From Oscillospiraceae bacterium (GTDB lineage Bacteria; Bacillota; Clostridia; UMGS1810): a stretch of 64,000 nucleotides of DNA. Position 1 is the first letter of the stretch. Each line of letters starts with the position of its first letter. Under the pieces are notes generated by a model. That model saw only the letters and a program-made list of their open reading frames with translations. It had not been told where the DNA came from and did not search any database. The DNA is taken from positions 1 through 64,000 of the forward strand of contig SVJU01000001.1 of NCBI GenBank assembly GCA_015068825.1. Reading direction: 5' to 3'. Shown here piece after piece: positions 1 to 64,000 of the stretch. The translations under genes and the position numbers were made by a program.

Positions 1-219
1 GTAAAATTATGGTAATTCTCATCGTAAATTATAAATTTATAAGGGTTAATGACAAACGGAGGTTCAATTCAATGAAATTGCAAATTTTATACACAAACAA
101 AGTAAACAAGCATAGATAAAGATAGTGATACAACAGAGTATTGCTTTGAAGGGAATATTGAAAGTGAGTATCTACCAAAGGAACAAGCTCACACCTTAAG
201 TCTTGGAAAGCTAATTGGA
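1..219. other. Left edge: no gene recognised
   Basis: I see no convincing gene or promoter here. The frame of the downstream PTS gene stays open back to a TAA at 103-105, but the extra codons encode a polar, charged stretch. Relatives of that protein carry a hydrophobic first membrane segment at this position. The region is therefore either unrelated DNA joined to the permease gene or an assembly junction near a contig end. Confidence 0.4.
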
Positions 220-1743
220 ATGGCATCGCTCAACATACCATTAGTTACCACCATTGCAATTATTATAGAAAATATCGGTTGGGCAATTATAAGCAATCTT
301 AATATACTTTTTGCAGTTGCAATAGGCGGTTCATGGGCAAAAGACAGAGCAGGCGGTGCTTTTGCTGCACTTATATCATTTATTCTTATAAATAATATAA
401 CCGGTAATATTTTTGGTGTTACAAATGATATGCTGGCAAACCCAGATGCAGTTACTCATACACTTTTTGGACAAGAGATTTTAGTGAACGGATATTTTAC
501 ATCTGTTCTTGGCTCACCTGCACTTAATATGGGTGTGTTTGCAGGTATTATAGCAGGATTTGTCGGTGGTATTGTATATAACAAATATTACAATTTCAGA
601 AAGCTTCCAGAGGTTTTATCATTCTTTAACGGAAAAAGATTTGTTCCGCTTGTGGTAATTTTATGGTCAATTATAATTGCACTTGCTTTTGCTATTATAT
701 GGCCTGTAATTCAGCTTGGAATAAACTCGTTTGGTATATGGATAGCAAATTCTTCATCTTCATCACCTATACTTGCACCATTTATTTACGGAACACTCGA
801 AAGACTTCTTTTGCCGTTTGGGCTTCATCATATGCTTACAATTCCAATGAACTACACTTCATTTGGTGGAACTTATACAATTTTAACAGGTGCAAACAGG
901 GGAGCTCAGGTGTTTGGTCAGGACCCATTATGGCTTGCGTGGATTACAGACCTTATAAATTTAAAAAATGCAGGCGATATTGAAGGTTACAATAATCTTA
1001 TTTCAACCATAACTCCTGCCCGTTTTAAGGTGGGGCAAATGATTGGCGCAACAGGGCTTTTAATGGGCGTTGCATACGCAATGTATAAAAGAATTGACAA
1101 AGATAAACGGCATGCTTATAAATCGATGTTTGTATCAAGTGCACTTGCAGTATTTTTAACAGGTGTTACCGAACCAATAGAATTTATGTTTATGTTTTGC
1201 GCAATACCGCTCTACATTGTTTATTCTATCTTACAGGGACTTTGCTTTGCAGCGGCAGGTATTGTAAATTTAAGGCTTCATTCTTTTGGAAACATTGAGC
1301 TTTTAACCCGTTTGCCAATCTCTTTAAAGGCAGGTCTTTTGGGTGATGTAATCAATTTTGTTATATGTGTTGTGCTGTTCTTTATTGTTGGATATTTTAT
1401 ATCATATTTTATGATTGGCAAGTTTAAATACGCAACACCGGGAAGACTTGGAAACTACACCGACGCCCCTGTTGAAGAAGGCATGGAAACAAAAAAAACA
1501 GTATCATCTGATGGTCAGGCAGAAAAAATAATAGGCCTTCTTGGAGGAAGAGAAAATATAGTTTTGGTTGATGCCTGTATGACAAGGTTAAGAGTTACGG
1601 TTAAAGATTCTGATAAAGTTGCGGATGCAGAACTTTGGAAAAAAGAAGGTGCATTGGGACTTATGAAAAAGGGTACGGGAATTCAGGCAATTTACGGGCC
1701 TAAAGCCGATGTTTTAAAATCAGATATAAACGACATCCTTTAA
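220..1743 (+). CDS. PTS EIICB permease, maltose/glucose type, N-terminally short
   Basis: Phosphotransferase transporter that imports a sugar across the cytoplasmic membrane and phosphorylates it. Residues 1 to about 410 are a polytopic EIIC domain with the family motif LERLLLPFGLHH (193-204) and a later TEPIEF motif. The C-terminal EIIB domain has the phospho-accepting Cys453 in CMTRLR. There is no EIIA domain. Aligned from memory with MalX/MalP-type proteins, the first 35-50 residues, including the first membrane helix, are missing; the ATG at 220 is simply the first plausible start. The next two genes (a MapP-like phosphatase and MalQ) point to maltose as substrate. That is inference from context, since EIIC sequence alone does not separate maltose from glucose. 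Confidence 0.8.
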   Translation: MASLNIPLVTTIAIIIENIGWAIISNLNILFAVAIGGSWAKDRAGGAFAALISFILINNITGNIFGVTNDMLANPDAVTHTLFGQEILVNGYFTSVLGSPALNMGVFAGIIAGFVGGIVYNKYYNFRKLPEVLSFFNGKRFVPLVVILWSIIIALAFAIIWPVIQLGINSFGIWIANSSSSSPILAPFIYGTLERLLLPFGLHHMLTIPMNYTSFGGTYTILTGANRGAQVFGQDPLWLAWITDLINLKNAGDIEGYNNLISTITPARFKVGQMIGATGLLMGVAYAMYKRIDKDKRHAYKSMFVSSALAVFLTGVTEPIEFMFMFCAIPLYIVYSILQGLCFAAAGIVNLRLHSFGNIELLTRLPISLKAGLLGDVINFVICVVLFFIVGYFISYFMIGKFKYATPGRLGNYTDAPVEEGMETKKTVSSDGQAEKIIGLLGGRENIVLVDACMTRLRVTVKDSDKVADAELWKKEGALGLMKKGTGIQAIYGPKADVLKSDINDIL

Positions 1744-1759
1744 TCAGGGGGCACAATTT

Positions 1760-2569
1760 ATGAAAGTTATGACTATTAATACTCATAGCTATATTGAAAA
1801 AAATTCCGAAAAAAAGCTTGATATTTTTGTAGATGCAATAAACAGGATTAAACCTGATATTATAGCTATGCAGGAGGTCAATCAAAGTAAAGATGAGCTT
1901 CTTTTAAAGAAAAATGAACACATTACGGAATGTGGCATTGGTATAAAAACTAATAATTTTGCTTACCGGGTATTAGTAAAGCTTAATAATATGGGTAATA
2001 ATTACCATCTTGTATGGCTTGGAATAAAGCGCGGTTTTGAAGTTTTTGATGAGGGACTTTGCTTTTTAAGTAAAGTCCCCATAAAAAAACATAAAGAAAT
2101 TCTTCTTAGCAGAACAGATGATATAAATAACTGGAAAAAACGGATGGCACTTGGCATAAATATTAATGACGAATGGTTTTACAATGTTCATTTTGGCCGT
2201 TGGGATGATAAAGAAGAGTCTTTTTATGACCAATGGAGGACATTTGAAAAAAACATATCCCAAAATGAAAAAGTGTGGGTTATGGGAGATTTTAATAGTC
2301 CTTCAGATATAAAAAACGAAGGGTACGACCTTGTTTTGTCGGGTGATTTTTATGACACATACTATCTTGCAAAAAATAAAGATGAAGGATATACCGTAAG
2401 AGGAAAAATAGACGGCTGGGATGATAAAGATATTAAAAAAAGCCGGATCGACTATATTTTTACAAATGAAAAATACGATATAAAAAGCTCGTATACAATA
2501 TTTAACGGCAAAAATGAAGAAATAATATCCGACCACTTTGGAATAATTATAGATTTTGAAAGGGAGTGA
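1760..2569 (+). CDS. mapP: Maltose 6'-phosphate phosphatase (MapP-like, EEP fold)
   Basis: Metal-dependent phosphohydrolase of the endonuclease/exonuclease/phosphatase superfamily, 269 residues, cytosolic. Visible superfamily motifs are QEV (E39), the NVHFGRWDD block (141-149), GDFN (176-179), RIDYIF (229-234) and SDHFG (257-261). The family was defined by Enterococcus faecalis MapP, which dephosphorylates PTS-imported maltose 6'-phosphate so that maltose can be split by unphosphorylated-sugar enzymes. Position between a PTS permease (17 nt upstream) and malQ (stop overlaps the malQ ribosome-binding site) matches that role. A generic EEP phosphatase or nuclease cannot be excluded from sequence alone. 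Confidence 0.75.
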   Translation: MKVMTINTHSYIEKNSEKKLDIFVDAINRIKPDIIAMQEVNQSKDELLLKKNEHITECGIGIKTNNFAYRVLVKLNNMGNNYHLVWLGIKRGFEVFDEGLCFLSKVPIKKHKEILLSRTDDINNWKKRMALGININDEWFYNVHFGRWDDKEESFYDQWRTFEKNISQNEKVWVMGDFNSPSDIKNEGYDLVLSGDFYDTYYLAKNKDEGYTVRGKIDGWDDKDIKKSRIDYIFTNEKYDIKSSYTIFNGKNEEIISDHFGIIIDFERE

Positions 2570-2577
2570 TTTTTAAT

Positions 2578-4068
2578 ATGCGAAAAAGCGGAGTTTTGCT
2601 TCCTGTAACAAGTCTTCCTTCAAAATATGGCATTGGGTGTTTTTCAAAATCAGCTTATAAGTTTATAGACTGGCTAAAAGGTGCAGGGCAGTCTTTCTGG
2701 CAGATACTTCCTTTGTGTCCCACATCCTTTGGCGACTCGCCATATCAGTCATTTTCTACATTTGCAATAAATCCTTATATGATAAGCTTAAAAAGTCTTA
2801 TAGAAGAAAAACTTTTAACTAAAGAAGAATGTGATAAGGTAGATTTTGGTGATGATAAAAAATATGTTGATTATAAAAAACAGTATGATAACCGTTTTAC
2901 ACTTTTAAAAAAGGCATATAAGGCCTCGGATGTTTTAAATGATGAAAGCTACAAAAAATTTGTTGACGAAAATCATTTCTGGCTTTTGGATTATTCGCTT
3001 TTTATGGCATTGAAATATCATTTTAATCAAAAGAAATGGAATGAGTGGGATTATGATATCCGCATAAGAAAAAAAGAGGCATTAGAAGAGTATAAAATTA
3101 AGCTTGAAGATGAAATAAATTTTTGGAATTTTATTCAGTATAAGGCGTATTCACAGTGGTATAAGCTAAAGGAGTATGCTAACAAAAGCAATGTATCAAT
3201 AATAGGAGATATGCCCATTTATGTTTCTTTTGACAGCGCTGATGTATGGGTAAATCCAAATCTTTTTGAACTTGATGAAAACCTTCTCCCTATAAATGTT
3301 GCAGGATGTCCACCCGATGGCTTTTCAAAAAAAGGTCAGCTTTGGGGAAATCCTTTATATAACTGGGAGGAAAATGAAAAGACAGATTTTAAATGGTGGA
3401 TGCAAAGACTTAAAAAATCTTTTGAAATTTATGATGCTTTAAGAATAGACCATTTCAGAGGATTTGATGAGTATTATTCAATAGATTTTTCAAAAAAAGA
3501 TGCAACAGAAGGAAAGTGGCGTAAGGCAAAAGGTGAAGAACTTTTTAAAAAGGTAAAACATAAATTGGGTGATAAAAATATAATTGCCGAAGACCTTGGT
3601 TTTATTACCGATTCTGTAAAAGAGCTTCTTAAAAAATGTGGTTTTCCTGGAATGAAAATTTTGCAGTTTGCGTTTGATGAAAGAGATACGGGAGAAGCAA
3701 ATGATTATCTTCCTCATAATTATCCCTACCTTTCGGTTGCATATACAGGAACACATGATAATCAGACACTTTATTCGTGGTTTAAAACAATTTCGGATTC
3801 TGAACGAAAGGCTGTAAGAGACTATTTGTGCGACTATTATACACCAGATGAAAAAATTAATTTTCCGCTGATTTCACTTATTATGCGCTCAAATTCATAT
3901 CTTTGCATAGTTCCCATTCAGGATTTACTCTCCCTTGATGACAAAGCACGCATAAACATTCCTTCTACAACGGGAGAAAACTGGCGCTGGAGATTAGAAA
4001 AAAATCAGCTTACGCAAAGCCTAAAAGAAAAAATATATAATATAACAAAAATATATGAAAGAATATAA
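2578..4068 (+). CDS. malQ: 4-alpha-glucanotransferase (amylomaltase)
   Basis: GH77 disproportionating enzyme of 496 residues that transfers glucan units between malto-oligosaccharides and releases glucose. Catalytic motifs are clear: nucleophile Asp291 in RIDHFRG, acid/base Glu338 in AEDLG, and the transition-state Asp394 in THDN. The conserved GDMPIYV segment is at 210-216. I chose the ATG at 2578 because GGGAG lies at 2562-2566 at proper spacing; an upstream GTG at 2566 overlaps that site. It completes the cassette: import as maltose-P, dephosphorylation, then conversion to glucose and longer dextrins. No maltose phosphorylase or regulator is present in the window. Confidence 0.95.
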   Translation: MRKSGVLLPVTSLPSKYGIGCFSKSAYKFIDWLKGAGQSFWQILPLCPTSFGDSPYQSFSTFAINPYMISLKSLIEEKLLTKEECDKVDFGDDKKYVDYKKQYDNRFTLLKKAYKASDVLNDESYKKFVDENHFWLLDYSLFMALKYHFNQKKWNEWDYDIRIRKKEALEEYKIKLEDEINFWNFIQYKAYSQWYKLKEYANKSNVSIIGDMPIYVSFDSADVWVNPNLFELDENLLPINVAGCPPDGFSKKGQLWGNPLYNWEENEKTDFKWWMQRLKKSFEIYDALRIDHFRGFDEYYSIDFSKKDATEGKWRKAKGEELFKKVKHKLGDKNIIAEDLGFITDSVKELLKKCGFPGMKILQFAFDERDTGEANDYLPHNYPYLSVAYTGTHDNQTLYSWFKTISDSERKAVRDYLCDYYTPDEKINFPLISLIMRSNSYLCIVPIQDLLSLDDKARINIPSTTGENWRWRLEKNQLTQSLKEKIYNITKIYERI

Positions 4069-4075
4069 ATTTTTA

Positions 4076-4105
4076 TTGACAACATTTTTATAATTGTTAT
4101 ATAAT
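4076..4105 (+). promoter_or_regulatory. Predicted sigma-A promoter for the 4141-8028 genes
   Basis: TTGACA (4076-4081) and TATAAT (4100-4105) are both perfect, with an 18-nt spacer. It lies just after the malQ stop and 36 nt before the next start, separating the surface cassette from the maltose genes. No terminator is visible between them. Confidence 0.8.
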
Positions 4106-4140
4106 TAACACAACAATATAACAGGTTAGGCGGTGGTTTT

Positions 4141-5439
4141 ATGAATCAAAAAATGCGAAATCTTTTGATTTATACCACCGCGTTTTTTTTTACAATAACA
4201 TTCCTTTATCTTCTTCTTTTTCTTTCGGCATTAATTCCAAATGAATTAATAACACCGAATATGCAAAAAAGTGCAGAAATTTATAAAACGAGAGAGGCAT
4301 TTGAATTTAATGAAAAAAATGTTTTAAATTCGGTTGGCGATAACTATGCAGATTCAATTCTTCTTGGAATAAGCTATAATATGGGAAGAGGAAATCCTTT
4401 TGTATCAACCATTAATACAAGGTATCATAAAGGAGATAGTATAGGCGAAAATTACGGTTTTTACATAACAGTAACAGAAAATGCAAAGCCAGATACAGAC
4501 TATACCCGTTATTTTCACGGCTCGGCAATGATTGTAAGGGTTCTTCATATTTTAGGTGATGTAAATCTTGTAAAAAATATAAATTTTGTAATTATTCTTT
4601 TGCTTATATTTTTAACAATAATAATCCTTTGCCGCAGAAAATATTATGATATTGTTTTGGCACTTATATTATCGTTATTAATGGTAAAATTTTATAATAT
4701 AAGATTAAGCATAGAATATCAAAGCACATTTTTAATATGTTTTATAATGTGCCCCTTATATATTTTGTTTGAAAAAAAGTCGGATGTATATATTATAAGT
4801 CTTTCGGTTATTGGCGGTGTGGCAACAGCTTTTTTCGATTTTTTAACAACCGAAACAATAACAATTCTTCTGCCTTTGATGCTGATTGTTTCAATAAGAG
4901 CAAAAGAAGAAAGACTTTTTTCATACAAAGAAGTGTTTTTGTTTTTAATAAAATGCCTGGTAGCATGGGGAATAGCTTATGTTGGTACATTTTTATTAAA
5001 ATGGACAGTTGCATCTTTGGTAACGGGAAATAATGAATTTTCACTTGCTTTATCTTCTGTTGCAGAAAGATTTGGCGGTAAGGTGCTTTTGAAAGAAAAA
5101 CCAAAAACAATTTTTTCTTCGGTAATGGCAAACTTTTCAATGCTTGTAAAAAGCGCAAAAAGAGAATATTCAAATAAAGCATTAATTTGTGTTTTATCGT
5201 TTTTAATGATTATTTTTTCTGTTTGGTATCTTACAAAAAGCAAAAGAAAAAATAAAAAAGTATTTATTTTGCTTATAAGCCTTGGTGTTTTGCCCATTTT
5301 AAGATTTTTTGTTTTAAATAATCATTCGTTTTTGCATTGCTTTTTCACTTACAGAGCACTTTTTGTAAGTGTATTTGCTATTTTGATGTCGGCATTTTTA
5401 AATATGAAAAATCCATTTTTAAGGAGGGCAAAAAGATGA
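4141..5439 (+). CDS. Polytopic membrane protein, possible GT-C glycosyltransferase
   Basis: Unrecognised integral membrane protein of 432 residues. One N-terminal helix (about 8-32) is followed by an extracellular-type loop of roughly 110 polar residues containing a YFHGSAM motif, then about eight to nine further helices, and a basic C-terminus ending RRAKR. A large first loop followed by a multi-helix bundle is typical of GT-C sugar transferases and of GtrC/GtrII-like proteins. Its stop overlaps the start of a DPM1/GtrB-like GT2 gene (ATGA), so the two are almost certainly co-translated. I infer use of a lipid-linked sugar made by the neighbour to decorate a surface polymer or protein. No catalytic residue is assigned. 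Confidence 0.5.
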   Translation: MNQKMRNLLIYTTAFFFTITFLYLLLFLSALIPNELITPNMQKSAEIYKTREAFEFNEKNVLNSVGDNYADSILLGISYNMGRGNPFVSTINTRYHKGDSIGENYGFYITVTENAKPDTDYTRYFHGSAMIVRVLHILGDVNLVKNINFVIILLLIFLTIIILCRRKYYDIVLALILSLLMVKFYNIRLSIEYQSTFLICFIMCPLYILFEKKSDVYIISLSVIGGVATAFFDFLTTETITILLPLMLIVSIRAKEERLFSYKEVFLFLIKCLVAWGIAYVGTFLLKWTVASLVTGNNEFSLALSSVAERFGGKVLLKEKPKTIFSSVMANFSMLVKSAKREYSNKALICVLSFLMIIFSVWYLTKSKRKNKKVFILLISLGVLPILRFFVLNNHSFLHCFFTYRALFVSVFAILMSAFLNMKNPFLRRAKR

Positions 5440-6107
5440 AGTATACAATTTTAATGCCCTGCTTAAATGAAGAAAAAACAATAAAGGAATGTATAAACGA
5501 AGCGAAGAAGTATATATATGAAAACAATCTTGATGCCGAAATTCTTATTGCGGATAATAAATCACAGGATAAAAGCAAAGAAATCGCCATAAGAAATGGT
5601 GCAAGAGTTGTTGATGTTTTGGAAAAAGGCTATGGAGCGGCACTTATTGAAGGAATTAACCGTGCCAATGGAGAATTTATAATTATGGGTGATTGTGATT
5701 TTAGTTATGATTTTACTTCACTTACACCGTTTATAAAAAAGCTTGAGGAAGGATATTCTTTAGTTGTGGGTAATCGCTTTAAAGGCGGTATACAAAAGGG
5801 TGCAATGCCGATTTTACATAAAATAGGAGTTCCTTTTTTATCTTATCTTGCAAGGGCAAAATTTAAAGCGCCTGTTGGTGATTTTCATTGCGGATTAAGA
5901 GCCTTTGAAAAGGAAAGAGCAAAAAGCTTTAATTTAAAATGTAAGGGTATGGAGTTTGCAACTGAAATAATTGCCGAATTTGCAAAGCATAACGAAAAAA
6001 TATGCGAAGTTCCTACACCTTTAAGGTGTGATAAAAGAGGTGCGAAATCACATTTAAGAACATTTCGTGATGGTTTCAGGCATTTGGTGTATATTATAAA
6101 AAAATAA
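5436..6107 (+). CDS. GT2 family glycosyltransferase (DPM1/GtrB-like)
   Basis: A 223-residue GT-A domain with no membrane helices of its own. Features are the N-terminal MPCLNEEKTI segment, the nucleotide-binding DNKSQDKS (40-47), the DxD-type metal motif GDCDF (D86, D88) and VGNRF (111-115). Such enzymes usually transfer a sugar from a nucleotide donor to polyprenyl phosphate. The start at 5436 has AAGGAGGG just upstream; a longer in-frame reading from 5337 would lie inside the previous gene. Coupling to the polytopic protein upstream resembles GtrB/GtrC-type two-step glycosylation. The sugar is unknown. Confidence 0.8.
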   Translation: MKYTILMPCLNEEKTIKECINEAKKYIYENNLDAEILIADNKSQDKSKEIAIRNGARVVDVLEKGYGAALIEGINRANGEFIIMGDCDFSYDFTSLTPFIKKLEEGYSLVVGNRFKGGIQKGAMPILHKIGVPFLSYLARAKFKAPVGDFHCGLRAFEKERAKSFNLKCKGMEFATEIIAEFAKHNEKICEVPTPLRCDKRGAKSHLRTFRDGFRHLVYIIKK

Positions 6108-6141
6108 TATAAATAAATACAATTATAGGAGGATGAGAATA

Positions 6142-8028
6142 ATGAAAAGAGAATTTAAAGGGCTTGTTAGTATTTGGTTAAGTGTTGTACTTATTATTAC
6201 TACACTTTTTATACCGTGTGTTTTTGCAGATGATACAACAAACGAAAAAAATGTAATGATTTACGCAGGTAATGAGCTTAACGATGGCGACATATCATCT
6301 GATCGTGATATGTTTTATATTGATCTTGAGAAAAAATTGTCTGAACAAGAAAAATTCCCAATTAATATAAAGCCGGAAGAATGGAAAATATGGAAATTTG
6401 ACTCCAACTCCAGCGGATATGTTTTTGTTCCGGACGCAGTAACTCCTAATCCAAAAAATAAGGATGATAAAATTTTGCAGTCCGAATATGACAGTATTAC
6501 ACAGGAAACAGGAATGATGCTTTTTCTTGAAGCTAAAAACACAAAGTATATTTTACCTGTATATGATATAGACGATATAACTGATGAGGTAACCAATAAT
6601 ATTTTTTTGGTAAATACATTAACTCCTTTAGAAGAAATTGAGGTTTCTGAAACATCAGAAGCTTTTCCAAAGCCTGATGATGACTTGAATCTTATAAATG
6701 TTAAGGTTTTTTATGGTTTATATCATGGCAGTGGATCTGCAGTTGCAGAAGTTTATGATGATTATATAGAAAGCAAGTCTGATGATGATTCTGTGTACAA
6801 AAGTCTTAAAGATAATGAAACAGATAATTACTTATTCCTTGCAGGTGAAAAGGTACAGCCTTCGCATACATATAGTTATTCGGCAACTGATAATGTAATC
6901 ACCGAAACTTGTGATTGCGGTTGCGAACATAGTGAAACTGCAACAATTAAAGCGCCGACTAATTTAATATATGACGGAACTGCAAAAGAGGCAACTGTTG
7001 AGTATTCTTCAAACTGGCAGGGCGGAGAGCTTTTAATTGGATATTCAGAAGGCGGTAATGTAAATACAGGAAGAGTTGATGCCACTATTTCAAAAGATAG
7101 TGCAACTGCTTTGGTTTCTTATACAATTACCCAAAGACAACGACAAAATTCAGGTGGCGACAGCGGTACAAGATATTACACAATAACCTTTGAAGATGAA
7201 GAAGGCAAAAAAATTGACAGCCAGAGAATTAAAAGAGGTTCAACTGTAACTAAACCCGAAACTCCTGAAAAAGAAGGATATATCTTTGATGGCTGGTATA
7301 AAGATGAAACCTTAGAAAACTTGTATGATTTTGAAACAAAGGTTATAAATGGCTTTGTGCTTTATGCTAAATGGATTGAAGATAAAGACGAAAATAACAG
7401 CGAAAATGAAAACAATGTTCCTGAAAATAACAATACATCAAGCGGTGATTGTGCAGGGCTGAATGATTGTCCGTCGTTAAACTATAAAGACCTTGATACA
7501 AGCAAATGGTATCATCTTGATACAGATTTTGTTATCGAAAACGAAATAATGCTTGGAACAAAAGATAACATATTTGAACCTGACCTTCCTTTAACAAGAG
7601 CTATGTTTGTTACTATTCTTTATAGAATAGATGGTGAAACCGAAATTCTTAACAAAAGTATTCCGTTTTATGATGTAGCAATGGACGCATATTATGCAAA
7701 TGCGGTTTTGTGGGCGAAACAGAATGGTATTGTTAATGGCTATGACGAAAATATATTTGCTCCTGATGATAAAATCACAAGGGAACAGGTTGCAACAATT
7801 ATATTCCGCTATGCAATCTATAAAGGATTAAATGCAATTACTTTGGAAGAAAATCTGCATTTTGACGATGCACAAGATATTTCCGAATATGCAGTTTCTG
7901 CAATGAACTGGGCAGTAGGTGCAAATCTTATAAAAGGAAAAACAGAAACTACACTAAATCCAAAAGATAATATCACAAGAGTTGAAATAGCTGCAATTAT
8001 TCATAGATTTATTATTTTAAGCAAATAA
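6142..8028 (+). CDS. Secreted S-layer-homology protein with InlB-type repeat
   Basis: Cell-surface protein of 628 residues. It has a Sec signal peptide (basic start, hydrophobic core at about 10-28, cleavage near FA-DD). A novel-looking acidic region follows to about residue 340, with a Cys-rich TCDCGCEH segment near 256. One Listeria-Bacteroides (InlB B) repeat lies at about 344-411 (GYIFDGWY...YAKW), then an Asn/Glu-rich linker, then three SLH domains (about 450-500, 507-558, 572-624). SLH domains bind pyruvylated secondary wall polymer, so the protein is probably anchored non-covalently. The start at 6142 is 9 nt after AGGAGG; the ATG at 6133 is too close to it. The ligand of the N-terminal region is unknown. 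Cotranscription with the glycosyltransferase pair is likely. Confidence 0.85.
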   Translation: MKREFKGLVSIWLSVVLIITTLFIPCVFADDTTNEKNVMIYAGNELNDGDISSDRDMFYIDLEKKLSEQEKFPINIKPEEWKIWKFDSNSSGYVFVPDAVTPNPKNKDDKILQSEYDSITQETGMMLFLEAKNTKYILPVYDIDDITDEVTNNIFLVNTLTPLEEIEVSETSEAFPKPDDDLNLINVKVFYGLYHGSGSAVAEVYDDYIESKSDDDSVYKSLKDNETDNYLFLAGEKVQPSHTYSYSATDNVITETCDCGCEHSETATIKAPTNLIYDGTAKEATVEYSSNWQGGELLIGYSEGGNVNTGRVDATISKDSATALVSYTITQRQRQNSGGDSGTRYYTITFEDEEGKKIDSQRIKRGSTVTKPETPEKEGYIFDGWYKDETLENLYDFETKVINGFVLYAKWIEDKDENNSENENNVPENNNTSSGDCAGLNDCPSLNYKDLDTSKWYHLDTDFVIENEIMLGTKDNIFEPDLPLTRAMFVTILYRIDGETEILNKSIPFYDVAMDAYYANAVLWAKQNGIVNGYDENIFAPDDKITREQVATIIFRYAIYKGLNAITLEENLHFDDAQDISEYAVSAMNWAVGANLIKGKTETTLNPKDNITRVEIAAIIHRFIILSK

Positions 8029-8040
8029 AGCATAAAAACA

Positions 8041-8071
8041 AAAAGCAGGAATTTTAATAATTCCTGCTTTT
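8041..8071. terminator. Bidirectional intrinsic terminator
   Basis: A perfect 13-bp stem (8041-8053 with 8059-8071) with a 5-nt loop, flanked by A-rich and T-rich tracts. It sits between the convergent SLH-protein and AlkD-like genes and can serve both strands. Confidence 0.85.
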
Positions 8072-8072
8072 A

Positions 8073-8744
8073 TTATTTGATTTTTAAACTTTTTAAATAT
8101 GTTTTTTTCTCATCGCTTACACGGTAGCTTTCAACGGCTTTTTGTATGGTTTTATTGTGTACCCATTTTGAAAGCCTTTTCTCTTTTAAAAATAATACCG
8201 CACTGTCATATTGCTTATAAAGTGCAGTTGCAAAATACCATGCAATCATCATATTTACATAATACTCGTCTGATTTTACGCTCGATACCATATTCATAAA
8301 TTCAATATCGAAATTATCGTCAAGATAATATGACATAAGCATTTTTATTGCAAATCTTACTGTATATGTTTCATTGGATAAAATCCATTTTTTTATTTGT
8401 AAAAGAAGTTTATCGGTATTGCTTTTAAAGCATTTTGGAATAAGACCATCACAGGTAGCCCAGTTATCTATATAAGGCAAAAAATCATCTACTTTGCTTA
8501 AACAAATATCAAAATCACATATTTGTGAAATTAAAAATGCGTGTAGATTATTTTCTTCATAATATTTGTGTGGTAAATTATTTATAAAGGATTTTGCTGT
8601 ATCGGTATTTTTTATTTGTTTTGCAAGTTTTTTCAGTTGTGGTGTTCTTACGCCTATTACCAAATCGGGATTAATATTTGGCATGAGGCGAGAGTGAAAT
8701 GCTTTGTATTCTAAATCCTGAAGTTTAAAAAGTTCTTTTTGCAA
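8073..8744 (-). CDS. DNA alkylation repair protein (AlkD-like HEAT fold)
   Basis: A 223-residue all-helical protein of the AlkD/DNA alkylation repair family, which excises alkylated bases through HEAT-like repeats. Family hallmarks are the IGVRTPQLKKLAK segment near the N-terminus, NWATCD in the middle, and the VRFAIKMLM...WYFATALYK helices. The start is TTG at 8744, 9 nt downstream of AAGGGGG; no ATG fits. It lies downstream of the tRNA cluster on the same strand but beyond its terminator. I see no strong promoter of its own in the short gap. Confidence 0.88.
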   Translation of the reverse strand: MQKELFKLQDLEYKAFHSRLMPNINPDLVIGVRTPQLKKLAKQIKNTDTAKSFINNLPHKYYEENNLHAFLISQICDFDICLSKVDDFLPYIDNWATCDGLIPKCFKSNTDKLLLQIKKWILSNETYTVRFAIKMLMSYYLDDNFDIEFMNMVSSVKSDEYYVNMMIAWYFATALYKQYDSAVLFLKEKRLSKWVHNKTIQKAVESYRVSDEKKTYLKSLKIK

Positions 8745-8770
8745 AAGGTAGAACCCCCTTTATCAGTTTA

Positions 8771-8802
8771 AAAAAGCGTATTGCAATTGCAATACGCTTT
8801 TT
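8771..8802 (-). terminator. Terminator of the tRNA cluster
   Basis: A perfect 32-bp palindrome: 8771-8786 is the reverse complement of 8787-8802, with T-runs at the ends. Read on the minus strand it directly follows tRNA-Lys, and its first base is the final A of the encoded CCA. It therefore ends the transcript right at the mature 3' end and separates the tRNAs from the AlkD-like gene. Confidence 0.85.
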
Positions 8803-8877
8803 GGTGAGCCATCGGAGATTCGAACTCCGGACACCTTGATTAAAAGTCAAGTGCTCTGCCGACTGAGCTAATGGCCC
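8802..8877 (-). tRNA. tRNA-Lys (TTT)
   Basis: Seven-bp acceptor stem, D arm, anticodon stem CTTGA/TCAAG with loop CTTTTAA (anticodon TTT), GTTCGAATC T-arm, discriminator A and encoded CCA (8802-8804). It is the last gene of the five-tRNA cluster. Confidence 0.97.
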
Positions 8878-8897
8878 GTATTTAGTTTTAAAAAAAT

Positions 8898-8974
8898 TGG
8901 CTGGGCTGGCTGGACTCGAACCAACGAAATGCAGGAATCAAAATCCTGTGCCTTACCGACTTGGCGACAGCCCA
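8898..8974 (-). tRNA. tRNA-Gln (TTG)
   Basis: Acceptor TGGGCTG pairs with CAGCCCA. Anticodon stem CAGGA/TCCTG carries loop TTTTGAT, giving anticodon TTG. The T-arm is GTTCGAGTC, the discriminator is G, and CCA is encoded at 8898-8900. The U1-A72 end pair is typical of bacterial tRNA-Gln. Confidence 0.97.
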
Positions 8975-8990
8975 ATACTTAAAAAGTAAA

Positions 8991-9067
8991 TGGGGTGGGT
9001 AATCGGATTCGAACCGATGGCCTCTAGAGCCACAATCTAGCGCTCTAACCAACTGAGCTATACCCAC
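8991..9067 (-). tRNA. tRNA-His (GTG)
   Basis: Acceptor GTGGGTA pairs with TACCCAC. Anticodon stem CTAGA/TCTAG carries loop TTGTGGC (GTG). The discriminator is C, and the base preceding the gene supplies the histidine-specific G-1 that pairs with it. CCA is encoded at 8991-8993. Confidence 0.97.
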
Positions 9068-9088
9068 CATGCTTTTTTAAAGCTTTAG

Positions 9089-9165
<77 letters not shown>

Positions 9166-9232
9166 ATACTTTGCAAGGAATCAAACCCCAATTGTGACAT
9201 TGAACTTATCAACCAAACCGTTAGATGAAAAT

Positions 9233-9307
9233 TGGAGCGGGTGATGGGAATCGAACCCACACAACCAGCTTGGAAGGCTGGGATTCTAGCCGTTGAACTA
9301 CACCCGC
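9233..9307 (-). tRNA. tRNA-Gly (TCC)
   Basis: Acceptor GCGGGTG pairs with CACCCGC. Anticodon stem CCAGC/GCTGG carries loop CTTCCAA (TCC). The T-arm is GTTCGATTC, the discriminator is T, and CCA is encoded at 9233-9235. It is the first gene of the cluster, about 33 nt downstream of the nearer promoter's -10 box. Confidence 0.97.
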
Positions 9308-9339
9308 ATATTTTTTGCAGTCAATTAGTCGACTTGAAC

Positions 9340-9368
9340 ATTATAACAAATAACTTTATGGTTGTCAA
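9340..9368 (-). promoter_or_regulatory. Promoter P1 of the tRNA cluster
   Basis: On the minus strand, TTGACA (9363-9368) and TATAAT (9340-9345) are both perfect, with a 17-nt spacer. It is the promoter nearer to tRNA-Gly. Confidence 0.9.
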
Positions 9369-9425
9369 TACCTTTTTTATTAAATTTAAAAATTTAATTT
9401 TCGAGCTTGTCAACCGACTTTTAAG

Positions 9426-9454
9426 ATTATACCAACTTTTACCCAATTTGTCAA
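9426..9454 (-). promoter_or_regulatory. Promoter P2 of the tRNA cluster
   Basis: A second perfect minus-strand promoter, TTGACA (9449-9454) and TATAAT (9426-9431) with a 17-nt spacer, 86 bp upstream of P1. Tandem consensus promoters are typical of stable-RNA genes. Confidence 0.88.
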
Positions 9455-9531
9455 CAGTTTTTTTGAAAAAAACAAAATATATGCAATATCACTACACAAT
9501 GCGCCGATTAGCATATTAAAATCAGTAAAAA

Positions 9532-9568
9532 CCGCTTAACACTAATAGTTAATATTAGCATTAAGCGG
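9532..9568 (-). terminator. Intrinsic terminator after clpE
   Basis: Stem CCGCTTAA/TTAAGCGG (9532-9539 with 9561-9568), extended by an inner AT-rich stem. On the minus strand it is followed by TTTTTAC. It ends the clpE message before the tRNA promoters. Confidence 0.8.
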
Positions 9569-9580
9569 CATTTTTATACA

Positions 9581-11842
9581 TTAATTTATTGTGATAACAT
9601 ATTCTTCGTCTTTATTGTCAACAGTAATTGTTTTAGATGAATAATTTGTTTCTGTAAGAAGAAATTCTGCAATTTTATCTTCTATAGAATTTTGAATTTC
9701 GCGTCTTATCGGGCGTGCGCCAAATTTTGGATTATAACTGTTTTTAAGAATCAAATCTTTGGCCTTATTTGTTATAACAAATTTTATACCAATATGGTTA
9801 AGCTCTTTAACAAGGTCTTTAAGCATAAGGTCAATAATCTTTGTTAATTCATCCTTTGTAAGCTCTTTAAATTCAATTATTTCGTCAATTCTGTTTAAAA
9901 ATTCAGGACGGAAAATTTCTTTGAGGGCTTTATCAATATTTGCATTTACATTTCCCTCATTGGCAGTGTAGAATCCCATATTTGATGCACCTATTGATGT
10001 GCCAGCATTTGATGTCATAATAATTATTGTGTTTTCAAAATTCACAAGACGTCCTTGCGAATCGGTGATTCTGCCATCATCAAGAATCTGAAGAAGAATA
10101 TTGAAAACATCCTGATGTGCTTTTTCTATTTCGTCAAGAAGTATAACGGAGTATGGTTTTCTTCTTACCTTTTCGGTAAGCTGACCTGCATCATCGTAGC
10201 CAACATATCCGGGAGGTGAGCCGATGATTTTTGATACAGAATGTTTTTCCATATATTCACTCATATCAAGCCTTATAAGTGAATTTTCATCATCAAAAAG
10301 TGATTCTGCAAGCGATTTTACAAGCTCTGTTTTGCCGGTTCCGGTAGGACCAATGAAAATAAATGAAACAGGTCTTTTTTTGCTTAATTTAAGCGCTCTG
10401 TTTCTTCTTACAGCTTTTGCAACACTTGTAACAGCCTTATCCTGACCGATAACCCTTTTATGAAGTCTTTCTTCTAAATTCATAAGCTTTTCACGGTCGG
10501 TTTCGGTGATGTTTTTAACAGGGATTCCTGTCCAAAGCTCAATAACTCTTCCAACATCTTCAAGTGATATTTTAGTTTGCTTCTGAAGCTTTCTTATATC
10601 GCTTAATTCGCCTTCCATACGGCATTTGTCACTTTTTAAAATTGCAAGCTTTTCATACTCAGTGTTCTCGCTGTCCTCTTCGAGCTCTTCAATCTGAGTA
10701 TTTACTTCTTTTAACTTGGAATTTAAGTCAACAATTTGCTGAGTATATGGATTGTCAATATTAAGCTTTGAAGCTGCTTCATCAATTATGTCAATGGCTT
10801 TATCGGGAAGATATCTGTTTGAAATATACTTGCACGATAAATCTATTACCTCACCAAGAACATAATCCTCAATTGTAACATTATGATAATTTTCATAGTA
10901 TGATTTAATGCCTGTTAAAATTCTGTATGCATCTTCTTTGGAAGGTTCTTCAATCATAACAGTCTGAAATCTTCGCTCAAGTGCAGCATCTTTTTCAATG
11001 TGCTTTCTGTACTCGGTAGGGGTAGTTGCACCAATAATCTGAATATCGCCCTTTGCAAGAGCTGGCTTTAAAATGTTACCTGCATTCATTGCACCGTCTG
11101 CATCGCCGGCACTTACAATTGAATGAATTTCATCAATAACTAAAATTACATTGTCACTTCTTGCTTCTTCAATAATGCTTTTAATTCTGCTTTCAAACTG
11201 ACCTCTGTACTGAGTGCCTGCAACAATTGCAGACATATCAAGAAGATAAACCTGAGCACCGATAAGCCTTTCGGGAACAGTGCCATCGGCAATTTTTTGT
11301 GCAATGCCTTCTGCAATTGCAGTTTTACCAACACCAGGTTCGCCCAAAAGAACAGGATTGTTTTTACTTCGTCTGTTTAAAATCTGGATTACTCTTTCAA
11401 TTTCGTTTTCTCTTCCTATGACCTTGTCTAAAAGCGAATGTTTTGCTTTTTCGGTAAGATTAACACCAAAATTGTTAAGACATTTTTTCTTTTTCTTTTC
11501 GTTTTTGATATTTTGTTTTGCTTTTTTATCATTAATCGGAATTTTCTCGCCCTGAAAATCGTTTCCGCCATCTGACGGATTCATTTCCATAAGGTTTGAG
11601 CCTGCAAGAAAATCCTGCAAAGTATCCATAAAGCTTTCTCCGTCATCGTTTTCCAATCCCTCAAGCATACTTTCTATCATTTCGGGGGGCATATCTATCT
11701 GCTCGGCAAGCTGATCTTTGCTTGTAATTCCCATTTTCATTGCACAGGATAAACAATAACCTTCGTTTATTCTGTTTGCACCTTCTATTTTTGATACAAA
11801 AACAACGGCAGGGTTCTTTTTGCAAACTGAACACATTTTCAT
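9581..11842 (-). CDS. clpE: ClpE-type AAA+ unfoldase with N-terminal zinc finger
   Basis: HSP100 ATPase of 753 residues that unfolds proteins for ClpP. The N-terminus has a four-Cys zinc finger (C4, C7, C30, C33), the ClpE hallmark, instead of the double Clp-N domain of ClpC. Two AAA+ modules follow with Walker A motifs GEPGVGKT (about 167) and GPTGTGKT (about 496). They are separated by a coiled-coil M domain (about 385-430). A ClpP-docking tripeptide MGF is near 621. The first ATG has AGAGGTG 9 nt upstream. clpE is usually CtsR-controlled, but I see no CtsR heptad repeat here. It has its own promoter downstream of glmM. Confidence 0.93.
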   Translation of the reverse strand: MKMCSVCKKNPAVVFVSKIEGANRINEGYCLSCAMKMGITSKDQLAEQIDMPPEMIESMLEGLENDDGESFMDTLQDFLAGSNLMEMNPSDGGNDFQGEKIPINDKKAKQNIKNEKKKKKCLNNFGVNLTEKAKHSLLDKVIGRENEIERVIQILNRRSKNNPVLLGEPGVGKTAIAEGIAQKIADGTVPERLIGAQVYLLDMSAIVAGTQYRGQFESRIKSIIEEARSDNVILVIDEIHSIVSAGDADGAMNAGNILKPALAKGDIQIIGATTPTEYRKHIEKDAALERRFQTVMIEEPSKEDAYRILTGIKSYYENYHNVTIEDYVLGEVIDLSCKYISNRYLPDKAIDIIDEAASKLNIDNPYTQQIVDLNSKLKEVNTQIEELEEDSENTEYEKLAILKSDKCRMEGELSDIRKLQKQTKISLEDVGRVIELWTGIPVKNITETDREKLMNLEERLHKRVIGQDKAVTSVAKAVRRNRALKLSKKRPVSFIFIGPTGTGKTELVKSLAESLFDDENSLIRLDMSEYMEKHSVSKIIGSPPGYVGYDDAGQLTEKVRRKPYSVILLDEIEKAHQDVFNILLQILDDGRITDSQGRLVNFENTIIIMTSNAGTSIGASNMGFYTANEGNVNANIDKALKEIFRPEFLNRIDEIIEFKELTKDELTKIIDLMLKDLVKELNHIGIKFVITNKAKDLILKNSYNPKFGARPIRREIQNSIEDKIAEFLLTETNYSSKTITVDNKDEEYVITIN

Positions 11843-11885
11843 AAAACGACACCTCTTTCCCTGCTTGAAATTGTGTTTAGAGTAT

Positions 11886-11913
11886 ATTGTATCATAAATT
11901 TTAAAAAATTCAA
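11886..11913 (-). promoter_or_regulatory. Predicted promoter of clpE
   Basis: Minus strand: TTGAAT (11908-11913) and TACAAT (11886-11891) with a 16-nt spacer, in the gap between glmM and clpE. Confidence 0.6.
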
Positions 11914-11921
11914 TACTAAAA

Positions 11922-13274
11922 TTATGACAATCTTTGTGCTATAATATCGGCAAGGTTTTTAGCATCTTTTTGAATTTCGTCTAAATTTTCACCTTCAATC
12001 ATAACCCTTACAAGCGGTTCTGTTCCGGAAGGTCTTATTAAAACTCTTCCATTACCCGCCATTTTTTCTTCGAGTTTTTTAATTTCTGATGCAATAACTT
12101 CATCATTCATATATGTTGTTTTATACTCATTTTTGATTTTTACATTTTCCAGAACCTGCGGAAGAATATTTACGCAAGATGCAAGCTCAGATAGTTTTTT
12201 ACCGCTTTTAACAACATTGTCTGCAACAGAAAGTGCAGTTACAATTCCATCGCCTGTGGTGTTGTTGTCTAAAAGTATAACATGGCCAGACTGTTCACCG
12301 CCTATAACATGGCCATTTTCAAGCATATTCTGAAGGACATATCTGTCACCGACTTTTGTCTGCTCATAATTGATGCCAAGCTTATCAAGAGCTTTGAAAA
12401 AGCCAAGATTACTCATTACTGTTGCAACAACAGTATTGTTTTTAAGCTTGCCTTCTTCTTTTAATCCTTGTGCACATATAACAAGAATTTTATCTCCGTC
12501 AACCAAGTTTCCGTTTTCATCAACTGCAAGACATCTGTCGGCATCACCGTCAAACGCAAAGCCCATATCGCATTTATTTTCAACAACAAATTTTTGCAAG
12601 CCTTCGATATGTGTTGAACCGCAGTTTTCGTTTATATTAAAGCCGTTTGGAATGTTATTTATAAGTACAGTCTGTGCGCCGAGCTCCTTAAACACAAGTT
12701 TTGCACATTCGTATGATGCACCATTTGCGCAGTCAAGTGCAATTTTTAAACCATCATATTTCTGGGAAGCACAGCTTTTTGCAAAATCGGCATAGTCACG
12801 AAGAGCAGTTTCAAGAAAATTTCTTTTACCAAGCTCTATGCCAATCGGAAGCTCGCCAATTTCTTTGCCGTCTAAAATATATTCTTCTATTTCGTTTTCA
12901 AGCTCATCGCTAAGCTTGTAACCTTCGGATGAAAAATATTTAATACCATTGTATTCAACAGAGTTGTGTGACGCAGAAATAACAACGCCTGCATCCATTT
13001 TATATTTTCTTACAAGATATGCAACTGCAGGAGTAGGAATTTTTCCTACGCAAACAGCATGTGCTCCAACTGAGCAAAAACCTGCCACAAGTGCACATTC
13101 AAGCATATCGCCCGAAACTCTTGTGTCTTTTCCTACTAAAATTTTAGGGTGAGCGCTGTTTGTGTGTTTTGTAAGCACAAGTGCGCCTGCCTGACCGATT
13201 TTAAATGCTAAAGAAGGGGTAAGCTCTTTGTTGGCAATACCTCTTACACCATCAGTACCAAATAATCTTCCCAT
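11922..13274 (-). CDS. glmM: Phosphoglucosamine mutase
   Basis: Interconverts glucosamine-6-P and glucosamine-1-P on the way to UDP-GlcNAc and peptidoglycan. It has 450 residues, the normal length. The alpha-D-phosphohexomutase signatures are complete: N-terminal FGTDGVRG, phosphoserine Ser102 in ISASHN, Mg-binding DGDADR (242-247), and the phosphate-binding RPSGTEP (414-420). The start at 13274 is preferred because the ATG two codons earlier nearly abuts AAGGAG. It is the third gene of the conserved cdaA-cdaR-glmM operon. GlmM is known to bind and inhibit CdaA in other Bacillota. Confidence 0.97.
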
Positions 13275-13301
13275 TTTCATTCTCCTTATTTAAATAAATG
13301 C

Positions 13302-14249
13302 TTATTTTACATTCATTATTATTTTTGCTTTGTTTTCTTCGCCTTCAGCAAGCGAAATATTTTCGGGCAAGTCAAGCTCCACTAAAGCCTGATTACCATT
13401 TTCGGTTGTAGCAAATGTATATTCTTTTGTATAAATTTCACTTATTTTATCAAGAACGCCACTTTTTCCTTTTATGACAACGGTTTTATTTCCTGACACC
13501 GAAACAGATACTTCTTTATGGTCGGAGGGTTGCTTAAATTTTACATTCGGAACAATTTTAACTTCTTTTGTTGCGGCAATGGTAAATAAAGCCTCAGCAG
13601 ATTCAACGCTTTTTGAAAGGTCGTTATAGGTTATATTTTGATTTTGCGAATCTAAAAGTTCAATAATATAACTTCCCTTTATATCGGATGTTTTATTTGA
13701 AACATCAACATTTATTATAGCTTTTGAAATTGAATTAAGAATACTTTGTGGACCTGTGATGCTTATAGTTTCAGGGGTTATGGTTTGCGAGTCAATTTCA
13801 TGCCCTGATTTTAAAGTGCCTTCTTTTTTTACATCAATTTTGATTTTTTTATTGGTAACCTTGTCAACCGTTATATCAAAATTATAGGGTTCTTTGTTTA
13901 AAACAGTTACACCGCCTACCGAAAAAACAACATTTGTACCAAGAGAGTACTGGCCTTCTTTTTCAATGCCAATCATATCGGTGTTTACCTTTATATTCTG
14001 ATTATTAAGCTTTGCAATGGTTTTTCGGCTGCCTCTTACCTTTATATCTATGGTATCGCTGTTTGTTTCCATTATTTTCAGTTTCCCGTTTGTAAAGTCA
14101 GTAGATACATTTGTTTTTGAAATAGGAATATCTCTTATCCATTTTTCGTATTGAGGATTTTGAAAATATACAACATATATCCATATTATTAAGGAAACAA
14201 GTATTGATATTACTCTTATTACCCAGTCTTTTTTCAAAAAATCTCTCAT
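13302..14249 (-). CDS. cdaR: CdaA regulatory protein, YbbR-domain
   Basis: A 315-residue single-pass protein. A short cytoplasmic start and one membrane helix (about 10-28) are followed by an extracytoplasmic region of tandem YbbR domains. YbbR/CdaR proteins bind and modulate the diadenylate cyclase CdaA. The gene overlaps the cdaA stop by 4 nt and lies 27 nt before glmM, the standard order. Sequence is weakly conserved in this family; membrane topology and context carry the assignment. Confidence 0.88.
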   Translation of the reverse strand: MRDFLKKDWVIRVISILVSLIIWIYVVYFQNPQYEKWIRDIPISKTNVSTDFTNGKLKIMETNSDTIDIKVRGSRKTIAKLNNQNIKVNTDMIGIEKEGQYSLGTNVVFSVGGVTVLNKEPYNFDITVDKVTNKKIKIDVKKEGTLKSGHEIDSQTITPETISITGPQSILNSISKAIINVDVSNKTSDIKGSYIIELLDSQNQNITYNDLSKSVESAEALFTIAATKEVKIVPNVKFKQPSDHKEVSVSVSGNKTVVIKGKSGVLDKISEIYTKEYTFATTENGNQALVELDLPENISLAEGEENKAKIIMNVK

Positions 14250-15085
14250 TTCTTTTTCACCACCATATCAAAAAACTTGTCCTTATTAAGTTTAAAATCA
14301 TTATCTTCTTCAATAAGTAATTCTTTCAATGTTTTTTCCAGATTTGGAATTGATATGTTTCTTTCAAGCTTTCCGTTTAAAGCGATTGAAATTTTTCCTG
14401 TTTCTTCTGATACGACTACAACAACACAATCCGCAACCTCACTGATTCCGATTGCGGCTCTGTGTCTTGTTCCAAGCTCCTGACTTAAAGTATTATCCTG
14501 CGTAAGCGGAAGAAAGCACGCTGCAGCCTTCACTTTGTTTTCGCCTATTATTACAGCACCGTCATGAAGGGGAGTGTTGGGAACAAATACATTTATTATA
14601 AGCTCAGGTGATATATCCGAATTAATCGGGATACCTGTTTTGGCAACATCACCAAGTTTTATTTCTCTTTCAAAAACTAAAAGTGCACCTGTTTTGGTAC
14701 TTGTTAAAGCACTTACAGCATCAACAACTTTTGTAACTGTGCTTTCATCTTCAGGTTCTGTCATTGTTAAAAATTTTCCTATGCTGCTTCTGCCCACCTT
14801 TTCAAGTGCACGCCTGAGTTCCGGCTGAAACACAACCAAAAGTGCAACAAGGCCTACCTCCATTGTATTTATAAGCAAAAAGTTTATTGAGTTAAGTGAT
14901 AACCAGCCTGAAAGTTGTGTTGCAACAATTAAAATAATGATACCTTTTATAAGCGATACAGCTCTTGTTTCACTTACAAGCTTAATGCCTTTGTAAATTA
15001 TAAAAGCAACAAGCGCAATATCCAGAATATCACGAATTCGTATAAGTTTTAAATTTTCAATTAAAAACGAAAATGCACCGCTCAA
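14246..15085 (-). CDS. cdaA: Diadenylate cyclase (c-di-AMP synthase)
   Basis: Membrane enzyme that makes c-di-AMP from two ATP. Three N-terminal helices precede the DAC domain, whose catalytic motifs DGA (175-177) and RHR (207-209, in GTRHRAAIG) are intact. I place the start at a TTG (15085), 8 nt after GGGG. A longer reading frame begins at 15127, but the -10 box of the predicted promoter lies within those extra codons, so they would not be transcribed. The resulting 279 residues match the family's size. It is first in the cdaA-cdaR-glmM operon. Confidence 0.95.
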   Translation of the reverse strand: MSGAFSFLIENLKLIRIRDILDIALVAFIIYKGIKLVSETRAVSLIKGIIILIVATQLSGWLSLNSINFLLINTMEVGLVALLVVFQPELRRALEKVGRSSIGKFLTMTEPEDESTVTKVVDAVSALTSTKTGALLVFEREIKLGDVAKTGIPINSDISPELIINVFVPNTPLHDGAVIIGENKVKAAACFLPLTQDNTLSQELGTRHRAAIGISEVADCVVVVVSEETGKISIALNGKLERNISIPNLEKTLKELLIEEDNDFKLNKDKFFDMVVKKK

Positions 15086-15118
15086 AATACTCGCCCCTTT
15101 AAAAAATATACTATTTCT

Positions 15119-15147
15119 ATTATACAAGTATTTTTGAACTTTGTAAA
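15119..15147 (-). promoter_or_regulatory. Predicted promoter of cdaA-cdaR-glmM
   Basis: Minus strand: TTTACA (15142-15147) and a perfect TATAAT (15119-15124), spacer 17 nt. It decides the cdaA start, because the upstream codons of the long reading frame precede the expected transcription start. Confidence 0.75.
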
Positions 15148-15164
15148 TGATTTTTTTAAAAAAT

Positions 15165-16298
15165 TCACTTTGATATTTCGTTTAATGCCGTACAAAGATA
15201 ATTTATGTCGTTTAGTGTATTAAAAGCACCTATACTTATTCTTATTGTACCGCTGTTTTCTGTTTTTAATGCGCAGTGTGCATTGTATGCGCAGTGATAT
15301 CCTGATCGTGTGGCAATGTCGTACTTAGAATTTAAAATTTCTGACATATTTGCACAGTCTTTGTTTTTTATTGTAATGCTCACCACACCTAAGCGGTCTT
15401 TGGTGGACATATAACCATGAATATTTATGTTTTTCATAACAGATAAATTTTCTAAAAGGCGCTTTGTAAGAAGCATTTCATGTTCAAAAATTGTATTAAT
15501 ACCAACTTTTTTAATAAATTTTATGCCTTCCATAAGCCCACATATTCCAACAGTATTAAGTGTTCCGCTTTCAAATTTATCAGGGAGGTCATCGGGCTGA
15601 TAAAGATTTTTTGAATTACTTCCTGTTCCGCCTTCTTTAAGAGGCAGAATATCAGGATAGCCAACATAAAGAGCACCAGTCCCTTGCGGTCCTAAAAGGG
15701 ATTTGTGGCCTGTAAGTGCTAAAAAATCGATATTCATATTTTTAATGTCAATTGGAATAATTCCGCCGCTTTGTGCAGCATCCACTAAAAAAAGGATATT
15801 GTTTTCCTTTGCAATTTTTCCTATTTCTTTTATGTCGTTTATTGTTCCTGATACATTTGATGCGTGTGTTACAACAATAAGACGGGTATTTGGTTTTATG
15901 GCATTTTTTATATCGTCAGGATTTACTTTTCCAAAAATATCGGCTTTTACCATGGAGCTTGAAATTTCTTTTTTGCCAAGTGTATATATCGGTCTTATAA
16001 CAGAATTATGCTCCATCTGAGAAAAAATAACATGGTCGCCTTTTTTTAAAACACCTTTTATAACCATATTAAGTCCTTCTGTTGCATTTTGTGTGAATAT
16101 AAATTTATTTATATCATCACCGTTAAAAAGTGAGCAAATTTCGTTTCGGCATTCATAAATTTTTTCTGATGCCATAAGAGATAGTCTGTGTCCTGAACGC
16201 CCTGGATTTGCGCTGAAATTTTTCATACAGTCAAGCATTGCCATATAAACCTCTTTTGGCTTTTTAAGGCTTGATGCACTATTATCAAGATAAACCAA
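15165..16298 (-). CDS. Cysteine desulfurase family protein (class V aminotransferase)
   Basis: PLP enzyme of 377 residues, of the TIGR01977-like group near SufS/IscS. Seen are YLDNSAS at the N-terminus, ATEGLN, His97 in EHNS, Asp173 in DAAQS, PLP-lysine Lys199 in TGHKS, and candidate sulfur-accepting Cys336 in SGYHC. The start is the TTG at 16298, 8 nt after a G-run; this gives the usual short N-terminus just before YLDN. The DUF3343 gene 13 nt upstream suggests a sulfur- or selenium-trafficking pair, not a full Isc/Suf system, since no scaffold gene is present. Confidence 0.88.
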   Translation of the reverse strand: MVYLDNSASSLKKPKEVYMAMLDCMKNFSANPGRSGHRLSLMASEKIYECRNEICSLFNGDDINKFIFTQNATEGLNMVIKGVLKKGDHVIFSQMEHNSVIRPIYTLGKKEISSSMVKADIFGKVNPDDIKNAIKPNTRLIVVTHASNVSGTINDIKEIGKIAKENNILFLVDAAQSGGIIPIDIKNMNIDFLALTGHKSLLGPQGTGALYVGYPDILPLKEGGTGSNSKNLYQPDDLPDKFESGTLNTVGICGLMEGIKFIKKVGINTIFEHEMLLTKRLLENLSVMKNINIHGYMSTKDRLGVVSITIKNKDCANMSEILNSKYDIATRSGYHCAYNAHCALKTENSGTIRISIGAFNTLNDINYLCTALNEISK

Positions 16299-16311
16299 AG
16301 TTTTCACCCCC

Positions 16312-16557
16312 CTAAAAAATTTTTTCATAAGTTTGGGCATCAAAAATTCCCTTTGAATTCACATTGAGAGTTTTAATTGCTTCTCTGATTTTTGAAGCGT
16401 TTTCGTAGTCTGTTTTTACACAAAATCCGCATCCTGATAATGAAAGTTTTTTGGGAGTAGGAACGATGCTTGATGTTATATTATATTCGTTTAAAATATA
16501 TTTTTTAATCTGGACTGCTATATTGGATGATGAAAAGGGTGCAAGTACAATTTTCAT
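16312..16557 (-). CDS. DUF3343 protein, putative Se/S carrier
   Basis: Small cytosolic protein of 81 residues in the DUF3343 (putative Se/S carrier-like) family. The core has a GCGFC motif with Cys43 and Cys46, the likely sulfur- or selenium-bearing site. AAGGAGG lies just upstream of the ATG. In many Clostridia this family sits next to a cysteine desulfurase, as here. The function is inferred from that linkage and is not experimentally settled. Confidence 0.75.
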   Translation of the reverse strand: MKIVLAPFSSSNIAVQIKKYILNEYNITSSIVPTPKKLSLSGCGFCVKTDYENASKIREAIKTLNVNSKGIFDAQTYEKIF

Positions 16558-16671
16558 AAAACTTCCTCCTTTGGAATTTTAATTTTGTATACTTTATTTT
16601 ATTCGGATTTTAAAAAATAGTTACACAATATGACAAATTAACTTAAAAAACAATAAATTTTAAAATAAATA

Positions 16672-16699
16672 TTGATTTTATCCAAAAATATTATATAAT
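16672..16699 (+). promoter_or_regulatory. Predicted promoter of the MreB-like gene
   Basis: TTGATT (16672-16677) and TATAAT (16694-16699) with a 16-nt spacer, in the intergenic region shared with the divergent DUF3343 gene. Confidence 0.65.
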
Positions 16700-16743
16700 T
16701 ATTATGTATGTATAAATTTAAATAAGGTTAAGAGGTGAAAAAA

Positions 16744-17751
16744 GTGCCACTTTTAAAAACTTATGAGATTTCAATAGATTTGGGCTCGTCAATGTTAAGA
16801 GTTGATGTTAAAAATCAGGGATTGGTTTTTAATGAAGCAAACCTTATAGCGGTAAATGCAAATACAGGTAAGCTTATTGCAATTGGCGACAGAGCCAAAA
16901 GCATGATTGGAAGACAAAACTCAAACATTTCAATTATTCAGCCTGTTAAAAATGGTGTAATATCTGATTTTGACGCCTGCGGACTTGTTATTAAATATCT
17001 TATAGACAAATTTTGTAAAGGCACACTTATACGACCTCTTCTTACTATTGGAATCAGTCCTGCTACATCAGAAATTGATCAGCATCTATTGATTGAAGCG
17101 GCACTTAATGCGGGTGCTAAAAAAGTTTATCTTTTAAAAAAACCTGTTGCAGCAGCCCTTGGAAATGGTGTCAATGTTACAAATGCATCGGGCAGACTCA
17201 TTGTTGATATAGGCTCGGATTCAACAAATATTGGTCTGGTATCGCTTGGAACTGTTGTTTCAAATACCACAATAGATATAGGTTCTGGTGATTATGACAA
17301 CAAAATAATTGAACACATCAAGAAAAAACACTCAATTCTTATAGGCAAAATCACCGCTGAAAGAGTTAAAATGATGATTGGGTCGGTTATTAAAAAAGAT
17401 GAAATGGAGTATTTCGAAATTAAAGGAAAAAACCTTAAAAAAGGAATTCCTGCCGCAAAGAGAATTTCATCAAAAGAAATTGCAACTTTATTCAGACCTG
17501 ATGTTAAAAAAATTATAGAGGCAATTTATGATGTTATTTCAAACACACCGGTTGAGCTTGAGAGTGATGTAAGGCAATACGGAATAATTCTTACCGGCGG
17601 CGGAAGTATGATATATGGCATTGATACTCTTATTGCAAATACATTAAAACTTAAGGTTGTGGTGTCGGAACAACCTCTTAACAGTACGGTTATGGGTATA
17701 GCTAAAGCAACCGATCAGAGAGTAAGTCTTGATAAACTTGGCATTATGTAG
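16744..17751 (+). CDS. Divergent MreB/Mbl-like actin homologue
   Basis: A 335-residue protein of the MreB/Mbl actin-like family (ASKHA fold). The N-terminal half follows MreB closely (IDLGSS, IGDRAKSMIGR, PVKNGVISDFD), and the C-terminal LTGGGS adenosine motif is intact. The two phosphate loops differ: GTAN-type phosphate-1 reads GSSM, and the DIGGGT phosphate-2 motif reads DIGSDS. Nucleotide binding or hydrolysis may therefore be altered. The start is GTG (16744), 8 nt after AGAGG. It is a single gene without mreC/mreD; a cell-shape or envelope-scaffold role is inferred from the family only. Confidence 0.8.
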   Translation: MPLLKTYEISIDLGSSMLRVDVKNQGLVFNEANLIAVNANTGKLIAIGDRAKSMIGRQNSNISIIQPVKNGVISDFDACGLVIKYLIDKFCKGTLIRPLLTIGISPATSEIDQHLLIEAALNAGAKKVYLLKKPVAAALGNGVNVTNASGRLIVDIGSDSTNIGLVSLGTVVSNTTIDIGSGDYDNKIIEHIKKKHSILIGKITAERVKMMIGSVIKKDEMEYFEIKGKNLKKGIPAAKRISSKEIATLFRPDVKKIIEAIYDVISNTPVELESDVRQYGIILTGGGSMIYGIDTLIANTLKLKVVVSEQPLNSTVMGIAKATDQRVSLDKLGIM

Positions 17752-17756
17752 CAAGC

Positions 17757-17785
17757 TTGAATTAAAGCTGATATTATGATATAAT
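17757..17785 (+). promoter_or_regulatory. Predicted promoter of the NDP-sugar dehydratase operon
   Basis: TTGAAT (17757-17762) and a perfect TATAAT (17780-17785) with a 17-nt spacer, directly after the MreB-like stop. Confidence 0.7.
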
Positions 17786-17831
17786 CAAAAGGTATATTTT
17801 GTTTGGAATAGAACTTACAGGAGGAATAATT

Positions 17832-19715
17832 TTGAAGATTATAAAAACACCGGTATTTTTTATTGTAGATGTAATATTTGTTGCTATGGGCTTTGTGCTG
17901 TCCGAAATGCTTTTGTTTTCGGTGTCAAAGTTTAATTCATTGTTTGTTTCAATGGATTACCAGCTTATTTTAAATCTTTTGTTTTCGGTTTTTGCTTATA
18001 TGATAATAATGTCAATAGGCGGAATTTATCGCAATTCATGGTTTAATGCAGGGCTTAATGAGTATATACGCCTTGCTTTTTGCGTTTTTTTGTCAATGCT
18101 TGTAAATATTATTTTCAGTCTTATTCTGAGTAAAACAAAACTTACTTCAACGAGTGTGGGTGATATGATAAAAGCAGATATTCTTACTACAATAATTTCG
18201 CTCATGCTTCTTGCAGGATTCAGACTTAGTGCAAAAATTATATATGATACAGGTGCAAAAAACTCTCCTGACCGTGATAAAAAGAAACTTCTTATTATTG
18301 GTGCAGGACAGGCATGCCACATGCTTATTTCTGACATTAAGGTGAACGAAAATTTAAATTACAATATTGTGGGAATTATTGACGATAATCCATCATTAAG
18401 AAATATGAATGTTTACGGCTATCGTGTTTTTGGAAACAGACACGACATTATAAATGTGTGTGCAAAACACGATATCGACGATATCATTGTTGCAATTCCT
18501 TCTGCAAAAGAAGATAATCTTCAGGAAATTTTAAAAATATGTTCTTTAACAGATTGTAATGTTAAAATGCTTCCAAGTATAGACGAGATGCTTGATTCTA
18601 CAAAAAACATTTCCAAAAAAATAAGAAAAGTAAAAATTGAAGATTTACTTGAAAGAGAACCTGTTGTTTTGGAAAATGATAAAATTGCCGAAGAAATAAG
18701 CGGTAAGACAATACTTGTAACAGGTGGCGGCGGTTCAATAGGAAGTGAGCTTTGCCGTCAGATTGCGTTGTTTAAACCTGAAAAACTTATAATTTTAGAT
18801 ATTTATGAAAATAATGCTTATGACCTTCAGAATGAACTTGTAAGAAAGTACCCTGAACTTAATCTTGTTGTGCTTATTGCATCGGTAAGAGATGAAGAAA
18901 GATTATTCGATATTTTTGAAACTTATAAACCTGAAATTATTTTCCATGCCGCGGCACATAAGCATGTTCCTTTAATGGAAAACAACCCCTGCGAAGCTAT
19001 TAAAAACAATGTTTTTGGTACATACAATGTTGCTAAATGCGCCAGCAGATATGGCAGCAAAAAATTTGTTATGATTTCTACCGATAAAGCGGTTAATCCT
19101 ACAAATGTTATGGGCGCAACAAAAAGAATGTGCGAAATGATTGTGCAGTCTTTCCAGACGGTGAGCAAAACCGAATTTGTTGCAGTAAGATTTGGTAATG
19201 TGTTAGGAAGTAACGGCTCGGTAATTCCGCTTTTCAAAAGGCAGATTGAGCAGGGCGGACCTGTTACGGTTACGCATAAAGAAATTACAAGGTTTTTTAT
19301 GACAATTCCCGAGGCGGCTCAGCTTGTGCTTCAGGCATCGAACTATGCAAAAGGTGGAGAAATTTTTGTCCTTGATATGGGAAAACCTGTTAAAATTTAT
19401 GATCTTGCGATAAATTTGATAAAATTATCAGGATATAAACCCAATGTTGATATTGATATTGAAGTAACAGGTTTAAGACCTGGTGAAAAGCTATATGAAG
19501 AGCTACTTATGAATGAAGAAGGTCTTACAAAAACAAGACATTCAAAAATATTTGTAGGAAAGCCTGTTTTTTCTGATATAAACGAAATTGAAAATAACCT
19601 TAAAAAGCTTGAAGAAGTATTAAAAACAAACGATAACAAAAAAATTGTAGACACATTAAAACAAATTGTTCCTACTTTTGTAGCGCCTGAGGAGTTTAAC
19701 AAAAACGCAATTTAA
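17832..19715 (+). CDS. Membrane-bound NDP-sugar 4,6-dehydratase/epimerase (FlaA1/CapD/WbpM type)
   Basis: A 627-residue protein. About four N-terminal membrane helices (1-150) are followed by a CoA-binding-like Rossmann domain (IIGAGQA near 153), then the catalytic extended-SDR domain. That domain has NAD-binding TGGGGSIGSE (about 297-306) and STDKAVNPTNVMGATK (from about 415). In this long form Met replaces the usual catalytic Tyr, as in WbpM. Such enzymes convert UDP-GlcNAc to 4-keto-6-deoxy sugars for capsule or glycan synthesis. The start is TTG at 17832, 7 nt after AGGAGG. It could feed the glycosylation genes at 4-6 kb, but that is inference. Confidence 0.9.
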   Translation: MKIIKTPVFFIVDVIFVAMGFVLSEMLLFSVSKFNSLFVSMDYQLILNLLFSVFAYMIIMSIGGIYRNSWFNAGLNEYIRLAFCVFLSMLVNIIFSLILSKTKLTSTSVGDMIKADILTTIISLMLLAGFRLSAKIIYDTGAKNSPDRDKKKLLIIGAGQACHMLISDIKVNENLNYNIVGIIDDNPSLRNMNVYGYRVFGNRHDIINVCAKHDIDDIIVAIPSAKEDNLQEILKICSLTDCNVKMLPSIDEMLDSTKNISKKIRKVKIEDLLEREPVVLENDKIAEEISGKTILVTGGGGSIGSELCRQIALFKPEKLIILDIYENNAYDLQNELVRKYPELNLVVLIASVRDEERLFDIFETYKPEIIFHAAAHKHVPLMENNPCEAIKNNVFGTYNVAKCASRYGSKKFVMISTDKAVNPTNVMGATKRMCEMIVQSFQTVSKTEFVAVRFGNVLGSNGSVIPLFKRQIEQGGPVTVTHKEITRFFMTIPEAAQLVLQASNYAKGGEIFVLDMGKPVKIYDLAINLIKLSGYKPNVDIDIEVTGLRPGEKLYEELLMNEEGLTKTRHSKIFVGKPVFSDINEIENNLKKLEEVLKTNDNKKIVDTLKQIVPTFVAPEEFNKNAI

Positions 19716-19778
19716 GTTATACTAAATCAAAGGTTTTGTTAATAGAATTTAGTAATAATAATTTGGGGAATGATTTAA

Positions 19779-20477
19779 ATGAAGGATTTTGTAAGTGCGG
19801 TTATTGTTGCGGGGGGCAGCGGAACAAGAGCAAAGGTGAATGTTCCCAAACAGTTTTATGAAATTTTAAATAAGCCTGTTTTGTATTATACTGTAAAAAA
19901 GTTTTGCGACTGCAAACAGATAGATGAAATAATTCTTGTTGTGCCTTGCGATTATCTTGTATATACAAGTGACTTTGTAAAAAAGCTTGGACTTAGTAAG
20001 GTTACTAAAATCACAATTGGCGGAAAAACAAGACAGGAGTCTGTTTTAAACGGACTTGGCGAGGCAGATGAAAAATGCACATTTGTTGCAGTTCATGACG
20101 GAGCAAGACCTTTTATAGATGCTGATACAATTAAAAATTGTATTGAAGATGCAAAAAAGCATAATGGTGCAGCAGTTGGCAAAAAATGTGTTGACACATT
20201 AAAAAAAGCAGATGAAAATCTTATTATATCGCAAACAGTAAACCGCGAAGAAATATGGCAGATTAACACACCTCAGATTTTTAAAAAGGACATACTTTTA
20301 AATGCGCATCTTAGGGCTAAAAATGAAGGTATTGATGCAACAGATGATTGTGCTCTTTTAGAAAGAATGGGATATAAAATTAAAATTACGCCCACCGAAA
20401 AAAATAATCTTAAAATAACAACTCACGATGATATAAAATATATGGAGGCATTTTTAAATGGCATTAAGAATTGGTAA
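19779..20477 (+). CDS. ispD: 2-C-methyl-D-erythritol 4-phosphate cytidylyltransferase
   Basis: Third step of the MEP isoprenoid pathway: CTP plus MEP gives CDP-ME. The 232-residue length is normal. The CTP-binding AGGSGTR...PKQF block (11-26) and VHDGARPF (105-112) are clear. The gene overlaps ispF by 20 nt, so the two are translationally coupled; IspD and IspF are often adjacent or fused. Confidence 0.96.
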
Positions 20478-20931
20478 TGGCTATGATGTTCATATTCTTT
20501 GCGAAGATAGAAAGCTTATTTTAGGCGGAGTGGAAATAGAGTTTGAAAAAGGGCTTTTGGGCCATTCTGATGCCGATGTTTTAGTTCACGCTATAATGGA
20601 TGCACTTTTAGGTGCAGCCAGTCTTGGTGATATAGGAAAGCATTTTCCCGATACAGACGAAAAATACAAAGGAATAAGCAGTATTATTCTTTTGGAGTAT
20701 GTTGGAAATCTATTAAAAGAAAACGGCTATACTATAAATAATATTGATTCAATTATTGTGGCACAAAGACCAAAATTAGCTCCTTATATTGAAAAAATGT
20801 GCCAGAACATTGCAGATGCATTAAAGATAAGCAAAGATGCGGTAAATGTTAAAGCTACCACAACCGAAAAGCTTGGTTTTGAAGGCGAAGGCAAGGGAAT
20901 ATCGGCATACAGCGTATGCCTTCTTGAATAA
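20458..20931 (+). CDS. ispF: 2-C-methyl-D-erythritol 2,4-cyclodiphosphate synthase
   Basis: Cyclizes CDP-ME 2-phosphate in the MEP pathway; a homotrimeric metalloenzyme of 157 residues. Zinc ligands are visible in GYDVH (Asp10, His12) and LVHA (His44), with the LGHSDAD loop (34-40) and the C-terminal [13 protein letters not shown] signature. The intermediate kinase IspE is not in this window. Confidence 0.97.
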
Positions 20932-20949
20932 ACGTGGAGGATTTGATTT

Positions 20950-21381
20950 ATGGAATATATTTCAAATTGCGAAAATGATACAATAAATATAGCAAAAGAA
21001 TTTGCCAAAAGCTTAAAGGCGGGCGATGTGGTTACTCTTGATGGTGACCTTGGTGCAGGTAAAACATTTTTTACATCGTCTTTATGCAAATCACTTGGTG
21101 TAAAAGATATTGTTCAAAGTCCTACATTTACAATAGTAAACGAATACCGAAACGGAAACATTCCTGTTTTCCATTTTGATGTTTACAGAATATCATCACC
21201 TGATGATATGTATGATATAGGCTTTGATGAGTATCTTTATTCAGACGGCATTTCAATAGTTGAATGGGCAGACGAGGTAAAAGAATTTTTTACAATGCCC
21301 TATTACGAAATAAGAATTTATAAAGACCTTGGTATATCCGAAAATTACAGAAGAATACAAATTAACAGGAGAAATATATGA
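20950..21381 (+). CDS. tsaE: tRNA t6A synthesis ATPase TsaE
   Basis: ATPase of the threonylcarbamoyladenosine (t6A37) tRNA-modification complex. It has 143 residues. The P-loop GDLGAGKT is at 32-39, the SPTF switch near 57-60, HFDVYR at 75-80 and VEWADE at 104-109. It overlaps tsaB by 4 nt, the usual pairing; TsaD and TsaC lie elsewhere. Confidence 0.96.
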   Translation: MEYISNCENDTINIAKEFAKSLKAGDVVTLDGDLGAGKTFFTSSLCKSLGVKDIVQSPTFTIVNEYRNGNIPVFHFDVYRISSPDDMYDIGFDEYLYSDGISIVEWADEVKEFFTMPYYEIRIYKDLGISENYRRIQINRRNI

Positions 21382-22076
21382 ACATTCTGGCAATAGATAC
21401 ATCTTCATTAAATGCTACTGTGGCACTTATGAATGATGAAAAGGTTATAGGTGAATATACAATCAGCAATAAAAAAACACATTCGCAGGTTATAATGCCT
21501 ATGATTTGTGAGCTTTTGGAAAAATGCTCACTATGTATGGATGATATTGATGTTTTCGCAACTGGGATTGGTCCCGGTTCATTTACAGGACTTAGAATTG
21601 GCATTGCAACTGCAAAAGCACTTTGTCAGGCAAAACAAAAAAAGATTATAGGTATATCGTCACTTGCATCACTTGCAAAAAATGTGTCGGATACAGAAAA
21701 AACAATATGCCCCATTATTGACGCAAGAAGAGGCGATGTTTATAACGCACTTTATAAAAACGGTGTTTGTATAAAAGAGGACAGAGCAATAAGTTTAGAT
21801 GAGCTTTTTGAAGAATTAAAAGGCAAAGATGTTTTGTTTTTAGGTGACGGTGCAATTGTGTATAAAGATAAAATAATAGAAAAAATGGGCGATAATGCTT
21901 ATTTTGCAGATATACACAATATGCTTTCAAAGGCATCAAGTATTGCCGCTTTGGCTTATAAAAGAGCAGAGCAAAAAGATTTTGATGATTATCATACTAT
22001 ACTTCCAATTTATCTTCGTTCATGTCAGGCGGAGAGAGAATATAACGAAAGAGTAAAAGAAATAAAGGAGAATTAA
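21378..22076 (+). CDS. tsaB: tRNA t6A synthesis protein TsaB
   Basis: Non-catalytic ASKHA-fold partner of TsaD in t6A formation, 232 residues. The N-terminal IDTSSLNATVAL strand and the GIGPGSFTGLRIG motif (63-75) are diagnostic. The start ATGA overlaps the tsaE stop. rpiB follows after 1 nt, and no rimI is present. Confidence 0.95.
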   Translation: MNILAIDTSSLNATVALMNDEKVIGEYTISNKKTHSQVIMPMICELLEKCSLCMDDIDVFATGIGPGSFTGLRIGIATAKALCQAKQKKIIGISSLASLAKNVSDTEKTICPIIDARRGDVYNALYKNGVCIKEDRAISLDELFEELKGKDVLFLGDGAIVYKDKIIEKMGDNAYFADIHNMLSKASSIAALAYKRAEQKDFDDYHTILPIYLRSCQAEREYNERVKEIKEN

Positions 22077-22077
22077 A

Positions 22078-22518
22078 ATGATTTTAGCAATTGGAGCAGA
22101 CCACGCAGGAGTAGAATTAAAAGAAAAAATTAAGGCTTATTTAACCGAAAAAAACTATGAGGTTAAAGATTTTGGAACACACGACACAAGTTCGGTGGAT
22201 TATCCCGATATTGCAAAAAAAGTTTGCACATCGGTTGTAAACAAAGAAGCAGACCTTGCAATACTAATTTGCGGAACAGGTATTGGAATGAGCATTTGTG
22301 CAAACAAAATAAACGGCATAAGATGCTGTGCATGTTCCGATACCTACAGTGCAAGATTAACCCGTATGCACAACGATGCAAACACTCTTGCAATTGGTGC
22401 AAGAGTTATTGGTGAAGAGCTTGCAAAGGATATTGTTGATGCGTTTTTAGGTGCTGAGTTTGAAGGCGGAAAGCATCAAAGAAGAGTTGATATGATAAAT
22501 GCACTTGAAATAAGATAA
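22078..22518 (+). CDS. rpiB: Ribose-5-phosphate isomerase B
   Basis: Interconverts ribose-5-P and ribulose-5-P. It has 146 residues with the LacAB/RpiB signatures: ADHAG (His9), DYPDIA (41-46), the catalytic Cys65 in CGTGIGMS, and RMHNDAN (96-102). The start is 1 nt after tsaB. A galactose-6-P isomerase subunit is unlikely because only one subunit is present. Confidence 0.93.
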   Translation: MILAIGADHAGVELKEKIKAYLTEKNYEVKDFGTHDTSSVDYPDIAKKVCTSVVNKEADLAILICGTGIGMSICANKINGIRCCACSDTYSARLTRMHNDANTLAIGARVIGEELAKDIVDAFLGAEFEGGKHQRRVDMINALEIR

Positions 22519-22566
22519 AAAATATGTTAATATATTAAGATAAGTTTATTTGAGGAGTAGGATATA

Positions 22567-23061
22567 ATGACAGATGCTGTTGTAGCATATTTTAGTCAGA
22601 CTAATGATATACTTGCCACATTTTTAATGTCAATATTGCCAATAGTGGAACTAAGAGGTTCAATTATTTTTGCGGCAACACAAAATGTTCCATGGTATAT
22701 AGCTTATATTGTAAGTGTAGTTGGCAATATTTTGCCAATACCTTTTATAATACTTTTTTTAAGGCCAATACTTAATTATTTAAAAAAGACAAAACATCTT
22801 GCAAAAGCAGCAGACTGGATTCAGGAAAGGTCTATGAAAAAAGCGGATAAGATTTTAAAATACGAAATTTTAGGACTTTTTATATTTGTTGCAATACCGC
22901 TTCCCGGAACAGGTGCGTGGACGGGCGCGATTATTGCGTCGCTTCTTGATATGCGTATTATAAAGGCGTTTCCAACAATAGTTTTAGGAGTTATGGCAGC
23001 CGGCGTTATTATGGTTTTGGGCAGCTATGGTTTTTGGAGCGTTATAACTCATTTGTTTTAA
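22567..23061 (+). CDS. Small multidrug export family membrane protein (COG2426)
   Basis: A 164-residue integral membrane protein with about four helices. It has the family motifs LPIVELRGSI (25-34) and PLPGTGAWTGA. The Sm_multidrug_ex family name rests on old evidence, and the true substrate is unknown. GAGGAG precedes the ATG. It lies between rpiB and metK without obvious functional linkage. Confidence 0.8.
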   Translation: MTDAVVAYFSQTNDILATFLMSILPIVELRGSIIFAATQNVPWYIAYIVSVVGNILPIPFIILFLRPILNYLKKTKHLAKAADWIQERSMKKADKILKYEILGLFIFVAIPLPGTGAWTGAIIASLLDMRIIKAFPTIVLGVMAAGVIMVLGSYGFWSVITHLF

Positions 23062-23097
23062 AATAAGAAATATTCCAATGAAAAGGTGGTTATAAAA

Positions 23098-24276
23098 ATG
23101 AGAAAATTTTTCACATCAGAATCAGTAACAGAAGGACATCCGGATAAAATCTGCGACCAGATTTCTGACGCGGTTTTGGATGCTATTATTGAAAAAGACC
23201 CAATGGCACGTGTTGCCTGCGAAACTGCAGTTACAACAGGTCTTGTTATGATAATGGGCGAAATAACAACAAGCTGTTATGTTGATATTGCAAAAATTGC
23301 AAGAAACAAAATAAGAGAAATTGGTTATGACAGAGCAAAATATGGTTTTGACTGCGATACCTGTTCTGTTTTAACATCAATAGATGAGCAGTCACCCGAT
23401 ATTGCACTTGGTGTTGATAAATCACTTGAAGCAAAAAAAGGTGAGGCGGAAGAATTTGATACAGGCGCAGGTGACCAGGGTATGATGTTTGGTTATGCGT
23501 GCGACGAAACAAAAGAGCTTATGCCGCTTCCTATATCGCTTGCTCACAAACTAAGTTTAAAGCTTTCTGAAGTTAGAAAAAACGGCACATTAACATACCT
23601 AAGACCTGACGGAAAAACCCAGGTTACTGTTGAGTATGAAAATGATGTTCCAAAAAGAATCGATACTATTGTTGTGTCTACACAGCACAGTGAAGATGTC
23701 CAAAACGCACAGATAAAAGAAGATATTATAAAATATGTTATAAACCCTGTTGTTGATAAAAATCTTCTTGATGAAAACACAAAATATCTTGTAAACCCAA
23801 CAGGTAAGTTTGTTGTAGGCGGACCTCAGGGAGATACAGGTTTAACAGGAAGAAAAATTATTGTTGATACCTATGGTGGATATGCGCGTCACGGCGGTGG
23901 TGCTTTTTCTGGAAAAGACCCGACAAAAGTAGACAGAAGTGCAGCTTATGCAGCAAGATATGTTGCTAAAAACATTGTAGCAGCACATCTTGCTAAAAAA
24001 TGTGAAGTTCAGCTTGCTTACGCAATTGGTGTTGCAAGCCCTGTTTCAATTTTAATTGATACATTCGGCACATCAGATATTGATAACGAAAAACTTGTTG
24101 AAGCTGTAAACGAAGTGTTTGACCTTCGTCCTGCCGCAATTATTAAAAATCTTGATTTAAGAAAACCAATCTATTCAAAAACAGCTTCTTATGGCCATTT
24201 TGGAAGAGAAGATATGGGCTTTAACTGGGAAAAAACCGATAAAGTTGATGCTTTAAGAGCAAAACTTGGTTTATAA
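23098..24276 (+). CDS. metK: S-adenosylmethionine synthetase
   Basis: Makes SAM from methionine and ATP. It has 392 residues, the normal length, with GHPDK (13-17), the methionine-binding [12 protein letters not shown] block (123-134) and the P-loop-like GGGAFSGKD (near 270). ATG at 23098 follows AAGGTGG; an upstream GTG at 23086 overlaps that site. The 36-nt leader is too short to hold a SAM riboswitch, so I see no direct SAM feedback here. Confidence 0.98.
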
Positions 24277-24300
24277 TAAGTTTTAAAAATAATCACTATA

Positions 24301-24338
24301 TTACACCTCTTTGCATAATATAAAGCGAAGAGGTGTAA
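24301..24338 (+). promoter_or_regulatory. Hairpin masking the Shine-Dalgarno of the next gene
   Basis: Bases 24301-24314 pair with 24325-24338 (14 bp, one G-U wobble) around a 10-nt AT-rich loop. The 3' arm contains AGAGGTG (24329-24335 region), the only Shine-Dalgarno for the ATG at 24344. There is no U-run, so a terminator is less likely than translational control. Confidence 0.6.
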
Positions 24339-24343
24339 AGCTT

Positions 24344-24715
24344 ATGTTGACCATACTTTTTAAGTCGGTTATTGTTTTTTTAGCGTGCTATGCTCTTATT
24401 GATATTGTGCGCAGAATAATAAGTGCTGTTTTTTCAAAAGAAGTGCATATTAAAGACGATGTTTTTGTGGTTATAAAAATTAAAAACAAAAACGAAAATA
24501 TTGAAGGTGTTGTACGGAGTGTTATATGGAAAAGTCTGAGTACTTCGGGCGGTTCGTTTGTGCCAAGTATTCTTATTGTAGATATGGGCTCTGATGAAAA
24601 AACAGTTGAAATTGTGAAAAAGCTTTGTGAAGACTACGGATTTATTTATTTTACAACCGAGCAGGATTACATACAGATGAAAAATTCATTTCTGGGAGAT
24701 TTTAATGGAGAATAA
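24344..24715 (+). CDS. Small membrane-anchored protein of unknown function
   Basis: A 123-residue protein I do not recognise. One N-terminal membrane helix (about 5-25) is followed by a soluble domain. Its order of segments, a VFVVIKIKNKNENIE strand-helix followed by ILIVDMGSDEKT and a helix, recalls the first half of a GT2 nucleotide-binding fold (ENIE...VDxGSxDxT) cut off before any DxD motif. It may be a truncated or repurposed GT-like domain. The start has AGAGGTG 8-9 nt upstream, inside the hairpin. Its end overlaps the radical SAM gene by 11 nt, indicating coupled translation. Confidence 0.6.
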   Translation: MLTILFKSVIVFLACYALIDIVRRIISAVFSKEVHIKDDVFVVIKIKNKNENIEGVVRSVIWKSLSTSGGSFVPSILIVDMGSDEKTVEIVKKLCEDYGFIYFTTEQDYIQMKNSFLGDFNGE

Positions 24716-25655
24716 AAGATATTTTGCATATTCTGATTATTTAAAACAAAAATACACACAAAGGGTTTACAAACTTCCTGTAAACCTTCCTATTACCTGC
24801 CCCAACCGCGATGGAAAATGCGGTGAGGGTGGGTGTATTTTTTGCGGTGAGGTAGGCGCGGCTTTTGAAAATTTGCCTTCGACATTAAGTGTTAAAGAGC
24901 AGATAAAAGAAAATATGGCATACATAGGCAAAAAATATAAGGCAGAAAAGTTTATTGCTTATTTTCAGAATTTTACAAATACATATATGCCTCTTTCGGA
25001 TTTTGAAAGATTAGTAAACGAAGCGGTTATGGAAAATATTGTTGAAATAAGCATATCTACAAGACCTGATTGCATAAATGACGATTATATGCAGGTTTTA
25101 AAAAGGATAAAAGATGAGCATAATATAGAAATAAGCATCGAACTTGGGCTGCAGACGGTAAATTACAAAACACTGAAAAAAATAAACAGAGGGCATACCC
25201 TTGCAGAATTTATTGATGCGGTTTTATGCATTAAAAAATATGGTTTTGATATTTGTACGCATCTTATTTTAAACCTTCCGTTTGATGATGATGAAGATAT
25301 AATTGAGTGCGCAAAAATTCTTTCTGCTTTAAGAGTTAAACAGGTAAAGCTTCATTGCCTTTATATTGTTAAAAACACCAAAATGGCAGATATGTATGAA
25401 AACAAAGAATTTCAAATGGGTACATATTTTGATTATGTGGACAAGGTTATTTTGTTTTTGGAATATTTAAGTCCTGATATTGTTATTCAAAGACTTATAG
25501 GAAGGGCAAAAGAAGAGCATACACTTTTTGCAAATTATGCTACAAGCTGGTGGAAAATAAAAGACAGTATAGATGCACAAATGGAGCTTCTTGATACATA
25601 TCAGGGTAAAAAATGTGATTATCTTAACGGAAAATGCCTAAATAGGTTTATTTAA
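24705..25655 (+). CDS. TIGR01212-family radical SAM protein (YtqA-like)
   Basis: A 316-residue radical SAM enzyme of the TIGR01212/YtqA group, related to the Elp3-like branch. The cluster-binding region CPNRDGKCGEGGCIFC has Cys32, 39, 44 and 47; Cys32, Cys44 and Cys47 fit the family's spaced motif. A TIM-barrel SAM domain follows (SISTRPD, ELGLQ) with a C-terminal family extension. The reaction is unknown; RNA modification is often suggested. It overlaps the small membrane protein upstream. Confidence 0.88.
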   Translation: MENKRYFAYSDYLKQKYTQRVYKLPVNLPITCPNRDGKCGEGGCIFCGEVGAAFENLPSTLSVKEQIKENMAYIGKKYKAEKFIAYFQNFTNTYMPLSDFERLVNEAVMENIVEISISTRPDCINDDYMQVLKRIKDEHNIEISIELGLQTVNYKTLKKINRGHTLAEFIDAVLCIKKYGFDICTHLILNLPFDDDEDIIECAKILSALRVKQVKLHCLYIVKNTKMADMYENKEFQMGTYFDYVDKVILFLEYLSPDIVIQRLIGRAKEEHTLFANYATSWWKIKDSIDAQMELLDTYQGKKCDYLNGKCLNRFI

Positions 25656-25688
25656 TAAGAAAAATTAAGAAAAATATGTAAAAAACTG

Positions 25689-25718
25689 TTGTAATTTTAA
25701 AGAAAATTATGTTATAAT
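25689..25718 (+). promoter_or_regulatory. Predicted promoter of the yicC operon
   Basis: TTGTAA (25689-25694) and a perfect TATAAT (25713-25718) with an 18-nt spacer, plus the extended -10 TG at 25710-25711. It heads the long yicC-to-thiN gene run. Confidence 0.75.
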
Positions 25719-25779
25719 GAATATGTATATCAAAACGCAGAATATTTTGTGATTTTTTGCGTTTTCTGGGGGAATTATT

Positions 25780-26658
25780 GTGATAAAAAGTATGACCGGA
25801 TATGGTCAGTGTGTAAAACAGTTTGATGACTACAGAATAACAGTTGAATTAAAAACAGTAAATAACAGATATCTTGATACAAATGTAAGAGTTTATAAAC
25901 AATATTCTTTTGTAGAAGAGCTTATAAGAGAGGTTGTACCTTCTAAAATATCAAGAGGTAAATTAGATATTGCAATTTTGTTTGACAACATAAAAAAAGA
26001 CGACAGAGTTGTAACCTTAAATGAAGAAGTTGCAAGAGGATACTATGATGCTCTTAAAAATATGGCAGAAGTTTTTAATCTTACCGATGATATAACAGTA
26101 TCAAGACTTGCTCATTTTCCTGATGTTTTTACTGTTGAGAAAAAAGAGCAGGATAAAGAAAAAATCAATGCCGATGTTTTATCTGTTTTAAATGATGCTA
26201 TAGACGACCTTACATCTTCAAGAATAAGAGAAGGCGAGAGACTTAAAAAATTCTTTGACGAAAGTTTTGACACTATGGAACAGCTTGTTTTAAATATTGA
26301 AAAGCGTTCTCCCGAAACAATCGAAGAATTTGCAGAAAGAATTAAAACAAGAGTTAAAGATTTTACCGAGGGAGCAGAGATTGAAGAATCAAGACTTTTG
26401 TCTGAGGTTTGTCTTTATACTGATAAAATAAACATTACCGAAGAAATAACACGCTTTCGAAGTCATTTAAAAGAAATGAGAAGTCTTGTTTTAAGCAATA
26501 TTCCCGTTGGCAGAAAGCTTGACTTTACTGTTCAGGAATTAAACAGAGAAGCAAATACAATGGGCTCTAAATGTAACGACTACGAAATAAGTCGTCTTGT
26601 TGTTGAATTAAAGAGCGAAATAGAAAAGGTAAGAGAACAGGTTCAGAACATTGAATAA
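25780..26658 (+). CDS. yicC: YicC-family endoribonuclease
   Basis: A 292-residue protein with the N-terminal YicC-like domain and the C-terminal DUF1732 domain. It begins at GTG to give IKSMTGYG, the invariant start of the family; GGGGGA lies 7 nt upstream. E. coli YicC is a metal-dependent endoribonuclease that clips small RNAs. The conserved C-terminal [17 protein letters not shown] block is present. yicC-remA-gmk-rpoZ is the standard Bacillota order. Confidence 0.92.
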
Positions 26659-26663
26659 AGGTT

Positions 26664-26939
26664 GTGATTAAAATAAAACTTATAAATATAGGTTTTGGAA
26701 ACATTGTTTCTGCTACAAGAATAGTTGCTATTGTAAGTCCTGAGGCGGCACCTATAAAAAGAATTATTCAGGGTGCAAGAGATAAGGGAATGCTTATTGA
26801 TGCAACAAGCGGCAGAAGAACAAGAGCAGTAATAGTTATGGACAGCGAGCATGTGATTTTGTCGGCAGTTCAGCCCGAAACAGTTGCAGGCAGACTTGAA
26901 AAAGATTTAACGCTTTCGGGAGATGATGAAATTGAATAA
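26664..26939 (+). CDS. remA: RemA/DUF370 regulatory protein
   Basis: A 91-residue RemA family protein. The hallmark segments [32 protein letters not shown] and [11 protein letters not shown] are all present. In Bacillus subtilis RemA is a DNA-binding activator of biofilm matrix and osmoprotection genes that assembles into arcs. The start is GTG (26664); its ribosome-binding site is weak and very close, so coupling to yicC (5 nt upstream) is likely. It overlaps the gmk start. Confidence 0.93.
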
Positions 26940-27534
26940 AAGAAGAGGAACACTTATAATCCTTTCAGGTCCTTCAGGCTCAGGAAAGGGAACAGTGTTA
27001 AAAAACTTTTTTGAAAATTATGGCGATAAAAATGTAAAGCTTTCGGTATCGGCAACAACAAGGGAGCCAAGAGAAGGCGAAATTGATGGCGTAAATTACT
27101 TTTTTATATCAAAGACAAGCTTTGAAAAAATGATTGATGAAGATAAGTTTTTAGAATGGGCATCGTTTTGCGATAACTTTTACGGAACACCGCTTTCTTT
27201 TGTTGATGAAAACCTTGAAAACGGATGCGATGTAATACTTGAAATAGAGGTTCAGGGCGCACTTAAGGTTATGGAAAAAAGAAATGATGCAGTAAGTGTA
27301 TTTATTCTTCCTCCATCGGCAGCTGAACTTGAAAAAAGACTTATCGGCAGACAAACCGAAAGTATGGATGTAATAGAAAAAAGAATAACTCAGGCAAAAT
27401 GGGAAATTTCTAATCTGGAAAAATATACTTATTTTGTTGTAAACGATACTGTTGAAGATGCTGCAAAGAAATTTAAGGCAATAATAGATGCAGAAAGATT
27501 AAAAACTGATAAACAAAAAGATTTTGAATTTTAA
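26926..27534 (+). CDS. gmk: Guanylate kinase
   Basis: Phosphorylates GMP to GDP, about 202 residues. P-loop GPSGSGKGT at about 15-23, followed by the GMP-binding TTREPR and the YFF block. The start is uncertain: ATG at 26923 or 26926, or TTG at 26932, which has the best spacing (9 nt) from GGGAG. All of them overlap the remA end. Confidence 0.96.
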
Positions 27535-27581
27535 AATAAAATGTTGTTTTTACATAGTTAAAGAAAGGGATGTTATACATT

Positions 27582-27872
27582 ATGATGATTGATCCATCAG
27601 TAAAAAAATTAATGGAGGGTTCAAATCCTGAAAACCCAAGATTTGAAAGCAGATATTCTTTAGTTATTGCAGCTGCAAAAAGAGCAAGAGAAATCTGCAA
27701 AACAGGTGTAAGCTTTACTGAATGTAAAGATGGAAAACCTGTAACAGTTGCAGTTAACGAAATTGCAGAAAATAAAATCAGCTTTAAAAAGAAAAGCAAT
27801 AAAACAGACAATATGAGTATGGATATGATTCTTAATATGTATCTTGAAGAGGATATGTCGTCTTCTAAGTAA
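27582..27872 (+). CDS. rpoZ: RNA polymerase omega subunit
   Basis: A 96-residue omega subunit that helps RNA polymerase assembly. The core SRYSLVIAAAKRAREI is diagnostic. The C-terminus is a Lys/Met-rich tail. Start 27582 is preferred over an ATG at 27570 that overlaps the AAAGGG site. Position between gmk and coaBC is conserved. Confidence 0.93.
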   Translation: MMIDPSVKKLMEGSNPENPRFESRYSLVIAAAKRAREICKTGVSFTECKDGKPVTVAVNEIAENKISFKKKSNKTDNMSMDMILNMYLEEDMSSSK

Positions 27873-27895
27873 CGATAAAACGGAGGATTGAAAAT

Positions 27896-29074
27896 ATGCC
27901 AAAATGCGTTGTAATGGGTGTTTGTGGCGGTATAGCTGCATACAAATCGGCATACATTGCAAGAGCTCTTATAAAAAAAGGGTATGATGTGCATGTTGTT
28001 ATGACAAAGTCAGCTACCGAATTTATTACACCCTTAACCTTTCAGACAATCACAAAAAATAAGGTTATAACCGATATGTTTTCGCTAAGTGAAAATGTTA
28101 CAACCGAGCATATTTCGCTTGCAAAAATGGCGGATGTATTTTTAATCTGTCCTGCAACTGCAAACATTATTGGAAAGGTTGCCTCGGGTATTGCAGATGA
28201 TTTTTTGTCTACAACCATTATGGCAACAAAAAGCAAAGTCGTTTTCTGCCCGGCAATGAACACAAATATGTATGAAAACCCAATTTTTGTGGCCAATATG
28301 AATAAGCTTAAGCATCTGGGGTACGAATTTGTTGAATCGGGCGTTGGATATCTTGCCTGCGGCGATGAAGGTGCAGGAAGACTTGCTGATGAAGAAGATA
28401 TTTTAGATGCAGTTGACATTTCGTTATGTGATAAAAAAGATTTTGAAGGCAAAAATGTTCTGGTTACAGCAGGTCCGACAATGGAAGAAATTGACCCTGT
28501 AAGATACATTACAAACCATTCGAGCGGTAAAATGGGTTATGCTATAGCAAGATGTGCCAAAATGCGTGGTGCATCGGTAACACTTGTTACGGGTAAAACA
28601 AATCTTAAACCCATATCCGGCATAGAGGTTATAGATGTTAAAAGCGCACAGGATATGTATAATGCCGTTCTTAACAATTTTGAAAAAGCGGATGTTGTTA
28701 TAAAGGCTGCAGCAGTTGCAGATTTTACACCGTCAGAATTTGCGAGTGACAAAATAAAAAAAGAAGACGGAATGAGTGTAATTAACCTTGAAAGAACATC
28801 AGATATTTTAAAAGAGCTTGGCGAAAGAAAAACAAAACAGACTCTTGTTGGATTTTGTATGGAAACAAAAGACCTTTTAGAGAGCGCAAAATCAAAGCTT
28901 GAAAGAAAAAATCTTGATTTTATAGTTGCTAACAATGTAAATGTACCCGGAGCAGGTTTTGGTCTGGATACAAATGTTGTTACAATTATAGATAAATACG
29001 GCAACCTTAATGAATATAACAAAATGTCAAAAGATGAGGTTGCAAATATAATTTTAGACCATATAACAAAATAG
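27896..29074 (+). CDS. coaBC: Bifunctional phosphopantothenoylcysteine decarboxylase/synthetase
   Basis: Two coenzyme A steps in one protein of 392 residues. The N-terminal CoaC flavoprotein has catalytic His72 (TEHISLAK), PAMNTNMY (119-126) and Cys155 (LACGDEGAGR). The C-terminal CoaB synthetase begins near 185 with VLVTAGPT and contains NHSSGKMG. CoaB joins cysteine to 4'-phosphopantothenate and CoaC decarboxylates the product. An intrinsic terminator follows, partly separating it from priA. Confidence 0.97.
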   Translation: MPKCVVMGVCGGIAAYKSAYIARALIKKGYDVHVVMTKSATEFITPLTFQTITKNKVITDMFSLSENVTTEHISLAKMADVFLICPATANIIGKVASGIADDFLSTTIMATKSKVVFCPAMNTNMYENPIFVANMNKLKHLGYEFVESGVGYLACGDEGAGRLADEEDILDAVDISLCDKKDFEGKNVLVTAGPTMEEIDPVRYITNHSSGKMGYAIARCAKMRGASVTLVTGKTNLKPISGIEVIDVKSAQDMYNAVLNNFEKADVVIKAAAVADFTPSEFASDKIKKEDGMSVINLERTSDILKELGERKTKQTLVGFCMETKDLLESAKSKLERKNLDFIVANNVNVPGAGFGLDTNVVTIIDKYGNLNEYNKMSKDEVANIILDHITK

Positions 29075-29079
29075 CAAAC

Positions 29080-29102
29080 AGGCAACTTGTGTTGCCTTTT
29101 TT
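29080..29102 (+). terminator. Intrinsic terminator after coaBC
   Basis: Seven-bp stem AGGCAAC/GTTGCCT with a TTGT loop followed by a six-T run (29097-29102). It lies between coaBC and priA and may only attenuate, because priA shows no strong promoter. Confidence 0.8.
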
Positions 29103-29137
29103 GTGTTTCTTACACTAAATTAAAAAGGAGTGATTTA

Positions 29138-31573
29138 ATGATTTGTGAAGTGGTAATAAACAATATTTCACGACATACAGATAATATATATCATTATATT
29201 GCTCCCGAAAATGAAAAAAACTATATCGGCAGAAGGGTTGTTGTTCCGTTTGGCAGAGGAAACAAATCTTACGAAGGTTATATTTTGGGTACTTGCGATA
29301 AAAGTGAGTATAAAAATTTAAAAGAAATAACCGAGTTTGTAGATGATTATAACTATTTTAACGAAAAAATTGCAGGTCTTATAAAGTTTTTGCATCACAG
29401 ATATTTTTCGCCTTATTGCGATATTATAAAAGCAGTTCTGCCCCGTGGTGTATCACTTAAGATGCTTACAATTGTTCATCTTCTTGAAAAAGATGATGAT
29501 ATTATAAAATCAAAAGTTAAAAACTCACTTATAAAAGAAAAAATCGTAAATGAGCTTAAAGAAAACGGCTCACAGGAAATTAATATTCTTTGTTCAAATA
29601 TTGGTAGAAAAAATATAACATCTGCAGTAAAAAGCCTTATCGAAGACAATATTATCTATACAACTGAAGAAAAAAACGAGGGCCAGAAGGATAAATATAT
29701 TAAAATGGTATCCCTTTTGTTAGAGAGGGAAGAAGCCTTTGAACTGTGTGAAATCCTTTATAAAAAAGCAAAAGCACAGGCGAGGGTTTTAGAAGTTCTT
29801 TTAGAAAACGAAAGTATTTCGTTATCGGAGCTTTTAGAGATTTGCGAAACCTCACACAGTGTTGTAGATGCACTTTTAAAGAAAGATGTTATAGATGTTT
29901 ACGAAATAAAAGCGCCTTTTGAAGAAGAAGTTGTTGAAATAGAAAATGAACATTTTGTTTTAACAAATGAGCAAAAAGAAGCAGTTTTTAAAATCTACGA
30001 AAGCATTGAAAATAACGAGAATAAAACATATCTTCTTCATGGTGTTACAGGAAGCGGAAAAACAGAGATTTATCTTAATTTAATAGAAAAATGTATAGAA
30101 AAAAATCTCCAGTCGCTGTTTTTGGTTCCTGAAATTGCGCTAACACCTCAAATGGTGTCACAGGTGAAAAAACGCTTTGGTTCATCTGTTGCGGTAATTC
30201 ACAGTATGCTTACTGTAAAAAAACGATATGATGAATGGAAAAGAATCAAATCGGGCGAGGTAATGGTAGTTGTTGGCGCACGCTCGGCTATCTTTTCGCC
30301 GCTTGAAAGACTTGGTCTTATAATAATTGATGAAGAACACGAGGGCACATATAAATCGGAGTCATCGCCAAGATATCACACCATAGAGGTTGCCCGTTAC
30401 AGAGCCAGACACGAAGGCGCAACGCTTTTACTGGCATCGGCAACACCGTCACTTGAAAGCTATTATAACGCAAAAGAAAAAAAATATGAGCTCATAGAAT
30501 TAAAAAGAAGAATTAACAATAAAGCATTGCCGGATGTTATGCTGATGGACATGCGAAAAGAACTTGAGGGCGGAAACCGCTCAATCTTTTCGGAAAGACT
30601 AAAATCAGAAATTGCAAAAAATTTAAAAAACAAAGAGCAGACAATTTTATTTTTGAATAAAAGAGGATATTCCACCTTTGTTTCGTGCAGAAACTGCGGA
30701 TATGTTCCAAAATGTCCAAATTGTGATATTTCGCTTACATATCACAAATCGGGCGAATTTATGGTTTGTCACTATTGTGATTACAAAATGGAAAAAACCG
30801 AAACCTGCCCTGAATGTCAAAGCAACAAATTGAAGCATTTTGGGCTGGGCACACAAAAGGTTACCGATGAAATAGAAAATCTTTTTCCAAATGCAACATA
30901 TCTTAGAATGGATGCAGATACAACCTCCAAAAGATTTTCACACGAAGAAATTTTAGATAAATTTAAAAACGAAAAAACCGATATTTTGGTCGGTACTCAA
31001 ATGATAACAAAAGGACTCGATTTTGAAAATGTAACTTTAGTTGGAGTGCTTGCAGCAGACCTTAGCCTTTTTCAAAGCGACTTTAGAGCAAATGAAAAAA
31101 CCTTTTCTCTTCTTACACAGGTTGTAGGAAGAGCAGGCAGAGGCGAAAGGGAAGGAAGAGCTGTTGTTCAGAGCTATTATCCTGAAAATGATATTTTTGC
31201 TTATTCAAATTCGCAAAATTACAATGCGTTTTATGAAAGCGAAATTGAACTCAGAAGGCAAATGAAATATCCACCGTTTTGCGAGGTTATTCTGTTTACG
31301 GCATCGGGCGAAAAAGAAAAAAGCGTTTATAACTATCTTTTAAATTTCAGAAAAGAGTTTTTAAGTGCAATAAACGAAGAAAAAATTGGTGCAGATGTGT
31401 TTGGTGTAAATAAATGCACAATGTATAAAATCAACAATAAATACCGATATAATTTTATGGTTAAAATGCATTACAGCAAAAAAATGTACGAAAGAATACA
31501 CACCATATTAAAAAATAATTATAAGGACGATATAAGTATAATAGTGGATGTAAATCCTGTAAGTATGTATTAA
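29138..31573 (+). CDS. priA: Primosomal helicase PriA (replication restart)
   Basis: Superfamily 2 3'-5' DNA helicase of 811 residues that reloads the replisome at collapsed forks. It has the N-terminal 3'-DNA-binding domain, Walker A GVTGSGKTE (about 302-310), DEEH box (about 398), and an eight-Cys zinc-binding insert (about 517-564). GRAGRGEREG helicase motif VI is also present. ATG at 29138 follows AAGGAG by 7 nt; a longer frame would start within the terminator. It leads the def-fmt-rsmB-rlmN group. Confidence 0.97.
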   Translation: MICEVVINNISRHTDNIYHYIAPENEKNYIGRRVVVPFGRGNKSYEGYILGTCDKSEYKNLKEITEFVDDYNYFNEKIAGLIKFLHHRYFSPYCDIIKAVLPRGVSLKMLTIVHLLEKDDDIIKSKVKNSLIKEKIVNELKENGSQEINILCSNIGRKNITSAVKSLIEDNIIYTTEEKNEGQKDKYIKMVSLLLEREEAFELCEILYKKAKAQARVLEVLLENESISLSELLEICETSHSVVDALLKKDVIDVYEIKAPFEEEVVEIENEHFVLTNEQKEAVFKIYESIENNENKTYLLHGVTGSGKTEIYLNLIEKCIEKNLQSLFLVPEIALTPQMVSQVKKRFGSSVAVIHSMLTVKKRYDEWKRIKSGEVMVVVGARSAIFSPLERLGLIIIDEEHEGTYKSESSPRYHTIEVARYRARHEGATLLLASATPSLESYYNAKEKKYELIELKRRINNKALPDVMLMDMRKELEGGNRSIFSERLKSEIAKNLKNKEQTILFLNKRGYSTFVSCRNCGYVPKCPNCDISLTYHKSGEFMVCHYCDYKMEKTETCPECQSNKLKHFGLGTQKVTDEIENLFPNATYLRMDADTTSKRFSHEEILDKFKNEKTDILVGTQMITKGLDFENVTLVGVLAADLSLFQSDFRANEKTFSLLTQVVGRAGRGEREGRAVVQSYYPENDIFAYSNSQNYNAFYESEIELRRQMKYPPFCEVILFTASGEKEKSVYNYLLNFRKEFLSAINEEKIGADVFGVNKCTMYKINNKYRYNFMVKMHYSKKMYERIHTILKNNYKDDISIIVDVNPVSMY

Positions 31574-31588
31574 AAGGAGATTTTAAAA

Positions 31589-32056
31589 ATGGCAATAAGA
31601 AATATAAGAAAATTAGGAGACGACCTTTTAAGAAAGAAAAGCAGAGAAGTTGAAGTTATTGATGAAAGAATTTTAACTCTTTTAGACGATATGACAGAAA
31701 CTATGAATGCTGCAAACGGTGTAGGTCTTGCTGCACCACAGGTTGGTATTTTAAAAAGGGTTGTTGTAATAGATGTCGGCGAGGGGCCGATTGAGCTTAT
31801 AAATCCCGAAATTATAAACTTAAGCGGGCATCAGACATCTGTTGAAGGATGCCTTAGTGTGCCAGACAGATGGGGCGAGGTTGTAAGACCTAAAAAGGTT
31901 GTTGTAAGGGCGCAGGATCGAAACGGAGATTATTTTGAAGTTATGGGTGAAGACCTTCTTGCAACTGCACTTTGCCACGAGTTAGACCATCTTGATGGTG
32001 TGATTTTTGTTGATAAAGCAACACGCTTTGTAAATCCTCACGAAGATGACGAATAA
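31589..32056 (+). CDS. def: Peptide deformylase
   Basis: Removes formyl from nascent N-terminal methionine. It has 155 residues with all three motifs: [10 protein letters not shown] (44-53), EGCLS (metal ligand Cys88) and HELDH (His130, Glu131, His134). It is paired with fmt, which adds the formyl group to initiator tRNA. Confidence 0.98.
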
Positions 32057-32080
32057 TAATTTAAAAAGGAATAGATAACA

Positions 32081-33013
32081 ATGAAAGTAATGTTTATGGG
32101 AACGCCCGACTTTTCGGTGTATTCTTTAAAGCTTATGGTTGAAGAAGGATATGATGTTACTTCTGTTGTAACTCAGCCCGACAAGAAAAAGGGAAGAGGT
32201 CACAAAATGGCACATCCGCCTGTTTTTGACTATGCTTTTGAAAAGAAAATTGAAATTTATCAGCCCGAAAATTTAAAAAAAGAGAATTTTGAAGAAATTT
32301 TAATAAAAGAAAATCCTGATATCATTGTGGTTGCAGCTTATGGAAAAATACTTCCTGAATATGTTTTAAACTATCCAAAATATGGGTGTATAAATGTTCA
32401 TGCATCTCTTCTGCCAAAATACAGAGGAGCAGCGCCTATTCAAAGATGTATTATAGACGGCGAAGAAAAAACAGGCGTTACAATTATGTATATGGAAAAA
32501 GGCCTTGATACAGGTGATATGATACTCAAAAAAGAGGTTGAAATTACCCGCGACGATAACTACGAAACACTTCACGATAAGCTGGCCAACATAGGTACGA
32601 TTGCTTTAAAAGAGGCACTTATGCTAATTGAAAGCGGCAATTTTACAAGAGAAAAACAAAACGATGAATTATCAAACTACGCACCAATGATAGATAAAGA
32701 AACTGCAAAAATTTACTGGGATAAAAGCGCAGAGGATATTTTTAATCTTGTAAGGGGATTATATCCTTATCCAAAATCTTATACTACTTATGACGGAAAA
32801 CTTTTTAAAATTTGCAAAGCAAATGTTACCGACAGAAAATCAAACGGCAAGATTGGAGAAATAACAAATGTTTATAAAGATTCGTTTGATGTAGCCTGCA
32901 GTGATTTTAATTTGAATATTACTAAAATTCAGACAGAAGGCAAAAAAGAAATGGATGTTTCAGATTACTTAAAAGGAAATACCATAGAAAAAGGAAAAAT
33001 TTTGGGACTATAA
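32081..33013 (+). CDS. fmt: Methionyl-tRNA formyltransferase
   Basis: Formylates Met-tRNA(fMet) using 10-formyl-THF. It has 310 residues. The catalytic set Asn105, His107 and Asp144 sits in NVHASLLPKYRG and GLDTGDMI. A C-terminal OB-like tRNA-binding domain follows. Spacing of 24 nt after def and 15 nt before the next gene implies one operon. Confidence 0.97.
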   Translation: MKVMFMGTPDFSVYSLKLMVEEGYDVTSVVTQPDKKKGRGHKMAHPPVFDYAFEKKIEIYQPENLKKENFEEILIKENPDIIVVAAYGKILPEYVLNYPKYGCINVHASLLPKYRGAAPIQRCIIDGEEKTGVTIMYMEKGLDTGDMILKKEVEITRDDNYETLHDKLANIGTIALKEALMLIESGNFTREKQNDELSNYAPMIDKETAKIYWDKSAEDIFNLVRGLYPYPKSYTTYDGKLFKICKANVTDRKSNGKIGEITNVYKDSFDVACSDFNLNITKIQTEGKKEMDVSDYLKGNTIEKGKILGL

Positions 33014-33028
33014 AAAGGGTGATATTTA

Positions 33029-33712
33029 ATGTATTATTTAGATAGTTACTATCTTATTCTTATACTTCCTGCAATGCTTATTGCACTTTTTGCACAGGCT
33101 AATGTAACATCGTCTTTTAAAAAGTATTCAAAGCACAAGAATGTAAGAGGATTAACTGCATCCGATGTTGCAAGAAGAATACTTGATGCAAACGGTTTAA
33201 GAGGCATTAACATTGAAAGAGTTGCAGGCTCTCTTAGTGACCATTACGATCCAAAAGATAAAGTTGTAAGACTTTCGGATACTGTTTATAACAGCACAGA
33301 TGTTGCGTCAATAGGTGTTGCGGCGCACGAGGTTGGACACGCAATTCAACATGCTACAAAATATTTTCCACTAAATTTAAGAAACAGCATTTACCCTGTT
33401 GTAAATATTGCATCACAGGCAGCAGTTCCGCTTATAATTTTAGGCTTTATTATTGATTTTATAAACTTATCGTATATTGGGATACTTTTGTTTTCAGCGG
33501 TAGTATTTTTTCAGCTTATAACACTTCCTGTTGAATTTAACGCAAGCAGACGTGCACTTAAAATTTTGGATGAGTACGATATTTTGTCAAAAGACGAATT
33601 AAAGCCTGCAAGAAAGGTTTTAAGTGCGGCGGCGCTTACTTATGTAGCATCGGCACTTGTTGCAATTATGCAGCTTTTAAGATTTGTACTTCAGGCAAGG
33701 AGAAGAGATTAA
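33029..33712 (+). CDS. Membrane zinc metallopeptidase (YugP family)
   Basis: A 227-residue membrane protein of the zinc-dependent neutral protease YugP/COG2738 family. Zinc motif HEVGH (100-104) follows a first helix (about 7-24); two or three further helices lie at about 130-165 and 195-215. A downstream EFNASRRAL segment probably supplies another ligand. The family is common between fmt and rsmB in Clostridia. The substrate is unknown. Confidence 0.88.
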   Translation: MYYLDSYYLILILPAMLIALFAQANVTSSFKKYSKHKNVRGLTASDVARRILDANGLRGINIERVAGSLSDHYDPKDKVVRLSDTVYNSTDVASIGVAAHEVGHAIQHATKYFPLNLRNSIYPVVNIASQAAVPLIILGFIIDFINLSYIGILLFSAVVFFQLITLPVEFNASRRALKILDEYDILSKDELKPARKVLSAAALTYVASALVAIMQLLRFVLQARRRD

Positions 33713-35023
33713 ATGGCAAACGCAAGAGAGGTTGCCCTGAAGGTTTTATATGCTGCCCACAAAGAGGGCGCATACATAAATATAGAGTTAAATAAAAAAA
33801 TATCCGAGTCAAAATTATCGGGTGCAGATAAGCGCCTTGTAACCGAAATATGTCACGGTGTTTTAAAATATAAAATAACTCTTGATTATATCATCCGCAA
33901 AAATTCATCATTAAGGCTTAATAAAATTGCTTCTTATGTTTTGAATGTTTTAAGAATGGGAATTTATCAGATAAAGTTTATGGATAAAATTCCCGATAGC
34001 GCTGCTGTAAATGAAAGTGTTTTTCTTGCAAGAAAATATGGTGGCGGCAAAAGTGCGGGGTTTGTAAATGCAGTTCTTCGGGCAGTTATAAAAAACGAAA
34101 TTGAATATCCTAAAAATGAAATAGAATTTTTAAGTGTTAAATATTCTTATCCTGTATGGCTTTGCGAAAGGTTTATTGATACCTACGGATTTGAATTTTC
34201 AAAAGCTTTTATGGAAAAAAGCATTGAAAGACCAAGGTTAAGCATAAGGGTAAATACACTTAAAATTTCGGTTGATGATTTTATAGAAAAGGCAGAAAGT
34301 CTTGGTGTAATATGTAAAAAAAGTAAGCATTGTAATGTTGGACTTTATGTATCTGAACTTGGAACTTTGCTTGAAAGTGATTTGTTTAAAGACGGGTTCT
34401 TTTATGTTCAGGACATTGCAAGTATGCTTGTTTGCGATATTTTAAATCCCAAAGAAGGCGATACTGTTATTGATGTATGTGCAGCGCCCGGTGGAAAAAC
34501 TACATATATTGCCGAAAAAATGAAAAACAGGGGCAAGGTTTTTGCATTTGATATATATGAGCATAAAATAAAGCTTATTGAAGATAATGCAAAAAGGCTT
34601 GGAATTGATATAATATATCCGATGGTTAGTGATGCATCAAAAGAAAATGTGCTTTTTTTAGATGCATTTGATGCTGTTTTGGTTGATGCTCCGTGCTCGG
34701 GGCTTGGTATTGTAGGCAAAAAGCCCGATATCAAATACAACATAACCGAAGAAGGCATAAAAAATCTTGCGGATATAAGTTTTGATATTTTAAATAAAAG
34801 CGCAAAATATGTAAAAAAAGGCGGTTATCTTGTATTTTCGCTTTGCACAATCACAAAAGAAGAAAGTGTTAATAATGTAATGAAGTTTTTGAATGAAAAC
34901 AAAAATTTCAGACTTGAAAGAATAGATTTCGCAGATATCGAAAATGAAGGATATATTACACTTTATCCTAATGTTCATAATACCGATGGTTTCTTTGCGG
35001 CAAAATTTGTAAGGATTGATTAA
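33713..35023 (+). CDS. rsmB: 16S rRNA (cytosine-967) C5-methyltransferase
   Basis: A 436-residue RsmB/Sun protein. An N-terminal NusB-like RNA-binding domain (1-130) precedes the SAM-dependent methyltransferase with AAPGGKTT (about 258). Two catalytic cysteines lie in DAPCSG (about 328) and SLCTI (about 378). It starts immediately after the metallopeptidase stop and abuts rlmN. Confidence 0.95.
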   Translation: MANAREVALKVLYAAHKEGAYINIELNKKISESKLSGADKRLVTEICHGVLKYKITLDYIIRKNSSLRLNKIASYVLNVLRMGIYQIKFMDKIPDSAAVNESVFLARKYGGGKSAGFVNAVLRAVIKNEIEYPKNEIEFLSVKYSYPVWLCERFIDTYGFEFSKAFMEKSIERPRLSIRVNTLKISVDDFIEKAESLGVICKKSKHCNVGLYVSELGTLLESDLFKDGFFYVQDIASMLVCDILNPKEGDTVIDVCAAPGGKTTYIAEKMKNRGKVFAFDIYEHKIKLIEDNAKRLGIDIIYPMVSDASKENVLFLDAFDAVLVDAPCSGLGIVGKKPDIKYNITEEGIKNLADISFDILNKSAKYVKKGGYLVFSLCTITKEESVNNVMKFLNENKNFRLERIDFADIENEGYITLYPNVHNTDGFFAAKFVRID

Positions 35024-36052
35024 ATGGAAAAAATTAACTTAAAAGATTTGACAATATCGGAGCTTGAAGGATTTCTTGAAAAAATCGGGGAAAAAAAGTT
35101 TCGTGCAAAGCAGATTTTTAAGTGGCTGTCACTTGGAGTTGTCAGCTTTGACGAAATGACTGATATATCAAAAGATTTAAGGAAAAAGCTTTCGGATATA
35201 AGCTTTATAAGCAAAATGGAAATAGAAAGAAAGCTTGTTTCAAAAATTGACAAAACAACAAAATATCTTTTTAAGCTTTCAGACGGCAATATGGTTGAGG
35301 CGGTTGTAATGTATTATAAACATGGCATTACAATTTGTATTTCTTCTCAGGTTGGCTGCAGAATGGGGTGCAAATTCTGTGCATCAACAATAGGTGGGCT
35401 TGTGCGAAATCTTTCTGCAGGCGAAATACTCGATGAGGTTATTTTTGCCCAGAAGGATATTGGTGAGAGAATTTCTAACATAGTTATGATGGGAATTGGC
35501 GAGCCGCTTGATAATTTTGACAATGTTATAAAGTTTTTGGAAAATGTGAACAACCCATTGGGTTTAAATATTGGTTACAGACATATTTCGCTTTCCACTT
35601 GCGGAATTGTTAAAAATATTGTAGAATTAGAGAAGCTTAATATTCCTATTACGCTTTCAATTTCACTTCATGCTCCAACAGATGATTTAAGGGGCGAAAT
35701 TATGCCGGTAAATAATGCGTATAATGTTGATACTCTCATTGATGCGTGCAAAAGATATGTTGAAAAAACAAACAGGCGCATAAGTTTTGAATATACAATG
35801 ATAAAAGGTGTAAACGATTCTGAAAATATTGCAAGAATACTTGCAAAAAAATTAAAAGGAATGTTATGCCATGTAAATTTAATTCCTGTAAATGAAGTAG
35901 ATGAAACACACTTTAAAAAAAGTGATACAAAGCAAATAGAAAAATTTATAGCCGTGCTTGAAAAAAGCGGCATAACAACAACGGTCCGCAGAAAGCTTGG
36001 AAGCGATATAAACGCATCGTGCGGACAATTAAGAAGATCCAATATGAAGTAG
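35024..36052 (+). CDS. rlmN: Dual-specificity RNA methyltransferase RlmN
   Basis: Radical SAM enzyme that methylates C2 of adenine in 23S rRNA (A2503) and some tRNAs. It has 342 residues. The cluster motif is CxxxCxxC (Cys112, 116, 119), with GIGEPL downstream. The mechanistic Cys333 near the C-terminus (NASCGQLR) is retained. RlmN rather than Cfr, given the genomic context next to rsmB. Confidence 0.96.
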
Positions 36053-36062
36053 GTGATTAAAA

Positions 36063-36791
36063 ATGATATGCGCAGCATATTCTGATGTCGGAAAAAAACG
36101 CTTGGAAAATGAAGACAGCTTTTTTGTATCTGATTTTTCAGATAAATCAGGCTTTATTATTGTTGCTGACGGTATGGGCGGTCACAACGGCGGTAAGACT
36201 GCAAGCAAAATGGCGGTTGATACAATAAAAGAATGTTTTTCACACAACATAATCCTTGAAAATCAAAAGGATATAAGAAAGGTACTTAAAGATAGTATAG
36301 AACTTGCAAACAAAAAGATTTTTGAATCTTCTTTATGCGACGAAAAACTTTTTGGTATGGGAACAACCATTGTTTTGTGTTATATTAAAGAAAACAATCT
36401 TTACATTGCAAATGTTGGTGACAGCCGACTTTATCACATTAAAAAAGATGTAATCAACCAGGTTACAAAAGATCATTCTCTTGTGCAGGAACTTGTTGAT
36501 AAGGGTGAAATAAGCGAAGAAGAGGCAGAAAATCATCCTAACAAAAATCTGATTACAAGAGCAGTTGGGACTAATAAAGATGTAGAAATTGATTTTTATA
36601 AATTCTGTGCCGAAAAAGATGATATGGTAATAATTTGCACCGATGGTCTTTCAAATATGGTAAAAAAAGATGAAATAAAAAAGATAGCCTGTGAAAATGA
36701 GGATATTCATTCTTGTGTAAAAAAACTTGTTGATGAGGCAAATTTAATGGGCGGTCCTGATAATATTACAGTAGCGGCATTAAGATTTTGA
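36063..36791 (+). CDS. prpC: PP2C-type protein serine/threonine phosphatase
   Basis: Mn-dependent phosphatase of 242 residues, the partner of the PASTA kinase encoded next. PP2C motifs seen are RLENEDS, ADGMGGH (35-41), GDSRLY, TDGLSN and GGPDNIT. The pair reverses phosphorylation of cell-wall and translation targets in Bacillota. Confidence 0.95.
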   Translation: MICAAYSDVGKKRLENEDSFFVSDFSDKSGFIIVADGMGGHNGGKTASKMAVDTIKECFSHNIILENQKDIRKVLKDSIELANKKIFESSLCDEKLFGMGTTIVLCYIKENNLYIANVGDSRLYHIKKDVINQVTKDHSLVQELVDKGEISEEEAENHPNKNLITRAVGTNKDVEIDFYKFCAEKDDMVIICTDGLSNMVKKDEIKKIACENEDIHSCVKKLVDEANLMGGPDNITVAALRF

Positions 36792-36817
36792 TTTTAAGAT
36801 AAAGAGGTGTATAGAAT

Positions 36818-38830
36818 ATGATTGGCAGAATACTTGGTGGCAGATATGAAATATTAGAAGAAATAGGAAAAGGCGGTATGGCAATTGTTTATAAAGCGCG
36901 TTGCCGTCTTTTAAATAGAATAGTTGCAATTAAGGTTTTAAGAGATGACTTAACCGATAATGAAGAATTTGTAAAAAGATTTAATGTAGAGGCGCAGTCA
37001 GCAGCATCACTTGCACATCCAAACATTGTTTCGGTTTATGATGTCGGACACGAAAAAGGCATAAGATACATTGTTATGGAATATATCGAGGGTGTAACTT
37101 TAAAAGAATACATTGATAAGAAAGGTAAGCTTGAATGGAAGGAAGCTGTAAATATTTCTATTGAAATTTGTCATGGCCTTTCTGAAGCACATAAAAAACA
37201 TATTGTTCACCGTGATATTAAACCGCATAACATAATTGTTACCGAGTCGGGTGCTATTAAGGTTACAGATTTTGGTATTGCAAGAGCAACAACTACCGCA
37301 ACTGTAAGGGCAACTGATGATGTTTTAGGGTCTGTTCACTATTTTTCACCCGAAGCTGCAAGAGGCGGCTATGTGGACGAAAAATCAGACATTTATTCTC
37401 TTGGTATTGTAATGTACGAAATGCTTACAGGTAGGGTGCCGTTTACGGGTGATACTCCTGTTGCGGTAGCTATGAAACACATAGGCGAAAAAGCTGAATC
37501 TATATGCTTAATTGCAAACGATGTTCCAAAATGTGTTGAAGAAGTAACATTTAAAGCAATGGCAAAAGAAACACGAAACCGTTATCAGTCAGTAGAGGAA
37601 TTATCTGATGATTTATACGCACTTTTAAAAACTCCTGATATTACACCAAAGCCGGAGTTTAACCATAATGATGATAATGATGCTACAAAGAAAATTGCAC
37701 CCGTAAGAGAGGTTGTAATTGATATAAAAGATGACGGAAGTGCTCATATAAAAGAAGAAAATGACGAGCCTTTGAAAGATACTCCCCGAGAGGTTAGCAG
37801 AAAGGTTATTAAAACCGATAAGGAAGACGATTCGGGCGATAAAAAAGCAATTTTCTTTGCTATGATAACCTCTATTTTAATTGTAGGAATATTAACTGTT
37901 GCATTTGGGTTTATGTTTTTTGGGTCTACCTCATCAAAAAATTTAAAAGTGCCTGATGTTGTGGGATTAACTCTTGAAAAAGCTCGTGAAATTGCTGAAG
38001 GATTAGATGCAGAAATCGAAATTTTAGAATATCAGAAAAGCGACAAAGAAGACGGAATAATACTTGAACAATCTCCAAAAGCAGAAGTTACCGTTGCATC
38101 GCTTGACAGAATCAAAGTAGTAATAAGCGGAAGCGAAAAAGGCGAGCTTATAAAAATAGACGATTATACTGAAAGAGAATTTTCGGTTGTTGAAAGTGAA
38201 ATTAAAAAACTTGGTTTAAAAGTTAAAAAAGTAGAAGAAGACAGTGACGAAACAGAAGTTGATTTTGTTATAAGACAAACACCTGATGCCGGTGATGAAC
38301 TTGAAAAAGGCAGTACAGTAACACTTTATGTAAGCACTGGTGCTGCAGAAGAAATTTCTGTACCTTCACTTGTGGGATTAACCGAAGAAGAAGCACGAAA
38401 AGCACTTTCTGACGCAAAGCTTGAAATAGGTTCTGTAACAAGGAAAGAGTCAAACAAAAAAGAGGGTATTGTAATTTCTCAGTCTGAAAGCGGTATGGTT
38501 AAAGAGGGCATGGCAATCAGCTTTGTAGTAAGCAAAGGTCAGCAAACCCAGAATCCATCAAATCAAACTTCGGGTGCAAATAATGATTCGCCAACTTCGA
38601 CAACAGGCAATACTCAGGCAAAAACAAAAACACTTACAATAGATTTATCAAGTTACACCACACCTGTTGAAATTAAAATTGTATCAGGTGGAAAAACTGT
38701 TACAACCACAACTGTTGATCCTACTAAAAATTCAGAATATTCTGCATCTTTAACAGGAACGGGTACAAAAACCTTTGAAGTTCATATAAATGGAGTTAAA
38801 GCTGTTACCAAAACAGTAACATTTGAATAA
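36818..38830 (+). CDS. prkC: PASTA-domain Ser/Thr protein kinase (PrkC/Stk1)
   Basis: Membrane eukaryotic-type kinase of 670 residues that senses muropeptides or lipid II. The kinase domain (about 10-270) has GKGGMA, Lys39 in VAIK, catalytic HRDIKPHN (Asp133) and a DFG motif. An acidic juxtamembrane linker and one helix (about 343-368) follow, then three PASTA repeats and a Ser/Thr/Asn-rich linker. A small extra C-terminal beta-type domain of about 65 residues lies after the PASTA repeats. That last domain is not part of standard PrkC and may bind another envelope ligand. Confidence 0.96.
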   Translation: MIGRILGGRYEILEEIGKGGMAIVYKARCRLLNRIVAIKVLRDDLTDNEEFVKRFNVEAQSAASLAHPNIVSVYDVGHEKGIRYIVMEYIEGVTLKEYIDKKGKLEWKEAVNISIEICHGLSEAHKKHIVHRDIKPHNIIVTESGAIKVTDFGIARATTTATVRATDDVLGSVHYFSPEAARGGYVDEKSDIYSLGIVMYEMLTGRVPFTGDTPVAVAMKHIGEKAESICLIANDVPKCVEEVTFKAMAKETRNRYQSVEELSDDLYALLKTPDITPKPEFNHNDDNDATKKIAPVREVVIDIKDDGSAHIKEENDEPLKDTPREVSRKVIKTDKEDDSGDKKAIFFAMITSILIVGILTVAFGFMFFGSTSSKNLKVPDVVGLTLEKAREIAEGLDAEIEILEYQKSDKEDGIILEQSPKAEVTVASLDRIKVVISGSEKGELIKIDDYTEREFSVVESEIKKLGLKVKKVEEDSDETEVDFVIRQTPDAGDELEKGSTVTLYVSTGAAEEISVPSLVGLTEEEARKALSDAKLEIGSVTRKESNKKEGIVISQSESGMVKEGMAISFVVSKGQQTQNPSNQTSGANNDSPTSTTGNTQAKTKTLTIDLSSYTTPVEIKIVSGGKTVTTTTVDPTKNSEYSASLTGTGTKTFEVHINGVKAVTKTVTFE

Positions 38831-38852
38831 AATTTAAGGAAGGTATTTTATT

Positions 38853-39728
38853 TTGATAGAAAGCGGCACAATTTTAAAAGGCATAGGCGGTTTTTACTAT
38901 GTTAAAACAAGTAAAGGCATTATTGAATGCAGAGCAAGGGGAAAGTTCAGAAATGAAGCAAAAACTCCTACTGTTGGTGACTTTGTTGAAATAGAAATTG
39001 ATAATGATAACTTAGGTTATGTAAAGAACATAAAGAAAAGAAAAAACTTTTTTGTTCGCCCGCCAATATCAAATATTGATACCCTTATAATTGTTGCAGC
39101 ACTAAAAAATCCCGAGCCTGATTTTGTTTTTATTGATAAAATGCTCCTTATTGCAAAAAAGAACAATGTTGATGTTATTTTGTGCATTAACAAAACAGAC
39201 CTTGATGATGACAATGAGCTTGAAAGAATTAAAGAGATATACAAAAATTCTAATATAAAGCTTATTGCGGTAAGCACCTATGAAAACGAAGGAATTGATA
39301 CCCTTAAAAAATGCATAAATCAAAAGGTTACAGCATTTGCAGGCTTTTCGGGTGTGGGAAAATCGAGTATTTTAAAAATGCTTACAGGGCTTGATTTGGA
39401 AACAGGCGATATAAGTAAAAAGCTAAGCCGTGGAAAGCATACAACACGCCATGTTGAGCTTTTAGAATATGAAGAAGGCTCTTATCTTGCCGATACTCCA
39501 GGTTTTAGTATGCTTGATATTCCGGATATTCCATCAAATGAGCTTTACCTTCATTATGATGAATTTTTACCTTTTGCTGATGATTGCAAATTCTCTGACT
39601 GCTCTCATATTAATGAAAATAAATGCGCCGTTAAAGATGCGGTAGAGAATAACGAAATTTCAAAAAGCCGTTACGAAAGCTATAAGCTTTTTTATAAAAT
39701 GTTAAAAGAAAAAGAAAACACATATTAA
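38853..39728 (+). CDS. rsgA: Ribosome small-subunit GTPase RsgA
   Basis: Circularly permuted GTPase of 291 residues for late 30S maturation. An N-terminal OB fold is followed by G4 NKTD (about 112) before G1 GFSGVGKS (164-171) and DTPG. A Cys/His zinc finger closes the protein (DDCKFSDCSH...C). The start is TTG, about 9 nt after AAGGAAGG. rsgA-rpe-thiN after prkC is the usual order. Confidence 0.96.
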   Translation: MIESGTILKGIGGFYYVKTSKGIIECRARGKFRNEAKTPTVGDFVEIEIDNDNLGYVKNIKKRKNFFVRPPISNIDTLIIVAALKNPEPDFVFIDKMLLIAKKNNVDVILCINKTDLDDDNELERIKEIYKNSNIKLIAVSTYENEGIDTLKKCINQKVTAFAGFSGVGKSSILKMLTGLDLETGDISKKLSRGKHTTRHVELLEYEEGSYLADTPGFSMLDIPDIPSNELYLHYDEFLPFADDCKFSDCSHINENKCAVKDAVENNEISKSRYESYKLFYKMLKEKENTY

Positions 39729-39743
39729 GGAGAGAATTTTTTA

Positions 39744-40373
39744 ATGATAAAACTTTCACCATCAATTCTTGCAGCCAACTTTTCGTCTCTTGGAGATGAA
39801 ATAGCAAAAATAAAAGATGCAGATTATGTGCATATAGATGTTATGGACGGCCATTTTGTGCCAAACATCACATTTGGCCCGGGTGTTGTAAAGTGTATAA
39901 GAAAAACAACCGAGCTTGTTTTTGATGTGCATCTTATGATAGAAAATGCTGAAAAATATGTAGACGATTTTTTAAATGCAGGTGCAGATATTATAACCGT
40001 TCATTACGAAAGTAATATGGATTATGAATACATAAAAAATAAGGTTAAAGAAAAAGGCAAAAAATTAGGACTTTCTATAAAACCAAAAACAGATGTATCG
40101 GTTTTAAAAGATTATCTTTCGGATTTGGATATGGTGCTTATAATGAGTGTTGAACCAGGTTTTGGCGGTCAGAAGTTTATGGAAGAAAGTCTTGAAAAAA
40201 TAAAAATGGTAAGGCAAATGGATAAGAATATCGACATTGAGGTTGACGGCGGAATTGGCCTTGATAATGTTAAAAAGGTAGTTGATGCAGGTGCAAATGT
40301 AATTGTTGCAGGATCTGCTGTTTTTGGGGCTAAGGATGTATCAAAAACCGTTTTGGAATTTAAAAAGTTTTAG
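39744..40373 (+). CDS. rpe: Ribulose-phosphate 3-epimerase
   Basis: TIM-barrel metalloenzyme of 209 residues interconverting ribulose-5-P and xylulose-5-P. Ligands are in HIDVMDGHFVPN (His30, Asp32), DVHLMI (His63) and EVDGGI (catalytic Asp). Ten nt separate it from thiN. Confidence 0.97.
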   Translation: MIKLSPSILAANFSSLGDEIAKIKDADYVHIDVMDGHFVPNITFGPGVVKCIRKTTELVFDVHLMIENAEKYVDDFLNAGADIITVHYESNMDYEYIKNKVKEKGKKLGLSIKPKTDVSVLKDYLSDLDMVLIMSVEPGFGGQKFMEESLEKIKMVRQMDKNIDIEVDGGIGLDNVKKVVDAGANVIVAGSAVFGAKDVSKTVLEFKKF

Positions 40374-40382
40374 GAGATAAAA

Positions 40383-41018
40383 ATGGAAGCTGTTATAGTA
40401 TCGGGCGGCGAAATAAAAGATTATTCGTTTTATAAAGATATTTTAAAAGATAAATATATAATTTGTGCCGACGGTGGAATACATCATCTTAAAATGCTTG
40501 GCATAACGCCTGATTTGTTTTTGGGAGATTTTGACTCCTGCGATTATTCTCAAATTGAAAAATCGGGAATTATAGATGGTGCAGAAATTGAAAAATATAA
40601 AATCGAAAAAGATGCAACCGATACACATATTGCAGTAGATACCGCCATCAAAAAAGGCTTTGATACAATAACAATTATTGGAGCTCTTGGTGGAAGGTAT
40701 GACCACGCTCTTGCAAATATTTTTCTTTTAAAATATATGCTCGAAAAAGGAGTTTTGGGAAAAATAGTAAACGAGAAAAACGAAATTTTTATAACCGATA
40801 AGCCTCTTGATATTATGCCAAGAGATGGCAAAAAGCTTTCACTTATTCCACTTTGTAATAATGTTTTGGGTATAACACTTAAAAATTTAAAGTATCCTCT
40901 TTATGATTTTGATTTAAAAATGGGTGATACAATAGGAATAAGTAATGAATTTACCGATAAAAAGGCGAGTATTACCTTCAAAGAAGGAATTTTGCTTGTT
41001 GTAATATCAAATGATTAA
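40383..41018 (+). CDS. thiN: Thiamine pyrophosphokinase
   Basis: Converts thiamine and ATP to thiamine diphosphate; 211 residues. Motifs are CADGGIHHL, the metal/ATP site FLGDFDSC, DATDTHIA and GALGGRYDH. It is the last gene of the long operon and is followed by a strong terminator. No TPP riboswitch is seen. Confidence 0.94.
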   Translation: MEAVIVSGGEIKDYSFYKDILKDKYIICADGGIHHLKMLGITPDLFLGDFDSCDYSQIEKSGIIDGAEIEKYKIEKDATDTHIAVDTAIKKGFDTITIIGALGGRYDHALANIFLLKYMLEKGVLGKIVNEKNEIFITDKPLDIMPRDGKKLSLIPLCNNVLGITLKNLKYPLYDFDLKMGDTIGISNEFTDKKASITFKEGILLVVISND

Positions 41019-41043
41019 AAGCGTGTGAAAACACGCTTTTTTT
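41019..41043 (+). terminator. Intrinsic terminator after thiN
   Basis: Nine-bp stem AAAGCGTGT/ACACGCTTT with a GAAA tetraloop and a T-run, directly after the thiN stop. It closes the yicC-to-thiN transcription unit. Confidence 0.9.
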
Positions 41044-41149
41044 GTTTGTTTCGGATATAAAAAAGCTTCTTTGAAAATATATCCAAAAAAATTAGCAATC
41101 TATATGTATAAATTGTTAAAAAATAACCCAGAATTTTTCCGGATTGCTC

Positions 41150-41178
41150 TTGACAAATAAAATAAATAGTGGTATTTT
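41150..41178 (+). promoter_or_regulatory. Predicted promoter of hrcA-grpE-dnaK-dnaJ
   Basis: Perfect TTGACA (41150-41155), 17-nt spacer, then a weaker TATTTT (41173-41178). The CIRCE element follows at the expected transcription start. Confidence 0.7.
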
Positions 41179-41185
41179 ATATTTA

Positions 41186-41212
41186 TTAGCACTAAGAAGG
41201 CAAGAGTGCTAA
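41186..41212 (+). promoter_or_regulatory. CIRCE operator (HrcA binding site)
   Basis: Inverted repeat TTAGCACTA-N9-GAGTGCTAA. It matches the canonical 9-9-9 CIRCE except for the last base of the left arm (A instead of C). It sits just downstream of the -10 box and before hrcA, so HrcA should block initiation and release on heat stress. Confidence 0.95.
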
Positions 41213-41245
41213 AAATTAAAATAAAAGGTGGGTGGGTATTTTATT

Positions 41246-42277
41246 ATGGAACTTAACGACAGAAAAAGACAGATTTTAAGAGCCATTGTAGACGATTATA
41301 TCCGCACCGCAGAGCCTGTTGGTTCTTCTTATATTTTAAATAAGCATAATCTTGGAATAAGCTCAGCAACAATACGAAATGAAATGGCGTATCTTGAAGA
41401 AATGGGTTATCTTGACAAACCGCACACCTCGGCTGGCAGAGTTCCATCGTCATTAGGATACAGAGCATATGTAGATGAGCTTATGCAGCGCTATACTCTT
41501 ACTGTTGCTGAAATAGAAAAAATGCGTTCATCGCTTAAAAAAAGCTATCTTGAGCTTGGTAATATTTTAAAAGATATTTCAAATACCGTAGCACATCTTA
41601 CAAATTATACAACACTTGTTTCAACACCCTATGTTGTAACAAATAAAATAAAAAGTATCCGTCTTGTCCCGCTTGACGAAAAAAGCTTTGTTATGATTGT
41701 TGTAAACAGTGGCGGTATTGTAAAAAATACAACTATAAACCTAAAATCACCTGTGGAACTTTCGGTTCTTGAAAGACTTGGAAATTATTTAAATCATACT
41801 TTTTGCGAAAAAGAAATTACATTAATCAATCAAGAATTTTTAGAGGAACAAAAAAGTATGACTCCTTTGTCTGATGAAATTATAACTCCTGTTTTTTCGT
41901 TTTTGTCAGATGTTATAAAATCACTTGTTGGATTTGAAGTATCAGCAATAGGCGGTTCAAATATTTTAAATTATCCTGAATTTAAAAATATCAACAGAAC
42001 AAAAGAGTTTTTTGATTTTATAGAAAATATAGATAAAGATTTCATAAGAGATATTTTAAAGGATGACAAAATAAATATTCTTATAGGCGATGAAAATCCT
42101 TACCTTAAAGAATTGGGACTTAGTATGGTAGTTTCAAACTATAAAATAAGTGATGGTATGATGGGTGGAATTGCAATTATCGGTCCTACAAGAATGGATT
42201 ATTCAAAGGTTGTTGCAACGCTTGATTACCTTAAAAACAATTTAAATAAGTATCTTACAAAAGGAGATGACATTTAA
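41246..42277 (+). CDS. hrcA: Heat-inducible transcription repressor HrcA
   Basis: Represses class I heat-shock genes through CIRCE. It has 343 residues. The N-terminal winged helix (LNDRKRQILRAIV...GISSATIRNEMAYLE) is clear, and the C-terminal half has the dimerisation/inserted domain. ATG 41246 follows a G-rich site by about 9 nt. The first gene of its own regulated operon, giving autoregulation. Confidence 0.97.
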   Translation: MELNDRKRQILRAIVDDYIRTAEPVGSSYILNKHNLGISSATIRNEMAYLEEMGYLDKPHTSAGRVPSSLGYRAYVDELMQRYTLTVAEIEKMRSSLKKSYLELGNILKDISNTVAHLTNYTTLVSTPYVVTNKIKSIRLVPLDEKSFVMIVVNSGGIVKNTTINLKSPVELSVLERLGNYLNHTFCEKEITLINQEFLEEQKSMTPLSDEIITPVFSFLSDVIKSLVGFEVSAIGGSNILNYPEFKNINRTKEFFDFIENIDKDFIRDILKDDKINILIGDENPYLKELGLSMVVSNYKISDGMMGGIAIIGPTRMDYSKVVATLDYLKNNLNKYLTKGDDI

Positions 42278-42279
42278 AA

Positions 42280-42813
42280 ATGGCTAAAGAAAAAAAAGAA
42301 AAGAATTTAGATACAGAAGAAATTAAAGAAGAAAATTTGGAAGAAGTTAAAGAAGAAGTAAAGGAAGAAAAGTCTGAACTTGACATATTAAAAGAAGAAA
42401 AAAATGAATTAAACGACAGATATTTAAGACTTTTAGCTGAATACGATAATTTTAAAAAGCGTACTTTAAGAGAAAAAGAAGCAATTTATGTTGATAGTGC
42501 ATTAGATACAATTTCGCTTCTTTTGCCTGTTATAGACAATCTTCAAAGAGCACTTGACAGCTTTACCGATAAGGAAAACGATTTTTACAAAGGCTTTGAA
42601 ATGGTTTATAAGCAGACGCAGGAAATCTTTACAAAAATGGGTGTTTCTGAAATAAAGGCACTTGGTGAAGAATTTGATCCTGAACTTCACAATGCGGTTA
42701 TGCATATTGAAGATGAAAATGTAACCGAAAATACCATTGTTGAGGAATTCCAGAAAGGTTATATGTATAAAGAAAAAGTTATAAGATACAGTATGGTTAA
42801 GGTAGCAAATTAA
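42280..42813 (+). CDS. grpE: Nucleotide exchange factor GrpE
   Basis: DnaK nucleotide exchange factor of 177 residues. An acidic, Lys/Glu-rich N-terminal tail and long coiled coil (about 5-85) precede the beta-wing head with the conserved GVSEIKALGEEFDPELHNAV segment. It lies 2 nt after hrcA. Confidence 0.96.
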   Translation: MAKEKKEKNLDTEEIKEENLEEVKEEVKEEKSELDILKEEKNELNDRYLRLLAEYDNFKKRTLREKEAIYVDSALDTISLLLPVIDNLQRALDSFTDKENDFYKGFEMVYKQTQEIFTKMGVSEIKALGEEFDPELHNAVMHIEDENVTENTIVEEFQKGYMYKEKVIRYSMVKVAN

Positions 42814-42857
42814 TTAACATAAATTTATTTTGTAAATAATGAAAGGATGAATATATT

Positions 42858-44699
42858 ATGGCAAAAATTATTGGTATTGACTTAGGTACAACAAACTCTT
42901 GTGTTGCTGTTATGGAAGGCGGCGAAAGCGTTGTTATTCCTAATCCTGAAGGTGCAAGAACAACTCCTTCAGTTGTAGCATTTACAAAAACAGGCGAAAG
43001 ACTTGTAGGTCAGGTTGCTAAAAGACAGGCAATCACAAACCCAGACAACACTGTAAGCTCTATTAAAAGAGAAATGGGTACAGATTTTAAAGTTTCTATT
43101 GAAGATAAAAACTATACTCCGCAGGAAATTTCTGCAATGATTCTTCAAAAACTTAAAGCTGATGCAGAAAGCTATCTTGGCGAAACTGTAACTCAGGCTG
43201 TTATCACTGTTCCTGCATATTTCTCTGATGCACAGCGTCAGGCTACAAAAGATGCAGGTAAAATTGCAGGACTTGAAGTTTTAAGAATTATAAACGAACC
43301 TACTGCTGCTGCACTTGCTTATGGTATGGACAAAGACAACGAGCAGAAAATTATGGTTTATGACCTTGGTGGTGGTACATTCGACGTATCTATCTTAGAG
43401 ATTGGCGACGGTGTATTTGAAGTTTTGGCTACAAGCGGTAACAACCGTCTTGGTGGTGACGACTTTGACCAGAGAATTATGGATTATTTAGCAGATGAAT
43501 TCAAAAAAGAAAACGGTATTGATTTAAAAGCAGACAAAATGGCTCTTCAAAGATTAAAAGAAGCTGCTGAAAAAGCTAAAATTGAATTATCTGGTGTTAC
43601 AAGCTCAAATGTAAATCTTCCGTTTATTTCTGCTGATGCAACAGGTCCTAAACATCTTGATATCACACTTACAAGAAGCAAATTCGACGAGCTTACTGCT
43701 GATCTTGTTGAAAAAACAATGGAACCTACAAGAAGAGCTTTATCTGATGCAGGTCTAAGTCCATCTGATATTCACAAAGTTCTTTTAGTTGGTGGTTCTT
43801 CTCGTATTCCTGCTGTCCAGGAAGCTGTTAAAAGACTTATCGGCACAGAGCCTCACAAAGGCATCAACCCAGACGAATGTGTTGCTATGGGTGCTGCTAT
43901 TCAGGCTGGTGTACTTGCTGGTGAAGTAAAAGACTTACTACTTCTTGATGTAACTCCGCTTTCATTAGGTATTGAAACAATGGGCGGCGTATTTACAAAA
44001 ATCATTGAAAGAAATACAACAATTCCTAAAAAGCACAGCCAGATTTTCTCAACTGCTGCAGACAATCAGACAAGTGTTGATATCCATGTTCTTCAGGGTG
44101 AGAGAGAAATGGCTCAGTATAACAAAACACTTGGAAGATTCTCATTATCTGGTATTGCTCCTGCTCCAAGAGGTGTGCCACAGATTGAAGTAACATTCGA
44201 TATTGACGCAAACGGTATCGTTCATGTTAGTGCAAAGGATATGGCAACAGGTAACGAACAGAATATTACAATTACAGCAAGCACAAATCTTTCGGAAGAA
44301 GATATTGAAAAAGCTGTTAAAGAAGCAGAAAAATTTGCTGCAGAAGATAAGAAAAACAAAGAAGCTGTTGAGGTTAGAAACAACGCAGATACACTTGTTT
44401 ATCAGTGTCAGAAAGCACTTACAGATTTAGGTGATAAAATTGACGAAGCAGATAAAACAGAAATCAACGCAAAAATTGATGATGTTAAAAAAGCTTTGGA
44501 AGGTACAGACACAGAAGCTATAAAATCAGCAACAGAAGCGCTTCAGAATAAATTCTATGAGGTTTCTCAAAAAGTTTATCAGCAAAATCCACAGGGTGCA
44601 CAGGGCTTTGACCCAAATGCTCAAGCAGGCGGTGCAAATAATGGTGGTGCTTACGAAGGCGACTACACAGTTGTTGACGATGACGACAAAAAAGAATAA
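42858..44699 (+). CDS. dnaK: Chaperone DnaK (Hsp70)
   Basis: ATP-dependent chaperone of 613 residues. The ASKHA ATPase domain has [12 protein letters not shown] (5-16), [10 protein letters not shown] and GGSSRIP. The substrate domain has the [10 protein letters not shown] linker region. A Gln/Gly/Asn-rich tail ends in an acidic DDDDKKE. It lacks the insertion of Gram-negative DnaK in the ATPase domain, as expected for Bacillota. Codon use is noticeably optimised, as for highly expressed genes. Confidence 0.99.
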
Positions 44700-44714
44700 T
44701 TAATTTATTTAAAA

Positions 44715-44750
44715 AACTTATCCCCTCTAAAATGTTTAGAGGGGTAAGTT
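44715..44750 (+). other. Hairpin between dnaK and dnaJ without U-run
   Basis: A 16-bp stem (44715-44731 with 44735-44750, one bulged T) and a 3-nt loop. It is followed by TGGGTAAA and not a T-tract, so termination would be inefficient. It could protect the dnaK mRNA end or lower dnaJ output relative to dnaK. Confidence 0.6.
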
Positions 44751-44805
44751 TGGGTAAATGGCATTTTATTTTACATATAATACAAAGAAAGGCTTTGAAT
44801 TTTAT

Positions 44806-45939
44806 ATGGCAGAAAAAAGAGATTATTACGAAGTCCTTGGCGTTCAAAAAGGCGCAAGTGACGATGAAATAAAAAAAGCATACAGAAAAGTTGCCAAAAA
44901 ATATCATCCCGACTTAAATCCCGGAAATCAGGAGGCAGAGGCTAAGTTTAAAGAGGTAAACGAAGCTTACGAAATTCTTAGCGATTCTACCAAAAGACAG
45001 CAGTATGACCAGTTTGGTCATGCGGCTTTTGACCAGACGCAAGGCGGATACGGCGGTGGCTTTGGCGGATTTTCTGACTTTGGTGATTTTGGTGATATAT
45101 TCTCGTCATTCTTTGGCGGTGGTGCATCAAGAAGAAGAAATCCCAATGCACCAAGAAGAGGCTCTGATATAGAAGAAAGAATAATACTTAGCTTTGAAGA
45201 AGCTGCTTTTGGTGTTAAAAAGAAAATTAAAATTTACCGTGTTGAAGACTGCGATGAATGTGGCGGCACAGGTTCAAAAGACAGAAAGAAAAAAACTTGT
45301 CCTGTATGTAATGGTACAGGCGAAATAAGACGAGTTACAAATACAATGCTTGGTCAGATGGTTAATACATCGCCTTGTCATAATTGTTCGGGCACAGGTC
45401 AGGTTGTGGAAAATCCGTGTACCAAATGTCGTGGCAAAGGCAAGGTTAAAAAAGCATGTAATGTGGAGGTTAATATTCCGGCAGGCATTGATACAAACGA
45501 AACAGTATCTTTCAGAGGTCTTGGAAATCACGGATTTAACGGTGGACCCAAAGGTGACCTTCTTGTAACCGTTGTTGTAAAACGCCACGAAATCTTTGTG
45601 CGTAACGGCACAGAGGTTTTCTGTCAGGTGCCAATCACTTTTGTTCAGGCAACTTTAGGTGCCGAAATTGATATTCCGACTTTAAACGGAAAGGTTAAGC
45701 AGGAAATTCCCGAAGGCACACAAACAGGAACACGCTTTACAATAAAAGGAGCAGGTATTCCAAATGTAAGAACTGGAATAAAAGGAAATCAGGTTATTGA
45801 GGTTGTTGTGGAAGTTCCGCAAAGACTCACAAACGACCAGAAGGATGCACTTAAAAAATTTGGCGAGCTGACAAATGATACAAATCATAAACAGCAAAAA
45901 AGCTTTTTTGAAAAAATGAAAGACAATTTTAAAAAGTAA
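44806..45939 (+). CDS. dnaJ: Chaperone DnaJ (Hsp40)
   Basis: DnaK co-chaperone of 377 residues with full type I architecture. It has a J domain with HPD (34-36), a Gly/Phe-rich linker (about 75-105) and four CxxCxGxG zinc repeats ([32 protein letters not shown]). A C-terminal substrate-binding domain follows. ATG 44806 gives the standard [13 protein letters not shown] start; a longer in-frame reading begins at 44758. Confidence 0.98.
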
Positions 45940-45943
45940 TTTT

Positions 45944-45975
45944 AAACAGGAGGAGTTTTACTTCTCCTGTTTGCT
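45944..45975 (+). terminator. Terminator of the heat-shock operon
   Basis: Twelve-bp stem (45944-45955 with 45961-45972, one G-U pair) and a 5-nt loop. The U-tract is short. It follows the dnaJ stop by 4 nt. Confidence 0.65.
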
Positions 45976-46021
45976 GATATTAAAAATAAAATTTTATCAC
46001 AAAATTATCACATTTTTGTTA

Positions 46022-46027
46022 TATAAT
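46022..46027 (+). promoter_or_regulatory. Candidate -10 box before the YbaK gene
   Basis: TATAAT 20 nt before the start of the deacylase gene; no good -35 at 16-18 nt, so support is weak. Confidence 0.35.
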
Positions 46028-46047
46028 TTTCTTCGGAGTGAAAAAAT

Positions 46048-46524
46048 ATGGTAAAAACTAATGCAATGCGAATGCTTGATAAGGCAAAAATTGAATATGA
46101 GGCAATAGAGTATAAATACGACGAAAATGATTTGTCAGGTACATCTATTGCAAAAGAAGCAAATCTTGATGTGGACATGGTTTTTAAAACACTTGTTGCA
46201 AAGGGTGATAAAACAGGATATCTTGTTTTTTGCATACCTGTTGCAAAAGAGGTGGATTTAAAAAAAGCTGCAAAAGAAAGCGGTAACAAAAAGGTTGAAA
46301 TGGTACATGTTAAAGACCTTCTTGGTATTACAGGATACATCCGTGGCGGATGCTCACCTGTTGGAATGAAAAAGAAGTTTCCCACATATTTTGATTTAGC
46401 CTGCAACGAGCAAAGTAAAATTTGCGTTTCGGCAGGAGTAAGAGGCTGTCAGCTTAAAATAGATACAAAAACACTTTGCACTTTTGTTGATGCTTCTGTT
46501 TGCGATTTAACGGTGGAGGGGTAA
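46048..46524 (+). CDS. ybaK: Cys-tRNA(Pro)/Cys-tRNA(Cys) deacylase (YbaK/EbsC)
   Basis: Trans-editing factor of 158 residues that hydrolyses mischarged Cys-tRNA(Pro). The YbaK fold is shown by the FKTLVAKGDKTGYLVFCIPV strand pair, KKAAKESG and GYIRGGCSPVGMKKKFP blocks. The stop lies 2 nt before the ABC transporter start. That placement suggests cotranscription, without an obvious functional link. Confidence 0.92.
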   Translation: MVKTNAMRMLDKAKIEYEAIEYKYDENDLSGTSIAKEANLDVDMVFKTLVAKGDKTGYLVFCIPVAKEVDLKKAAKESGNKKVEMVHVKDLLGITGYIRGGCSPVGMKKKFPTYFDLACNEQSKICVSAGVRGCQLKIDTKTLCTFVDASVCDLTVEG

Positions 46525-46526
46525 AA

Positions 46527-48242
46527 ATGAAAAAGCTTATTAAGCTTATAGGTGAATATAAACTTGCAACAGTTCTTACGCCGCTTAGTGTAATTTTAGA
46601 GGTAATACTTGAAATTTATATTCCCTTTCTTATGTCAAAAATCATTGACATAGGCATAAAAAATATGGATATGGTTTATGTTGCAAAAATAGGCGCATTA
46701 ATGATTTTAATGGCACTTTTAGCACTTTTGTTTGGCGCTTTATCCGGAAGATTTGCATCGGTTGCCAGCATGGGATTTGGAAAAAATGTAAGAAAAGCCT
46801 TGTTTTACAAAATTCAGGATTTTTCGTTTGCTAATATTGATAAATATTCGACACCGTCGCTGATAACCAGACTTACAACAGATATAACAACCATACAAAA
46901 TGCCTTTATGACAGTTACAAGAATGCTTGCACGCTCACCATTTATGCTTGTTGGTGCAACCATTATGGCAATAAAAATAAATGCACAATTAGCACTTGTT
47001 TTTATTATTGCAATTCCTGTTCTGGGCGCGGCTCTTGTTATAATTTCCACAAAAGCATTTCCAAGATTTAAAAGTATGTTTAAAAAATACGATGCACTTA
47101 ATGCGTCTGTTCAGGAAAATTTAACTTCGGTAAGAGTTGTTAAAGCGTATGTAAGAGAAGAGCACGAAAATGAAAAATTTGGAATAAGTGCTGATAATTT
47201 GCGAAAAGCGCAGGTTGCGGCAGAAAGGCTTATAATCTGCAATATGCCGTTTATGCAGTTTGTTATGTATGCGTGTATGATAGCAATTTCGTATTTTGGC
47301 GGTAATATGATAATGGCAGGCAGTATGGATGCGGGCGAACTTATGAGCTTTATAAGCTATGTTTCGCAAATTCTTATGTCGCTTATGATGATTTCGTTTG
47401 CGTTTGTTGGTCTTGTAATGTCAAGAGCATCAATTGCGCGTATTGTTGAGGTTTTAGACGAGGAAATTGATATTACCGATAGAGAATGTGACGAAAACCT
47501 AACTGTTAAAGACGGATCTGTTGAGTTTGAAAATGTAAGCTTTTCATATTCAAAAAATAAAGATAATTACAATGTAGAAAATATAAATCTTAAAATAAAA
47601 TCTGGTGAAACCGTTGGTATAATTGGCTCAACTGGTTCGGCAAAAACAACACTTGTAAGCCTTATTCCGCGTCTTTACGATGTTTGCGAGGGAAGAGTTT
47701 TAGTTGGCGGATATGATGTAAGGGATTACAAAATTAAAAACCTTCGTGATGCGGTTTCAATGGTACTTCAAAAAAATGTTCTTTTCTCAGGCTCAATTTT
47801 AGAAAATCTTCGTTGGGGTGATCTTGATGCTACCGATAAGGAAATTGAAAATGCCTGTAAGGATGCCTGTGCGCACGATTTTGTAACATCATTCCCTGAT
47901 GGTTATTTAACCGATTTAGGTCAGGGTGGTGTTAATGTTTCGGGCGGTCAGAAGCAAAGACTTACAATAGCAAGAGCACTTCTTAAAAAACCAAAAATCC
48001 TTATTTTAGATGATTCTACAAGCGCAGTTGACACAAATACAGATGCAAAAATAAGAGAAGCATTTAAAAAACAGGATGATACAACGGTTATAATTATAGC
48101 TCAAAGAATTTCGTCTGTGTGTGATGCAGATAAAATTATTGTTCTTGATGACGGAAAAATTGCTCAGATTGGAACTCACGATGAGCTTATAAATAAGGAC
48201 GGAATTTATAAAGAGCTTTATACCCTTCAGACAAATCAGTAA
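46527..48242 (+). CDS. ABC exporter half-transporter, degenerate-site subunit
   Basis: A 571-residue type IV exporter half: six membrane helices (about 1-310) and a nucleotide-binding domain. Walker A is GSTGSAKT (367-374) and the signature is VSGGQKQR. Walker B ends ILDDST, with Asp where the catalytic Glu is expected. This marks the non-hydrolysing partner of a heterodimer, as in TM287/288 or BmrC/BmrD. ATG 46527 follows GGAGGGG. It pairs with the next gene. Drug or lipid export is typical; the substrate is unknown. Confidence 0.92.
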   Translation: MKKLIKLIGEYKLATVLTPLSVILEVILEIYIPFLMSKIIDIGIKNMDMVYVAKIGALMILMALLALLFGALSGRFASVASMGFGKNVRKALFYKIQDFSFANIDKYSTPSLITRLTTDITTIQNAFMTVTRMLARSPFMLVGATIMAIKINAQLALVFIIAIPVLGAALVIISTKAFPRFKSMFKKYDALNASVQENLTSVRVVKAYVREEHENEKFGISADNLRKAQVAAERLIICNMPFMQFVMYACMIAISYFGGNMIMAGSMDAGELMSFISYVSQILMSLMMISFAFVGLVMSRASIARIVEVLDEEIDITDRECDENLTVKDGSVEFENVSFSYSKNKDNYNVENINLKIKSGETVGIIGSTGSAKTTLVSLIPRLYDVCEGRVLVGGYDVRDYKIKNLRDAVSMVLQKNVLFSGSILENLRWGDLDATDKEIENACKDACAHDFVTSFPDGYLTDLGQGGVNVSGGQKQRLTIARALLKKPKILILDDSTSAVDTNTDAKIREAFKKQDDTTVIIIAQRISSVCDADKIIVLDDGKIAQIGTHDELINKDGIYKELYTLQTNQ

Positions 48243-48268
48243 AAATTTAAAGATAAGGAGGTTTTGTT

Positions 48269-50137
48269 ATGCCACCTGTAAGAAGTACCAAACCGGTACG
48301 CAAACCTAAAAATGCAGCTAAAACAATAAAAAGAATATTAACATATCTTTTGGATTATAAAGTTTTGCTTGTTTTTGTGGCTCTTGGAATAATTTTCAGC
48401 TCTGTTGCAGCAATAGCAGGAAATTTTCTTTTAAAGCCTGTTATAAATAACCTTACCACATCAAGAAATATGTCAAAGCTAATTAAAACACTTATTACAA
48501 TGGGCGTTTTTTATTCGCTTGGCATTGTTGGAACATACACTTACAACAGACTTATGCTTACAATATCATCGGGCACACTCAAAAAAATAAGGGTTGATTT
48601 GTTTAAGCATATGCAGTCGCTTCCTATAAAATATTTTGATACTCACACTCATGGTGAACTTATGAGCAGATTTACATCTGATACCGATACTTTGCGAGAG
48701 ATGTTAAGTCATGGTATTCCAAACCTTTTTTCATCTGCAATATCTGTAACCGGTGTATTTTTTGCAATGCTTATTTTAAGCCCGATTTTAACAGTTTTTG
48801 TAGTTCTGATGCTTGTAATTATGCTTTATGTAATAAAAATAATCGGCGCAAAAAGCTCGGTTTATTTTAAGGCACAACAAAAAGCAATAGGTAAGGCAAG
48901 TGGATATATTGAAGAAATGATTGAAGGGCAAAAGGTTGTAAAGGTATTTTGCCATGAAGATAAAGTTAAAAGTGATTTTGACGAAATAAATGAAAATCTT
49001 TGCAAAGCTGCAACAAGTGCACATACCTGTGCAAATATTTTAATGCCTATAATGGGAAATCTGTCTTATATGCACTATGCTTTAACTGCGGCGGCAGGAG
49101 CATTTCTTGTTATAAACGGTGTAATAGCCGATCTTGGAACAATAGGTTCATTTTTGCAGTTTACCCGTTCATTCTCACAGCCTATAACACAAATTTCGCA
49201 GCAGTTTAACTCTGTTTTAAGTGCCCTTGCAGGTGCAGAGAGAATTTTTGAACTTCTTGATGAAAAATGCGAAGAAGATAACGGAACAATTACCCTGGTT
49301 AAAGCAAAAAAAGAAAACGGCAGAATTTTGGAATCCGATACCTACACAGGTGAATGGGCATGGAAAATCCCTGAAAAAAGCGGTGATTTTTCGTATATTA
49401 TGTTAAAAGGCGATGTGCGTTTTCATAATGTTGTTTTTGGTTATGAAGAAAACAAAACAGTTCTTAATAATGTTTCTCTTTATGCAAAACCCGGTCAGAA
49501 AATTGCTTTTGTTGGCTCAACAGGTGCCGGAAAAACAACCATTACAAATCTTATAAACCGTTTTTATGATGTTCCTGACGGAAAAATCACTTATGACGGT
49601 ATAAACATAAACAAAATCAAAAAGGCAGATTTAAGGCGTTCACTTGCCTTTGTTTTGCAAGATACACATCTTTTTACAGGAACTGTTAAGGAAAATATCC
49701 GTTACGGCAAGCTTGACGCAACAGATGAAGAAATTATAAATGCCGCAAAATTAGCAAACGCACATTCATTTATAATGCATCTTCCAAACGGATATGATAC
49801 AGTTTTAACTGCTGACGGAGCAAATCTATCTCAAGGTCAACGACAGCTTTTGTCTATTGCAAGAGCCGCTGTTGCAAATCCTCCTGTTTTGGTGCTTGAC
49901 GAGGCAACAAGCTCAATTGATACCCGCACAGAAAGCCTTATTGAAAAAGGTATGGACAGTCTTATGAAGGGCAGAACTGTTTTTGTTATTGCCCACAGAC
50001 TCTCTACCGTAAGAAACTCAAATGCTATTATGGTGCTTGAAAATGGTGAGGTAATAGAAAGAGGCGACCACAATGAACTTATGGCACAAAAGGGCAAATA
50101 TTACAGTCTTTACACAGGCGCTTTTGAATTATCTTAA
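48269..50137 (+). CDS. ABC exporter half-transporter, catalytic subunit
   Basis: A 622-residue partner of the preceding half-transporter. A basic start is followed by six helices (about 25-330), an approximately 55-residue linker insert that includes ESDTYTGEWAWKIP, and an intact ATPase. That ATPase has Walker A GSTGAGKT (about 416-423), signature LSQGQRQ, Walker B LVLDEAT with catalytic Glu, and an H-loop AHRLST. The linker insert is a feature of this clostridial subfamily. AAGGAGG precedes the ATG by 8 nt. Confidence 0.93.
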   Translation: MPPVRSTKPVRKPKNAAKTIKRILTYLLDYKVLLVFVALGIIFSSVAAIAGNFLLKPVINNLTTSRNMSKLIKTLITMGVFYSLGIVGTYTYNRLMLTISSGTLKKIRVDLFKHMQSLPIKYFDTHTHGELMSRFTSDTDTLREMLSHGIPNLFSSAISVTGVFFAMLILSPILTVFVVLMLVIMLYVIKIIGAKSSVYFKAQQKAIGKASGYIEEMIEGQKVVKVFCHEDKVKSDFDEINENLCKAATSAHTCANILMPIMGNLSYMHYALTAAAGAFLVINGVIADLGTIGSFLQFTRSFSQPITQISQQFNSVLSALAGAERIFELLDEKCEEDNGTITLVKAKKENGRILESDTYTGEWAWKIPEKSGDFSYIMLKGDVRFHNVVFGYEENKTVLNNVSLYAKPGQKIAFVGSTGAGKTTITNLINRFYDVPDGKITYDGININKIKKADLRRSLAFVLQDTHLFTGTVKENIRYGKLDATDEEIINAAKLANAHSFIMHLPNGYDTVLTADGANLSQGQRQLLSIARAAVANPPVLVLDEATSSIDTRTESLIEKGMDSLMKGRTVFVIAHRLSTVRNSNAIMVLENGEVIERGDHNELMAQKGKYYSLYTGAFELS

Positions 50138-50146
50138 ATTTTATTT

Positions 50147-50175
50147 AAAGACGATTTTTAAATCCGTCTTTGTTT
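50147..50175 (+). terminator. Terminator after the ABC exporter
   Basis: Stem AAAGACG/CGTCTTT extended by an inner ATTT/AAAT pairing, followed by TGTTTG. Moderately strong. Confidence 0.7.
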
Positions 50176-50188
50176 GCATATTATCTAC

Positions 50189-50217
50189 TTGAAAATATAA
50201 TTTTGTTGTGATATAAT
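50189..50217 (+). promoter_or_regulatory. Predicted promoter of the sugar isomerase-like gene and dut
   Basis: TTGAAA (50189-50194) and TATAAT (50212-50217), 17-nt spacer, with an extended -10 TG at 50209-50210. Confidence 0.78.
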
Positions 50218-50250
50218 ATGTAAAAATATTTTTTTGGAGATGGTTTTATT

Positions 50251-51123
50251 ATGTTATTATCATTTAATACAGGTGTAATTTGCGATGCAGGCTATTCATT
50301 AGAAGAAGCGATAGTTATGATAAAACAAGCTGGCTTTGATGCTGTTGATTTTTCTTTCTGGAATTATAAAAAGGATTTAAACAGTGATGAAGCGAAAAAA
50401 GATTTCTTGGAATTTAAGAAAATAGCTGATGAAAATGGTATTGTTTTTAATCAGGCGCATGCTCCTTTTCCTTCAAGGGTGATGGATGATGTCAAAAGTG
50501 CAAAGATTTTTGAAAATATCGTTGGTGCAATAAAATGTGCGTCATATCTTGGTGTTAAAAATATTGTTGTTCATCCTGTTCAGCATTTAAAATACGCAGA
50601 AGCTGATAACAAAGAAAAACTTTTTGATATGAATATGGAGTTTTACAAAGCACTTGAGCCATATTGTAAGGAATATAATATAAATGTTGCGCTTGAAAAT
50701 ATGTGGCAGGGAAATGGAAACGCACCAATAACCAAAATTTTCCCTTCAACCTGTGGAAGACCAAAAGAGTTTATAAAATATTTAGATACATTAAACAGTG
50801 AATATCTTGTTGCCTGTCTTGATATCGGACATGCTCTTTTAGTCAGTGAGGATCCTTATGATTTTATAAAGGAATTGGGGCACGATAGATTGAAAGCACT
50901 TCATATTCACGATGTTGATGGTATTTTCGATTCACATACACTTCCTTATTATGGAATAGGAAAATGGGACAGGGTTGCGATGGCATTAAAGGAAATAAAC
51001 TATGATGGAGATTTTACCTTTGAGGCAGGATGCTTTTTAGATCCATTGCCAAAAGAATTATATTTGGATGCACTTAAATATATGGAAAGAGTCGGAAGAT
51101 ATATTGTGGGGATGATTAAGTAA
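50251..51123 (+). CDS. Sugar phosphate isomerase/epimerase-like TIM barrel
   Basis: A 290-residue protein of the xylose-isomerase-like TIM-barrel (AP_endonuc_2) superfamily. Probable metal ligands are in HAPFPS, VVHPVQH, ALENMW (Glu), CLDIGHA and HIHDVDG, spread across the barrel strands. These families include isomerases, epimerases and dehydratases of sugars or inositols. Nothing in the neighbourhood identifies the substrate. It has its own promoter and is 16 nt from dut. Confidence 0.8.
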   Translation: MLLSFNTGVICDAGYSLEEAIVMIKQAGFDAVDFSFWNYKKDLNSDEAKKDFLEFKKIADENGIVFNQAHAPFPSRVMDDVKSAKIFENIVGAIKCASYLGVKNIVVHPVQHLKYAEADNKEKLFDMNMEFYKALEPYCKEYNINVALENMWQGNGNAPITKIFPSTCGRPKEFIKYLDTLNSEYLVACLDIGHALLVSEDPYDFIKELGHDRLKALHIHDVDGIFDSHTLPYYGIGKWDRVAMALKEINYDGDFTFEAGCFLDPLPKELYLDALKYMERVGRYIVGMIK

Positions 51124-51139
51124 TTTAGGAGTTTAAATT

Positions 51140-51580
51140 ATGGAAAAATTTAATGTTAATTTTCTAAAAATAAACGATGATGCAATAATCCCGACTTATG
51201 GAACACTTTTTAGTGCGGGTGCAGATTTGTATTCGGTAGAAAAAGTAAAAATAGATGCAGGCGAAACAAAAATTATACATACTGGAATTGTTTTAGAAAT
51301 TCCCGAAGGCTATGGCGGATTTGTTTTTGCACGAAGCGGTATGGCATCTAAAAGAGGCTTGGCACCGGCAAACAAAGTTGGTGTTATAGATTCGGATTAT
51401 CGTGGCGAAATTATGGTGTCGCTTCATAACCATTCAAAAGAAATCCAGACTGTTGAAAAGGGCGAGCGAGTTGCACAAATTGTTTTTATGCCTTACGCTA
51501 TGGCAAATTTCATCCAAACAGAAGACCTTTCAAAAACCGAAAGAGGCGAAGGCGGATTTGGCTCAACAGGAACAAAATAA
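51140..51580 (+). CDS. dut: dUTP diphosphatase
   Basis: Trimeric dUTPase of 146 residues that hydrolyses dUTP to dUMP. The five family motifs are present, including AGADLYS, ARSGMASKRG, GVIDSDYRGE, ERVAQIVF and the C-terminal P-loop-like RGEGGFGSTG. A bidirectional terminator follows. Confidence 0.96.
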   Translation: MEKFNVNFLKINDDAIIPTYGTLFSAGADLYSVEKVKIDAGETKIIHTGIVLEIPEGYGGFVFARSGMASKRGLAPANKVGVIDSDYRGEIMVSLHNHSKEIQTVEKGERVAQIVFMPYAMANFIQTEDLSKTERGEGGFGSTGTK

Positions 51581-51583
51581 AGA

Positions 51584-51614
51584 AAAAACGGACAATCTTT
51601 GATTGTCCGTTTTT
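51584..51614. terminator. Bidirectional terminator between dut and the his operon
   Basis: Perfect 14-bp stem (51584-51597 with 51601-51614), TTT loop, with A- and T-runs built into the stem ends. It closes both convergent units; its edge touches the hisK stop codon. Confidence 0.92.
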
Positions 51615-52383
51615 ATATTTCAAAACCAATTTCTTTTACCTTTTTTTCATATTCTTCAAATTTATACATAATTGTATCTTTAGTGTGTGCATCGCTTGAA
51701 AGCACAACCTTACCGCCTTTTTCAAAAATATATTTTAAAATATCGTATGAAGGGTAGGCGTGTGTTTTGTAACCTTTTGACATACCGCCCATATTTATTT
51801 CAAATGGAATGTTATATTTAACAAGCTTATCTATTGCTTTTTTATATGAAGACACATATCTTGGGTTTTTCTCGTCAAAAAATTCGTATCCTTCGTTGTA
51901 TTTTGTTATTAAATCGAAATGTCCTATTATTTTTGGATTTAGTTTTTCTGCTACTTTCGATACTGTATCAAAATAATCCTCTACACAGGCGTAAAAATCT
52001 CCGTTGTAACATTCGTTTACCAAATTGTAAAATTTTTCCTTGCCGGAGTCAACAGTATAGTATTTACCATTAACCTTTAAATAGTGCACAGAGCCTATGG
52101 TGTAGTCAAAATCAGATGTATCCATATCAGAGAAAAAATCCATTTCTATTCCGCAATAAATTTTGATTTTATCTTTATACTTTTCTTTTAAAGACAAAAT
52201 TTCATCCTTATATTTTTGGATATCTTCTTTTTGCATACAATAGCTTTCGTCAAAGAAAGTATGTGAATGAGCCGAAAAACCTAATTCTTGCATTTTAAGC
52301 TCTATGGCCTTTAAAACCATTTCTTCGGGAGTGTTTTTTCCGTCACAAAAGTTTGTGTGAATATGAAAATCTTTTAAAATCAT
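51613..52383 (-). CDS. hisK: Histidinol-phosphatase, PHP family
   Basis: Dephosphorylates L-histidinol phosphate (step 8 of histidine synthesis). It has 256 residues of PHP fold with metal ligands in [11 protein letters not shown], the FSAHS and GIEMDF strands, GHFDLI and SSDAHTK. It overlaps hisIE by 4 nt and is the last gene of the operon, supplying the activity that the monofunctional HisB lacks. Confidence 0.93.
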
Positions 52384-53030
52384 TTTGTCATTTTCTCCTG
52401 TTTAACCTTGTGGTCAATAACATGTCTTGATTTTAATTCGTTATGAATATCTTCTAACGAAATGCCCATTTCTATCATAAGCACCATAATATGATATGCA
52501 AGGTCTGATATTTCATAAATGGTTTCTTTTTTGTCATCAGCTTTTGCGGCAATTATAACCTCTGTTGATTCTTCACCAACTTTTTTAAGGATTTTATCAA
52601 TACCTTTTTCAAAAAGATATGTTGTGTATGAGCCTTCTTTTTTCTCGTCTTTTCGTCCCTTTATAAGCTCCATAAGGCTTTGTAGTGAAAATTCATTTAA
52701 AGTATCACTTTCAAAGATTTTATTTTCAAAGCAGGAATCTGTGCCTTTGTGGCAGGCAGGACCGTCTTTTTCAACCACAACAACAAGAGCATCGTTATCA
52801 CAATCTGCGGTGATTGAAACAATATGCTGATAGTTACCGCTTGTTTCACCTTTTAGCCAAAGCTCATTTCTTGAACGACTAAAAAAGCAGGTAAGCCCTT
52901 TCTTAATAGATATTTCAAGGCTTTCTTTATTCATATATGCAAGTGTCAAAACCTTTTTTGATACTGCATCTACAACAATTGCAGGAATTAAGCCCTTTTC
53001 GTCAAATTTAAGTTCGTTTATGTTAATCAT
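52380..53030 (-). CDS. hisIE: Phosphoribosyl-AMP cyclohydrolase / phosphoribosyl-ATP pyrophosphatase
   Basis: Fused enzyme of 216 residues for steps 2 and 3. The N-terminal HisI domain has the Mg/Zn-binding TADCDNDAL and CHKGTDSC region. The C-terminal HisE domain (from about 115) is an all-alpha pyrophosphatase with [11 protein letters not shown] and [13 protein letters not shown] follows GGAG by 8 nt. Confidence 0.97.
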
Positions 53031-53043
53031 TGATAATTCTCCT

Positions 53044-53802
53044 TTATATTCTTACAGGAATGTTATTTTTGTTAAGTTCGCTTTTTAAGTCTGAAATAGA
53101 AACCTCGTTAAAATGGAAAATAGATGCTGCAAGTCCTGCATCAACCTTTGGAAGTGTTTTAAAAAGTTGTGTAAAATGGTCGATACATCCCGCACCGCCT
53201 GATGCAATAACAGGAACAGAAACCGCATTGCATACCTTGTCGAGCATTTCAATGTCAAAGCCTTCTTTTACGCCGTCGGTATCTATTGAGTTTAAAACAA
53301 CCTCGCCTGCGCCAAGTGACACACATTTTTTAATCCATTCAATAGCTTCCATTCCGGTGTTTTCTCTGCCGCCTTTTGCAAAAACTCTGAATACCCCGTC
53401 AACCCTTTTAACATCGGCAGATATTACAACGCATTGGTCGCCGTATAGTTTTGCCGCTTCGTAAATAAGGTTTGGATTTTTTATAGCTCCTGAATTTACA
53501 CTTACTTTGTCGGCACCGCATTTTAAAACTCTGTCAAAATCGTCTACTGTATTAATTCCACCGCCAACAGTAAGTGGAATAAAAATAGTTTTTGCAACCT
53601 CACAAAGAATATCGGTAAAAAGTTTTCTTCCATCGCTTGATGCGGTTATATCGTAAAACACAAGCTCATCTGCACCGTTTTCGGAATAATATTTTGCAAG
53701 CTTAACAGGACTTGATACATCATTAAGTCCTAAAAAATTAACACCCTTTACAACCCTTCCGTCTTTAACATCAAGACAGGGAATAATTCTTTTTGTAATC
53801 AT
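53044..53802 (-). CDS. hisF: Imidazole glycerol phosphate synthase, cyclase subunit
   Basis: Forms IGP and AICAR using ammonia from HisH. A (beta/alpha)8 barrel of 252 residues with catalytic Asp11 ([12 protein letters not shown]) and Asp130 (SADV). The start overlaps the hisA stop by 4 nt. Confidence 0.98.
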
Positions 53803-54515
53803 TTTTCTGCCACCTTTATTGCTTCGTTTAACGATATTGCACCGGTGTAATATGCTTTACCTATAATTGCCCCGTAAATATCAAGCTTAGTAAGTTTTTT
53901 TACATCGTCAATAGACGATACACCGCCTGATGCAATAATGTCAATAGAAAATTTTTCGGATAATTCGGTGTACAAATCGTGGTTTGTGCCCATCATTGCC
54001 CCGTCTTTTGAAATGTCGGTACAAATAATTGTTTTAACACCTAAATTCTGCATTTTTTTAAAGAAATCAAAGCAGGTAATTTCGGATTTTTCTACCCAGC
54101 CTTTAATTGCAACAAAATTATCTTTTATATCTGCACCAACGGCAATTTTATCGCCGTATTTTTTTATTGCCTCAATCAAAAAAGGCTCGTTTGTTACTGC
54201 GGCTGTGCCAAGTATTACTCTGTCAACGCCAATTGAAATATATTTGTCGATAACTTCCATACTTCTTATTCCGCCGCCAACTTCGGTGAAAAGATTTGTA
54301 TTTTTTTTGATATTTTCAATTACATCTATGTTTGGAGTTGTACCTAGTTTTGCACCCTCCAAATCTACAATATGCAAAAACTTTGCACCTTTACTTTCAA
54401 AATCCTTTGCAATTTCTAATGGATTCTCGCTGTATATTGTCATTTGGTTGTAATCACCTTTAAAAAGACGAACAGCTTTTTTATCGAATAAATCTATTGC
54501 AGGAAAAATGTTCAA
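53799..54515 (-). CDS. hisA: ProFAR isomerase
   Basis: Step 4 Amadori isomerase, a half-barrel duplicate related to HisF, 238 residues. Catalytic Asp8 (AIDLFDKKAVRLFKG) and Asp129 (GADI) are present. Confidence 0.97.
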   Translation of the reverse strand: MNIFPAIDLFDKKAVRLFKGDYNQMTIYSENPLEIAKDFESKGAKFLHIVDLEGAKLGTTPNIDVIENIKKNTNLFTEVGGGIRSMEVIDKYISIGVDRVILGTAAVTNEPFLIEAIKKYGDKIAVGADIKDNFVAIKGWVEKSEITCFDFFKKMQNLGVKTIICTDISKDGAMMGTNHDLYTELSEKFSIDIIASGGVSSIDDVKKLTKLDIYGAIIGKAYYTGAISLNEAIKVAEK

Positions 54516-54519
54516 TTAT

Positions 54520-55137
54520 TTACACCTCCATATCGGCAAAAGCTTTTAAAATGTTAAGTCCCACATTGCCGCTTTTTTCAGGGTGGAACTGACAACCAAA
54601 AACATTGTCTTTTTCAACTGCTGCAGTTAAAGGGTATCCGTAATCTGATGTAGCAATGGTATCGTTTTCGCATTTTGCGCCATAATATGAGTGAACAAAA
54701 TATACAAAATCTTTATCTTTTATATATTTAAAAAGTTTGCTTGGTTTTTTTGTAAAATCAAGTTTATTCCAGCCAATGTGCGGAATTTTTAAGCCTTCGG
54801 GAATAACCTCTTTTATAGGTCTTATTTCGCCTTTTATAAGGCCTAATCCAATATGTTCTCCGTATTCAAAGCTTTTTTCAAATAAAAGCTGCATGCCAAG
54901 GCATATTCCAAGAATTGGTTTTTTATTTTCTGCTTCTTTTATTATTACCTTATCAAGACCGGATTTTCTTAATTTGTTTGCAGCATCTTGGAATGCGCCA
55001 ACCCCCGGAAGAAGTATTTTATCGCATTTTTTTATTTCTTCTATGTCGCCTGTAACAATGCTTTCTACGCCAATCATATCAAGTGAGCTTTTTAAAGAAA
55101 ATAAATTTCCAACGCCGTAATCTATAATTGCAATCAT
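54520..55137 (-). CDS. hisH: Imidazole glycerol phosphate synthase, glutaminase subunit
   Basis: Class I glutamine amidotransferase of 205 residues feeding ammonia to HisF. The catalytic triad is Cys79 (GICLGMQLLFE), His185 and Glu187 (FHPEKS). The start overlaps the hisB stop by 1 nt. Confidence 0.97.
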   Translation of the reverse strand: MIAIIDYGVGNLFSLKSSLDMIGVESIVTGDIEEIKKCDKILLPGVGAFQDAANKLRKSGLDKVIIKEAENKKPILGICLGMQLLFEKSFEYGEHIGLGLIKGEIRPIKEVIPEGLKIPHIGWNKLDFTKKPSKLFKYIKDKDFVYFVHSYYGAKCENDTIATSDYGYPLTAAVEKDNVFGCQFHPEKSGNVGLNILKAFADMEV

Positions 55138-55724
55138 TAAAGCACTCCCTTTGTAGATGGTATTTCGTTTGCAAAATCAGCATCTATTTTAACAGCTTTT
55201 CTTAAAGCTCGTGCAACAGCCTTAAAAGAACCTTCTATAATGTGGTGTGAATTTGCACCGTCTAATTTTTTAATGTGAAGATTTAGTTTTGCATTCTGGC
55301 AAAAAGCAAGATAAAACTCTTTTACAAGCTCGGTATCGAATGTGCCTACCTTTTGTGATGGAACTGATAAATCGTACCCAAGATAGCTTCTTCCTGAAAT
55401 ATCAACCGCCGCTAAAATAAGTGCTTCATCCATAGGAAGTGTTATATCGCCATAACGGGTGATGCCCTTTTTATCGCCTAAAGCATCTGAAAATGCACAT
55501 CCTAATGCAATTCCTATATCTTCAACTGTGTGATGGTCGTCAACATAGGTATCGCCAACGCATTTAACAGTTAAATCAAATGCGCCATGCTTTGCAAAAA
55601 GAGTGAGCATATGGTCTAAAAAACCACAGCCTGTATCAATTTTGCTATCTCCGTTGCCATCAAGGTTTATAGAAAGAAAAATATCTGTTTCGTTTGTTTT
55701 TCTGTTTATTTCGGCTATTCTCAT
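55137..55724 (-). CDS. hisB: Imidazoleglycerol-phosphate dehydratase
   Basis: Step 6 enzyme, 195 residues, single-domain form without the HAD phosphatase found in enterobacterial HisB. The two Mn-binding His clusters are in DHHTVEDIG and SHHIIEGSFKA. Confidence 0.97.
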   Translation of the reverse strand: MRIAEINRKTNETDIFLSINLDGNGDSKIDTGCGFLDHMLTLFAKHGAFDLTVKCVGDTYVDDHHTVEDIGIALGCAFSDALGDKKGITRYGDITLPMDEALILAAVDISGRSYLGYDLSVPSQKVGTFDTELVKEFYLAFCQNAKLNLHIKKLDGANSHHIIEGSFKAVARALRKAVKIDADFANEIPSTKGVL

Positions 55725-55726
55725 TT

Positions 55727-56785
55727 TTATTCCTCCAGTATCAGTTTTAGAGTAGAAATAAGTGTTTCCATTTCTTCTTTGGTGCCGATTGTAATTCTGT
55801 TAAAATCTTTAATTTCTTCTTTATTGAAGTGTCTTACCAAAATTCCTTTTTCTTTTAAAGATAAGTAAATTTTTTCACCGCTTATTTTGTTGTGCTTTGC
55901 AAAAATAAAGTTTGCGGCAGAGTCGGGAAAATCAAATCCGAGTTTTTTAAGTTCATTTTTTGTAAATTCTCTTGTTTCAATAATAGTTTTAATATTTTTT
56001 TGAGTGTAAGACTCATCTTCTAAAACGCCAATGCCTGCTGCCATTGTCATTTTGTTTATGTTGTAAGGATTTGTAGAATATTTAATGGTGTTTAAATCCT
56101 GAATGATTTTTTTGTTTGCAACGCCAAAGCCGAGCCTTGCACCTGCCATTGAACGTGATTTTGAAAAGGTTTGTGTTACCAAAAGATTATCGTATTTTTT
56201 GATTAAAGGAACACAGCTTTCGCTACCAAAATCCACATATGCCTCATCAATTACAACAATGTTATCAGGATTTGAAGTAAGTATTTTTTCAATTTCATCT
56301 TTGCAAAGTGCAATTCCTGTAGGTGCGTTTGGATTTGCAATAAAAATTGTTTTATTTATGCCGATGTAGTCGTTTACATTTATTGTAAAATCCTTATTTA
56401 ATGGTATTTCTTTGTATGGAACATTGTTAATGTTTGCAAAAACCGAGTAAAATCCATATGTGATGTCTGGAAAATATGCAGGGTGGTCTTTGTCACAATA
56501 TGCCATAAATGCAAAATTTAAAATTTCGTCAGAGCCGTTTGTCATAAGAACTTCGTCATAATCTACGCCAAGCATTTTTGCGCATTTTTCGGTAAGTATT
56601 TTACATTCAGGGTCGGGATAAAGGTTAAGACTTTTTGATGCCTCTGATGCATATTCTATTGCTTTATCCGATGGTGCAAACGGTGATTCATTTGTATTTA
56701 GTTTTATATATTTAATATCCTTTGGTTGCTCGCCTGGAGTGTAAGGAATTAAATTTTTACGTTTTTCGCTAAAAAATCTACTCAA
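55727..56785 (-). CDS. hisC: Histidinol-phosphate aminotransferase
   Basis: Step 7 PLP transaminase of 352 residues. Seen are LNTNESPF, NGSDEI, NPNAPTG, Asp180/Tyr183 in VIDEAYVDF and the PLP Lys209 in TFSKSRSMAGARLG. The start is TTG (56785), 9 nt after GGAG. Confidence 0.95.
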   Translation of the reverse strand: MSRFFSEKRKNLIPYTPGEQPKDIKYIKLNTNESPFAPSDKAIEYASEASKSLNLYPDPECKILTEKCAKMLGVDYDEVLMTNGSDEILNFAFMAYCDKDHPAYFPDITYGFYSVFANINNVPYKEIPLNKDFTINVNDYIGINKTIFIANPNAPTGIALCKDEIEKILTSNPDNIVVIDEAYVDFGSESCVPLIKKYDNLLVTQTFSKSRSMAGARLGFGVANKKIIQDLNTIKYSTNPYNINKMTMAAGIGVLEDESYTQKNIKTIIETREFTKNELKKLGFDFPDSAANFIFAKHNKISGEKIYLSLKEKGILVRHFNKEEIKDFNRITIGTKEEMETLISTLKLILEE

Positions 56786-56791
56786 AGTTTT

Positions 56792-58066
56792 TCACTCCTT
56801 GATGCGTATTACTGCACTTTTTGCGTGCGCTGTAAGTCCTTCTTTTTTTGCAAAATATTCAACATCTTCGGCTACTTTAGAAAGAGCATTTTTGGTGTAG
56901 TAGGTGTATTGTGTTTTCTTTACAAAGTCGTCTACCGAAAGGGGAGATGAGAATTTTGCTGTTCCGCTTGTAGGAAGTGTATGGTTTGGACCTGCAAAAT
57001 AATCGCCCAATGCTTCAGGACAGTTTTTGCCCATAAATATTGAACCTGCATGACGTATTGAATCAAGGTAATCAAACGGATTATCAACACAAAGTTCTAA
57101 ATGTTCAGGTGCAATTTCGTTTGAAATTTCTATTGCAACATCAAGGTTTTCGGCTACAATAATTTTTCCGTTGTTATCTATTGATTCTCTTGCAATGTCG
57201 CATCTTTCAAGAAGCGGAATCTGAATTTCAAGCTCGTCGCTTACCTTTTTTGCAAGCTCATCTGAGTCGCACACCAAAACCGCACTTGCCATTTTGTCGT
57301 GCTCAGCCTGAGATAAAAGGTCGGCGGCAATAAACTTTGGATTAGAAGTTTTGTCAGCCACAATTAAAATTTCGCTCGGGCCTGCAATCATATCAATAGA
57401 AACTTTTCCGTAAACCTGTTTTTTAGCTTCTGCAACATAAGCATTTCCAGGACCAACAATTTTGTCTACCTTTGGAATTGTTTCGGTTCCGTAAGCAAGA
57501 GCTGCAATAGCCTGTGCACCGCCAACTTTAAAAATTTTGTCAACACCTGCAACAAAAGAAGCTGCAAGTATTACAGGATTTATTTTTCCTTCTTTGTTTG
57601 GAGGTGTAACAATTACAACCTCTTTGCAGCCTGCAATTTTTGCAGGAATAGCATCCATCAAAACAGTTGAGGGGTATGCCGCAGTGCCGCCCGGCACATA
57701 AAGACCTGCTCTGTCAACAGGAATAACTTTTTGCCCCATAACAATACCTTCAGTATCATTTATAATAAAGCTGTTTCTTACTTGTTTTTCGTGGAATTTT
57801 TTAATATTTTCGCTTGCTTTTTTAAGTATTTCCAAAAATTTTGGTTCAACCAAAGTAAGCGCCTCGTTGATTTCTTCCTTTGTAACAACAAGCGATTTAA
57901 GATCGGCTTTATCAAATTTTTTTGCATATTCAAAAATAGCCTTATCGCCGTTTTGTTTCACATTTTCAATAATTTCGGCAACAATATCCGATACATTATC
58001 TTCAGGATTTATTCTGGCGAAAATTTCTTTACTTTCAACCTCTGAGTATTTTAATATTTTAATCAT
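56792..58066 (-). CDS. hisD: Histidinol dehydrogenase
   Basis: NAD- and Zn-dependent four-electron oxidation of histidinol to histidine (steps 9-10). It has 424 residues with the DRAGLYVPGG signature, GPGNAYVAEAK, AGPSE and the QAEHD metal/catalytic region. It overlaps hisG by 4 nt. Confidence 0.98.
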   Translation of the reverse strand: MIKILKYSEVESKEIFARINPEDNVSDIVAEIIENVKQNGDKAIFEYAKKFDKADLKSLVVTKEEINEALTLVEPKFLEILKKASENIKKFHEKQVRNSFIINDTEGIVMGQKVIPVDRAGLYVPGGTAAYPSTVLMDAIPAKIAGCKEVVIVTPPNKEGKINPVILAASFVAGVDKIFKVGGAQAIAALAYGTETIPKVDKIVGPGNAYVAEAKKQVYGKVSIDMIAGPSEILIVADKTSNPKFIAADLLSQAEHDKMASAVLVCDSDELAKKVSDELEIQIPLLERCDIARESIDNNGKIIVAENLDVAIEISNEIAPEHLELCVDNPFDYLDSIRHAGSIFMGKNCPEALGDYFAGPNHTLPTSGTAKFSSPLSVDDFVKKTQYTYYTKNALSKVAEDVEYFAKKEGLTAHAKSAVIRIKE

Positions 58067-58701
58067 TTGTTATCCTCCGTTTGCTTTGCAAGACTTTGAA
58101 TAAGTGGCTCAATAAGCTCACTTTTAAACTTAAAGCCCGATTTGTTTGCAATAACTCTTGCGCTTATTGGCACAATGCTTTCTATTACTTCAAGATTGTT
58201 TTCTTTTAAGGTTGTGCCTGTTTCAACAATATCAACAATTACATCCGAAAGGTCTAAAATAGGTGCAATTTCAATAGAGCCGTTAAGGTGGATAATATCA
58301 ATATCTCTGCCTTTTGAAGCGTAGTAGTTTTTTGTTATGTTAATAAATTTTGTTGCAACTCTTAAGGTTTTTTCGGGATTATCTCTAAAATCCTTTTTTG
58401 CGGCAACTGCCATTTTACATTTGCCTGTGTCAAGGTCTAATAATTCGTACACATCAGGCGAGTATTCAAGAAGAATATCTTTTCCTGCAACCCCTATATC
58501 TGCCGCACCTCTTTCAACATAAATAGCAACATCAGAGGGCTTTACCCAGAAATATCTTACATTTTTTTCTTTGTTTTCAAAAATGAGTTTGCGGTTGTTT
58601 TCTTTTATTGCGGGGCATTCAAAGCCTGCTTTTTCAAACATTGAATAAACCCTTTCTCCTAATCTTCCCTTTGGAAGAGCAACATTAAGCATTGTTTTCA
58701 A
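58063..58701 (-). CDS. hisG: ATP phosphoribosyltransferase, short form
   Basis: Committed step from ATP and PRPP. About 212 residues, the short form without the regulatory C-terminal domain, which needs HisZ. Features are ALPKGRLGE, GVAGKDILLEYSPDVYELLDL and a PRPP loop DIVETGTTLKEN. The start is uncertain: TTG 58701 has ideal spacing (9 nt) from AGAGGGG, while ATG 58692 gives the more usual MLNVALPKGR. It overlaps the hisZ end. Confidence 0.96.
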   Translation of the reverse strand: MKTMLNVALPKGRLGERVYSMFEKAGFECPAIKENNRKLIFENKEKNVRYFWVKPSDVAIYVERGAADIGVAGKDILLEYSPDVYELLDLDTGKCKMAVAAKKDFRDNPEKTLRVATKFINITKNYYASKGRDIDIIHLNGSIEIAPILDLSDVIVDIVETGTTLKENNLEVIESIVPISARVIANKSGFKFKSELIEPLIQSLAKQTEDNK

Positions 58702-59800
58702 GAATTTCAACCCCTCTTTCCTGTAATTTCAAAAGCTGTTTATATTTTAATTTTTCGGGTATCTGTTTTTGTGCAGTTACGCTTTTTCCATTTGCACAAA
58801 GAAGGCTTACAGCATCAGCTAATGCTTTAAGGTCTGATTTTTCATCATAAAGAATAATTGCATCAACATCGTATTTTTTTTCGTCTTCAGAAAGCCTTTG
58901 AAGCATATCAAGATATACCGCAAAGCCGATTGCTTTTGATTTTTTACCCATTTTCTGCATTAGTTTATCGTACTGACCGCCCGATAAAATGCCTGATGCA
59001 ATTCCGTTTATAAAGCCTTTAAAAACAAATCCGTTGTAGTATTTTGTGTCATTTACAACCGAAAAATCTATGTGGATTTTATCTCCAAAACCGTTTTGTG
59101 AAAGAAAATCAACAATTTTTAAAAGCTCACTTATATCATCTTTTGTTTCGTCGGTTGCAATTTGGGTAAGTACATCGCAAACCTTTTTTGGTGTGCCGTA
59201 GGATGATACAAGCTTTACAAGGTTTTTGGCATCTTTTCCTTCATTATTACATATATTTAAAATTCCGTGGACATTTTTTTCACCGATACATTCCATAATT
59301 TTCTTTTGCGCTTCGGGTGATAAATCAAGCGATTTTATAACAGAAGATACAATACCGATATGAGAAATATCAAGCACAAAATCCTTTGAAATGCTCTCTA
59401 AACTTTTTGCTGCAAGGAACAAAACTTCATAAATATTATAAGTATCTATATCACCAATACATTCAAGACCAACCTGCATAATCTCTTTAAACGAATGAGC
59501 CGCATTTGTAACACGATATACATTTTCGTTGTAATAAACCTTTTGAACAGTATTTTTTTCGTCTTTACTGTTCTTTATTATAGAAAGTGTAACGTCGGGC
59601 TTTAATGCCATTAATTTTCCGTTTGTATCGGTAAAAGTGATAATATTATCCGATACAAGAAAATCTTTGTTTCTGACATAAAGGTCGTATTCTTCAAACT
59701 TGCTCATTTTATATTGCGAATATCCGTATTTTTTGTAAAGTGAGCGAAGATAAAATATAGCCTTTTCGTCATTTTTTAAAACATTTATATCAAAATTCAT
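58685..59800 (-). CDS. hisZ: ATP phosphoribosyltransferase regulatory subunit HisZ
   Basis: Class II aminoacyl-tRNA synthetase paralogue (HisRS-like) of 371 residues that forms a hetero-octamer with short HisG and confers histidine feedback. It has motif-2-like segments (PDVTLSIIKN, YYNENVYR) and ISGILSGGQYDKL. No anticodon-binding domain is evident. Presence in the his operon beside short hisG separates it from true HisRS. It overlaps the regulator by 1 nt. Confidence 0.92.
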   Translation of the reverse strand: MNFDINVLKNDEKAIFYLRSLYKKYGYSQYKMSKFEEYDLYVRNKDFLVSDNIITFTDTNGKLMALKPDVTLSIIKNSKDEKNTVQKVYYNENVYRVTNAAHSFKEIMQVGLECIGDIDTYNIYEVLFLAAKSLESISKDFVLDISHIGIVSSVIKSLDLSPEAQKKIMECIGEKNVHGILNICNNEGKDAKNLVKLVSSYGTPKKVCDVLTQIATDETKDDISELLKIVDFLSQNGFGDKIHIDFSVVNDTKYYNGFVFKGFINGIASGILSGGQYDKLMQKMGKKSKAIGFAVYLDMLQRLSEDEKKYDVDAIILYDEKSDLKALADAVSLLCANGKSVTAQKQIPEKLKYKQLLKLQERGVEILENNA

Positions 59801-60096
59801 TATTGTTCATCCTCGTTTTTTATTCTTTTAAGTATTGTTTCATATCCGCCACTGCCGTATAAAAGGCATCTGTTAACCCTGCTTATTGTAGCAGTGCTTG
59901 CACCTGTTTCTTTAGAAATAACCTGATAGCTTTTGCCTTCTTTTAACATTTTAGCAACAGATAATCTTTGCGAAATGTCCTGAAGTTCCTTAACTGTGCA
60001 GATATCTTCAAAAAACTTATCACATTCTGTTTGGTTTTCAAGAAGTAAAATTGCCTCGTAAAATTCTTTTATCAATTCGTTATGGTATGGTTTCAT
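59800..60096 (-). CDS. hisR: TrpR/YerC-family regulator, probable HisR
   Basis: A 98-residue all-helical DNA-binding protein of the Trp repressor superfamily (YerC/YecD group). The helix-turn-helix is at about 62-85 (YQVISKETGASTATISRVNR). ATG 60096 has GAGGTG at good spacing; a GTG three codons upstream overlaps that site. Comparative-genomics work has proposed YerC-type proteins as histidine regulators (HisR) in Bacillota. Being first in the his operon, with a palindrome in the promoter, supports autoregulated repression with histidine as probable corepressor. Confidence 0.85.
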   Translation of the reverse strand: MKPYHNELIKEFYEAILLLENQTECDKFFEDICTVKELQDISQRLSVAKMLKEGKSYQVISKETGASTATISRVNRCLLYGSGGYETILKRIKNEDEQ

Positions 60097-60126
60097 AACT
60101 ATCACCTCACACTTTATTACTTTAAT

Positions 60127-60155
60127 ATGCTAACACACTATAACAATAAAGTCAA
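60127..60155 (-). promoter_or_regulatory. Candidate promoter of the his operon
   Basis: Minus strand: TTGACT (60150-60155), 17-nt spacer, TAGCAT (60127-60132). The -10 is weak, which would suit a repressible promoter. Confidence 0.5.
60137..60152. promoter_or_regulatory. Candidate HisR operator palindrome
   Basis: A 16-bp imperfect palindrome of form ACTWTA-N4-TAWAGT. It lies in the spacer of the his promoter and touches its -35 box. Binding there would block RNA polymerase. Confidence 0.5.
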
Positions 60156-60311
60156 GTAAATAGCATGTATTTTGTGCAAAATAGGGTAAAAGGCAAAGAT
60201 TATTCAAGTTTTTATGTAATTATTTACATATTATATTAAAAATTAAAGTTGACGGTGCAAGGTAGGTATGATAAACTTTTATATACAACCAAAAAAATGA
60301 AGGTGAAAAAA

Positions 60312-61004
60312 ATGAAAATTTCAGGATTTCAAAAAATGACACTTTTAGACTATCCGGGAAAGGTAGCATGTACCATTTTTACATCGGGATGCAATTTAAG
60401 ATGTCCTTTTTGCCATAATGCATCGCTTGTAACCAAAATTGACCATAATAATTATTATAATGAAGAAGAAATTTTAAAATATCTTGAAGGCAGAAAAAAT
60501 CTTCTTGACGGAGTTTGTATAACAGGTGGCGAACCGCTTTTGCAAAACGACATATACGATTTTATTAAAAAAATAAAAGATATGGGTTATCTTGTTAAGC
60601 TTGACACAAACGGAACAAATCCAAAAAAACTAATCGAGCTTGCAGAAAAAAAGGTTATAGATTATGTTGCGATGGATATAAAAAATTCAAAAGAAAAATA
60701 TGCTTTAACTTCGGGAATTGAAAATTTAGATATTAATAATATAGAAGAAAGTGTAAATTTTCTTTTGTCAGACAGTGTGGATTATGAATTTCGAACAACT
60801 GTTGTGGATGTGTTCCATGATACACAAGATATAGAAAAAATCGCTATGTGGATTGGCGGCGCAAAGAGATATTTTTTGCAAAATTTTGTTGATTCGGGCG
60901 ATTTAATAGGCGATAAAATGGGCAGTGTAGGGGAAGAAACACTTAATAAAATGTGCTCTGTTGCCCGGAAATATGTAGAAAACACAATAATTAGGGGCGT
61001 TTAA
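60312..61004 (+). CDS. nrdG: Anaerobic ribonucleotide reductase activating protein
   Basis: Radical SAM activase of 230 residues that installs the glycyl radical on NrdD. CxxxCxxC is Cys27, Cys31 and Cys34 (SGCNLRCPFCHN), and the SAM-contacting ITGGEPLL follows. It is longer than classical E. coli NrdG and matches the TIGR02495-type group. ATG 60312 follows AAGGTG; a longer frame begins at 60249. It precedes nrdD, the reverse of the common nrdD-nrdG order. Confidence 0.9.
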   Translation: MKISGFQKMTLLDYPGKVACTIFTSGCNLRCPFCHNASLVTKIDHNNYYNEEEILKYLEGRKNLLDGVCITGGEPLLQNDIYDFIKKIKDMGYLVKLDTNGTNPKKLIELAEKKVIDYVAMDIKNSKEKYALTSGIENLDINNIEESVNFLLSDSVDYEFRTTVVDVFHDTQDIEKIAMWIGGAKRYFLQNFVDSGDLIGDKMGSVGEETLNKMCSVARKYVENTIIRGV

Positions 61005-61013
61005 AAAACAAAA

Positions 61014-61029
61014 ACACAATATCTTGTGA
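61014..61029. promoter_or_regulatory. Candidate NrdR box 1
   Basis: ACACAATATCTTGTGA matches about 14 of 16 positions of the NrdR consensus (ACACwATATaTwGtgt, recalled). It is a near-palindrome between nrdG and nrdD. Confidence 0.6.
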
Positions 61030-61058
61030 AAAATATTCTAAAATTTGTAAAAAAAGTG

Positions 61059-61088
61059 TTGACATATATACTATATATATGGTACAAT
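61059..61088 (+). promoter_or_regulatory. Predicted promoter of nrdD
   Basis: Perfect TTGACA (61059-61064), 18-nt spacer, TACAAT (61083-61088). The spacer contains candidate NrdR box 2. Confidence 0.8.
61068..61083. promoter_or_regulatory. Candidate NrdR box 2, overlapping the promoter
   Basis: ATACTATATATATGGT matches about 13 of 16 NrdR consensus positions. It starts 54 bp after box 1, about five helical turns, and covers the promoter spacer, a position suited to repression. AT-richness raises the chance of a spurious match. Confidence 0.45.
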
Positions 61089-61142
61089 GAATTCAATCTC
61101 CCACAAAATATGGGATAATCTAAAGAAGAAGGAGAATGAAAA

Positions 61143-63506
61143 ATGTATAACGTTATTAAAAGAGACGGCAAATCGGTTGATTTTAAAATTTCTAAAATCA
61201 GCGGTGCAATAACTCAGGCGTTTGATGCTTGTGAAAAACAGTATACTACAGATATTATAGATTTTCTTGCCTTAAAAGTTACTGCGGATTTTGAGCCAAA
61301 GGTTAAAAATAACTCCATTTCGGTTGAACATATTCAGGACAGTGTTGAGTCTGTTCTTATTAAAGCAGGTTACGATGAGGTTGCAAAAGCATACATCCTT
61401 TATCGTAAACAAAGAGAAAAAATCAGAAATTTAAGTGAAACACTTGTAGACTACAAACAGATTGTTGATAACTATCTTAATATCAATGACTGGCGTGTTA
61501 AAGAAAACTCAACCGTTACCTACTCGGTTGGCGGTCTTATTTTAAGCAACTCAGGTGCTATTACTGCAAACTACTGGTTATCAGAAGTGTATGACGATGA
61601 AATAGGCGATGCACACAGAAATGCAGATATTCACATTCACGACCTTTCAATGCTTACAGGCTACTGTGCAGGATGGTCTTTAAAACAGCTTATTCAGGAA
61701 GGCCTTGGCGGTGTATCAGGCAAAATTACCTCTTCACCAGCAAAACACCTTGCAACACTTTGTAACCAGATGGTAAACTTTTTAGGTATTATGCAGAACG
61801 AATGGGCAGGTGCACAGGCGTTTTCATCATTTGATACCTATCTTGCACCATTTGTAAAAGCAGATAACCTATCTTACGATCAGGTTAAAAAATGTATTGA
61901 ATCATTTATTTATGGTGTTAACACACCAAGTAGATGGGGTACACAGGCACCATTTTCTAACATAACACTTGACTGGGTTGTACCAAATGACCTTGCAGAA
62001 TTAAACTGTATTATCGGTGGTAAAGAAGTAGACTTTAAATATAAAGACTGTCAAAAAGAAATGGATATGGTAAACAAAGCGTTTATCGAAATTATGATAG
62101 ACGGTGATGCTAACGGCAGAGGCTTCCAGTATCCAATTCCAACTTACTCAATCACAAGAGATTTTGACTGGTCTGAAACCGAAAACAACAAGCTTTTATT
62201 TGAAATGACATCTAAATACGGTACACCGTATTTTTCAAACTATATCAACAGCGATATGGAACCAAGCGATGTAAGAAGTATGTGCTGCAGATTAAGACTT
62301 GACTTAAGAGAATTAAGAAAGAAATCAGGCGGTTTCTTTGGTAGCGGTGAAAGCACAGGTTCTGTTGGTGTTGTAACAATCAATATGCCGCGTATTGCAT
62401 ACCTTGCAAAAGACGAACAGGATTTTTATGCACGTCTTGATAAATTAATGGATATTTCAGCTCGTTCTTTAAAAGTTAAAAGAACAGTTATTACAAAGCT
62501 TTTAGAAGCAGGACTTTATCCATATACAAAAAGATACCTTGGCAGTTTTGACAACCACTTCTCTACAATTGGTCTTGTAGGTATGAACGAAGTTGGTCTT
62601 AATGCTAAATGGTTAGGAAATGATTTAACAAGCGAAAAAACACAGGAATTTACAAAAGAAGTGTTAAATCATATGCGTGAAAGATTATCTGACTATCAGG
62701 TTGAATATGGCGATTTGTATAACCTTGAAGCTACACCTGCAGAGTCTACCGCATTCCGTCTTGCAAAACACGATGTTAAAAAATATCCTGATATTAAAAC
62801 TGCTGCTAAAACAGAAGAAGAAACACCATATTACACAAACAGCTCACATCTTCCTGTTGGATACACAGAAGATATCTTTACAGCACTTGACATTCAGGAT
62901 GAATTGCAGACGCTTTACACATCAGGTACTGTTTTCCACGCATTCCTTGGTGAAAAACTTCCTGACTGGAAGGCTGCTGCAAATCTTGTAAGAAAAATTG
63001 CTCATAACTATCGTTTACCATACTATACTTTGTCTCCAACATATTCAGTATGTAAAACACACGGATACATCGCTGGCGAAAAATTTGTTTGCCCAGAGTG
63101 TGGCGCTCCAACAGAGGTTTATAGCCGTATCACAGGTTACTATCGTCCTGTTCAGAACTGGAACGATGGAAAATCTCAGGAATACAAAGACCGTAAGGTT
63201 TATGATATTGAAAATTCCAAGCTTGGAAGAAAAGATGTAACACCTCTTGTAAAAGAAGACGAAATCGTTTGCGATATTAAAGATGCAGCTTATCTTTTTA
63301 CAACTGCAACTTGCCCGAACTGTAAAATAGCTTGTGCAACACTTGATAAAGAAGGCTTTAAATACGAAAAGCTTTTAGCAGACGAAAATGCCGACCTTGC
63401 AACAAAATTCGGTGTAAAGCAAGCTCCTACACTTGTTGTTGTTAAAGACGGTGAGGTAGAAAAATTCAGTGGTGTTTCTGACATCAAAAAAATGCTAAGA
63501 GTATAA
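61143..63506 (+). CDS. nrdD: Class III anaerobic ribonucleotide reductase with fused thioredoxin-like domain
   Basis: Reduces ribonucleoside triphosphates under anaerobiosis. It has 787 residues. An N-terminal ATP-cone (1-100) gives dATP/ATP control. The ten-stranded barrel has candidate catalytic cysteines in MCCRLRLDL (about 380). A Cys4 zinc site (CKTHGY...CPEC) precedes the glycyl radical Gly665 in RITGYYR. Residues about 705-787 form a separate thioredoxin/glutaredoxin-like domain with redox motif CPNC (724-727) and the cis-Pro segment QAPTLVV. Most NrdD proteins end soon after the glycyl loop. With trxB next, I infer electrons come from NADPH through TrxB to this domain and not from formate. 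Codon usage resembles that of highly expressed genes. Confidence 0.96.
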   Translation: MYNVIKRDGKSVDFKISKISGAITQAFDACEKQYTTDIIDFLALKVTADFEPKVKNNSISVEHIQDSVESVLIKAGYDEVAKAYILYRKQREKIRNLSETLVDYKQIVDNYLNINDWRVKENSTVTYSVGGLILSNSGAITANYWLSEVYDDEIGDAHRNADIHIHDLSMLTGYCAGWSLKQLIQEGLGGVSGKITSSPAKHLATLCNQMVNFLGIMQNEWAGAQAFSSFDTYLAPFVKADNLSYDQVKKCIESFIYGVNTPSRWGTQAPFSNITLDWVVPNDLAELNCIIGGKEVDFKYKDCQKEMDMVNKAFIEIMIDGDANGRGFQYPIPTYSITRDFDWSETENNKLLFEMTSKYGTPYFSNYINSDMEPSDVRSMCCRLRLDLRELRKKSGGFFGSGESTGSVGVVTINMPRIAYLAKDEQDFYARLDKLMDISARSLKVKRTVITKLLEAGLYPYTKRYLGSFDNHFSTIGLVGMNEVGLNAKWLGNDLTSEKTQEFTKEVLNHMRERLSDYQVEYGDLYNLEATPAESTAFRLAKHDVKKYPDIKTAAKTEEETPYYTNSSHLPVGYTEDIFTALDIQDELQTLYTSGTVFHAFLGEKLPDWKAAANLVRKIAHNYRLPYYTLSPTYSVCKTHGYIAGEKFVCPECGAPTEVYSRITGYYRPVQNWNDGKSQEYKDRKVYDIENSKLGRKDVTPLVKEDEIVCDIKDAAYLFTTATCPNCKIACATLDKEGFKYEKLLADENADLATKFGVKQAPTLVVVKDGEVEKFSGVSDIKKMLRV

Positions 63507-63519
63507 GGATTATAAAAAT

Positions 63520-64000
63520 ATGTATGACATTATAATTGTGGGTGCAGGGCCGGCAGGATTAACCGCTGCCCTGTACGCTCTAAGAGCAAATAAATCGGTT
63601 CTTGCAATAGAAAAAGCTTCTTTTGGCGGACAGATTACATTTTCGCCAAAGGTAGAAAACATACCCGGGTTTATGCCGCTTTCGGGAAATGAATTTGCCG
63701 AAAAAATGGTTGAACAGGTTTTGGCGCTTGGTGCAGAGTTTGAATGCTGTGAGGTTGAAAAAATAATAGACGGTGATGTTAAAAAAGTTGTTACCGACTG
63801 TGGCGAATTTGAAGCCAGAGCAGTTATTATTGCAACAGGTGCAAAGCACAGAATGCTTGGTATTGAAGATGAAGAAAAATTTGTGGGTGAAGGAATTTCG
63901 TTTTGCGCAGTTTGCGACGGAGCTTTTTATAAAGATAAATGCGTTGCAGTAATCGGTGGTGGAAATTCAGCACTTCAGGAAGCAATACTTCTATCTGACC
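63520..64000 (+). CDS. trxB: Thioredoxin-disulfide reductase (3' end cut by window)
   Basis: The first 160 residues of an FAD/NADPH flavoprotein. Seen are the FAD-binding IIIVGAGPAGLTAA, FGGQI, the ATG motif (IIATGAKH), redox pair Cys129-Cys132 in FCAVCDG and the start of the NADPH site VIGGGNSA. The gene starts 13 nt after nrdD and so is very probably cotranscribed. It should reduce the thioredoxin-like domain fused to NrdD as well as free thioredoxin. Confidence 0.95.
   Translation, partial: MYDIIIVGAGPAGLTAALYALRANKSVLAIEKASFGGQITFSPKVENIPGFMPLSGNEFAEKMVEQVLALGAEFECCEVEKIIDGDVKKVVTDCGEFEARAVIIATGAKHRMLGIEDEEKFVGEGISFCAVCDGAFYKDKCVAVIGGGNSALQEAILLSD

Follow-up and report, generated by a model that had tools for sequence, protein, structure and literature searches.

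An 8-bp ladder of TA boxes at a clostridial hisR-his promoter is a probable tandem operator for HisR

A histidine operon that opens with a gene for a Trp-repressor-like protein raises the question of whether this protein controls the operon and what kind of operator it reads. We examined such an operon in the window, a 64-kb stretch of an Oscillospiraceae genome (Table 1). A first-pass annotation had recognized a TrpR/YerC-family gene at the head of the operon, and profile searches bore this out: the first gene encodes a member of the YerC/YecD regulators and his genes lie downstream. The protein is not TrpR itself, scoring 20.1 bits against the TrpR equivalog TIGR01321 (cut-off 67.25). Because the TIGR00443 score of the second gene falls below the cut-off, the name hisZ rests also on its place beside hisG. 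The -35 and -10 hexamers of the hisR promoter are 17 bp apart on the minus strand, and the -10 lies 30 nt from the hisR ATG. Judged by consensus alone, this promoter does not exceed chance expectation (9 promoter-like sites against 7.1 expected in 1.4 kb); the call is supported by conservation in the upstream regions of relatives. Elsewhere in the window, nrdG2 (60312-61004) is divergent from the his operon and directly precedes nrdD (61143-63506, plus strand), an anaerobic ribonucleotide reductase gene; the C-terminal tail of its product (about 723-782) resembles thioredoxin weakly, by a match that falls short of the cut-off (E 3.7e-5). A five-tRNA gene cluster was found by Rfam at 8805-9307 on the minus strand, and PADLOC returned a single weak match.

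Table 1. Features of the hisR-his operon and its promoter region (window positions; match counts refer to the published HisR palindrome)
Feature	Position	Strand	Remarks
Candidate HisR operator array, five TA boxes 8 bp apart	60110..60153	-	boxes at 60147-60148, 60139-60140, 60131-60132, 60123-60124, 60115-60116
Predicted dimer position A	60134..60153	-	second match, 11/14; contains the first-pass 16-mer (60137-60152) in N6 register
Predicted dimer position B	60126..60145	-	6/14 (manual count); spacer/-10 palindrome CRCTTTA ... TAAAATG, common in relatives, decayed here
Predicted dimer position C	60118..60137	-	9/14 (manual count)
Predicted dimer position D	60110..60129	-	best match, 12/14; overlaps 3' end of -10
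-35 hexamer TTGACT	60150..60155	-	promoter of hisR-his operon
-10 hexamer TAGCAT	60127..60132	-	extended (TGT before); inner arm of the first-pass outer repeat
Ribosome-binding site GAGGTG	60103..60108	-	6 nt 5' of hisR ATG
hisR (yerC)	59800..60096	-	98 aa, ATG start; TIGR02531 126.2 bits, cut-off 42.2; PF01371 105 bits, cut-off 27
hisZ	58685..59800	-	PF13393; best NCBIfam match TIGR00443, below cut-off (197.8 vs 271.65)
hisG	58063..58710	-	PF01634; listed ORF begins at TTG
hisD	56792..58066	-	PF00815
hisC, hisB, hisH, hisA, hisF	53044..56785	-	named from translations; ORFs 55727-56785, 55137-55724, 54520-55137, 53799-54515, 53044-53802
hisIE	52380..53030	-	NF002747 268.6 bits, cut-off 187
hisJ-family histidinol phosphatase	51613..52383	-	final operon gene; TIGR01856 139.4 bits, cut-off 90.2

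HisR control of his operons has been published, and just under half of the genomes studied show autoregulation. The 20-bp HisR operator was described in 2022 as cacTTTA-N6-TAAAgtg, and the R. gnavus protein binds its site only with histidine (PMC9413887). Two palindromes of this form, matching at 12/14 and 11/14 positions, overlap the promoter that precedes hisR-hisZ-hisG-hisD. The operator unit proposed from the first inspection was a different one, the 16-bp palindrome ACTWTA-N4-TAWAGT. It is present as ACTATAACAATAAAGT at 60137-60152 on the plus strand and is the only exact copy in the window (0.01 expected). Exact copies occur at three places in the whole source genome, and at the other two (L001, L003) no his gene was seen among the ORFs read. 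Consensus palindromes with up to three mismatches are not above chance, with 6 in the window against 7.4 expected and 165 per strand in the source genome against 195 in the reversed control, so single palindromes alone cannot identify targets here. The only perfect consensus palindrome of the source genome (C26:25493-25512) was left out of the HisR sites because it falls within a lysine riboswitch (L036 1485-1674; 97.8 bits). This riboswitch precedes an asd-like gene, and its HisR-like palindrome is a trap for motif scans.

The two spacings were compared in the upstream regions of relatives. HisZ alone was searched in 382 genomes of the class, yielding 64 matches at E 1e-40 or better, and the 250 nt before hisR were taken where hisR is directly 5' of hisZ (32 regions), or else the 250 nt before hisZ (32 regions). 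This set, selected blind to the operator, was used for the main counts because an initial set of 50 upstream regions collected around HisR mixed stand-alone hisR genes with operons (hisZ adjoining hisR in 10/50). The species are related, so the regions are not independent, and start codons were picked by script; with these properties of the set, the published half-sites at N6 match at 11/14 or better in 52/64 regions and at 12/14 or better in 31/64, compared with 13/64 and 2/64 at N4. Base shuffles with N6 reach these levels in 3.0% and 0.4%. The half-sites of the 16-mer also fit N6 better, with at least 11/12 matches in 20 regions and 12/12 in 8, compared with 15 and 1 of the 64 at N4. The N4 excess at 11/12 or better over shuffles (1.1%) is real but smaller than that of N6, and we take it to derive from overlapping boxes. 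The conservation of half-sites in relatives, which the first-pass annotation had offered as a check, holds for the left half ACTTTA and fails in register for the right half: the conserved right unit is TAxxGTG, starting 2 nt nearer the gene than TATAGT. That the 16-bp N4 palindrome is the operator is thus hardly credible, despite its exact presence in the window and its excess among relatives.

Around the best palindrome of 52 regions, the half-site TAAAGTG recurs at an offset of exactly +8 (mean match 5.10/7 compared with 2.22 over offsets 7-40), and CACTTTA recurs at an offset of exactly -8 (3.92 compared with 2.12). Since the TA dinucleotide is itself symmetric, the orientation of the boxes rests on this half-site profile around the best palindrome. 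In the window, the five-box run of TA dinucleotides at period 8 (60115-60148) is the only one, with 0.08 expected. Among the 64 his upstream regions, period-8 runs of at least three boxes occur in 56, of at least four in 37 and of at least five in 11. At the remaining periods in the range 4 to 20, three or more boxes in a row occur in 3 to 23 of the same regions and four or more in no more than 3. After dinucleotide shuffling, period-8 runs of the three lengths occurred in 9.2, 1.18 and 0.1 regions on average, and the count for at least four never exceeded 5 in 200 shuffles. Eight of the 64 regions have no run of three, and 12 have no palindrome of 11/14.

The same order was found in a second set. 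Of 80 named hisR loci, 32 were his-linked, and two were dropped as duplicates, defined by the last 100 upstream bases being identical to those of a first-set member, so that near-identical ones may remain among the 30 further hisR-his operons. Period-8 runs of at least three boxes occur in 28 of these 30 and of at least four in 15, compared with at most 10 and 2 at other periods. The 48 hisR genes without hisZ or hisG just downstream carry runs of at least three in 13 cases and of at least four in 2; because most stand-alone hisR genes have no ladder, the ladder is tied to the his operon and not to every hisR.

An alignment anchored on TTGACTTT could be made for 52 of 94 regions, and the eight columns of the anchor are identical by construction. 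Outside the hexamers, the 52 aligned upstream regions conserve the A that follows TTGACTTT, a spacer CRCTTTA, a GTG ahead of the -10 and a TAAAGT behind it. The conserved boxes extend from the -35 past the -10, which does not support an operator confined between the two hexamers as in the first reading of this locus. That reading had also described an outer inverted repeat bracketing the operator. Its arms are exact (ATGCTA at 60127-60132, TAGCAT at 60161-60166), but their bracketing role is unsupported, since the upstream arm is missing from the 16 bases before TTGACTTT in 9/9 relatives compared. The core proposal, a HisR operator with autogenous control of the his operon, agrees with hisR being the first gene and with conserved half-sites that overlap the promoter. 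In five hisZ-first upstream regions (L132, L144, L147, L149, L153), the mid-array TTGACTAA takes the role of the -35, with the -10 shifted by 2 nt relative to the TA-box register, a different arrangement of promoter and array.

We consider it probable that the hisR-his promoter is a ladder operator for several overlapping HisR dimers that would together cover the promoter. The ladder unit would be about TAaaGTGn, with TA-centred half-sites every 8 bp, and each TA box could be used twice, as right half-site at one dimer position and as left half-site at the neighbouring one. With five boxes, four dimer positions would reach from the -35 close to the start. Histidine-loaded HisR would most likely bind the strongest positions, D (60110-60129) and A (60134-60153), and further dimers might then bind side by side at 8-bp steps, perhaps cooperatively. 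Such a row would shield the -35, the extended -10 and the start region from RNA polymerase, so that plentiful histidine would repress hisR and the whole operon. Two features of this locus speak against a ladder, namely the poor matches of positions B and C (6/14 and 9/14 by manual count) and the coincidence of much of the ladder with promoter bases; with these weighed in, we still favour it overall.

A simpler arrangement would be one ordinary HisR dimer on the single 20-bp palindrome at 60110-60129, with the other boxes being promoter bases, A+T-rich background or a weak second site. This explanation draws on the 12/14 match at that position, on the weakness of positions B and C, and on a literature that describes single palindromes (PMC9413887). 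It does not account for the half-sites that flank the best palindrome at exactly 8 bp on either side across 52 regions, nor for period-8 runs that exceed other periods and shuffles and appear again in the second set, and we regard it as unlikely. Control by a leader RNA, either a T-box or an attenuator, has precedent, since many Firmicutes without hisR regulate their his genes by such elements (PMC9413887). At this locus hisR is present, the distance from the -10 to the ATG is short, Rfam finds only the five tRNAs in the window and there is no terminator-like site in 59500-60900; we give leader control a negligible chance.

The 8-bp order could also be a by-product of promoter architecture (TTGACTTTA, a 17-bp spacer and an extended -10) and owe nothing to repressor binding. 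Of the 56 regions that carry a run, 38 have the called -10 in the ladder register, as such an origin would predict; in this count and in the masking results below, the scripted best promoter is sometimes not the array promoter (e.g. L105, L109, L117, L145). We nevertheless judge this origin very improbable. TA dinucleotides stand at -16, -8, +8 and +16 of the -10 start in fractions of.64,.58,.58 and.38 of 59 his promoters (55 regions), compared with.15,.11,.13 and.09 of 188 other promoters, which are controls without the 8-bp order. When the best -35 and -10 were masked in 94 regions, 254 TA pairs remained at 8 bp; distances that are not multiples of 8 averaged 109 (sd 15), and there were 181 pairs at 16 bp and 164 at 24 bp. 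After masking, a run of three at period 8 was kept in 33 of the 70 regions with a promoter of at least 10/12, compared with 3 to 17 regions for eight other periods. Eight of these 33 runs sit 5' of the -35 and appear to be chance occurrences. A run of at least three wholly 3' of the -10 is present in seven regions whose best promoter is 12/12 (L134, L179, L189, L191, L194, L205, L241), and L194 has three consecutive copies of TAAAGTGA.

The ladder operator was also sought beyond the his operons. A pattern combining the ladder with a promoter matched 50 of 391 genomes of the class, compared with 2 in the reversed control (manual count). Among the 30 loci returned, hisR or hisZ lies just downstream in 15, an apparent amino-acid solute-binding protein gene follows in 10 (three of the 10 were tested and all three are SBP_bac_3), and 5 have neither. 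When a tandem pattern without a promoter was used, 26 of 398 genomes of the phylum matched, compared with 10 in the reversed control (manual count); of the 26 distinct places (27 loci, two of them at one place), 14 have a his or hisX match no more than 500 nt away. The source genome itself carries a second array of four boxes on contig C38 (L169 2106-2131), upstream of an SBP_bac_3 gene.

The solute-binding protein behind this second array (C38:22623-23471 of the source genome, G000; L169/L280) looks circularly permuted. Its residues 107-283 align with 36-210 in L077, a canonical relative, and its residues 34-90 align with the C-terminal residues 212-266 of that protein. The whole permuted length is matched in eight genomes of the family, the source included (L281, L282, L283, L286, L287, L288, L289), and most matches outside the family begin near residue 95-119. 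Both observations speak for a natural permutation rather than an assembly error. Another locus (L291, G010:C30), partially read, encodes the C-terminal part of such a protein and, after it, the beginning of a second domain of this kind, possibly an intermediate on a duplication route to the permutation.

The regulator family, the consensus and the targets (his operon, hisR and an ABC transporter) are those of the published HisR system (PMC9413887), and the operator with its autogenous control is a new instance of that system. The published operators are single 20-bp palindromes, whereas the window carries an 8-bp array. Tandem or overlapping HisR sites and an 8-bp periodicity were not found in the passages of PMC9413887 covered, and a term search of PMC7518442 on this question gave no match. 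Titles and abstract openings of the papers retrieved on tandem TrpR/HisR binding or YerC did not state tandem binding for HisR. Within this literature the 8-bp ladder was not found described for HisR, and its priority is uncertain. The window protein is related in sequence, along almost its entire length, to three YerC/HisR-like structures listed as Trp-repressor-like proteins, 3frw, 3kor and 3g1c (E 6.6e-28, 3.7e-27 and 2.9e-24).

The closest parallel is TrpR of E. coli, a member of a repressor family homologous to HisR. Tandem TrpR dimers bind 8 bp displaced from each other on trpO/aroH-type DNA. The boxes of the TrpR operators are likewise 8 bp apart, with two CTAG boxes in trpO and three TA boxes in aroH, and in the window, too, half-site boxes stand every 8 bp where adjoining dimer positions would share them. 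By analogy, each TA box may be common to two adjoining HisR dimers. The TrpR operators differ in their half-site sequence, in tryptophan as co-repressor and in having fewer boxes. For most his promoters of this class, we see an even chance that HisR binds in the TrpR mode, as a row of overlapping dimers on shared TA boxes, with the number of boxes setting the steepness of repression by histidine. If so, tandem arrays would replace single palindromes in the published picture of the regulon for most of the his operons examined, and HisR would be tied to the tandem DNA-binding mode of TrpR, with a direct prediction of stoichiometry and steepness.
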